A model generated the notes under the pieces. It did not search any database. It was not told the origin of the DNA and saw only the letters and a program-made list of their open reading frames with translations. Below are positions 1-33,703 of a stretch of 33,703 nt of DNA, in pieces. Numbering within the stretch: position 1 is the stretch's first letter; every line of letters starts with the position of its first letter. The position numbers were made by a program, and so were the translations under genes. The stretch comes from a virus, in IMG/VR virus record IMGVR_UViG_3300005515_000030, positions 1 through 33,703 of that record; one strand, given 5' to 3'.

Positions 1-446
1 AGACAGAGGGAGAGGCAGAGAAAGAGGCAGAGGCAGAGAAGAAGCCGTCGCGCAAGCGCGCCGCCGCCTCTCCCGATGTCGTGGAGCGCCCCGAGGATGT
101 CAGCGAGCAAGTCTGGAAAGACTGGGTGCAGTTGCGGAAGAGCAAGCGGACCACGGCCAGCCTGACGGCAATCGACGGTGCCCGGGAAGAGGCCGCGAAG
201 GCGAACCTTTCCCTGGAGGGTTTCCTGAAGGTCTGGGTTCGTCGCGGGTCGCAGGGCCTGGAGGCTGACTGGCTCAGGCCCAACGAGCGCGGAGCCGCCT
301 CGCCAACCGGCGAAACCCCATACCAGCGCCAGATGCGCGAACGCATGCAGCAGGCCGCGCCTGGCGTCGCTGCGCGCGGCCCTGGCGCTCCCAACAACGT
401 AATTGATCTGGAGGCAATCGATGTCACTGCCCGCCGCCTGGGTTGA
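1..446 (+). CDS. C-terminus of a DUF1376/YdaU-like phage replication protein (5' cut by window edge)
   Basis: The reading frame is open from base 3 to the TGA at 444-446, so the gene begins left of the window; the GTG at 81 is not needed as a start. The visible part has a Glu/Lys/Ala-rich linker (about residues 1-20) and then a compact helical tail with the pattern VWKDW..LRKSK and LRRGSQGL-type ending (here VRRGSQGLEADWL). I recognise this tail from DUF1376/YdaU-type phage proteins, which sit at the place of lambda O and are thought to act in replication initiation. That family is recalled, not searched. It overlaps the next gene by 26 bases, and the position just before a P-like gene supports a replication role. 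Confidence 0.6.
   Translation, partial: TEGEAEKEAEAEKKPSRKRAAASPDVVERPEDVSEQVWKDWVQLRKSKRTTASLTAIDGAREEAAKANLSLEGFLKVWVRRGSQGLEADWLRPNERGAASPTGETPYQRQMRERMQQAAPGVAARGPGAPNNVIDLEAIDVTARRLG
12..38 (+). repeat. Short GAGGCAGAG tandem repeats in a purine-rich tract
   Basis: GAGGCAGAG occurs at 12-20, 24-32 and 30-38 (the last two overlap) inside an almost pure A/G tract at 1-44. It encodes the charged Glu/Ala/Lys linker of the partial replication protein. It may be only a low-complexity linker, or the right end of iterons, as lambda ori lies inside gene O. Most of the array is outside the window. Confidence 0.5.
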
Positions 447-867
447 CAGGATCTTCGAAAAGCTTGCGCTGACCTATGGGCGCGACTTCCTCGGCCGCTA
501 CGAAGGCCTGGACCTGAACGCCGTGAAGTCTGACTGGGCGCACGAACTGTCCGGCTTCTTCTCGCACCCGAGCGCCATTGCGCACGCGCTCGACAACTTG
601 CCCGACCGCGCGCCGTCTGTTGTCGACTTCCGCAAGATCGCCCGCATGGCGCCCGTGCCCGAGGCCCCGCGCATTGAGCACTCGCCCGCCGGCAAGGAGC
701 GCATCGCTGCCGAACTGGCCCGTGTCGCCCCAGCGCTGCAGCGCCGCATTACGGTTGACTCGCGCGATTGGGCTCGCCGGATCATGTCCCGGCACGAAGG
801 CGGCGACCGCCGCATCACGCGCGCGCAACTGGCCATGGCCACTGACGCTCTGCGAGGTGCCGCATGA
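421..867 (+). CDS. Possible lambda P-like replication accessory protein
   Basis: The start chosen is ATG 421, because GGAGG at 410-414 lies six bases upstream; an ATG at 403 has no such site. The 148-residue product starts with a helical region (WVDRIFEKL..YGRDFLGRYEGL..NAVKSDWAHEL) followed by an LPDRAPSVVDFRKIAR segment. This layout resembles lambda P-type helicase loaders, where a short helical domain precedes an LP...P..F..R motif. A loader brings the host DnaB helicase to the origin. The assignment rests on pattern and on position directly after a replication gene, so it is tentative. It overlaps the upstream gene by 26 bases and the next by four (ATGA). Confidence 0.5.
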   Translation: MSLPAAWVDRIFEKLALTYGRDFLGRYEGLDLNAVKSDWAHELSGFFSHPSAIAHALDNLPDRAPSVVDFRKIARMAPVPEAPRIEHSPAGKERIAAELARVAPALQRRITVDSRDWARRIMSRHEGGDRRITRAQLAMATDALRGAA

Positions 868-1391
868 GCGTGCAGATGGCGGTGATCCCGGCCCCCTTCG
901 ATGAAGGCGACTACCTGATGAGCAAGGTCCGCCCGCGCTGCTGCGACGACGGCGGCTGCTGGGTCTGGACCGGCTCCACCCAGAAGGGGACGATGCCGAT
1001 GATCAACATCGGCGGCAACGTGATGGCCGTCCGTCGCGCCGTCTGGATTGCCTTCAACGGTGAGATACCGGCGGGCCTGGAAATCATCCGGACCTGCGAG
1101 ACGGTCCTCTGCGTGAACCCGGAGCACCTGAAGCAGGTCACCAAGAAGACCCGCCGCCGCATGCTGGCCGCGATCCGCAATCAGCAGACCTCGGCAAGCG
1201 CCCTGGCCAAGAACCGGGAACTGCATGGCAAGCTGGACCTGGACAAGGTCCGCTACATCCGAGAGACCGAGGAGGGCAGTGGCGTCCTCGCCGAGCGCTT
1301 TGGGGTGAGCCGCACGACGATCAACAACGTCCGCGCCTATCGTGCGTGGCCCGAGGCGGTGAGCCCGTTCTCCGGGCTGGGGAGCCGCTGA
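864..1391 (+). CDS. Degenerate HNH-like protein with C-terminal helix-turn-helix
   Basis: The 175-residue protein has an N-terminal block like HNH_3-type nucleases: CWVWTGS (residues 32-38), RRAVWIAFNGEIP (57-69) and CETVLCVNPEHL (78-89). In active members the segment before the first Cys normally reads V.H.C with a histidine; here it is IIRTC (74-78), so the catalytic His seems lost while CVNPEHL is kept. Residues about 127-158 form a resolvase-like HTH (VRYIRE...VLAERFGVSRTTINNVR). It may now be a DNA-binding protein rather than a nuclease. It overlaps the previous stop in ATGA and the next start in TGATG, so it is part of the coupled operon. Confidence 0.7.
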   Translation: MSVQMAVIPAPFDEGDYLMSKVRPRCCDDGGCWVWTGSTQKGTMPMINIGGNVMAVRRAVWIAFNGEIPAGLEIIRTCETVLCVNPEHLKQVTKKTRRRMLAAIRNQQTSASALAKNRELHGKLDLDKVRYIRETEEGSGVLAERFGVSRTTINNVRAYRAWPEAVSPFSGLGSR

Positions 1392-1753
1392 TGGTGCCGA
1401 CCCTCACCAAGCAGGTGCTCCAGATTCTCTGGGCCCATCGCGTCCACCCAATGCCTATCCGTGGATTCGTGGAGCAAACCGGCGTCCCCGCAGAGAAGGT
1501 GGAGCGCGCTCTTCGTGACTGCGTCCGCCAGCGCTGGATGTTGTTCCGCAATGGCGCCTACGAACTGACGCTTGAGGGCGCCGTCCGCGCCAAGCGCCAA
1601 CCGAAGACGGACGCGCACCGGCTGGAGCTCAAGGCCGCCCGCCTGGCGCGGAACAAGGCAGCCGCGCTGGAGGCGAAGTCCGCGAAGCGCGTCGATAGCG
1701 TCGTTGCGGTTGCGCTTGCCACTCAGCATCCGCTGGCGGGAGTCTGGGCATGA
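1391..1753 (+). CDS. Small winged-helix-like phage protein, function unknown
   Basis: ATG 1391 overlaps the previous stop (TGATG); a GTG at 1346 would give a longer overlap and is less likely. The 120 residues open with a probable winged-helix fold: helices at QVLQILWAHRV and IRGFVEQTGVPAEKVERALRDCVRQ, then a short beta hairpin (WMLFRNGAYELTLEGA). A highly basic Lys/Arg/Ala tail follows. This suggests nucleic-acid binding, but I do not recognise a named family. Its place among replication and nin-type genes is the only other clue. Confidence 0.6.
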   Translation: MVPTLTKQVLQILWAHRVHPMPIRGFVEQTGVPAEKVERALRDCVRQRWMLFRNGAYELTLEGAVRAKRQPKTDAHRLELKAARLARNKAAALEAKSAKRVDSVVAVALATQHPLAGVWA

Positions 1754-1950
1754 ACTGCGGCCGCTGCACACATTGGACGTTCAAGGACTCGCCGCTGAAG
1801 GACGCCGGCTTCGGCCTGTGCGCCGTTGAGAAGAACGACCTGATGCGGGTCGCCCGCACGTCGAGCGCTCAGCTTGCGTGCCGCAACGGGAAGTTCGAGA
1901 TGGCTGCGATGGCGACGCTGAAGAAGCGCGAGAAGGCGCTGTCGCGATGA
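1750..1950 (+). CDS. Small cysteine-containing phage protein
   Basis: The 66-residue protein begins MNCGRCTHW and has cysteines at 3, 6, 24 and 44. The spacing CxxC...C...C would suit a single zinc-binding knuckle, which is inference. The C-terminus is basic (LKKREKALSR). Small proteins starting with a CxxC and ending in Lys/Arg are common beside ninB. ATG overlaps the previous stop (ATGA) and the stop overlaps the ninB start (ATGA), which supports both starts and translational coupling. No function is assigned. Confidence 0.6.
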   Translation: MNCGRCTHWTFKDSPLKDAGFGLCAVEKNDLMRVARTSSAQLACRNGKFEMAAMATLKKREKALSR

Positions 1951-2402
1951 GCTCCATCCTGCTGACCGACCCCGAGCAGGCGAAGAACGCGCTGCAATGG
2001 CTGTATCGGACCCAGGTCAAGGACCAGGTCGCCGATGGCAAGCGCCTGCGTGCCAGTGTGAAGCCCGAGACCCGCAAGGACGCGCAGAACGCGCACTTCC
2101 ACTCCCTGATCGGCCAGATCTCGGAGCACATCGGCGGCGACCTGGCCGACCCGGACGACGCCAAGCGCATCCTGCTGAGCGCCTTCCGCATCGACACCCT
2201 GAAGGACTTCGCCGACGAGTGGAAGAAGTTCGGCGATCTGCGCATCGGCCGAGGCCTGCGCGGCGAGACGGTTCTGATGGGCAACCAGACGCGCGACCTG
2301 TCGGTGAAGTTGGCCGCGGTGTTCATCGTCTGGCTGGAAGCCTTCGGCGCCGAGCACAACATTCGCTTCCGCGCCCCGAAGTCTTGGGAGGAGGGCAGAT
2401 GA
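1947..2402 (+). CDS. ninB: NinB-type recombination protein
   Basis: The start is ATG 1947, which overlaps the upstream stop in ATGA; the longer reading from 1878 adds a non-conserved leader. The 151-residue length is close to lambda NinB. The family signature is visible: an N-terminal segment after MSSILLTDPEQAKNALQWL, a KR.R....P.TR..AQNAHFHSLIGQI core (about residues 34-57) and the ending LEAFGAEHNIRFRAPKSW. NinB (Orf) binds single-stranded DNA and SSB and can replace host RecFOR functions in phage recombination. NinG follows two genes later, as in lambdoid nin regions. Confidence 0.88.
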   Translation: MSSILLTDPEQAKNALQWLYRTQVKDQVADGKRLRASVKPETRKDAQNAHFHSLIGQISEHIGGDLADPDDAKRILLSAFRIDTLKDFADEWKKFGDLRIGRGLRGETVLMGNQTRDLSVKLAAVFIVWLEAFGAEHNIRFRAPKSWEEGR

Positions 2403-2563
2403 AGCCGTACATGCGCCGTCACCCCCGCTTCCGCGACCTGTGGATGTGTGGCTTCCCGCCCTATGGCTGGTGCATCGGCTGGACACCCGAGCAGGCCTAT
2501 CGCCTGTGGAAGTTCTCGCAGGAGCGCGCCAAGCGCTGGGTCGACGGGAGGTACGTGGGATGA
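2399..2563 (+). CDS. 54-residue phage protein between ninB and ninG
   Basis: A small gene with ATG 2399 overlapping the ninB stop (ATGA) and its own stop overlapping the ninG start (ATGA). The product starts MKPYMRRHPRFRDLWMC and is rich in Trp, Tyr and Arg (five Trp in 54 residues). The segment WTPEQAYRLWKF looks helical. No family is recognised. The perfect start/stop coupling on both sides is the main evidence that it is real. Confidence 0.6.
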   Translation: MKPYMRRHPRFRDLWMCGFPPYGWCIGWTPEQAYRLWKFSQERAKRWVDGRYVG

Positions 2564-3198
2564 CCATCGGCCAAACCGATAAACGCGGAATATCGGCCAA
2601 GCCGATGAAGCCCAAGGCCTGCAAACACTGCAAGTCGGTCTTCACCCCGACCAAGCGCATGCAGGTCGTGTGCGGCCCGATGTGCGGGCTGGAGCGCGCC
2701 AGGCTGCAGCGCGAAGCCAAGGAGCGCAAGCAGGCCAAGGAGCGGGCGAAGGTCGATCGCATGATGGACAAGCAGCAGCGCGCCAAGGCGCTGCAGACCA
2801 TCCCGGAGCTGATCGCCATTGCCGACAAGGCGTTCCAAGAGTTCATCCGGTGGCGCGACCGTGTAGCCGGCCATGCCTGCATCTCCAGCGGCCAGCCCCT
2901 GGACTGGTGGACGCCGAACAAGGTCGACGGCGGGCACTACCGCACCAAGGGCGCGGCATCGCACCTTCGCTACAACGAAGACAACTGCCACGCGCAAACG
3001 AAGCAAGAGAACAAGTGGAAGGCCGGCAACGCCGTCGACTACCGCATCCACCTCATTGAGCGCATCGGGCTTGCGCGCGTCGAGGCGCTGGAGTGCGACA
3101 ACGAACCCATCAAGTGGACGCGGGAGGTGCTGCGCGAGATCGCAGTCGTCTACCGCGCCAAGACACGCGAACTCAAACGGAAGGAGAAGAGGGCATGA
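2560..3198 (+). CDS. ninG: NinG (Rap-like) recombination endonuclease
   Basis: Start ATG 2560 is supported by GGGAGG at 2546-2551 and by the ATGA overlap; ATG 2605 is an alternative without a ribosome site. The 212-residue product has an N-terminal zinc knuckle (C21, C24, C38, C42), a basic coiled-coil (49-80) and the NinG core HACISSGQP...DGGHYRTKGAA..LRYNEDN.HAQ (105-146). NinG/Rap is a structure-specific nuclease that resolves recombination intermediates. Unusually, the core cysteines seen in lambda NinG (CISCG and QC..CN) are here CISSG and QTKQEN, so the second zinc site looks lost. Confidence 0.88.
   Translation: MTIGQTDKRGISAKPMKPKACKHCKSVFTPTKRMQVVCGPMCGLERARLQREAKERKQAKERAKVDRMMDKQQRAKALQTIPELIAIADKAFQEFIRWRDRVAGHACISSGQPLDWWTPNKVDGGHYRTKGAASHLRYNEDNCHAQTKQENKWKAGNAVDYRIHLIERIGLARVEALECDNEPIKWTREVLREIAVVYRAKTRELKRKEKRA
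2566..2606 (+). repeat. Two near-identical 15-bp palindromes in the ninG 5' end
   Basis: ATCGGCCAAACCGAT (2566-2580) and ATCGGCCAAGCCGAT (2592-2606) each have ATCGG/CCGAT arms around five bases. They start 26 bp apart, about two and a half helical turns. They lie in the extra N-terminal codons of ninG, before its zinc knuckle. They could be an internal operator, an mRNA structure, or chance from similar codons. Confidence 0.5.
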
Positions 3199-3455
3199 AC
3201 TGCAAACCTGGGGATCTGGCTGTCATCGTCAAGACGAGCGCTCTCGATCCTACGTGGCCCATTGGCCGCATCGTTCGTTGCGTCTCGGTTGTCTACGACG
3301 AGATATACCCATGCTGGATCGTTGACCCGCCGGTTGGAGACTTTCCGAGCGTCTACGACGGCGTGCTCCGCCCCATCCGCGACCCTGGCGAAGACGCCAA
3401 GGACGAGACCCTCTCCTGGCTCCCGGTGCCCAGCAAGGAAGGGGTGCCGGCGTGA
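3195..3455 (+). CDS. Small conserved-type phage protein (SH3-like beta fold likely)
   Basis: Start ATG 3195 overlaps the ninG stop (ATGA). The 86 residues begin MNCKPGDLAVIVKTS and continue with alternating hydrophobic strands (GRIVRCVSVVYDE, CWIVDPPV, VLRPIRDPGEDAKDETLSWLPVP). The PGDLA.IV...G.IV.C pattern is common among small phage proteins and fits a beta-barrel, but I know no function for it. It lies inside the nin-type operon and is coupled to the next gene by a GTGA overlap. Confidence 0.65.
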   Translation: MNCKPGDLAVIVKTSALDPTWPIGRIVRCVSVVYDEIYPCWIVDPPVGDFPSVYDGVLRPIRDPGEDAKDETLSWLPVPSKEGVPA

Positions 3456-3640
3456 CCATAGAAGAGATGCGCAAGGCGCAGAAGCAAGCCGAGGGAGAGA
3501 TCGTCGACATCCTGACCCGGCTCAGCAGGGACACGGGCGCCGACATCCTGTCCACCAACCTCAACGCGATGCAGTACCAAGACGGCGACGGCCGCCGCAC
3601 GCTCATCACTGACTTCAAGATCACTTTGGGGCTCGAATGA
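3452..3640 (+). CDS. Small phage protein, GTG start, unknown function
   Basis: The GTG at 3452 overlaps the upstream stop (GTGA) and its own stop overlaps the next ATG (ATGA). The 62-residue product has a helical N-terminus (IEEMRKAQKQAEGEIVDILTRLSRDTG) and a short C-terminal strand region. It has no recognisable family. Coupling on both sides and a coding pattern like its neighbours support it. Confidence 0.5.
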   Translation: MTIEEMRKAQKQAEGEIVDILTRLSRDTGADILSTNLNAMQYQDGDGRRTLITDFKITLGLE

Positions 3641-3867
3641 ACCAACTGACCACGATTGCCAAGTTGCCCGGCTCTGGCGCAGGCTCCATGAGCGCGATGA
3701 GGGGGGAGGAGGGGAAGGCGAGGGCGAAGGTCGTCATTGGCCTTGACTTCGCCAGTGGCCCCGACAAGACCATCCTCCAGATCGTCGCTGCGGATGCGGC
3801 GAAGGCTATCGTCGCGCAGGTCGTCGAGGCCTACTTCGCAGCCGCCAAGCATCGGAGGGCCCAATGA
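3637..3867 (+). CDS. Small phage protein, unknown function
   Basis: The 76-residue product is coupled by ATGA at both ends. The middle segment VVIGLDFASGPDKTILQIVAADA reads like a strand-turn-helix unit resembling a ribonuclease-H-like first strand, but the protein is too short for that fold. A C-terminal helix follows (AIVAQVVEAYFAAAKH). Function is not known. Confidence 0.5.
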   Translation: MNQLTTIAKLPGSGAGSMSAMRGEEGKARAKVVIGLDFASGPDKTILQIVAADAAKAIVAQVVEAYFAAAKHRRAQ

Positions 3868-4274
3868 TGGCTGTCGTCTGTTCCAGCCCTTGGACCGTCT
3901 ACGGAAAGATGGTCGATGCGCCCAAGAGCGCCTTCGTCAACTTCGGCCGCATTGCCGGCCAGATGTACGTGCAGCCTTCGCAGTACTACCACTTCCCGGT
4001 TGTGGAGTCGCTCACGCTCCGCCTGCCGGCCTGCGCAGCGTACTTTGACCTGATCCCGGCCGCACGCCGCACGGGTGATGTGATCCAGATCGGAATGGAG
4101 GGCGAAACCCGGCGCCTCTTGTTCGCTGGGCTCGTCGACCGCGAGCCTGAGCCAATCTTCCTGCCAGACCGAACGACCGAGTTCGAGATCCTCCTGCGCC
4201 TGAGCGATGTCGTCTCGCTGTTCAAGCGCAAGGGCAAGCGGTGGTATGCCGAGTCGATCACCCGAAAGGCCTGA
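3864..4274 (+). CDS. Phage protein of unknown function
   Basis: The 136-residue product starts MMAVVCSSPW at an ATGA overlap. It is rich in Arg, Phe and Tyr, with a likely beta segment (DVIQIGMEGETRRLLFAGLVDREPEPIFL) and a C-terminal helix rich in Lys/Arg. No motif or family is recognised. Its stop (4272-4274) directly abuts the ATG of the Q-like gene. Confidence 0.5.
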   Translation: MMAVVCSSPWTVYGKMVDAPKSAFVNFGRIAGQMYVQPSQYYHFPVVESLTLRLPACAAYFDLIPAARRTGDVIQIGMEGETRRLLFAGLVDREPEPIFLPDRTTEFEILLRLSDVVSLFKRKGKRWYAESITRKA

Positions 4275-4658
4275 ATGCTGATGAAAGTGAAGTACGTCGA
4301 CTTCCACCAGGTGGAGCCCGAGCACGCCGAGATGCACGCCAGGCTGGAGAACTGGGCCGAGCTTGTGCGGGATCGCGGGATGCACTGGGTGAGTCCGATT
4401 TGGAAACTTGGGCGCTCCCATGGTCGGCAGTGGGACATGCCGAAGCTCCGACCACCGGTCGACACGCACGACGGCTGGCTGATCGAGAAGGCCGTCTCCA
4501 TACTGCCGGAGAAGCACCGCGCGGCTGTGCGCTGGGCCTACGTCCGCAAGGATGCGCCGGCGCGCGCCGCCCGTGAGCTGGCCGTGAGCATGGAGGGCCT
4601 GCATGCGCTGGTGCGCTCTGGTAGGGTGATGCTCATCAACCGGGAGCGCGCGGCATGA
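4275..4658 (+). CDS. Q/RinA-like late transcription regulator (candidate)
   Basis: The 127 residues resemble the sigma-like late regulators of many beta- and gammaproteobacterial phages: an N-terminal helix with ARLENWAELV, a middle DTHDGWLIEKAVSILPEKHRAAVRWAYV segment, and a C-terminal HTH (ARAARELAVSMEGLHALVRSGR). Such proteins either antiterminate or activate late transcription. Context is the best support: it is second from last in the early operon, followed after one small gene by a long non-coding leader with a strong terminator and then by packaging genes, as for lambda Q. Mechanism (Q-type or RinA-type) cannot be told from sequence. Confidence 0.55.
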   Translation: MLMKVKYVDFHQVEPEHAEMHARLENWAELVRDRGMHWVSPIWKLGRSHGRQWDMPKLRPPVDTHDGWLIEKAVSILPEKHRAAVRWAYVRKDAPARAARELAVSMEGLHALVRSGRVMLINRERAA

Positions 4659-4879
4659 GAGGTAAGGACATGGAGGTCACGCAGGACCGTGGATGGTCGT
4701 TCGCGACGATCCCCTCGAAGCACGGCGACGGCTTCATCGCATGGGCCAAGATGGGGGAGATCGTCGGCACGAACCCGGTCAACGAGCCCGGGCAGCACGT
4801 CTGGCTCGAGTCGGCGAAGACGCGCGAGCTTGCGGTCGGCAAACTGAAGGCTGAGCTAGGTCTGGCGAGTCCGTTGTAA
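4655..4879 (+). CDS. Small phage protein at the end of the early operon
   Basis: ATG 4655 overlaps the preceding stop (ATGA); ATG 4670, seven bases after GAGAGG, is an in-frame alternative. The 74 or 69 residue product has strand-like segments (WSFATIPSK, GFIAWAKMGEIVG) and a C-terminal helix (TRELAVGKLKAELGL). It is soluble in appearance, without cysteines or membrane segments. No family is recognised. Confidence 0.5.
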   Translation: MRGKDMEVTQDRGWSFATIPSKHGDGFIAWAKMGEIVGTNPVNEPGQHVWLESAKTRELAVGKLKAELGLASPL

Positions 4880-5309
4880 AAATGTCACTTACACGATCAG
4901 AAACGGATCGCTAGACTTCGCGCAGTTCACGGGAAAACCCATAGAGAACTCGATCCAGGCGGAGGCATCGGTGCCACTGGATCACAAAGAATCGGAGAGG
5001 GTGGAAAACCGCGAGGCCCGCCCTAGTAGCCAATAGCCGGATAAAAGCCAAGAAGGTCCGGACCTCTCTGTCCATTCAGCCGCCCAGCAGCAATGCTCGG
5101 CGGCTTTTTCGTTCGCCGGTCGGCCACACCAACCCTACAGGCTTGATTGCCACAAGGGCCGCATCCGGCAACACACACCAACCGCCGTTTCATGCGCTCA
5201 ACCTGAGAGCGTAGCGCCAGGCGGTCAATATGGCGCTGCAATCTCCGCGTCCAGCTCCGGGCGTCATCAGGCAGGGAAGAACGGCAAGCGCCAGCCGAAA
5301 GGTAGTCCG
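4880..5309 (+). promoter_or_regulatory. Non-coding late leader (probable late promoter region)
   Basis: About 430 bases without a convincing gene on either strand. At its left end an inverted repeat CGATC/GATCG (4894-4898 and 4906-4910) lies between a poor -35-like TTACAC (4889-4894) and a -10-like TAGACT (4912-4917), 17 bp apart. GGGAAAACCC occurs at 4931-4940 and GGGTGGAAAACC at 4999-5010; related copies lie near TerS. A terminator ends the first half (5078-5109). By analogy with lambda pR'-tR', a late promoter and Q-type site would be expected here. The promoter itself is weak by sequence. Confidence 0.4.
5078..5109 (+). terminator. Rho-independent terminator upstream of the late operon
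   Basis: The stem AGCCGCC (5078-5084) pairs with GGCGGCT (5099-5105). An inner stem AGCA/TGCT closes a GCAA tetraloop (5090-5093), and the T run covers 5105-5109. It lies just after the Q-like gene region and about 200 bases before the first late gene, the place of lambda tR'. Confidence 0.8.
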
Positions 5310-5627
5310 ATGGCACTCACCACGCTCAAGCCCAGGCTTGCAGCACTCACCGCCTCAAGGGCTCCGATGCTCGACCACAAGGCCGGCACCACGGAGATGG
5401 AGAGAGGCAGGGCATGGATGGCCAAGCGCCAACGTGTAGCCCTAGCCCATGGCTACCAGTGCGCTGCATGTGGCAGGGCCTGGAATAGCAGGCACGACCA
5501 GATCGACCACCGCATCCCAAGGGAGCAGGGTGGCAGCAACGACGAGTCGAACCTTCAGCCGCTGTGCCATGAGTGCCATGCGGCAAAGACGGCCGCAGAG
5601 GCGAAGGCAAGGGCAGGCAGGGGCTAA
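5310..5627 (+). CDS. HNH endonuclease of the packaging region
   Basis: The 105-residue protein has a complete HNH/zinc motif: C51-x2-C54, the DH pair D66-H67, N81, C86-x2-C89-H90 and a following AAK. GAAAGG at 5297-5302 gives a good ribosome site for ATG 5310. HNH proteins of this size next to the terminase (HK97 gp74 type) are known to assist terminase cleavage at cos. It is the first gene of the late operon and lies about 200 bases before terS, with the candidate cos region between them. Confidence 0.88.
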   Translation: MALTTLKPRLAALTASRAPMLDHKAGTTEMERGRAWMAKRQRVALAHGYQCAACGRAWNSRHDQIDHRIPREQGGSNDESNLQPLCHECHAAKTAAEAKARAGRG

Positions 5628-5718
5628 CCCCAATGCCTTGTACGGCACAAGCGAAACGGATGAGCAACCCTCTGGAGATGCGAGTTCATCGCATTCACCC
5701 TCGGATGCACCAGTCTGG

Positions 5719-5775
5719 GGCACCAGGGGGGTGGGAAAACCCTAGAAATCGGCCGATCAGGAAACCGCTCGGTTC
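5719..5775 (+). other. Candidate cos / terminase recognition region
   Basis: Between the HNH gene and terS lies a non-coding stretch with a G-rich tract, GGGAAAACCC (5733-5742), a perfect 10-bp palindrome ATCGGCCGAT (5748-5757) and an inverted repeat AACCG-ct-CGGTT (5763-5774). In HNH-containing HK97-like phages the cos site is often in this gap, so the location fits. The exact cleavage site is not visible from sequence. Confidence 0.4.
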
Positions 5776-5833
5776 CGCATTTGGACAATAAATCCCCCTT
5801 CCCGGTTAATCAAATGGAGCAGGCAGGAATCAA

Positions 5834-6157
5834 ATGGCAGGCGTGAAGGGCCGGAGCGGCGGGGCGAGGGCTGGGGCGGGGCGGAAGGCGAAGGGGCCGA
5901 CGTACATCGCGCCCAAGGAAGCCGCTGCTGTACCTGGCGAGCCGCTCGATCCGCGCCCGACGCTGGAGCTCATCGCGCTCGGTCACATGGATGTGAGCCC
6001 GGCGCAAATGAAGGCGCTCCTGGCGCTGCTGCCGTACGTGCACACGAAGAAGGGCGAGGGCGGCAAAAAGGACGAGAAGGCCGACGCTGCCAAGAAGGCC
6101 GGCGCCGGCAAGTTCGCTGCCGCTGCGCCGCCGCTGAAACTGGTAGGCGGCCGCTGA
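5834..6157 (+). CDS. terS: Terminase small subunit
   Basis: The 107-residue product starts MAGVKGRSGGARAGAGRKAKG, a glycine/arginine-rich start typical of small terminases. A helical middle follows (VSPAQMKALLALLPYVHTKKGEGGKKDEK) and a basic Ala/Lys tail. TerS binds the packaging site and recruits the large subunit. Its TGA overlaps the ATG of terL (TGATG), and a short CAGGA lies upstream of its start. The N-terminal arm is more divergent from common families than the C-terminal half, but position leaves little doubt. Confidence 0.82.
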   Translation: MAGVKGRSGGARAGAGRKAKGPTYIAPKEAAAVPGEPLDPRPTLELIALGHMDVSPAQMKALLALLPYVHTKKGEGGKKDEKADAAKKAGAGKFAAAAPPLKLVGGR

Positions 6158-7845
6158 TGGCTGAATGGTCGACAGCTTGCCCTGACTGGGCGGCGCGGTT
6201 GCGCGCGGGCGAGTCGATCATTCCGCCGCCGATCTTTCCGGAGCAGGCCGAGCAGGCGCTGGCCATCTTCAAGCAACTGAAGATTGTCGACGCGCCCGGC
6301 AGTCCGACGTTCGGCGAGTCGTGTGCCGAGTGGGTGTTCGACCTGGTGCGCAGCATCTTCGGTGCCTATGACGCGAACAGCGGGCGCCGGCTGATCGTCG
6401 AGTGGTTCATCTTGATCCCCAAGAAGAACAGCAAGTCGACCATCGCGGCCGGGATCATGATGACCGCGGTCATCCTGAACTGGCGGCAGTCGGCGGAGTT
6501 CTCGGTCCTGGCGCCGACGGTCGAGGTGGCGAACAACGCCTACGCGCCGGCGCGGGACATGGTGCAGAAGGACGAGGACTTGGACGCGCTGATGCACGTC
6601 CAGTCGCACGTCAAGACCATCACGCACCGGGAGAGCAATGCGATCCTGAAGGTGCTGGCGGCGGACCAGAACACGGTCGGCGGAAAGAAGTCGGTCGGAA
6701 CGCTGGTGGACGAGCTCCACCTGTTCGGGAAGATGGCCAGCGCCGAGAACATGTTCCGGGAGGCGCTGGGCGGCCTGGCGTCGCGGCCGGAGGGCTTCGT
6801 GATCTGGCTGTCGACGCAGTCCGACGAACCGCCGGCCGGCATCTTCAAGCAGAAGCTGGAGTACGCCCGCAAGGTGCGCGACGGCGAGATCGTCGACCCG
6901 GGCTTCGTGCCGGTGATCTTCGAGCACCCGCCGGAGATGGTCGCGTCGGGCGAGTGCCTTCTGCTGGAGAACATGGCGCTGGTGAACCCGAACATGGGGT
7001 TCTCGGTGGACCAGGCCTTCCTTGAGCGCGAGTTCAAGAAGGCGGAGACGGCCGGCGAGCAGTCGTTCCGCGGCTTCATGGCGAAGCACGCGAACGTCGA
7101 GATCGGCATGAACCTGCGCTCCGACCGCTGGGCCGGCGCGGACTTCTGGGAGCAGCAGGGCGTCGAGGCAGCGCTGACGCTGGATGACCTGCTCGACCGC
7201 TGTGAGGTGGTCGATGTCGGCATCGACGGCGGCGGCTTGGATGACTTGCTCGGCCTGGCGGTGCTGGGTCGGCTGAAGCTGGGCCCGGCCAGCGTCGAGA
7301 AGCGCAAGTGGCTGCTCTGGACGCATGCCTGGGCGCACCCGTCTGTGATGGAGCGCCGCAAAGAGATCGCGCCGCGCCTGCATGACTTCGCGAAGCAGGG
7401 CGACCTAACGCTGGTCAAGCAGATCGGCGACGACGTGTACGAGGTGGCGGAGATCGTCGCCAAGTGCGAGGCCTCCGGGCTGCTGGACAAGGTCGGCTGC
7501 GACCCGGCGGGCCTCGGCGGCATCCTCGACGCGATGGTCGAGGCGGAAGTCCCGCAGGACAAGGTGATCGGCATCTCCCAAGGTTGGAAGATGACCGGCG
7601 CCATCAAGACTGCAGAGCGCAAGCTCGCCGAGGGCGGGCTCGTGCATGGCGGCCAGCCTCTCATGGCCTGGTGCGTCGGAAACGCAAAAGTGGAGCCGCG
7701 CGGCAATGCGATCGTGATCACGAAGCAGGCCAGCGGCACCGGAAAAATTGACCCGCTCATGGCGACCTTCAACGCCGTGACGCTCCTCTCCCTCAACCCA
7801 GAGGCCTCGGATCATCTCCAAGGCTTCGTGGACCTGAACGCATGA
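6157..7845 (+). CDS. terL: Terminase large subunit (HK97 type)
   Basis: A 562-residue packaging motor. The ATPase domain has a deviant Walker A (IPKKNSKST, residues 87-95) and Walker B GTLVDE (181-186, acidic pair D185/E186), followed by the coupling segment with STQSDEP. The nuclease domain starts at VDVGIDGGGLDD (about 352-363) with the expected metal-binding aspartates. Length and motif order match Terminase_1/HK97 TerL proteins. It overlaps terS by one base and the portal gene by four (ATGA). Confidence 0.96.
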   Translation: MAEWSTACPDWAARLRAGESIIPPPIFPEQAEQALAIFKQLKIVDAPGSPTFGESCAEWVFDLVRSIFGAYDANSGRRLIVEWFILIPKKNSKSTIAAGIMMTAVILNWRQSAEFSVLAPTVEVANNAYAPARDMVQKDEDLDALMHVQSHVKTITHRESNAILKVLAADQNTVGGKKSVGTLVDELHLFGKMASAENMFREALGGLASRPEGFVIWLSTQSDEPPAGIFKQKLEYARKVRDGEIVDPGFVPVIFEHPPEMVASGECLLLENMALVNPNMGFSVDQAFLEREFKKAETAGEQSFRGFMAKHANVEIGMNLRSDRWAGADFWEQQGVEAALTLDDLLDRCEVVDVGIDGGGLDDLLGLAVLGRLKLGPASVEKRKWLLWTHAWAHPSVMERRKEIAPRLHDFAKQGDLTLVKQIGDDVYEVAEIVAKCEASGLLDKVGCDPAGLGGILDAMVEAEVPQDKVIGISQGWKMTGAIKTAERKLAEGGLVHGGQPLMAWCVGNAKVEPRGNAIVITKQASGTGKIDPLMATFNAVTLLSLNPEASDHLQGFVDLNA

Positions 7846-9143
7846 CGCAAACATTCAACCTCACTGCCGAGCGCCGCGAGTCGCGCGTGCTGACGGACTG
7901 GGTCGCGTCGCGTCCGGGCGGCATGGAGCGCGCGGGCATCCAGAACCAGACCGTGACGAGTTCCGACCGCGAGGGGATGATCGAGCTGTTCCAGCCGATC
8001 GTCGCTGCGTCCGGCTATCCGGTGACGGACCAGTCGGCCGTTCAAGTCAGCACGGTCTTCGCCTGCGCGAGCAAACTCGGCGGCGCGGTGCAGCAGCTGC
8101 CGATCAACCAGTACCGGCTGCAGCAGGATGGCTCCCGCGAGGAGTCGAAGCGCAACGACCTCTGGTATCTGCTCAACGAGTCGCCGGCACCGGCCTGGAC
8201 CGCAGCGTCGTGGTGGGAATGGATCATGCGCTGCGTCGCCTTCCGAGGCGATCAGCACACCGAGATCCTGCGCAATGGCTTCGGCACCGTCCGCGGCTTC
8301 AAGGTGCACCACCCTGACTACGTGCTGGCGCGCCGCGTGAACTCGCGCTTGGTCTACGACGTCTGCGACATCGAGACCGGCCGCGTCTACACCGTCGACC
8401 AAGACGACATGCTGCACTTCCCGGGCCTGGGATTCGACGGCCTGCGCTCGCTAAGCATGATCCAGCACGGTGCGAAGAACGGCATCGGCAACGCGCTGGC
8501 CGCTGCGAACTACACCGGCAAGAGCATCGGCGAAGGCGCCATGCCGCAGATTGCCCTGCAGTACAAGAACAAGATGAGCCCCGACCAGAAGCAGGGGCTG
8601 CGCGAGTCGTTCGTCGCCACCTACGGCGGGGTGAATGGCCGCAAGTTCCCTCTGGTGCTGACCGAAGGCGGTGAGGCCAAGGCGCTGAGCATCAGCCCAG
8701 TCGACATGCAGTTGCTCGAATCGCGCCAGTTCGAGCGCGAGGACATCTGCCAGGCCATGGGCGTGCCGCCGGTGCTGATCGGCGACCACTCCAAGACCTC
8801 AAGCTGGGGCACCGGCATCGAGCAAATCACGCTCGGTTTCGTCAAGTACACGATCAAGCCGCACCTGAATCGCTGGAAGCAGGAGCTCAATCGCAAGTTG
8901 TTCCGCAATGCGGGCCCGTTCCTGGACTTCGACCTCGACGAGCTGCTGCGCGGCGACTCCAAGGCGCAGGCCGAGGCCGACCGTGCCGCCCTGGGCGGTG
9001 CGCAGGGCGACGGCTACAAGACCACGAACGAGGTGCGCCGTGCGCGCAACCTGGCGCCGCTGCCTGGCGGCGACGAGCTCTACAGGGCGGCCGCCAAGGG
9101 CGCCGACGCTACCGAACCCGCACCCAAAGAGGGCAACGAATGA
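7842..9143 (+). CDS. Portal protein (HK97 gp3 family)
   Basis: The 433-residue protein has the portal core: VSTVFACASKLGGAVQQLPIN (about 69-89), WWEWIMRCVAFRGDQHTEILR (126-146), the GLRSLSMIQHG clip region and the LESRQFEREDICQAMGVPPVLIGD (288-311) signature, then SSWGTGIEQ. The portal forms the dodecameric ring through which DNA enters and to which the connector binds. The C-terminus (NEVRRARNLAPLPGGDELYR) is also typical. It overlaps terL and the protease gene by ATGA. Confidence 0.95.
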   Translation: MTQTFNLTAERRESRVLTDWVASRPGGMERAGIQNQTVTSSDREGMIELFQPIVAASGYPVTDQSAVQVSTVFACASKLGGAVQQLPINQYRLQQDGSREESKRNDLWYLLNESPAPAWTAASWWEWIMRCVAFRGDQHTEILRNGFGTVRGFKVHHPDYVLARRVNSRLVYDVCDIETGRVYTVDQDDMLHFPGLGFDGLRSLSMIQHGAKNGIGNALAAANYTGKSIGEGAMPQIALQYKNKMSPDQKQGLRESFVATYGGVNGRKFPLVLTEGGEAKALSISPVDMQLLESRQFEREDICQAMGVPPVLIGDHSKTSSWGTGIEQITLGFVKYTIKPHLNRWKQELNRKLFRNAGPFLDFDLDELLRGDSKAQAEADRAALGGAQGDGYKTTNEVRRARNLAPLPGGDELYRAAAKGADATEPAPKEGNE

Positions 9144-9871
9144 AGACCAACAAGCTGCTGCAGCTGCTCAAGGACAACGCGCGCGCCGAAGGCCCCGCGG
9201 CCATCCGTGCCGAGGAGACCGATGGCGTTGTTGACATCTACGTCTACGACGTGATCGATGCTTGGTGGGGCGCCAACGCGTCCGGCCTGGTTTCTGCTTT
9301 GAAGGCGGCCGAAGGCAAGGACATCCGCCTGCATATCAACAGCCCCGGCGGCGATGTCTTCGAGGCGCGCGCCATGGCGGCCGCGATCACTGCGCACGCT
9401 GGCAAGGTGACGGCGCATATCGACGGCATGGCGGCAAGCGCCGCGACCTACCTGGCCCTCTCGGCGAACGAGGTGCGGATGTCGGATGGCGCATTGTTCA
9501 TGGTGCACAACTCGTGGACGCTGGCCTACGGCAACCGCACCGAGCTGCGCGCCACAGCAGACCTGCTGGAGAAGATCGACGGCACGATTTCCGCCGACTA
9601 CCAGCGCAAGACCGGCGCGAGCGCAGAGCAGGTCGGCGAGTGGATGGACGCCGAGACGTGGTTCACCGCGCAAGAGGCGCTCGACGCGGGCTTCGTCGAC
9701 GTCATTGATGCATCCAGCAAGGGCGCGCAGGACTCCGCCGCGCGTTGGAACCTGTCCGCGTACGCCAACGCTCCGAAACCCCAGAAACCCGCTGCCCCGG
9801 AAGCCGAACCGGCTGCCGTGGCCGCTGCGCTGCAGGCGAATCGCAATCGCATGCGGCTCCTCCAGATCTGA
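9140..9871 (+). CDS. ClpP-like (S14) head maturation protease
   Basis: The 243-residue protein has the ClpP fold: INSPGGDVFEARAMA (66-80), nucleophile Ser100 in GMAASAATYLAL, His123 in MVHNSW, and probable catalytic Asp170 in GEWMDAETWFTA. The Ala/Pro-rich C-terminus after residue 210 is variable in this family. In HK97-like phages this enzyme removes the N-terminal delta domain of the capsid protein during maturation. It is followed by a terminator and then by the capsid gene. Confidence 0.95.
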   Translation: MKTNKLLQLLKDNARAEGPAAIRAEETDGVVDIYVYDVIDAWWGANASGLVSALKAAEGKDIRLHINSPGGDVFEARAMAAAITAHAGKVTAHIDGMAASAATYLALSANEVRMSDGALFMVHNSWTLAYGNRTELRATADLLEKIDGTISADYQRKTGASAEQVGEWMDAETWFTAQEALDAGFVDVIDASSKGAQDSAARWNLSAYANAPKPQKPAAPEAEPAAVAAALQANRNRMRLLQI

Positions 9872-9893
9872 CGCGACTCCCGCGTGAGAGCAG

Positions 9894-9916
9894 GCCGCCT
9901 TTGGGCGGCTTTTTTT
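9894..9916 (+). terminator. Terminator between protease and capsid genes
   Basis: GCCGCC (9894-9899) pairs with GGCGGC (9904-9909) around TTTG, followed by seven T (9910-9916). It would reduce read-through from the packaging genes into the capsid gene or act after antitermination only. Confidence 0.85.
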
Positions 9917-9946
9917 ATGTCTGTCTCATACCCTGAAAGGTAACAA

Positions 9947-11155
9947 ATGAGCATCCAAGCCCTCCGGGAGCGCCTCAAAGCCTCCGCTGACGCTGCGAAC
10001 CACCTCCTGGCTGAAAAGGGTTCCGCAGTCTGGACCGCCGAAGAACAAGCCAAGTTCGACGGTCACATGGACGAAGCCGAGCGCGTGAAGTCGCAGATCA
10101 AGGCGCATGAGCGCATGATCGAGGCTGGCCGTGACGCCGACTTTGCCGACGCCGCTGCCCAGGCTGCCAAGCGTGGCGGTTCCGGCTCCGACATGAGCGT
10201 CAAGGACGCCGTCGCGATCTACCTGCGCCACGGCGACAAGGTGACCGCCGAGCAGGCCGTCCAGATCCGCAACGCCATGTCGACCACGACCGGCTCCGAA
10301 GGCGGCTTCACTGTCGCGACCGAAGTGCCCGCCATGGTGATCGACGCGCTGAAGGCCTTCGGCGGCATGCGCGACGTCGCGAACATCATCTCGACGGCAG
10401 CCGGCAACGACTGGCAGTACCCGGCCAGCGACGGCACCTCGGAAGTGGGTGAAATCGTCGGCCAGAACACCGCCGCCAGCGGTGCCGACATCACCTTCAG
10501 CCAAGTGCCGCTGGTGGTCTACAAGTACAGCTCGAAGAAGATCGCTCTGCCCTGGGAACTGATCCAGGACAGCGCCATCGACGTCGTGTCCTTCGTGGTC
10601 AACCGTCTGGCCCAGCGCCTCGGCCGCATCACCAACACGCACTACACCGTGGGCACCGGCACCGGCCAGCCCTGGGGCGTGATGGCGCGCGCCACGTCGG
10701 GCAAGGTCGGCACGACCGGCCAGACCACGACCGTGATCTACGACGACCTGGTCGACTTGAAGCACAGCGTGAACCGCGCGTACCGCAAGGGTGCGAAGTT
10801 CATGATGGCCGACAGCTCCATCAAGGTGATTCGCAAGATCAAGGACACCGCCGGTCGTCCGATCTTCACCCCGGGCTACGAGTACGGCATCACGCAGGAC
10901 ACCCCCGACCTGCTGCTGGGCGACCCGATCACGGTGAATGACGACGTCGCCGCGATGGCCGCCAACGCCAAGTCGATCGGCTACGGCGACTTCAAGCAGT
11001 ACACGATCCGTGACGTGATGGAAACCATCATCCGCCGCTTCGACGACTCGGCCTTCGCCCTGAACGGCCAGGTCGGCTTCTGCGGCTGGCAGCGCACGGG
11101 CGGCAACCTGCTCGACACTGCGGCTGTGAAGTTCTACCAGAACAGCGCCACGTAA
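9947..11155 (+). CDS. Major capsid protein (HK97 fold)
   Basis: The 402-residue protein has an N-terminal helical delta/scaffold region (about 1-75, with LRERLKASADAANHLL and FDGHMDEAERVKSQIKAHER) and then the mature shell. The boundary region carries the hallmark RNAMSTTTGSEGGFTVATEV (about 107-126). Typical core segments follow: KYSSKKIALPWELIQDSAID, GTGTGQPWGVM and FMMADSSIKVIRKIKD. GAAAGG at 9935-9940 is a strong ribosome site six bases before ATG. The ClpP-like protease just upstream is the expected cleavage partner. The gene is preceded by a terminator, suggesting separate dosage control. Confidence 0.96.
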   Translation: MSIQALRERLKASADAANHLLAEKGSAVWTAEEQAKFDGHMDEAERVKSQIKAHERMIEAGRDADFADAAAQAAKRGGSGSDMSVKDAVAIYLRHGDKVTAEQAVQIRNAMSTTTGSEGGFTVATEVPAMVIDALKAFGGMRDVANIISTAAGNDWQYPASDGTSEVGEIVGQNTAASGADITFSQVPLVVYKYSSKKIALPWELIQDSAIDVVSFVVNRLAQRLGRITNTHYTVGTGTGQPWGVMARATSGKVGTTGQTTTVIYDDLVDLKHSVNRAYRKGAKFMMADSSIKVIRKIKDTAGRPIFTPGYEYGITQDTPDLLLGDPITVNDDVAAMAANAKSIGYGDFKQYTIRDVMETIIRRFDDSAFALNGQVGFCGWQRTGGNLLDTAAVKFYQNSAT

Positions 11156-11163
11156 GCGCCACG

Positions 11164-11185
11164 GGGCCCGGCTTCGGCTGGGCCC
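11164..11185 (+). promoter_or_regulatory. Stable hairpin after the capsid gene
   Basis: GGGCCC (11164-11169) plus GGC pairs with GCT plus GGGCCC (11177-11185) around a TTCG tetraloop. No T run follows, so it is not a classical terminator. It may stabilise the capsid mRNA 3' end or slow transcription. Confidence 0.55.
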
Positions 11186-11211
11186 GCCTCTTCAACACAA
11201 GAAGGAACACC

Positions 11212-11514
11212 ATGGCAAAAGACAAGCCTGTCGCGCCGGCCGTCGCTGTTGCGGACTCCGCTGCGCCCGCCGCCCCTGCCGCCGCGCCCGAAGCAACCAC
11301 GCCTACGGCCCCGCCCGTGACGCCCCCGGCTCCGCCCGCCGCTCCTGAAATGGTGAAGGCGCGCGTTCTGGTCGACGGCGCGTTCGGCGTCGCAAACAGC
11401 GTGGTTGAAGTGCCTGCAACTGAGGCAGAAGCCTCGCCCGAGCTCGACCCGCACCCCGAAGCGGTCGCCTACGCCGAGAGCCTCGCTGCTCCCGCCGAAC
11501 CGGCTGCCGAGTAA
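11212..11514 (+). CDS. Small Ala/Pro-rich head-region protein
   Basis: The 100-residue protein has a low-complexity Ala/Pro N-terminal half (residues 1-45) and a small C-terminal unit (MVKARVLVDGAFGVANSVVEVP...LDPHPEAVAYAESLA). The latter pattern recurs in small proteins between capsid and connector genes of related phages, but no function is known to me. A role as a head accessory or decoration protein is possible from position only. AAGGA before the ATG supports the start. Confidence 0.65.
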   Translation: MAKDKPVAPAVAVADSAAPAAPAAAPEATTPTAPPVTPPAPPAAPEMVKARVLVDGAFGVANSVVEVPATEAEASPELDPHPEAVAYAESLAAPAEPAAE

Positions 11515-11522
11515 GGCCTGAG

Positions 11523-12074
11523 ATGGGCGTCAAGGTCATCACCCCCGCCGCGCAGCAGATACCGACTGCGGACCTGCGCGCGCACTGCCGCATCGATGGC
11601 ACGGACGAGGACGCGCTCCTGGCCGGCTATCTGGCTGCGGCCGTGGGGTATGCGGAGCACTACACGCAGCGCTCGATCGGCGAGCAGACGCTGGAGCTTG
11701 CCCTTGACGCCTTCCCCGCATGTGGGGCCATCGACCTGCCTCGCGGGCCGGTGGCCAGCATCGAGAGCATCAAGTACCTGGACGCGGCCGGCGTCGAGCA
11801 GACGCTTTCCGATACGCAGTACTCGCTGGACGACTATGGCCTAGTGCCGCGGGTCATCCTGGTGGCGGATGCGTGGCCGGCCACCGACGCCGTCGCGAAT
11901 GCCGTGAAGGTCCGCTACGAGGCCGGCTCGCTGCCTGACGCGGTGAAGACCGCGCTGCTGCTGACCGTTGGGCACCTGTTCGAGAACCGCGAAGCCACGG
12001 CGCCGGACAACCTGGCGGAACTGCCGCTCGGCGTCGACTGCATGCTCGACACCGTCAAGGTCTGGGGCATGTGA
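11523..12074 (+). CDS. Head-tail connector protein (HK97 gp6-like)
   Basis: The 183-residue protein has the usual connector start, DLRAHCRIDGTDEDALLAGYLAAAVGYAEHYTQRSI (about 17-52), then a beta region with LPRGPVASIESIKYLD (about 73-88), and the ending VKTALLLTVGHLFENREA..A. gp6-type connectors bind the portal and extend the DNA channel. The head-closure gene follows in the standard order. TAAGG lies before the start, and the stop TGA overlaps the next ATG (TGATG, after a GTG). Confidence 0.9.
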   Translation: MGVKVITPAAQQIPTADLRAHCRIDGTDEDALLAGYLAAAVGYAEHYTQRSIGEQTLELALDAFPACGAIDLPRGPVASIESIKYLDAAGVEQTLSDTQYSLDDYGLVPRVILVADAWPATDAVANAVKVRYEAGSLPDAVKTALLLTVGHLFENREATAPDNLAELPLGVDCMLDTVKVWGM

Positions 12075-12391
12075 TGCAGGCCGGCAAGCTGCGCCACCGC
12101 GTGACGTTCAAGAGCCCGTCGACCGGGCAGGACGAGATCGGTCAGCCGATCGACACCTGGACGCCGATGGACCCGATCTGGGCTGACGTTCGCTTCCCGA
12201 GCGGGCTGGAGTCGGTCCGGGCCGGCACCGTCGCGGTGTTCAAGCGGGCGAGCATCCAAGTGCGCCACCGCACCGACCTGGCGGAGAACATGCGGGTCGA
12301 GTTCGACGGCGTCGACTACGAGGTGAAGTCGATCGCGCCGGATCCGACGAATGCGCGCTACCTGAGCGTGGTCGCGGAGGCGGTGCAATGA
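12074..12391 (+). CDS. Head closure / head-tail joining protein
   Basis: The 105-residue protein starts MQAGKLRHRVTFKSP, the typical opening of the Phage_H_T_join family (SPP1 gp16/HK97 gp7 type), and contains DEIGQPIDTW, WADVRFPSG and R.RTDLAENMRVEFDGVDYEVKSI. These proteins stopper the filled head. ATG 12074 is chosen over GTG 12071 because it starts at the conserved methionine. It overlaps the next gene by ATGA. Confidence 0.88.
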   Translation: MQAGKLRHRVTFKSPSTGQDEIGQPIDTWTPMDPIWADVRFPSGLESVRAGTVAVFKRASIQVRHRTDLAENMRVEFDGVDYEVKSIAPDPTNARYLSVVAEAVQ

Positions 12392-12978
12392 CCAAGCCCA
12401 GCCGCATCGCTGCCAACCGCGCCGCGCGCTACGAGGGCCTGAACAGCTTCCGCGTCGGTGCCGACCTGTCCGGTCTGGATGCGCTGTTCGCGCAGATGGA
12501 GGGCGCCATCGAGGAGGCAGTCCGGCCGGCCTCGCAGGCTGCGGCCCAGGTGCTCTACGACGAGGTCAAGAAGAACGTCGGCCAACTGAAGACGGTGACG
12601 GGCAATCTTGACCGGAGCATTTATCAGAAGTTTTCGCCCGAGCAGAGTACGCAGGGCAAGGCGACCTATCACATCAGCTGGAACGCCAAGACGGCTCCGC
12701 ACGGCCACCTGCTGGAGAACGGCTACCTGCAGCGCTACCGCTACTACAAGGGCGCGGACGGCCAAGTGCGCCCGATGGTGCGCCCAGGAATGGATGGCCA
12801 GCCGCGTCCGAATCGAAGCGCCTCGCAAGCAGTGAAGGACGCCTATTACGTGACGCTGCCTGTGCCTGTCCAGGTGCCGGCCAAGGCTTTCGTGCGCCGC
12901 GCGCAGAGCGCGTTCGACCGGGCCTATGCCGCGGCTGAGGCGGAACTGCTGCGACGGATCAACGGGAGCGCAGCATGA
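12388..12978 (+). CDS. HK97 gp10-like minor tail/neck protein
   Basis: The 196-residue protein shows the gp10-like layout: a leading amphipathic helix (GLDALFAQMEGAIEEAVRPA), AAAQVLYDEVKKNV, TVTGNLDRSIYQKF, and the HGHLLENGY motif (about 110-118). The ending PAKAFVRRAQSAFDRAYAAAEAEL is typical. Proteins of this family sit at the head-tail junction. The segment RPMVRPGMDGQPRPNRSA is an Arg/Pro-rich loop of unusual length. It overlaps both neighbours by ATGA. Confidence 0.85.
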   Translation: MTKPSRIAANRAARYEGLNSFRVGADLSGLDALFAQMEGAIEEAVRPASQAAAQVLYDEVKKNVGQLKTVTGNLDRSIYQKFSPEQSTQGKATYHISWNAKTAPHGHLLENGYLQRYRYYKGADGQVRPMVRPGMDGQPRPNRSASQAVKDAYYVTLPVPVQVPAKAFVRRAQSAFDRAYAAAEAELLRRINGSAA

Positions 12979-13313
12979 GCATGGAATCAGACCTGTTCAC
13001 GCTGCTGAAGACGGTGTGCCCTCGGGTGTTCCCGGACATCGCGCCGACGAGCACGGCCAAGCCCTACATCACCTGGCAGCAAATCGGCGGCGCGGTGCTG
13101 AACCCGCTGGACAACTCTGTGCCGGGCAAGCGCAACGCGGTGATCCAGATCAACGTCTGGTCCGCCACGCGCGCCGAGGCCAACGCACTGATGAACCAGG
13201 TGGAGGACGCAATGCGCCCCTTTCCCGCGCGGCCGCAGTCGGCGTTGTTCGCCGACTACGACCACGACATGTTGACCTACAGCGCGCAGCAGGACTTCGA
13301 ACTCTGGCGCTGA
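12975..13313 (+). CDS. Tail terminator / completion protein (DUF3168)
   Basis: The 112-residue product fits DUF3168: start SDLFTLLKTVCPRVFPDIAP, then PYITWQQIGG, RNAVIQINVWSATRAEANALMNQVEDAM and a C-terminal DFELW. Tail terminators form the ring that ends tail-tube growth and joins the head. It closes the head-tail gene block; two terminators follow. Confidence 0.88.
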   Translation: MSMESDLFTLLKTVCPRVFPDIAPTSTAKPYITWQQIGGAVLNPLDNSVPGKRNAVIQINVWSATRAEANALMNQVEDAMRPFPARPQSALFADYDHDMLTYSAQQDFELWR

Positions 13314-13332
13314 GGCGCTGAGCCCCCTACAC

Positions 13333-13364
13333 AGCCCGCCCCGAGCAATCGCGGCGGGCTTTTT
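13333..13364 (+). terminator. First of two terminators before the tail-tube gene
   Basis: AGCCCGCC (13333-13340) pairs with GGCGGGCT (13353-13360) and is followed by TTTT (13361-13364). Confidence 0.85.
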
Positions 13365-13396
13365 CGTTTCCCCGCCCTCTCGGGCACGTCAACCCC

Positions 13397-13418
13397 GGCC
13401 GCCGCGAGCGGCCTTTTT
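13397..13418 (+). terminator. Second terminator before the tail-tube gene
   Basis: GGCCGC (13397-13402) pairs with GCGGCC (13408-13413) and is followed by five T (13414-13418). It lies about 60 bases after the first, close to the tail-tube ribosome site. Confidence 0.75.
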
Positions 13419-13441
13419 CTTGTCCAGAAAGGTAGCCCACC

Positions 13442-14086
13442 ATGGCTTATGCGTTCCCCGAGGGTGCACAGATCCTCTTTTCCACGACCTTCGCCTCGGC
13501 GAAGACCATCACGGCGATGACCAACGCCAGCCCGGCCGTTGCCACCTCCACGGCACACGGCTACGCGGACAACAGCGAAATCCTGCTGTCCTCGGGCTGG
13601 GAAGACGCGACCGACACCGTGTTCCGCACCGGCGCGATCGATGCGAACAGCTTCCAGGTGAAGGGTCTGAACACCTCGAACACCGGCTTCTATGTGGCCG
13701 GCGCTGGCATCCCGGCATCGGCGCAGCTGATCAGCGGCTGGACGGCGATCCCCCAAGTGCTGACCATCAGCACCACCGGCGGCGACGCGAAGTTCACCAC
13801 GATCAGCCCGCTCGCGCGCCGCAACGACATCAATGTGCCCGTCGGCTTCAATGCCGCATCCACCACGCTGACGCTCGGCCACGACCCGTCGAACGCCACC
13901 TACCAGACCATGATCGACATCAGCCGTTCGCTCACGAAGTGCGCGTTCAAGCTGCTGCTGACCGGCGGTGGCGCCTCCTATGGATACGGCTACATGAACG
14001 TGTCCGAAGTGCCGCAACTGAACAAGGGCCAGGCCAACCAGGTCACCGCTGCCTTCACGTTCATCGGCCGCACCATCAGCTACTAA
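13442..14086 (+). CDS. Major tail tube protein
   Basis: The 214-residue protein follows the tail terminator gene and precedes the chaperones, the fixed place of the tail tube. The C-terminal half has the tube pattern ARRNDINVPVGFNAASTTLTLGHDPSNATYQTM and ends in TAAFTFIGRTISY. Residues about 24-85 form an inserted beta-rich unit (ASPAVATSTAHGYADNSEILLSSG...NSFQVKGLNTSN) like decorative domains in other phage tail proteins. AGAAAGG (13426-13432) gives a strong ribosome site. Terminators on both sides suggest its own expression level. Confidence 0.85.
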   Translation: MAYAFPEGAQILFSTTFASAKTITAMTNASPAVATSTAHGYADNSEILLSSGWEDATDTVFRTGAIDANSFQVKGLNTSNTGFYVAGAGIPASAQLISGWTAIPQVLTISTTGGDAKFTTISPLARRNDINVPVGFNAASTTLTLGHDPSNATYQTMIDISRSLTKCAFKLLLTGGGASYGYGYMNVSEVPQLNKGQANQVTAAFTFIGRTISY

Positions 14087-14099
14087 GAGTAGTTGCCAG

Positions 14100-14121
14100 C
14101 GCCCGCTTCGGCGGGCGTTTT
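14100..14121 (+). terminator. Terminator after the tail-tube gene
   Basis: CGCCCGC (14100-14106) pairs with GCGGGCG (14111-14117) around a TTCG loop, followed by TTTT. Confidence 0.85.
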
Positions 14122-14124
14122 CAT

Positions 14125-14157
14125 GCCCGCGGGTCGCTCCCGAGTCCGGGCCTTTTT
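14125..14157 (+). terminator. Second terminator after the tail-tube gene
   Basis: GCCCG (14125-14129) pairs with CGGGC (14147-14151); an inner GGG/CCC can form within. Five T follow (14153-14157). It is weaker than its neighbour but in the same tandem arrangement. Confidence 0.6.
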
Positions 14158-14178
14158 CCTCCTCCTGAAAGAACAAAG

Positions 14179-14553
14179 ATGGCAACCATCACGCTCGGCA
14201 AGCCGCCGAAGAATTTCAAGAAGCTGGTCACGTTCAAGATGCTGGACGGGACCGACGGCACGATCGAGTGCTTGTTCAAGTACCGGACGGTGACGGCCTA
14301 CGGCGCGATGAAGGACCAGATGTCCAGCGACCTGGGTCTGAGCGATCCGACGACCGCCACCTGGGCGTTGATCATGGAGAAGCGCCGCGACAAGGGCGGC
14401 GAGTTCCTTGCCCTTGCCCTCGACGGCTGGAACCTCGACGTGGGGTTCACCAAAGAGACGCTGGAGCAGTTTGCCGACGAATACCCCGGTGGTGTCGCGG
14501 CAATCGCGGACGCCTACGACGCTGCAATCGGCCAGGGCCGCCTGGGAAACTGA
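14179..14553 (+). CDS. Tail assembly chaperone (gpG-like, zero-frame product)
   Basis: The 124-residue product begins MATITLGKPPKNFKKLVTF, with DGTDGTIECLFKYRTVTAYGAM and a helical C-terminus (KETLEQFADEYPGGVAAIADAYDAAI). Size, place between tube and tape measure, and the overlapping second frame mark it as the G-type chaperone that holds the tape measure during tail assembly. GAAAG (14167-14171) lies before ATG 14179. The stop TGA (14551-14553) directly follows the slippery heptamer. Confidence 0.85.
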   Translation: MATITLGKPPKNFKKLVTFKMLDGTDGTIECLFKYRTVTAYGAMKDQMSSDLGLSDPTTATWALIMEKRRDKGGEFLALALDGWNLDVGFTKETLEQFADEYPGGVAAIADAYDAAIGQGRLGN

Positions 14554-14906
14554 TCTCGGCCGTCGTGGCGTGGTACGCGCCGGCCGCAGTCGAGCAGCCC
14601 ACTTCGGATGATCCGAAGCATCAGCCGAATGCCTTCGGCGCCGCCATCACCAATCACTACGCGTCCCAGAACGCTGAACTTTGGCCCGAAAACTGGGCCA
14701 TCTGGAGCCTTTTCCGTGGCATCGCCAATCAGTGGCGGCGGGCCGGGATGGGGGGCGCCGCTTACGCACTCGACTACGGGGTGCTGTTCCACCGCATGGA
14801 CCGCATGCGACTCAATGACCGCGAGTACGAAGAGACCTTCGAGCTCATCAAGGCCATGGAGCGCGCGGCTCTCGAACAAATGAATCAGGGAGTCGACGAA
14901 AGCTAG
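14179..14906 (+). CDS. gpGT-like fusion chaperone made by -1 frameshift
   Basis: If ribosomes slip back one base at GGGAAAC (14544-14550), they read GGG AAA and continue with CTG ATC TCG to the TAG at 14904-14906. This gives a fusion of about 242 residues: the 124 of gpG plus 118 from the second frame (LISAVVAWYAPAAVEQ..., GAAITNHYASQNAELWPENWAIWSLFRGI...). The T part has no credible start of its own. Such G/GT pairs are conserved in long-tailed phages, where the ratio of the products matters. Its stop overlaps by four bases with the stop of the minus-strand gene at 14903. Confidence 0.8.
14544..14586 (+). promoter_or_regulatory. Programmed -1 frameshift signal
   Basis: The slippery heptamer GGGAAAC is in the phase G-GGA-AAC of the gpG frame, next to its stop. 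After a six-base spacer, CGGCCG (14557-14562) can pair with CGGCCG (14581-14586), with a possible inner GCG/CGC pairing. Lambda uses GGGAAAG at the same place. The heptamer, spacer and stem are all seen directly; the efficiency is unknown. Confidence 0.82.
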
Positions 14907-15055
14907 CCTCGCGCCCTGTTGATGGCCGCCCTGAGCCAGGCCATGCCGAGGCGATCTAGCTTTGCCCATTGAGCCGCAGTCAGGCGGATGGACCGAACGA
15001 GGAGTTTTTCCTCGGGTGGAGTCGGGGGGCGACCGGGCGGGCGTTTGGCTTCCAT
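14903..15055 (-). CDS. Small ribbon-helix-helix DNA-binding protein
   Basis: A 50-residue gene on the minus strand. The start is the ATG at 15055 and the stop is the TAG at 14905-14903. The product has a basic Pro-rich arm (MEAKRPPGRPPTPPEEK) followed by a short strand VRSIRL (20-25) and two helices, TAAQWAKLDRLG and MAWLRAAINRARG. This is the Arc/CopG-like RHH layout, in which the strand reads DNA as a dimer. It is the only minus-strand gene inside the late operon and overlaps the gpGT stop tail to tail by the four bases CTAG. It faces a divergent gene across a repeat-rich gap, so it is probably an autoregulatory repressor. Late transcription would run antisense through it. Confidence 0.72.
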   Translation of the reverse strand: MEAKRPPGRPPTPPEEKLLVRSIRLTAAQWAKLDRLGMAWLRAAINRARG

Positions 15056-15073
15056 GCCCCCGATTGTATTGCG

Positions 15074-15109
15074 GGTTGTTGTGTTGCAAAAACAACTGGT
15101 TGTTGTGTT
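15074..15109 (+). promoter_or_regulatory. Repeat-rich operator/promoter region between divergent genes
   Basis: GGTTGTTGTGTT occurs exactly at 15074-15085 and 15098-15109, 24 bp apart. An inverted repeat AACAAC-tg-GTTGTT (15091-15104) overlaps the second copy. The stretch is AT-rich against its surroundings. Toward the minus-strand RHH gene there is a -10-like TACAAT (complement of 15063-15068). Toward the plus strand there are TTGCAA (15084-15089) and TACCAT (15109-15114), though their 19-bp spacing is long. Binding by the RHH protein is inference. Confidence 0.6.
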
Positions 15110-15144
15110 ACCATAAACGCTCCAAACTTGAAGGAGCGGCGGGC

Positions 15145-15588
15145 ATGAGTGACCTGAGTGAAATTTACGCGGCCCTGTGCGAAGCGAAACGTGCGGTTGA
15201 TGCGCTGGAAACGTGGCAACTCAATGCCGACGGCGCCGATGCCGTCCGCAGTCGCCGTCGCTCCATAGAACAAGGCCTTGCGGCCTACGAACGCCTGTCG
15301 CGCGACCTGCGAGACGGCCGCAAGCATGTTGAGCCGCCCGAAGATTTCAAGATGACCGAGTGCGGTTGTAGCTGGCCTAACGCCAGCCCGCCTTGCAGCT
15401 ATTGCACGGACCCGGCGAACAACGAAGAGAACGAGCCGGCCAAGTGCAACGAGTGCGATGGGCACGGCTGGTTCTGGGCGACCGATGCCGTGCGCCACCT
15501 TTCACCCTCGGGCGAGTATCTGGGCACCGAGCAGTGGCAGCACAAGCGGGAATGCGAGGCGTGCAAGGGCCAAGGGGAGGCGGTCTGA
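15145..15588 (+). CDS. Cysteine-rich protein with DnaJ-like CxxCxGxG motifs
   Basis: The 147-residue product starts at ATG 15145, eight bases after AAGGAG (15131-15136). Residues 1-60 are a helical region (LSEIYAALCEAKRAVDALETW..., RRRSIEQGLAAYERLSRDL). The rest holds four cysteine pairs: C73-x-C75, C84-x2-C87, CNECDGHG (101-108) and CEACKGQG (137-144). The last two are DnaJ-type zinc repeats, so one or two zinc sites are likely. Function is unknown. It heads a two-gene unit, with its stop overlapping the nuclease start (TGATG), and faces the RHH gene across the operator-like repeats. It has its own promoter region inside the tail operon, as morons do. Confidence 0.7.
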   Translation: MSDLSEIYAALCEAKRAVDALETWQLNADGADAVRSRRRSIEQGLAAYERLSRDLRDGRKHVEPPEDFKMTECGCSWPNASPPCSYCTDPANNEENEPAKCNECDGHGWFWATDAVRHLSPSGEYLGTEQWQHKRECEACKGQGEAV

Positions 15589-16085
15589 TGGCGCTCACGC
15601 TCAATCGGCTCAAGACGCTGCTGCACTACGACCCGTTGAGCGGGGCGTTCACTTGGCGTGTCAGAACGTCGAACCGGATTGCCGTTGGTGATGTGGCTGG
15701 CACGAAGAACGCCGCCGGGTACGTGAGCATCAGCATTGACGGGAAGCTGCATCGTGCGAACAGGCTCGCTTGGCTGTATGTGACTGGTGAGTGGCCGGTC
15801 GGCGATGTTGACCACAAGAACGGCGTCCGCCATGAAAACTGGTTTGCCAACCTGCGCGATACGAGCCGATCTGTGAATCTGCAGAACCAGCGGCGGGCCA
15901 GAACCAACAACCAATCGAGCGGCTTGCTCGGCGTGTCAGCGTCGCTCGGCCGCGCGAAGAGATGGCGGGCGAGCATCAAGGCGGAGGGCAAAGCGAAACA
16001 TCTAGGTCGCTTTGCCACGAAAGAGGAGGCGCAGGAAGCGTATCTGGCAGCGAAGCGTGATCTTCACCAAGGCTGCACGATCTAG
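15588..16085 (+). CDS. HNH endonuclease with AP2-type DNA-binding domain (homing-like)
   Basis: The start ATG 15588 overlaps the upstream stop. The 165-residue protein has an HNH_3-type nuclease half: LHYDPLSGAFTWR (12-24), GYVSISIDGKLHRANRLAWLY (44-64), VDHKNGVRHENWFANLR (74-90) with D75-H76 and N78/N84, and NLQNQ. The AP2-like half is GLLGVSASLGRAKRWRASI...HLGRFATKEEAQEAYLAAKRDLH (112-160). HNH-AP2 proteins are usually free-standing homing endonucleases that spread in phage genomes. Its position between gpGT and the tape measure, where no gene is expected, suggests insertion. Two terminators follow. Confidence 0.9.
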   Translation: MALTLNRLKTLLHYDPLSGAFTWRVRTSNRIAVGDVAGTKNAAGYVSISIDGKLHRANRLAWLYVTGEWPVGDVDHKNGVRHENWFANLRDTSRSVNLQNQRRARTNNQSSGLLGVSASLGRAKRWRASIKAEGKAKHLGRFATKEEAQEAYLAAKRDLHQGCTI

Positions 16086-16093
16086 TCAACCAA

Positions 16094-16115
16094 AGCCGGC
16101 ACCGAGCCGGCTTTT
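16094..16115 (+). terminator. Terminator after the accessory cassette
   Basis: AGCCGGC (16094-16100) pairs with GCCGGCT (16106-16112) around ACCGA and runs into TTTT. Confidence 0.8.
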
Positions 16116-16124
16116 CTCATTCTG

Positions 16125-16149
16125 GGGCTCGCTTTGGCGGGCCCTTTTT
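16125..16149 (+). terminator. Second terminator before the tape measure, with a competing hairpin
   Basis: GGGCTCGC (16125-16132) pairs with GCGGGCCC (16137-16144), one pair being U-G, followed by five T (16145-16149). The GGGCCC at 16139-16144 could instead pair with GGGCCC at 16154-16159, five bases before the tape-measure ATG. Confidence 0.7.
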
Positions 16150-16163
16150 CTTTGGGCCCCTAG

Positions 16164-19100
16164 ATGACCACTGACAGTCGCAAGATTCAGCTAGAGACCG
16201 CAGTCGACGCAACGGGCGCGAAGGCGGGCTTCCAGCAGGTCAAGGATTCCGCCAAGGACATGGCGCAATCCGTTGCTCAGTCCGGCCAAGCGGCCTCAAA
16301 GGGCATCGACGGAATTGGTGACGGCGCGAGCGCTGCCGGCGCGAAGGTTGATCGGGCAACCTCGAACCTGATCAGCTCCATCCAGCGCGCGACGGCGGCG
16401 GCTGAGGCCGGCAAGAAGTCTGGCTCTGCGTTCTACGAATCCCTGGCCAACCAGCGCGGCGTGAACGTTGACGTGCTGCGCCCGTACCTCAATCAACTGG
16501 ATGCCGTTACCGCCAAGACCAAGGCGGCGACGGCGGCGGCTGTAGATTGGTCCAAGGTCACGACTTCGCTTGGCGCGAGCAACACGCTGGCCGGCGCGAC
16601 TACTTCGCTCGGGGCTACCGCCTTCACGAAGCCGGCGGCACTGCCTGCTGTGGTGCCTCAGATTGCGTCCGAGTCGCAGAAGGCCGCCGTTGTCGCTGCG
16701 CAGTCGCTGGACAAGATTGGCATGTCGGCTAAGCAAACCGCTGCGGCTCTGCGCCAAGTGCCGGCGCAGTTCACCGACATCGTCACCAGCCTTCAAGCGG
16801 GCCAGTCGCCGCTGACGGTGCTGCTGCAGCAAGGCGGTCAGTTGAAAGACGTCTTCGGTGGCGTCGGCCCTGCCGCCCGCGCACTCGGCAACTACATCTC
16901 TAGCCTGATCACGCCGCTGACGCTCGCCGCGGCCGGCGTTGGCGCGCTTGCTGTCGCCATGTACCAGGGCAGCAAGGAGTCGGAGGCGTATGCCAAAGCC
17001 CTGATCCTGACCGGTAACAGCATCGGCAAGACGACCGACCAGCTGCAGGGCATGGCGGCGAACATCGCGAAGATCACCGGCACGCAAGGCGAGGCGGCCG
17101 AGGCCCTGGCCGCCATGGCGCAGAGCGGGAAGATCGCAAGCTCGTCCTTCACGGAGGTCGGGGCGGCGGTCGTTTCAATGAACCGGGTGCTTGGCACGTC
17201 GATTGACGACGCTGTCGGGCAGTTCGTGAAATTGGCGGATGCTCCGGCCAAGGCGTCGGCCGACCTGAACGAGAAACTGCATTACCTCAACCTGACGACC
17301 TACGAGCGCATCCGTGCGCTGGAGGAGCAGGGCGACAAGGAGGGAGCAGCCGCGCTGGCTCAAAAGAGCCTGGCCGAGGCGACCACCGCGCGCATGGCTG
17401 CGGTCGAGAAGCAGGCCGGCGTTCTGGCCCGCGCGTGGCAGGCGCTTACGCACGACGCCAAGGAAGCTTGGGACATCATGTCCGGGCTGGGGCGCCCGCA
17501 GACCACGGGCGATAGGATCGCGGACCTTCAGAAGCAGTTGGCCGATCGCCAGGCCCGCGGTGCCACCAACAGCCTGACGACCGGAGCATTCGAGAAGGGC
17601 AATTCGCGCCTGCAGGCGGAGATCGCTACGCTGTCGCGTCAATCGTTGCGCGAGCAGGAATACGCGTATGCGCAAGGCGAGAAAGCGCGGTCGGACGCCG
17701 CCAAGATCGCGGCCTCGGACCGCCTGAACACCCTGACGAAGGAAGTCCAGACCAACGCGGACAAGCGCAAAAAGGCGATCGCCGAGCTGAACAAGGACTT
17801 TCAGACCCTGGGCAAGGCGACCAGCGGCGCCGAATACGACAAGCTCGTCGCCAACATCAACGAGAAGTTCAAGGATCCGAAGGCGGCCGCCGGTAAGGCC
17901 TTCCAGGACGACGCGGCGACGAAGATGCTCGCCGGTCTCCGCCAGCAAGAGGCGGCGCTCAAGGAGCAGCTTGCAACCGACGAAAAGCTCACCGCCTCCG
18001 AGAAGGAACGCGCCAAGTTCGTCCAGCTGGTCGCCGACCTCAAGACCAAAGGCACTCTCACCGCCGAACAGAAGAGCCTCTTGGCCAACCAGGGCGCGAT
18101 CAAAGCCCAGCTCGACCAGAACGTCGCCATCGAGAAGCAGGTCGAGCTCAAGAAGGAGGCGGCCAAGCTCGACGAGCAGCGCCGCAAGGACGCGGAGGAG
18201 TTCGCGCGCCAGATCGAGGGCATCAACATCTCGATCGAGTCCTCGAATCGGAGCCGACAGGACCAGCAGGACCGCACACTTGAAGCCTTCGGGCTGGGCT
18301 CGCGTGCCCGCAGTGAGGTGGAGGCGCAGCGCTCGATCCGTCGCGAGTTCGAGGGCTACCAGCGGCAGCTGACGAAGAACGCCGCCGAGAAGAACCAACT
18401 CGGCTCGGATGCCTACAAAGAAGAGACCGCCCGCATCAAGTCGGCGCTCGACGACGCGCTGGCGGCGCAGCAGGCCTACTTCGACGCTCTGAAGGAAAAG
18501 CAGGAAGACTGGCGCAACGGCGCGACGACCGCGCTGGCCGACTACATCGACTACGTCGAGGACGCCGCCGGCCGGGCCCGCGCGCTGATGTCGAACATCC
18601 TCGGCGGCCTGAATGAGTCGATCACTGACGCGTTGTGGACGGGAAATCTCGACTCATTCAAGAAGTTCGGCGACGCGATCGGCAAGCAGATCATCTCCGG
18701 CATTGTCGAGCAGCAACTGACCAAGCCGCTCGCCCAGTGGATGCAAGGCGCCGTCAGCGACAAGGACTCGATCTTCTCGAAGATCTTCGGCGGCCTGACC
18801 AGCAACAAGGAAAGCGGCGAGAACTGGCTCGGTGCGCTCGGCCTGGGCGGCGGCAAGTCGGCCGCGAACGACGCCCTGGCGCGAGGCTCCACGATCGCGA
18901 ACCCGCTCTATGTGAAGTCGGTTGACTTCGAAGGCGTTGGATCGGTCTTCGGCTCCGCCGCCAACGACAGCGGCGGGGGATTCGCCGGAGTTCTGGGAGG
19001 GCTTTTTGGCGGCATGTCGAATGGCGCAGCGACGACCGTCGCGAACGCGCTCCCCGGCGATTCACTGGACAACCTTATCAAGCTGGCGGGCGCCTGGGGC

Positions 19101-19340
19101 GGCGCGTTCGCTGACGGGGGAAGCCCGCCGCTTGGCAAGGTATCGCTGGTTGGGGAGCGAGGGCCCGAGTTGTTCATCCCAAATCAGCCGGGGACCATCG
19201 TCCCGAACGGCGCGATCGGCGGCAGGAGCACTGTCGTGCACATCAACCAGACCTTCGCCGAAGGCACCTCCAGAAAGACTGCCGACCAGGCGGCTCTTTC
19301 GGCGAGTAGGGCGCTTCAGCGTGCGCAGAGGATCGCATGA
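16164..19340 (+). CDS. Tail tape measure protein
   Basis: The 1058-residue length and position after gpG/gpGT identify the tape measure. Residues about 195-290 match the TMP_2 type: [37 protein letters not shown], then a hydrophobic segment [21 protein letters not shown]. The middle is long coiled coil with repeated KEK/EQ heptads. The C-terminal part has [38 protein letters not shown] and [21 protein letters not shown], the ending common in lambda-like tapes. No good ribosome site precedes ATG 16164; a hairpin reaches to within five bases of it. It overlaps the next gene by ATGA. Confidence 0.95.
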
Positions 19341-20263
19341 CACTCGAAATCAAGAACATCGTCATGCCGGAGTCGGTGCTCATCTCCGCCCTGACGGGGA
19401 CTCGGATGCGCAAGAACACGCGCACTCAGAACATCGGAGGCTATGTGTCGGTCAACGCTGATCGAGACGTGACGTTGCGCCGGTGGCAGATCGCGACTCA
19501 GCCCCTGATTCTCCCGCTCGCGTCTTCGATCATCGGAATCTATGAAGCTACGGACGCAGGGGCTTCTGGGTTTCTCATCTTCGATCCGGTCGACTCGTTT
19601 GTGTCTTCGTCGGAAGGCGTTCTTCAGGGGTACATGCTGGGCGTTGAGTCCGGGGTCGCTGGCTTCGGCAATGGCGGCCCGACTTACGGGCTGCGGAAAG
19701 GGTACACGGCCTCGGGATCGTCGCTCGGCGGGGTCAACACGATCACCAGGCCTTACGGCACGCCAGCGATCACGCGAGGTGGTTCGCCCGTGACAGTCGG
19801 CGTGGCTGCCGGGAACATCAGCATCAGCGCCGGACCGTCCTACGTCACCTTCGTTCCCGATGCCACACGCACAGTCTCGGCCGTTACGGTGGGTGCGACC
19901 ACTCAGGTGTCATTGAACACGGCCATCGGCCTTGCGGTGGGGCAGAGGCTTTGGCTCCAGGGCGTGACTGGAGCCGACGCTGCGCTCTTGAACAACCAGG
20001 CGCACACGATCACCAACATCAGCGGCGGCGGGTTGAACGTCTACACACTGAGCACGAACACCGCGGGCAAGACGATCACGGCAGCAGGGCAGGGCCACAA
20101 GTATCCGCAGTCGACCGAGGCGCTCGGTTGGTCGGGTCGCTACTACATGCCAGTGCATTTCCGAGATGACGATCTGGAGTGGGAGTTGATCGCCGGCGGT
20201 GGTGCCGCGTCGCGGCTTGTCTCCTTCACGTCCTGCTTTCTCGACGAGGTCCGCGAGGCATGA
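19337..20263 (+). CDS. DUF2460 minor tail (distal tail) protein
   Basis: The 308-residue protein has the DUF2460 ends: an N-terminal segment with [22 protein letters not shown] and C-terminal [25 protein letters not shown]...[11 protein letters not shown]. The family is shared with gene transfer agents and many siphophages and forms the distal tail hub, like lambda gpM. Residues about 165-250 form a beta-rich insertion ([22 protein letters not shown]...[13 protein letters not shown]) like the unit in the tail-tube protein. It overlaps both neighbours by ATGA. Confidence 0.88.
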
Positions 20264-21114
20264 AGACCGCGTCCCCTGCGCTGCTCGCACACATTGCGGG
20301 CTGCACGACCACGCTCGCGCGCTGCTGGCGTTTCGAGACGAAGAGCGGCCGCGTCGTGACTGTCACCGCCGGCCCGCGCGACCTGCCCGTCAACGGAGAG
20401 GTCTACCGGGCAAAGGAGGGGCTGAACCCTGCCGCGACTCAGCAAGAGATCGGCGGCTCGGTCAACAACTCCGAGATGGTCGGCGCGCTGGCGCCTGACC
20501 TGGCGACCGAGCAGCAGATCCTGTTCGGCGAGTGGGATGGCGCCTTCGTCACGGTGTTCGAGGTCAACTACCGCGACCTGAGCATGGGCCAGATCATCCT
20601 CGGCTACGGCACGGTGGGCGAGTTGAAGGTCGGCCGCGCGACGTTCCAGGCCGAGTTCCGCAGCCTGACGCAGTTCCTGCAGCAGACGGCCGGCGAGGTG
20701 TTCACGGCGCCGTGCCGCTACCGCTTCGGCGATGACCGTTGCGGCGTGGACTTGGGGCCGATCACGGTCGCGGGCTCCTTCACCAGCGTTTCGAGCGCTC
20801 GCGTGATGGCCGACACCGGTCGCGGCGAGGCGGCGGACTACTTCGGCGGCGGTCTGCTGCGCGTCACCTCGGGCGCCCTGGCCGGCTTCGCTGTCGAGGT
20901 CGCCAACTTCTCCGGCGGGGTGTTCTCCCTGGCGCTGCCGATGCCCGGCTATCCGGCTTTCGGCGACACCTACGAGGCGATCCCCGGCTGCCGCAAGCGC
21001 TTCGAGGAGGACTGCATCGTCAAGTGGAGCAACGGTGTCCGCTTCGGCGGCTTCCCTCATGTGCCTGGCGCCGACCTGGTGCTCGGCCTCGCTGGAACCG
21101 GGGGCGCGGCATGA
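20260..21114 (+). CDS. DUF2163 baseplate hub protein (lambda gpL-like)
   Basis: The start is ATG 20260, overlapping the upstream stop; the 284 residues begin [25 protein letters not shown], typical of DUF2163. The C-terminal domain holds four cysteines, C152 and C161 (CRYRFGDDRCG) and C244 and C252 (GCRKRFEEDC), then NGVRFGGFPHVPG. Lambda gpL has four cysteines in the same arrangement that bind an iron-sulfur cluster, so a cluster is likely here. The protein joins the distal tail to the tip. Confidence 0.92.
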   Translation: MKTASPALLAHIAGCTTTLARCWRFETKSGRVVTVTAGPRDLPVNGEVYRAKEGLNPAATQQEIGGSVNNSEMVGALAPDLATEQQILFGEWDGAFVTVFEVNYRDLSMGQIILGYGTVGELKVGRATFQAEFRSLTQFLQQTAGEVFTAPCRYRFGDDRCGVDLGPITVAGSFTSVSSARVMADTGRGEAADYFGGGLLRVTSGALAGFAVEVANFSGGVFSLALPMPGYPAFGDTYEAIPGCRKRFEEDCIVKWSNGVRFGGFPHVPGADLVLGLAGTGGAA

Positions 21115-21542
21115 CGGGCGCGGACATCGTGACCGAGGCCCGCACCTGGCTCGGCGTCCGCTGGAAGCACCAGGGGCGCGACCGCGGCGGCATCGACTGC
21201 GCCGGCCTGGTCATCAAGGTGGGGCAGGCGTTCGACGTGCTTGCCTTCGACACGCGCGACTACGGCCCTCAGGCGTCCGACGAAAGCATGCTGCGCTTGT
21301 GCCGCGAGCACCTGCAAGAGGTCGGCCGCGGCGAGATGGCGCCGGGCGACGTGATCGTGATGCGCTTCGGCGCGAATCGGCACCTCGGCATTGCCGGCGA
21401 CTACCTGCACGGCGGCTTGAGCGTGATCCACGCCTTCACGCAGATGCGGCGCGTGACCGAAAGCCGCTTCGATGAAACCTGGCTTCGCCAGATGGGCGGC
21501 TCCTTCATGGCCTGCTTTCGCTTCCCGGGGGTGACGCCATGA
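21111..21542 (+). CDS. NlpC/P60 tail-tip peptidase
   Basis: The 143-residue protein has the NlpC/P60 catalytic pattern: Cys30 in RGGIDCAGLV, His91 in NRHLGIAG and a third polar residue, probably His107 in SVIHAF. GDVIVMRF (79-86) is the usual strand before the histidine. Proteins of this kind (lambda gpK type) cut peptidoglycan stem peptides when the tail crosses the cell wall. Order DUF2460, DUF2163, NlpC, tip protein is the standard tail-tip order. It overlaps both neighbours by ATGA. Confidence 0.95.
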   Translation: MTGADIVTEARTWLGVRWKHQGRDRGGIDCAGLVIKVGQAFDVLAFDTRDYGPQASDESMLRLCREHLQEVGRGEMAPGDVIVMRFGANRHLGIAGDYLHGGLSVIHAFTQMRRVTESRFDETWLRQMGGSFMACFRFPGVTP

Positions 21543-24500
21543 CGATGCAAACCACGCTCGGGGTCATCGGCGGCGTCGTCGGCGCCTTCTTCGGCTATCC
21601 GCAGCTCGGCTTCCTTGTCGGCTCGCTGATCGGTGCCGCCCTCACGCCCGGCACCAAGACCGAGGGGCCGAAACTCGATGACCTCAAGGTCACGGTCAGC
21701 ACCTACGGGGTCGGCATCGCCATCCTGTACGGCACCATGCGGATGGGCGGCAACGTCATCTTCTCGACCGACAAGATCGACGTGGCGACGACCGAGTCGC
21801 AGGGCAAGGGCGGCGGCAACGAGACCACGACGCACAGCTACTTCGTCCACATGGCGACGGCGCTCTGCGAGGGCCCGATCACGGCGGTGCGCAAGCGCTG
21901 GTTCGACGGCGCCCTGAAGTACGACCAGTCGAGCGGCATCCCGATTGCCTCGGCCCTGGCCAGCGCAAGCAGCCCCTACGCGACGGCGACGGTCTACCTC
22001 GGCACGGACAGCCAGTTGCCCGACCCGACGATGGAGTCGATCAAGGGCGTGGGGCACGTCCCGGCGTACCTGAACACGGCCTATGTCATGGACACCTGGC
22101 TGGAGACGCCGGGCGGCCGCATCCCGCAAGGGACGTTCGAGGTCACGACCGATTCCAACGCCGCACCGGAAGTGTCGCAGCTGGTGACGGTGCCGGTCGT
22201 CACCAACGACCTGTATGCGGGTGTGTGCCAGCCCAACGGCGTATGGCACAGCTACTGGCAGAGTTCGGGCTTCGGCTTCCCGACCAGCTTCACCGTCTAC
22301 TACGGCGAGACCAGCGGACAGGTGCAGGCGGTTCGCAACTTCCAGTTGCCGGAGTCCAACGCCTACCAGCCCTACCCGGTCTTCTGCGCGACCGAGGCGC
22401 TGTGGCTATGGCCGAACGGCGGTGCGCCGGGTCTCACCGCACGGCTCGATGTCATCGACGCCAACTCGGGCGTGCGCAACACGGTCTATCAGGGCGACGC
22501 CGGCTCCTGCCCTGGCTACTACGTCGGGCGCGCGGCTTACGACCCGGTCGAGAAGCTATTCATCGTCCTGAGTCTGGGCGACCCCGACTTCCCGCAGCCG
22601 CTGATCTTCAATCGATTCAACGGCGTGCCAATCTCCGTCGCGCCCGTTTCCGGCATTCCGTTCCAGGTTGGCATCGGTGGCGGTGTGGCGTACGTGCTGA
22701 CGGACGACGGCGGTGTTCTGAAGTTGGCGCGCCGCTTCACCAATGGCACGATCGACGCCTCGATGCCGGACACCATTGGTCCGACATTCGGCATGAACAG
22801 CCTAGCGCTGCAGTTCTCGTGCCTGTGTGTCAACGAGTTCGGCATCTTCGCGCTGATTCTTTCAGGCAGCCCCAACATCACGGCACGTTCGATCTACAAG
22901 ATCAACCCGGCCACGGCGACTGATCCTGGCTCCTGGGCACTGCTCTACACCGGCAGCGCGCTGGCGATCGAGAACATCTTCTCCGGCCCGGCGTCGCGCA
23001 CCTTCTATTGCTCCAACGAGATGGCGGTTGTCGGCCCGGTCCCAGCGTCCGACGACTACAAGGCCATCCGCTTCGCTGCCCTCAACGTCTCTCCCTATCC
23101 AGTGGCGGACATCCTGGCCGACCAGTGCCGCCGGGCGGGAGTCGACCTGGATCACGTCGACGTGAGCGGCATCGACGACGAGGTCATTGGCTACGTCATC
23201 AAGAACCCGGGCAGCGCGCGGGCCAACATCGACCCGCTGCTGATGGCCTACGGGATCGACGTACGCGAGCAGGACGGGAAGATCCAGTTCATCAAGCGCG
23301 CCGACCAGGTGTCGGTAGCGACGATCCCCTACGTCGACCTGGCCAGCCACGACGCCAGCGAGGAGCCCGGCGACCCGATGCCGCTCACGCACCAGCAAGA
23401 GGTCGAGTGCCCGAAGACGGTGTCGGTGTCGTTCCTGAACTACCTGGACGACTACCAGACGGCGACGGAGAGCTACACCGGGCAGGTAACGACCTCGGAG
23501 AAGGTCACGACCATTGAACTGCCGCTGGCGTTGACGCCGGACGAAGGCGCGACGATCGCCTTCCGGCTCTGGTGCGACGCCTGGAACGCCCGCAACGCGC
23601 GCAGCCTGAAGCTGCAGCGCAAGTACCTGGCGCTCTCTCCGGGTGACGTGGCGACGGTGGAGTACCCCGAAGGCAGCCTCAGCGACTGGCGCCTGACCAA
23701 GATCACCGACACGGGCTCGCTGCTGGAGTGCGAGGCGGTTCCGGCGGATTCGGCCCTGTACTCGCAGACTGCGGTCGGCGCCACCAGCTACAGCGGCGGC
23801 CAGGAAGTCCCGGCGCAGCCATCGAACACGCGCCTGACCCTGGCCGATGCCCCGATCTTCCGGGACGAGGACAGCAACGGCGGCATCTATGCCTGCATGG
23901 AGGGCTTTGGCCCCGGATGGAACGGCGCCACGCTTTGGGTCGGGGAGGACGACACCAGCCTCCAGGACCGCGGCACTGTCAGCAATGTGTGCGCGACTGG
24001 CTTCGCCGAGGATGCGCTCGGCACCTGGTCGCCTCGAATGATCGACGGCGCGAACAGCGTGATCGTCACCATGGGCGACGACGTGCTGGCCAGCATCACG
24101 AACGACCAACTCATGACCACGCGCGCCAACCTGGCGCTGCTTGGCACGAATGGCCGCTGGGAGGCGATCCAGTTCCAGCGCGCGGACGACCTTGGCAGCG
24201 GTCGCTATCGCCTCTACGGACTGCTTCGTGGCCTGTTCGGCACCGAGCGCAACCGCGGCACTCACGCGATTGGCGACACGTTCCTTCTGCTGGCTGGTGT
24301 CAGCGGCATTCTGCGCCCGAGCATGGGAGCCAGCGAGATCGGACAGAACAAGTCCTACCGCGCAGTGTCGCTGGGCCGGGACATGAACGCGACGGCGTCC
24401 GTCGTCTATGCCAACACGGCCGAGGGCCTGCGCCCCTACGCACCGTGGGACGCGCGCAAGTCCAAGGCGGCGAGCAACGACCAGGCCATCACCTGGGAGC

Positions 24501-24760
24501 GGCGCACGCGCTTCGCCAGCAATGCGCTGCGCGGGATCGTGCCACTGGGCGAGACGACGGAGGCGTACCGCATCCGGCTCTACACGTCGAGCGCGTTCAC
24601 CACGGTGGCGACCACCAAGACCAGCACCTCGCGCACCGCGACCTTCACCAGCGCCGAGCAGACGGCCGCCGGCCTCACGCCGGGCGGGACGCTCTGGGTC
24701 GGCATCTCCCAAGTGTCCGACACCTACGGCGCCGGCTCCGAGCTGCAAGCGACGCTCTAA
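21539..24760 (+). CDS. J-like tail tip / host specificity protein with inserted domain
   Basis: The 1073-residue protein starts with a glycine-rich hydrophobic segment (GVIGGVVGAFFGYPQLGFLVGSLIGAAL, residues 8-35) and LKVTVSTYGVGIAILYGTMRMGGNVIF, as in GTA- and Burkholderia-type tip proteins. The conserved hub resumes at ADILADQCRRAGVDLDHVDV (about 523) and includes LSPGDVATVEYPEG and GRYRLYGLLRGLFGTE. Between about residues 220 and 505 lies an inserted beta-rich region with blade-like repeats (AAYDPVEKLFIVLS, GGVAYVLTDDGGVLKLAR, NEFGIFALILSG), likely propeller-like. A C-terminal fibronectin-like unit ends the protein. It probably carries receptor contact at the tail tip. Confidence 0.9.
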   Translation: MTMQTTLGVIGGVVGAFFGYPQLGFLVGSLIGAALTPGTKTEGPKLDDLKVTVSTYGVGIAILYGTMRMGGNVIFSTDKIDVATTESQGKGGGNETTTHSYFVHMATALCEGPITAVRKRWFDGALKYDQSSGIPIASALASASSPYATATVYLGTDSQLPDPTMESIKGVGHVPAYLNTAYVMDTWLETPGGRIPQGTFEVTTDSNAAPEVSQLVTVPVVTNDLYAGVCQPNGVWHSYWQSSGFGFPTSFTVYYGETSGQVQAVRNFQLPESNAYQPYPVFCATEALWLWPNGGAPGLTARLDVIDANSGVRNTVYQGDAGSCPGYYVGRAAYDPVEKLFIVLSLGDPDFPQPLIFNRFNGVPISVAPVSGIPFQVGIGGGVAYVLTDDGGVLKLARRFTNGTIDASMPDTIGPTFGMNSLALQFSCLCVNEFGIFALILSGSPNITARSIYKINPATATDPGSWALLYTGSALAIENIFSGPASRTFYCSNEMAVVGPVPASDDYKAIRFAALNVSPYPVADILADQCRRAGVDLDHVDVSGIDDEVIGYVIKNPGSARANIDPLLMAYGIDVREQDGKIQFIKRADQVSVATIPYVDLASHDASEEPGDPMPLTHQQEVECPKTVSVSFLNYLDDYQTATESYTGQVTTSEKVTTIELPLALTPDEGATIAFRLWCDAWNARNARSLKLQRKYLALSPGDVATVEYPEGSLSDWRLTKITDTGSLLECEAVPADSALYSQTAVGATSYSGGQEVPAQPSNTRLTLADAPIFRDEDSNGGIYACMEGFGPGWNGATLWVGEDDTSLQDRGTVSNVCATGFAEDALGTWSPRMIDGANSVIVTMGDDVLASITNDQLMTTRANLALLGTNGRWEAIQFQRADDLGSGRYRLYGLLRGLFGTERNRGTHAIGDTFLLLAGVSGILRPSMGASEIGQNKSYRAVSLGRDMNATASVVYANTAEGLRPYAPWDARKSKAASNDQAITWERRTRFASNALRGIVPLGETTEAYRIRLYTSSAFTTVATTKTSTSRTATFTSAEQTAAGLTPGGTLWVGISQVSDTYGAGSELQATL

Positions 24761-24769
24761 GGAAAACGA

Positions 24770-25666
24770 ATGGCAAACAGTACTTCTCCCGTCCCACAGG
24801 TAGCCGAGGGCACCGGCGCGGTCGCCAAGATCAACCAGATCAACGACGCGAACTCGCAAGGGTTGATCGGCGGCCGCGATGCCAGCACCACGTCGCTGCT
24901 CACCTGGGGCACGCTGGGCGGCCGCATCGCAGGCATTAACGTCGCCAATGGTACGGTGACGCTGACGGCCAGCGCGACGAACTATGTCGTGATGAAGAAG
25001 TCGGACGGCGTCGTCAGCGTGGCGACCACGACGACCAACTGGGACGACTCGGCGAACTACTGGCGCCTGTACTCGGTGGTTGTCGGCACCACGGCGCCGA
25101 CGAGCTACAACGACGAGCGCACCAGCGAGCGCGGGATCTTCGGCGTCGGCGCGGTGCCGGTCGCCGGCTTCACGAATCCGATGACGACCGCCGGGGACAT
25201 GATCGGCGCGACCACGTCGGGCGTCGCCATCCGTATCCCCAAAGGCACGGCCTACCAGGGCCTGCGCATGAACAGCGGCGCTACGGCGCAAGAGTGGGCG
25301 ACGGTCACAACCTGCATCCCGATTGCCTGCGGCGACGAAACGACCGCGATTGGCACCGGCACGGCAAAGGTGACTTTCCGCATGCCGTTCGCCATGAAAG
25401 TGACGGCGGTTCGCGCCTCCCTCACGACCGCTCAGGCGAGCGGCTCGATCTTCACGGTCGACATCAACGAGGGCGGCACGACGATCCTGTCCACGAAGCT
25501 GACCATCGACAACACCGAAAAGACCAGCGTGACGGCAGCGACGCCGCCGGTCATCGGCGACGCCGACCTGGCCGACGATGCAGAAATCACCATCGACGTT
25601 GACCAAGTCGGCAGTGGCTCGGCCGCCGGCCTCAAGGTCTACCTCATCGGGTACGTCGCGCAATGA
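24770..25666 (+). CDS. Tail fibre-like protein
   Basis: The 298-residue product follows the tip protein with AAGGAAAA as ribosome site. The N-terminal part is Ser/Thr/Ala-rich and beta-like (LLTWGTLGGRIAGINVANGTVTLTASATNYVVM), with GDMIGATTSGVAIRIPKGTAYQGLRMNSGATAQEW, a linker common in siphophage fibres. The C-terminal 90 residues (FRMPFAMKVTAVRASLTTAQASG...LKVYLIGYV) look like a jelly-roll receptor-binding domain seen in other phages. No collagen-like or chaperone domain is seen. Confidence 0.75.
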   Translation: MANSTSPVPQVAEGTGAVAKINQINDANSQGLIGGRDASTTSLLTWGTLGGRIAGINVANGTVTLTASATNYVVMKKSDGVVSVATTTTNWDDSANYWRLYSVVVGTTAPTSYNDERTSERGIFGVGAVPVAGFTNPMTTAGDMIGATTSGVAIRIPKGTAYQGLRMNSGATAQEWATVTTCIPIACGDETTAIGTGTAKVTFRMPFAMKVTAVRASLTTAQASGSIFTVDINEGGTTILSTKLTIDNTEKTSVTAATPPVIGDADLADDAEITIDVDQVGSGSAAGLKVYLIGYVAQ

Positions 25667-26490
25667 GCCGCCTGATCCGCCTGGACACCGACATCGATAG
25701 CGCCTTCGTGGCGCGCGCTCGGCAACGGGCGTTGATCGAGGGGCGCGGCCCGCGCGTGTCGGAGTTCTTCCTCAACCCGTACCGATTCGGCGGCGCTGGC
25801 AGCACGGACCCGCTCTATGCCCAAGTCGCGCTGCTGCTGCACATGGACGGGTCGAACGGCGGTACGACGTTCACCGACAACAGCCCGACGCCGAAGACGG
25901 TCACGCCGACAATCGTCACGACCAGCACGGTGCAGGCCAAGTTCGGCATCTCGTCGGCGCTCTATCCGGGGGCCAGCGCGACGCAGAAGCTGACCATTCC
26001 GCACTCGGCAGACCTGGCCCCGACCGGCGACTTCTGCGTCGAAATGTGGGTGCGGCTCGGGGCGGCGGCATCGCAGCGGTGCCTTATCTGGAAGTCGGTT
26101 TCGACGGGTCACACGACCTATGCCATGCGCCTGACGACGACGAACACGGTGCAGTGCTTTGCGTCGAACGCGGCCGGGTCGGCGTTCCAGATCAACATGA
26201 CAGGCACGACGGCCGTCAACACGTCCGGCACCTGGCAGCACATCGCGTTCGACCGCAACGGCAGCACCTATCGTCTATTCATTCACGGGACGCTCGACAC
26301 GAGCGCATCTGCCGCCGGTGCAGGCTATGTCAATGCGGCGCACAGCGTCACGATCGGCAACGTCACCGACAACACCTTGCCCATCGGCACGGGCGGGAAT
26401 GACTCCTACATCGACGACGTGCGGATCACGACGGCCTCGCGCTACACGGCGAACTTCACGCCGCCTTCTTCGCCTTTCCCGAACTCCTGA
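25663..26490 (+). CDS. LamG / concanavalin-like domain tail protein
   Basis: The 275-residue protein starts at an ATGA overlap with the fibre gene. After about 50 residues it has a Laminin_G_3-like fold: VALLLHMDGSNGGTTFTDNS, HSADLAPTGDFCVEMWVRLG, TSGTWQHIAFDRNGSTYRLFIHGTLD and YIDDVRITTASRYTANFTPP. This domain commonly binds sugars, so it may contact surface polysaccharide or decorate the tail. It is the last gene before a terminator that separates tail and lysis genes. Confidence 0.88.
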   Translation: MSRLIRLDTDIDSAFVARARQRALIEGRGPRVSEFFLNPYRFGGAGSTDPLYAQVALLLHMDGSNGGTTFTDNSPTPKTVTPTIVTTSTVQAKFGISSALYPGASATQKLTIPHSADLAPTGDFCVEMWVRLGAAASQRCLIWKSVSTGHTTYAMRLTTTNTVQCFASNAAGSAFQINMTGTTAVNTSGTWQHIAFDRNGSTYRLFIHGTLDTSASAAGAGYVNAAHSVTIGNVTDNTLPIGTGGNDSYIDDVRITTASRYTANFTPPSSPFPNS

Positions 26491-26497
26491 CCCCCGG

Positions 26498-26515
26498 CCC
26501 GCTTCGGCGGGTTTT
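26498..26515 (+). terminator. Terminator after the tail genes
   Basis: CCCGC (26498-26502) pairs with GCGGG (26507-26511) around a TTCG loop, followed by TTTT. Confidence 0.75.
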
Positions 26516-26540
26516 CTTTTTGCCCTCACGAAAGCTCCAC

Positions 26541-26774
26541 ATGAAGCGCTATCTCTGGAACGCCTTGGTCGCGTTCGACCAGTTCATCAACGCGCTCACG
26601 GGTGGCGACCCCGACATGACGCTCTCCGGCCGCATGGGCAAGGCGGTCGCAGAGGGGCGGTGCAAGGCATGCCGCGGCATCTGCTGGGTGCTCGACAGGT
26701 TCGACCCGGGCCACTGCGCCCGCGTGAGCCAGGCCGAGTCCGACGAGGGCGCTGATGAGGTGGCAAAGCTGTGA
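26541..26774 (+). CDS. Small cysteine-containing protein before the lysis genes
   Basis: The start is ATG 26541; an in-frame TTG at 26520 lies in the terminator tail. The 77 residues begin MKRYLWNALVAFDQFINALTGGDPDMTLSGRMGKA, a pattern recurrent in small proteins near phage lysis cassettes. C48, C51, C55 and C66 could bind a metal. Function is unknown. The stop overlaps the GTG of the next gene (GTGA). Confidence 0.65.
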   Translation: MKRYLWNALVAFDQFINALTGGDPDMTLSGRMGKAVAEGRCKACRGICWVLDRFDPGHCARVSQAESDEGADEVAKL

Positions 26775-26992
26775 GCGAGATCGATCCCCAGGACTTCGGC
26801 CGCCTGACAGCCAAGGTCGAGATGCTGGAGGAGCAGGTCGCTGAGATGCGCGCCGACCTCCGAGCAGTGCGCGACATGCTCAACGAGGCGAAAGGCGGCT
26901 GGAAGTTGATGCTGGCCGTCGCCGGTTTCGCTGGCACTGCCGGCGCGCTGCTGTCCAAGTTCCTCGTGTTCTTCCAATCCACTCCGAAGTGA
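26771..26992 (+). CDS. XhlA-like small membrane protein
   Basis: The 73-residue protein uses GTG 26771 at a GTGA overlap. Residues 8-42 are a coiled coil (LTAKVEMLEEQVAEMRADLRAV), followed by one membrane segment (about 45-68, WKLMLAVAGFAGTAGALLSKFL). This is the layout of XhlA-type haemolysin/holin accessory proteins. It directly precedes the endolysin, which supports a role in lysis, although no test of function is visible. Confidence 0.65.
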   Translation: MSEIDPQDFGRLTAKVEMLEEQVAEMRADLRAVRDMLNEAKGGWKLMLAVAGFAGTAGALLSKFLVFFQSTPK

Positions 26993-26999
26993 GGCGCGC

Positions 27000-27485
27000 A
27001 TGACCTTCGACGAAGCATTCGACCGGCTCATCGGGCACGAGGGCGGCTACGCGAACAGCCCCTCCGATCCGGGCGGCGAGACCATGTGGGGCGTCACCGC
27101 CAAGGTCGCCTATGCGAACGGCTACACCGGACGCATGCGGGATCTGCCTCGCGACACCGCGAAGGCGATCTACCGCAAGCAGTACTGGGACTCCGTCAAG
27201 GCCGAGCAGCTGCCGCTGGGTCTGCGCTTCGACGTGTTCGACGCCGCGGTGAACTCCGGCGTCTCGCAGTCGGTCAAGTGGCTCCAGCGTGTTGTCGGCG
27301 TCGTCGACGACGGCGTGATCGGCCCCATGACCATCAGCGCCGCCAACAAGCTGGACGGCAAGGCCGCCGCAGCCGCATTCAACGGCGTCCGACTCGACTT
27401 CATGACGAGCCTGCCGACCTGGGGCATGTTCGGCAAGGGCTGGGCCCGCCGCATCGCATCCAACCTCCAAGCACTGAAGGGCTGA
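27000..27485 (+). CDS. Endolysin: glycoside hydrolase family 108 muramidase
   Basis: The 161-residue protein has the GH108 opening: IGHEGGYANSPSDPGGETMWGVT (11-33), with catalytic Glu14 in the EGGY motif. The middle has RDTAKAIYRKQYWD, and the C-terminal part is a peptidoglycan-binding type 3 domain (FDAAVNSGVSQSVKWLQRVVGVVDDGVIGP). It cuts the glycan strands of peptidoglycan. There is no signal peptide or anchor, so it should need the holin to leave the cytoplasm. It lies between the XhlA-like and holin genes. Confidence 0.95.
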   Translation: MTFDEAFDRLIGHEGGYANSPSDPGGETMWGVTAKVAYANGYTGRMRDLPRDTAKAIYRKQYWDSVKAEQLPLGLRFDVFDAAVNSGVSQSVKWLQRVVGVVDDGVIGPMTISAANKLDGKAAAAAFNGVRLDFMTSLPTWGMFGKGWARRIASNLQALKG

Positions 27486-27487
27486 CC

Positions 27488-27874
27488 ATGGCACTCGAAC
27501 CCGTCACCGCCGGCCTGGAACTGGCGAACACCGTCGTCAAGACCATCTGGCCCGACAAGTCCGAGCAGGAGCGCGCGCAACTCGCCGCGGCCGTGCAGCT
27601 CGTGCAGGGGCAGATGGAGATCAACAAGGCCGAGGCAACGAACCCGAGCATCTTCGTCAGCGGGTGGCGGCCCTTCGTGGGCTGGGTCTGCGGCGGCGCC
27701 TGCGCGTGGAACTGGATTGGCCTGCCGATCATGAAGCTCGCCCTGGCCGTGATGGACCGCCAAGTCAATCTCGCGCCGGCCGATCTGTCCGAGATGCTTC
27801 CGTTGCTGCTGGGCCTGCTCGGCCTCGGCGGCCTGCGCACCTTCGAGCGAGTCAAGGGCGTGGCGCGGAAGTAG
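27488..27874 (+). CDS. Holin of the 3-TM type
   Basis: The start is ATG 27488, two bases after the endolysin stop. The 128 residues begin with an amphipathic helix and DKSEQERAQLAAAVQLVQGQMEINKAEATNPSIFVSGWRPFVGWVCG, the signature of 3-TM holins known from gene transfer agents. Hydrophobic segments are near FVGWVCGGACAWNWIGLPIMKLAL and LPLLLGLLGLGGLRTFERVKG. It should form the inner-membrane lesions that release the muramidase. Confidence 0.88.
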   Translation: MALEPVTAGLELANTVVKTIWPDKSEQERAQLAAAVQLVQGQMEINKAEATNPSIFVSGWRPFVGWVCGGACAWNWIGLPIMKLALAVMDRQVNLAPADLSEMLPLLLGLLGLGGLRTFERVKGVARK

Positions 27875-27876
27875 CC

Positions 27877-28302
27877 ATGATCGAGGTCCGCCAAGTCAAC
27901 GCCCAAGACCCCAAGGTCGAGGCACTGCTGAAGTTCCTGCAGCTGTCCACTCTGGGCGGCGACGAGCCCTACGACGTGTCCGAGGGGCACTGGTGGATCG
28001 CCTACGACGGCCAACTGCCGGTCGCCTTTGCCGGCGTCGTCCGCTCCTTCCAGTGGTCCGACACCGGCTACATGTGCCGAAGCGGCGTGTTGCGATCGCA
28101 CCGCGGCAAGGGCCTGCAGAAGCGCCTGATCCGCGTCCGGGAAGCCAAGGCGCGCCGTCTGGGCTGGAATTGGCTCATCTCTGACACCTACAAGAACCCG
28201 CCCAGCGCGAACAGTCTGATCGCCTGCGGGTATCGCACTTTCACCCCGTCTCGGCCCTGGGGCTTCGATGGGGCCATCTATTGGCGAAAGAAGATCCGAT
28301 GA
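27877..28302 (+). CDS. GNAT-family acetyltransferase
   Basis: The 141-residue product has the acetyl-CoA-binding motif HRGKGLQKRLI (75-85), preceded by the strand CRSGVLRS, and the second motif NPPSANSLIACGYRTF (107-122). It ends PWGFDGAIYW. This is a complete GNAT domain without extra parts. Substrate is unknown: peptides, tRNA or small molecules are all used by this family. ATG 27877 is two bases after the holin stop, and the stop overlaps the next start (ATGA). It is probably an accessory gene carried behind the lysis genes. Confidence 0.88.
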   Translation: MIEVRQVNAQDPKVEALLKFLQLSTLGGDEPYDVSEGHWWIAYDGQLPVAFAGVVRSFQWSDTGYMCRSGVLRSHRGKGLQKRLIRVREAKARRLGWNWLISDTYKNPPSANSLIACGYRTFTPSRPWGFDGAIYWRKKIR

Positions 28303-29453
28303 AGGTTGACCCCAAGCTCTACGAGTTCTGCACCGTCCGCCAGTTGGAGGTGCTGGAGGCCTTGGACACGCACGGCAGCGAGAAGAAGGCCGCCAAGGCG
28401 CTCGGATGCGCTTCCAGCCTGATCGGCAGCACCCTCAAGGCCGTGAAGAAGAAGGCGGCGCTGGCCGGTCACGCTCCGGGCCATTTCGAGAGCGGGGTGG
28501 CGCCCGGCTATGCCATGGGCAAGGTCACGGTCCAGCGCAACGCGAGCGGCGAGGTCGAACGCACCTGGGAGCGCCAGTCGCCGGAATCGCAGGCGCAACT
28601 TGAGGTGCTGCGCGCCGCGGCTGAGGCCATGTCCGAAGGGGTCAAGGGATTGGCGCCGCTGACGCCGCCGCCGGAGTTCACGCGCGACGACCTACTGTGC
28701 GTGTACCCGATGGGCGACCCGCACTTCGGCGCCATGGCCTGGTGGCAGGAGGTCGGGGAAAGCTTCGACCTTGAGATCGCGGAGAAGCTGACCTGCGGCG
28801 CGATCGACCGACTGGTCGCCAGTGCGCCGGCCTCGCATACGTCGCTACTTCTCAATTTGGGCGACATGTTCCACGCCGACAACCAGCGGAACGTGACCCA
28901 GTCGGGCCATCAGCTGGACGTAGATGGTCGCTGGGCCAAGATCCAGCAGGTCGGCCTTCGCGCGATGCTCTATTGCATTCGCCGGCTGCTGGAAAAGCAC
29001 CAGCGCGTTATCGTCCGGATCAACCGCGGCAACCACGACGGCCACTCGGCCTATGCGCTGGCCCTCATGATCTCCTGCTACTTCCATGGCGAGCCGCGAG
29101 TCGAGGTCGACCTTTCGCCTTCCGTCGTCTGGTTTCACCAGTTCGGCAAGGTGCTGATCGGCTCCACGCACGGGGACACCATCAAGGGCCCCGACATGAT
29201 GGGCGTGATGGCCGCCGACAAGCCGGAAGAGTGGGGCGCCACCAGCCATCGGTACTTTTACGTCGGCCACGTCCACCACCAGGACATCAAGGAGTACCGC
29301 GGCGGCGTCGTCGAGTACTTCCGCACGCTTGCGGCACGCGACGCCTGGCACCACGGGCAGGGCTACCGCGCCGGCCGCGACATGCGGCTGATCGTCCATC
29401 ACCGCGAGCACGGCGAGATCGAGCGCCACCGGTGCGATGTCGGCATGCTCTGA
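28299..29453 (+). CDS. HTH-metallophosphoesterase
   Basis: The start is ATG 28299 (ATGA overlap) rather than the upstream TTG. The 384-residue protein begins with a helix-turn-helix (TVRQLEVLEALDTHGSEKKAAKALGCASSLIGSTLKAV, 12-49). The calcineurin-like phosphoesterase domain starts near 130 with all metal motifs: GDPHFG (139-144), GDMFHADN (188-195), GNHD (244-247), THGD (290-293) and GHVHH (323-327). Similar HTH-phosphoesterases occur in many phages near lysis genes; a DNA end-processing role is plausible but unproven. The three residues ending DVGML close the protein. Confidence 0.9.
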   Translation: MKVDPKLYEFCTVRQLEVLEALDTHGSEKKAAKALGCASSLIGSTLKAVKKKAALAGHAPGHFESGVAPGYAMGKVTVQRNASGEVERTWERQSPESQAQLEVLRAAAEAMSEGVKGLAPLTPPPEFTRDDLLCVYPMGDPHFGAMAWWQEVGESFDLEIAEKLTCGAIDRLVASAPASHTSLLLNLGDMFHADNQRNVTQSGHQLDVDGRWAKIQQVGLRAMLYCIRRLLEKHQRVIVRINRGNHDGHSAYALALMISCYFHGEPRVEVDLSPSVVWFHQFGKVLIGSTHGDTIKGPDMMGVMAADKPEEWGATSHRYFYVGHVHHQDIKEYRGGVVEYFRTLAARDAWHHGQGYRAGRDMRLIVHHREHGEIERHRCDVGML

Positions 29454-29471
29454 TGGCCTGATAATCGACGG

Positions 29472-29759
29472 ATGGCCAAGCCCACCGACGAAGAGAAGCA
29501 GCTACTCGAAATGATGCAGAAGTCCAAGGCCGGCCCGGCTATGGACACCCTCGCCGACATCTACCAGGCGTGGATCAAGGCGGGCCGCCCCGGCGACATC
29601 GGGGCGTTCCAGCGCAACTACAAGCCAGGGGCTGAGCCGCGTGAGGCGTGGTGGAGGGAGTTGCTTCGGAACCTCCCGATCGTGATAGGGACGGTGGCCG
29701 GCTGCCTAGCAGTCATGGTTCTGTTCTACCAGCTCATCCAGTACGTGGGCAAGCACTAG
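29472..29759 (+). CDS. Small tail-anchored membrane protein
   Basis: The 95-residue product has a helical, charged cytoplasmic part (DEEKQLLEMMQKSKAGPAMDTLADIYQAWIKAGRP) and one membrane segment at about residues 69-90 (LPIVIGTVAGCLAVMVLFYQL). It is the last plus-strand gene before the att region. Single-span proteins at this place are sometimes superinfection-exclusion or lysogenic-conversion proteins, but nothing in the sequence proves that. The ribosome site is weak. Confidence 0.55.
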   Translation: MAKPTDEEKQLLEMMQKSKAGPAMDTLADIYQAWIKAGRPGDIGAFQRNYKPGAEPREAWWRELLRNLPIVIGTVAGCLAVMVLFYQLIQYVGKH

Positions 29760-29906
29760 CCCCGTATCCTCCCCAATTCTTCCCTGAGTCCGCGCGACGA
29801 TGGCGGCTTCCCCTCTGTAGATGGGTGGCCTGCCCGGAGGGGATCGAACCGTCTTGCCAGCGCAACCCAGACGAGCGTAGCGCAATTCTTCCAATGAAGG
29901 ATTGCG
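29760..29906. other. Candidate attP region with tRNA-3'-end-like core
   Basis: This gap between the last plus-strand gene and integrase holds GCCCGGAGGGGATCGAACC at 29832-29850. On the minus strand it reads as a tRNA T-arm (GGTTCGATCCCC) and a following acceptor-like strand ending GCCA. No complete tRNA can be drawn around it. tRNA 3' ends are common integration sites, and integrase lies beside it. TTCTTCCCTG occurs at 29777-29786 and 29931-29940, and TTCTTCC again at 29886-29892 and 29943-29949, possible arm-type sites. Confidence 0.6.
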
Positions 29907-29909
29907 CTA
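29878..29909. repeat. Long inverted repeat at the integrase stop codon
   Basis: TAGCGCAAT (29878-29886) pairs with ATTGCGCTA (29901-29909); inside, CTTC/GAAG extend the stem to 14 bp with one T-G wobble and a CAAT loop. Its outer arm includes the integrase stop codon. No T run follows in either direction. It may end the integrase message, block read-through from the late operon, or bind integrase. Confidence 0.65.
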
Positions 29910-31076
29910 GGACGTGCTCCGTTGCGCCTTTTCTTCCCTGGATTCTTCCCCGATCAGGTTCTCCAGCTTGCCCATCTCGACCGCGTTCTGGCCGCCGTCG
30001 ATCCACTTGGCGTAGGTCCGCAGGAACATGTCGACCGAGTGCCCCATCTGCTTCGCCGCGTAGGCCGGGGTGACGCCGGCCATCAGCATCATCGTCGCGT
30101 AGGTGTGGCGCGTCTGGTAGGGGCTGCGGTAGCGGATGCCCAGGCGCTTAAGGGTGGGGCGCCAGTACATCTCCCGCGGCGTCCAGTCGTCCACCCAGCG
30201 CTCGCGCGTCTTGGGGTCAGGGAAAACCCAGCCGTCCCGCATCAGGAAGCTGTGCGCCTTCTGGGCCTTGAGGTACTCCAGCGCCCGCGAGTTGATCTGC
30301 ACCAGGCGCGCGACGTTGGTCTTGGTGTTGTCCTTGTGCTCGCCCAGGACGATGGCGTCGGACACCATCATGTGCCCGAGCCGCCAGTCGATGGACTCCC
30401 ACTTGAGGGCGAGGCTTTCCGATGTGCGCAGGCCAGTGAAGAACTTGACGCCGAAGTAGTTGGCGATCTCCGGGCCGTACTTCTCCAGCAGGCCGGCCAG
30501 GATGGCTTCGGCCTCCTCCATGCTGAACGGGTCGGGGATCTTGCGCTGGTGCGGCGCGGACTCCAGGCCGTCGAGCGGGTTGATGGTGATGATGCGGTCC
30601 TTGATGGCCAACGTCAGCGCCAGGCGCAGGACGCTGGTCTTGTTGTTGATGGTCTTGCCGCTCCATGTCGGCTCCTTCGCCAGCGCGGCGAGGATGTCGC
30701 TGTGCAGCAGCGCCTTCAGCTGCTTGTGGCCGATGCGCTTCTTCCACCAGTCCTTCGCGATCCGGTAGCCCTTCAGGGTGCTGGACTCCTTGGTCTGCAG
30801 GCTGTACCAGAGGTCTAGGTGCTCGCCGACCGTCGTCCCGACGCCGGTGGTGGCGTGCGGGCTGGCCGGGAAGTAGTCGGCGTAGATGAAGGTGCCGTGC
30901 CGGATCTTGTCCTTGATCTCGGCCGCCAGCTTGTGGGCGTAGACGAGGTTCTTCGGGGTGGGCGGCATGGGCTTGCCGTCCGTCTTGATCGTCTCCTTCC
31001 GGACTTCACCCTCGAAGGTGAATGAGAGGCGGATGGACTTGTCGCGCGCCTCTACCCCGCTTCCTGCTCGGCCCAT
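29907..31076 (-). CDS. int: Tyrosine integrase with DUF3596 arm-binding domain
   Basis: ATG at 31076 begins MGRAGSGVEARDKSIRLSFTF, the usual DUF3596 start; the upstream TTG/other reading is not conserved. The 389-residue protein has the arm-type domain (1-70, ending GTFIYADYFP), a core-binding helical domain (80-165) and the catalytic domain. Catalytic residues: Arg217 (FFTGLRTSE), Arg323-His324 region (YQTRHTYATMM), His346 (MGHS) and Tyr355 (RTYAKW). The usual first His of HxxR is Tyr320, as in other integrases of this kind. It should recombine attP with a host tRNA site and lies next to the att-like region. It overlaps xis by 25 bases. Confidence 0.95.
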   Translation of the reverse strand: MGRAGSGVEARDKSIRLSFTFEGEVRKETIKTDGKPMPPTPKNLVYAHKLAAEIKDKIRHGTFIYADYFPASPHATTGVGTTVGEHLDLWYSLQTKESSTLKGYRIAKDWWKKRIGHKQLKALLHSDILAALAKEPTWSGKTINNKTSVLRLALTLAIKDRIITINPLDGLESAPHQRKIPDPFSMEEAEAILAGLLEKYGPEIANYFGVKFFTGLRTSESLALKWESIDWRLGHMMVSDAIVLGEHKDNTKTNVARLVQINSRALEYLKAQKAHSFLMRDGWVFPDPKTRERWVDDWTPREMYWRPTLKRLGIRYRSPYQTRHTYATMMLMAGVTPAYAAKQMGHSVDMFLRTYAKWIDGGQNAVEMGKLENLIGEESREEKAQRSTS

Positions 31077-31276
31077 TGTTCGTACCCCTTCATGTCGATC
31101 AGGACGCGACCGTCGCGCTTGACCCATTGCCGGCCTTCCAGCCAGACGCTTTTCGCGATCTTCGTGCGAATCGCCCCGGGCGTAAAGCCGGTCATCATGG
31201 CCGCCAGTTCGATCGTAACGTAGCGCGCACTAACAACCTGCACGGTTGGCGCTGCCGGTTCGAGGATGGCGCTCAT
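31052..31276 (-). CDS. xis: Excisionase-like protein
   Basis: The 74-residue protein has the excisionase core: YVTIELAAMMTGFTPGAIRTKIAKSVWLEGRQWVKRDGRVLIDMKGYEQW (19-68), a winged-helix DNA-binding fold with the wing at KRDGRV. Excisionases bend DNA and direct integrase to excision. It overlaps int by 25 bases and the next upstream gene by four (ATGA), so it is made with integrase. Confidence 0.88.
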   Translation of the reverse strand: MSAILEPAAPTVQVVSARYVTIELAAMMTGFTPGAIRTKIAKSVWLEGRQWVKRDGRVLIDMKGYEQWAEQEAG

Positions 31277-31443
31277 TCGCCCTCCTGCGGGTCAGCAAGT
31301 CCTGCCATCAGCGCGGCTTGATAGGTTGAGTAGCCCTCTTCGCGGTAGTCGAGGTAGCGCCAGGCGTCTTCCGAGTCGCAGCCCCAGCGCTCCATCACTT
31401 CGCGCACACGGCGACTCCGGGCGGTTTCTTGTTCAAGCGTCAT
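31273..31443 (-). CDS. Small acidic phage protein upstream of xis
   Basis: A 56-residue gene on the minus strand, ATG 31443 to TGA 31275-31273. The complement of CCTCC at 31449-31453 gives GGAGG five bases before this ATG; the ATG at 31446 is an alternative that overlaps the upstream stop (TGATG). The product (MTLEQETARSRRVREV, then ERWGCDSEDAWRYLDYREEGYSTYQAALMAGL) is helical and acidic at the end. Its stop overlaps the xis start in ATGA. No function is known. Confidence 0.65.
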   Translation of the reverse strand: MTLEQETARSRRVREVMERWGCDSEDAWRYLDYREEGYSTYQAALMAGLADPQEGE

Positions 31444-31445
31444 CA

Positions 31446-31865
31446 TCACCTCCCACCCTCCCCACTATCTGAGGCGTCCAGGGAGGCAGCGGCGTCGATT
31501 GCGGCGTCCATCTCATCGCCTGCGATCAGGTCGTTGTAGTCGAATCGCCCGGTGTCAGGGTCGGCTACGCGGATTGCGGTGAAGATGGGGTGATCGCCCA
31601 ACAGCGCATTGCGCTCACGCAGCCACCGATACCTCTCCGCATCCTTGCGCAGCGCCTCCACCTCAGCGCATAGGCGGTCGTGGGCGGTGAGAGCATGGGC
31701 GCTCCACTTGTCGAAGGCTTGCTTCTCTATGCGCCGGATCAGGTCGGCCCATGTGGTGCCGTGCTCGTTGTGCCAGTACTGGAACATGCCGGCGACTTCA
31801 TCGTCCGTCATCGGCTCGGGACCAGCCTCCAGCGCCTTGCGAATCTCGGTGGTGGGGTCGGTCAT
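31446..31865 (-). CDS. Early-left phage protein with coiled-coil, unknown function
   Basis: The 139-residue protein has an N-terminal part with DDEVAGMFQYWHNEHGTTWADLIRRIEKQAFDKW and a heptad region (HDRLCAEVEALRKDAERYRWLRERNALL). The DAERYRWLRE pattern recurs in small proteins of the early-left operons of many phages. The C-terminus is acidic (DEMDAAIDAAASLDASDSGEG). No enzymatic motif is visible. It lies in the int-xis direction and probably shares their promoter, which is outside the window. Confidence 0.6.
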   Translation of the reverse strand: MTDPTTEIRKALEAGPEPMTDDEVAGMFQYWHNEHGTTWADLIRRIEKQAFDKWSAHALTAHDRLCAEVEALRKDAERYRWLRERNALLGDHPIFTAIRVADPDTGRFDYNDLIAGDEMDAAIDAAASLDASDSGEGGR

Positions 31866-31876
31866 TGGGTGGCTTC

Positions 31877-32086
31877 TCAGAAGGGAATGTCATTTGCGAA
31901 CCTCGAAAGGCGGTACTTGATCGGCTCCAGCAACGGATCGCGGCGCGCGACGTTGTCGTAGCGGTCGGTGAGCAACTGGTGGTACATGTCCACCAGCGGG
32001 GGCGCATTGACGGGCAGGTTGATCAGCAGCCGGGACAAGTGCTTCGCCCGATACCAGCGCTTGCGGGTCCAGCGGAACTTGCGCAT
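31877..32086 (-). CDS. Small basic phage protein
   Basis: The 69-residue protein is strongly basic at the start (MRKFRWTRKRWYRAKHLSRLL), with a Pro-containing middle and RDPLLEPIKYRLSRFANDIPF. Its ATG (32086) directly abuts the stop of the gene upstream (32087), and 11 bases separate it from the next gene. It may bind nucleic acid; no family is recognised. Confidence 0.55.
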   Translation of the reverse strand: MRKFRWTRKRWYRAKHLSRLLINLPVNAPPLVDMYHQLLTDRYDNVARRDPLLEPIKYRLSRFANDIPF

Positions 32087-32734
32087 CTACTTCTCCCCCG
32101 ATGCGGGCAGGATGCCGTGGTGCAACTCGCAGTCGCGGTAGCCCGCTTCGTAGGCATCAACGACATTGGAAGCGCCGCCGAGCGTCAGCCAGATTTCGCA
32201 CTTGTCGGCCAAGGCATCCGGCGTCAATCGTCGTTGCGGGACTTTCAGCCGTTGTGAAGCTCTGGCGAAGTCGTACATCTGCTGCGCCGAGTAGGCGACG
32301 GTCGGATGCCCGTCATGTAGGTCCAGCGAATACGCGGCGGCTGGCAACAACGGCAATTCATCGCTCGCCACTGCCTCCGTCAACTGCCGTGCTTGCGGCG
32401 CTCGCAGGGCGAGGATTTCGGCCTTTTCGTCCTCGCCGATCCAGCCCAAAGTAACTGCATCTTTGAGCACTTGTCGCAGGGTGCGATCAGCACGGTCACT
32501 CACCTCTGCCTGCGCCTCGGTGCTGTCGGCCCGTGCGGCTCGGGTGTTCCAAGCATCGCGCACCTCTTCGTAGAAGATCGGGTCGGCTTCACTGCGGGTT
32601 GAGCACCAGTTGCCCCGTGTCCGCAGTCCGCACTTGTCGCACTCGATGTGCGCCCAGTAGCAGCCGTCTTGGTCGTGGGAGTGACGCATGCTGGCCTTGG
32701 AGTGGCACAGCGGGCAAGTTTGAATCTCAGCCAT
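32087..32734 (-). CDS. Lar-like zinc-ribbon protein with C-terminal extension
   Basis: ATG 32734 has GGAGG five bases upstream; ATG 32746 is an alternative. The first 65 residues match the Lar restriction-alleviation zinc ribbon: CPLCHSKASMRH, ECDKCGLRT and a final VRDAWNTR. Lar of prophage Rac reduces type I restriction. The remaining 150 residues include LRQVLKDAVTLGWIGEDEKAEILALRA and a C-terminal ADKCEIWLTLGGASNVVDAYEAGY. This part is longer than a plain Lar protein and has no known role. Confidence 0.65.
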   Translation of the reverse strand: MAEIQTCPLCHSKASMRHSHDQDGCYWAHIECDKCGLRTRGNWCSTRSEADPIFYEEVRDAWNTRAARADSTEAQAEVSDRADRTLRQVLKDAVTLGWIGEDEKAEILALRAPQARQLTEAVASDELPLLPAAAYSLDLHDGHPTVAYSAQQMYDFARASQRLKVPQRRLTPDALADKCEIWLTLGGASNVVDAYEAGYRDCELHHGILPASGEK

Positions 32735-33128
32735 TGCTGCCTCCATCGGTGCTGTCGGCCATGGGGTGGACCAGCTTCACGGTGTCGAAGTCAATATCGT
32801 GCTTTGTGATTGCGCGACACACGGCGTCTACGAGCGCGTCTGACTGCTTGCGATCCAGCAGCTTCGGGATATGAATTTGAACAACTTTGCCGCTCGCCTC
32901 TGCCTGCCCCTGCTTTGTGGGCGGGGCGGCGAGAGCGGCTCCTGGATACCAAGGCATGTGTTCTGCCACGGCCTTAACTCCTGCGCCGGTCTCTGTAGCG
33001 GGCGGGAGAGAGGAAAGGGCGGCGATGGCAGCATTCCAGCCATCATTGAACGCGCCCTGCGTGGTGCGGGTTTGGTCGTTGCCTGTAGCGTGCTGTGCTT
33101 CGAGGCGCTGTGCTTCGGTTGGCTTCAT
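32727..33128 (-). CDS. Phage protein of unknown function
   Basis: The 133-residue protein starts MKPTEAQRLEAQHATGNDQ with an ATGA overlap to the gene upstream and overlaps the Lar-like gene by eight bases. It contains NDGWNAAIAALSSL, a low-complexity Ala/Pro middle and KVVQIHIPKLLDRKQSDALVDAVCRAITKHDIDFDTVKLVHPM, an alpha/beta-like C-terminal half. No family is recognised. Confidence 0.55.
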   Translation of the reverse strand: MKPTEAQRLEAQHATGNDQTRTTQGAFNDGWNAAIAALSSLPPATETGAGVKAVAEHMPWYPGAALAAPPTKQGQAEASGKVVQIHIPKLLDRKQSDALVDAVCRAITKHDIDFDTVKLVHPMADSTDGGSNG

Positions 33129-33703
33129 TGGGCCTCCTGAGAGTGTTGCTCGCGTGGTGTGTATTCGTAGCGATCAAGGCTAGCGAACAGACGCAGCGCC
33201 ATCGCGGCGGTCTGCAATGCCTCCTTGCGCACGTTCTCGCGGCTGGTCTTGTGTGGCTCGTAGACCATCTGGAGCATGTCCTTGGTCAACTCGCCGAACT
33301 CTTCGCCCAGCACGGCAAGCGCATGCAGGGGATCGGTCGGCCATGTCGGGAACTTGGCCGTCGCCTTGGCAAGCTCGCCGAACACATCCGCGAACTCACT
33401 CGGCACCGCCTCTGCGCTCGCGCTGGGGGTGGGAAGGTCAGGAAAGTAGCCCCACGGCTTCCAGCCCATGCTTTTCCGAGCATCCTTGCTTTCGATCAGT
33501 TTCTCGCTCACGAACGACTTCATTTCGCCGTCCAGCCACGATTCGCGGCACATGGTGGCTCGATTGTCGAACAGGCCGCTAGGCCCCTCCTTCTTCTGCG
33601 CATCGGAGAGGTGGGAGAGGGCGGCTTTATGGAACAACTCAGCATTGGTGAAAAAGATGTTCCCGTCGCCGTGGACGATGCCGCCAGCTTCACGGATGCA
33701 TGT
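33125..33703 (-). CDS. MazG/DUF550-like protein (5' cut by window edge)
   Basis: The reading frame stays open from the TTG at 33637 to the right edge, and the extra residues (CIREAGGIVHGDGNIFFTN) look like real coding, so the start lies outside. The C-terminal domain has FGELAKATAKFPTWPTDPLHALAVLGEEFGELTKDMLQM and KEALQTAAMALRLFASLD. The EEFGE.TKD and EALQTAA helices follow the MazG-like/DUF550 nucleotide pyrophosphohydrolase pattern. Such enzymes degrade NTPs or (p)ppGpp-like signals; the true substrate is unknown. The N-terminal part is a separate helical region. Confidence 0.65.
   Translation of the reverse strand, partial: TCIREAGGIVHGDGNIFFTNAELFHKAALSHLSDAQKKEGPSGLFDNRATMCRESWLDGEMKSFVSEKLIESKDARKSMGWKPWGYFPDLPTPSASAEAVPSEFADVFGELAKATAKFPTWPTDPLHALAVLGEEFGELTKDMLQMVYEPHKTSRENVRKEALQTAAMALRLFASLDRYEYTPREQHSQEAQ

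Follow-up and report, generated by a model that had tools for sequence, protein, structure and literature searches.

A cassette of about 1.2 kb is inserted between the genes for a DUF1799 tail assembly chaperone and the tape measure protein in the phage genome covered by the window (the whole stretch of 33,703 nucleotides that was analysed, from the record IMGVR_UViG_3300005515_000030). We consider it quite probable that this is a moron-like cassette in which a dedicated repressor, probably of ribbon-helix-helix (RHH) type, shuts off a divergent cargo promoter, and that this control unit is reusable. The recurring unit of repressor and operator is the interesting part of the locus. A longer record, IMGVR_UViG_3300025284_000002 (43,380 bp, with overlapping ends), represents the same phage and is identical across the cassette and the flanks that were compared. 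Because a tyrosine integrase gene is present at 29907-31127 of the window, this phage is probably a temperate siphophage.

The cassette is preceded by the genes for a Phage_TAC_4 tail chaperone (14179-14553) and the DUF1799 chaperone (gpT-like; 14565-14906, plus strand), and is followed by that for the tape measure protein (16164-19340, plus strand). The statement in the original prediction that usually nothing lies between the tail chaperone and tape measure genes is true for this phage group. A narrower DUF1799 alignment (A4) served for scanning, the first one (A3) being too diverse. In 72 relatives, the gap between both genes has a median of 7 bp and does not exceed 150 bp in 69 of them, while it reaches 1257 bp in the window; three of the 72 hold one small extra gene in this gap. 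The empty site has been resolved almost to the base in three close relatives (L005, L124, and L126), where a short hairpin, a T-tract with ATTCTGG at its end, and a few bases separate the chaperone stop from the tape measure start. In the window, the left end of the cassette is the chaperone stop (CTAG) and the right end is the T-tract of a hairpin, where GGCTTTTCTCATTCTGG (16109-16125, plus strand) can be aligned to GGCCTTTCTCAATTCTGG in the empty sites, an alignment that only 0-2 of 500 shuffles score equally well. According to these ends, the terminator of the cassette seems to have taken the place of the former hairpin, and the second terminator, before the tape measure gene, is extra. The comparison of this interval with relatives, put forward earlier as a check, has therefore revealed a clean absence, and the proposed moron nature of the unit is supported by its insertion at a point where the two flanking genes adjoin each other in relatives. 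The G+C content of the cassette is 61.5%, versus 65.1% for the window.

The gene order that had been read from the DNA (the 50-aa gene in reverse orientation, those for the CXXCXGXG protein and the HNH-AP2 nuclease, and a pair of terminators) was confirmed by open reading frames, domain matches, and folding. The first cargo gene (15145-15588, plus strand) encodes a 147-aa cysteine-rich Zn protein with two CXXCXGXG motifs, which matches the DnaJ CXXCXGXG domain below the curated cut-off and shows a weak match to the Q-like antiterminator phrog_127 (E 0.0055), for which the Zn motif alone is responsible. The suggestion of a defence/anti-defence pair found no backing, as no relative of this protein appeared in phages and plasmids (tblastn) or in PADLOC. 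Among viral contigs, the identical phage was the sole match, and 398 Burkholderiaceae genomes yielded a single weak match (38% identity) with a frame broken by a stop. The second cargo gene (15588-16085, plus strand), whose start overlaps the stop of the former (TGATG), encodes a 165-aa putative HNH-AP2 endonuclease that belongs to a homing nuclease family according to its matches to HNH_3 (E 3e-8), phrog_99 (E 2.5e-56), and PADLOC HEase, together with a weak AP2 match. The cassette brings its own intrinsic terminator (16092-16114, plus strand; -15.6 kcal/mol, z -4.7), and the second one is located at 16124-16145 (plus strand; -19.4 kcal/mol, z -2.3). In a moron, a promoter and a terminator of its own are also expected; here the terminator is supported by folding, and the promoter elements are predicted and conserved.

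The 50-aa gene (14903-15055, minus strand) is convergent with the DUF1799 chaperone gene, and the TAG stop of the latter is inside a CTAG that also contains the stop of the former. This gene is real, and its family is under strong coding constraint: the frame differs from that of the homologue in L029 at 12, 4, and 33 first, second, and third codon positions, respectively, and 16 columns are invariant among 20 members. Besides viral contigs and Burkholderia plasmids, members occur in genomes of Ralstonia, Paraburkholderia, and Polaromonas, and the family is present in five of 398 genomes from the family of the Ralstonia hit. No match was obtained by tblastn with three members against 50,697 phage records. 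The warning that such a tiny gene is easily missed is borne out by the plasmid hits H101-H105, under which no features are annotated in a feature table that is itself incomplete. The earlier description of this gene as a 50-residue RHH gene stands with respect to the conserved frame; the RHH label found no convincing model match in Pfam, PHROG, NCBIfam, or the PDB, nor a useful match in a fold search with the AlphaFold2 monomer model. Nevertheless, the protein follows the pattern of a basic strand (RSIRL), helix, turn, and helix, and the AlphaFold2 monomer has, beyond the extended RSIRL, only two helices (27-36 and 38-49). Both features suit a monomer of the RHH fold (beta-alpha-alpha, with a dimeric ribbon) without proving it, and the assignment is taken as probable.

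The evidence for self-regulation comes from the 89-bp gap between the divergent genes. A de novo search for a two-site motif in the 120 bp that immediately precede the 50-aa gene in 21 loci returned the consensus TTTTTTGTGATACAATAA, present twice per locus, with 17.8 bits per site versus 7.4-8.1 in dinucleotide shuffles. Each predicted operator site is 18 bp long and semi-palindromic, and the two copies are direct, with a spacing of 34-36 bp in 16 of the 21 loci. In the window, where the spacing is 24 bp, a model from whose training both the window and its nearest relative (L029) were left out locates copy 1, GTTGTTGTGTTGCAAAAA, at 15075-15092 (plus strand; 20.7 bits) and copy 2, GTTGTTGTGTTACCATAA, at 15099-15116 (plus strand; 17.2 bits), the latter over the presumed -10 element of the cargo promoter; in 2,000 shuffles, the second-site score was at most 4.2 bits. 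Six loci outside the training set (L079, L094, L098, L101, L103, and L107) also hold a site pair, 35-38 bp apart, and the pair is absent from five more distant homologues (L097, L099, L105, L106, and L110). The conserved tandem sites thus seem to be tied to the 50-aa gene, and the signs of the self-regulation that had been suggested for this unit are present in them.

Regarding the promoters, the predicted -10 element of the repressor gene (TACAAT, 15063-15068, minus strand) is 7 nt from the ATG. This distance is 6-7 nt in most loci, which suggests that the mRNA of the 50-aa gene may be leaderless. A CTTGC -35 element of the cargo promoter is recognized by eye between both copies of the operator in most loci; the best -35/-10 pair for the cargo in the window has an over-long spacer of 19 bp. 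It has also been observed that spacings across loci are near 24, 35, 46, and 57 bp, in steps of 11 bp or about one helical turn, and that the upstream region of L048 contains three operator-like sites, with a weak third one in between. Helical phasing of the operators is suggestive only, as the deviating classes are few and the weak third site of L048 intervenes.

The 50-aa repressor gene is divergent from exchangeable cargo in about 27 loci, comprising the window and some 26 other phages, prophages, and plasmids. It faces HNH nucleases (L029, L031, and L035), TnpB proteins (L054 and L059), an integrase (L107), a CAP-domain protein (L057), or small Zn-type proteins (L030, L032, and L034), a cytosine methylase is the second cargo gene in L079, and in other loci it faces runs of small genes without an assigned product. 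A nuclease is the first or second cargo gene in seven of the roughly 27 loci. The repressors of L034 and L054 are 89% identical and have unrelated cargo (a Zn protein versus TnpB), and the same is observed for those of L033 and L046, which are 93% identical. The search for the pair of repressor and Zn protein that had been recommended retrieved one locus with the gene order of the window (L103: repressor, CXXC protein, and HNH-AP2) besides the three with Zn-type cargo, most cargo being different. The HNH-AP2 protein of L103 is 51% identical over the alignment to that of the window, both stops lie again in one CTAG, and two terminator-like hairpins again follow the cassette, which is located between the tail terminator and tail tube protein genes. 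In the L103 phage, the junction between chaperone and tape measure genes is without insert, and in the window phage, the junction between tail terminator and tail tube genes is without an inserted gene. The cassettes of L029 and L035 are also found among structural genes. Conversely, none of 80 relatives of the HNH-AP2 protein has the 50-aa repressor gene or the operator pair nearby. Since cargo is exchanged and these relatives lack the repressor, the repressor with its operator is the constant part, and the nuclease is a rider.

According to the best-supported reading, which draws on this conserved architecture and on known systems (Aca, Reg, Arc/CvkR, and I-TevI), the 50-aa protein would occupy the pair of direct, semi-palindromic sites between the divergent genes (89-bp gap), thereby silencing the cargo promoter and probably also the one from which it is itself expressed. 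In a newly entered cell, where the repressor is missing, a burst of the Zn protein and the HNH-AP2 nuclease would be expected; as the repressor accumulates, and likewise in a lysogen, the cargo would become silent except for late read-through. In other phages, this repressor with its operator pair stands opposite different cargo. Against this reading count the 19-bp spacer in the window, the failure of family, PDB, and fold searches to confirm RHH, and the fact that transcription running late out of the tail genes upstream, with no terminator in between, would express the cargo as well.

Lambdoid morons are independent transcription units, with their own promoter and terminator, located between genes that are adjacent in relatives. 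The window cassette resembles them as an independent unit (with a predicted promoter) between two such genes, and differs in having a dedicated repressor gene and a tandem operator. Aca proteins are helix-turn-helix regulators whose genes usually follow an acr gene in an operon (PMC9410906). Like the 50-aa protein as proposed here, they are small phage repressors whose repeat operators lie in the core promoter of accessory genes that can be exchanged (PMC9410906), and a burst followed by shut-off is predicted; in contrast, the regulator here is probably RHH, its gene is divergent, and the cargo consists of a nuclease and a Zn protein. When tested as an Aca, the 50-aa protein gave no convincing helix-turn-helix match, and the cassette does not link such a protein to a verified acr gene. 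Arc_1 and Arc_2 of CAST are RHH-type proteins of 53-72 aa encoded in reverse orientation upstream of the gene for a mobile RNA-guided effector, and the mRNA of CvkR, which is analogous to the Arc regulators, is leaderless (PMC9938897). The candidate studied here is also small, probably RHH-type, and in reverse orientation, and its family also faces TnpB (L054 and L059). However, the Arc regulators belong to cyanobacterial transposons with mostly cas12k as partner (PMC9938897), whereas the 50-aa family has many partners and occurs in Burkholderiales, on phages, prophages, and plasmids. As proposed, the control works like that of Aca/acr and CAST Arc, and as tested, it belongs to neither. Reg of the pLS20-family plasmids is an RHH repressor, with operators flanking promoters, of establishment genes transiently expressed on entry (PMC8708921). 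A similar transient expression under an RHH-type repressor is proposed here, although Reg acts on conjugative plasmids of another host group, and the same work sets RHH on plasmids against helix-turn-helix on phages (PMC8708921). Finally, T4 limits the expression of its homing endonuclease I-TevI through repression of the endonuclease promoter (PMC2988022), as is proposed for the homing-type endonuclease in the cassette, with the difference that in T4 the endonuclease itself is the repressor.

The possibility that the cassette is a homing element, in which HNH-AP2 cuts cassette-free phages at the chaperone/tape measure junction, repair copies the cassette, and the repressor limits cutting, is a tentative one, and it is compatible with the repression reading, so that both can hold together. 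It is consistent with the HNH motif and the family matches to homing endonucleases, with the precise insertion and the empty sites of relatives, and with the fact that each of the four cassettes assignable to a structural operon (those of the window, L103, L029, and L035) has HNH cargo. Nevertheless, the original view of a unit driven by HNH homing has turned out to be too narrow, as the nuclease is just one cargo among many and the majority of cassettes are without one, the 80 HNH-AP2 relatives stand apart from the repressor and its operators, the two three-gene cassettes (window and L103) are at unrelated target genes, and the HNH-AP2 target expected at the junction has left no signature beyond the shared CTAG. 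Among repression, RHH fold, and homing, the last is the weakest, and mobility by this route is possible. The original interpretation was right on insertion and probably on self-regulation, and two findings extend it here: the operator in tandem and the same repressor recurring with exchanged cargo.

Two further readings have been considered. RHH-type antitoxins are common, small, and autoregulatory, and the 50-aa gene could encode the antitoxin of a pair whose toxin is the Zn protein or the nuclease. This is very improbable, given that the genes are divergent instead of co-directional, that 50 aa in total leave no C-terminal toxin-binding tail, and that nearly identical repressors have unrelated partners; it was rejected because partners are exchanged between loci and no fixed co-transcribed toxin partner is seen. 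It is also unlikely that the protein is an ancestral early-gene regulator of these phages, located here by chance and not part of a mobile cassette. In L043, L046, L048, and L050, the repressor does face runs of small genes resembling early operons. However, the cassette is cleanly absent from relatives of the window phage, and no further site of at least 6 bits occurs in the rest of the 43-kb phage, whose only two operator copies are inside the cassette, which refutes this reading for the window phage.

Under the repression reading, a regulator that is probably RHH would perform on phages a role whose known representatives of like logic (Aca) are helix-turn-helix, and its association with HNH and TnpB nucleases suggests an ability of mobile nucleases to bring their own off-switch. 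A tiny, usually unannotated repressor together with an 18-bp tandem operator provides a search handle for phage accessory genes. More speculatively, and with a probability below even, the family and its operator could constitute a plug-in switch in general use among Burkholderiales phages and undescribed so far, an RHH counterpart of Aca. Its cargo would then be a pool of functions in anti-defence, competition between phages, and mobile nucleases; if true, this cargo could be mined with the repressor and operator as bait.

Several observations concern individual loci. In Paraburkholderia dilworthii (L054/L058) and Polaromonas glacialis (L059), the repressor and tandem operator are divergent from a TnpB with OrfB_IS605 and TNB domains, in which the position that we take to be the usual RuvC-II glutamate reads VGNV or VGDV, perhaps reflecting a rearranged catalytic site. 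In L107, L108, and L109, a tyrosine integrase gene lies opposite a repressor homologue, in divergent orientation, and a similar pair of sites is spaced by 38 bp. The chaperone/tape measure gap is an occasional insertion site, as other small genes, some with signal peptide-like starts, occupy it in L189, L194, L201, and Acidovorax phage Aval (gp33; L002:4514-4969). Aval gp32 (L002:4154-4465), annotated as an FAD-dependent oxidoreductase, is actually a homologue of the DUF1799 chaperone, with 50% identity to the window protein. Elsewhere in the window, a second, unrelated HNH-like gene (5310-5627) adjoins the terminase genes, and a small ORF judged by eye to be excisionase-like (31052-31276, minus strand) adjoins the integrase gene.
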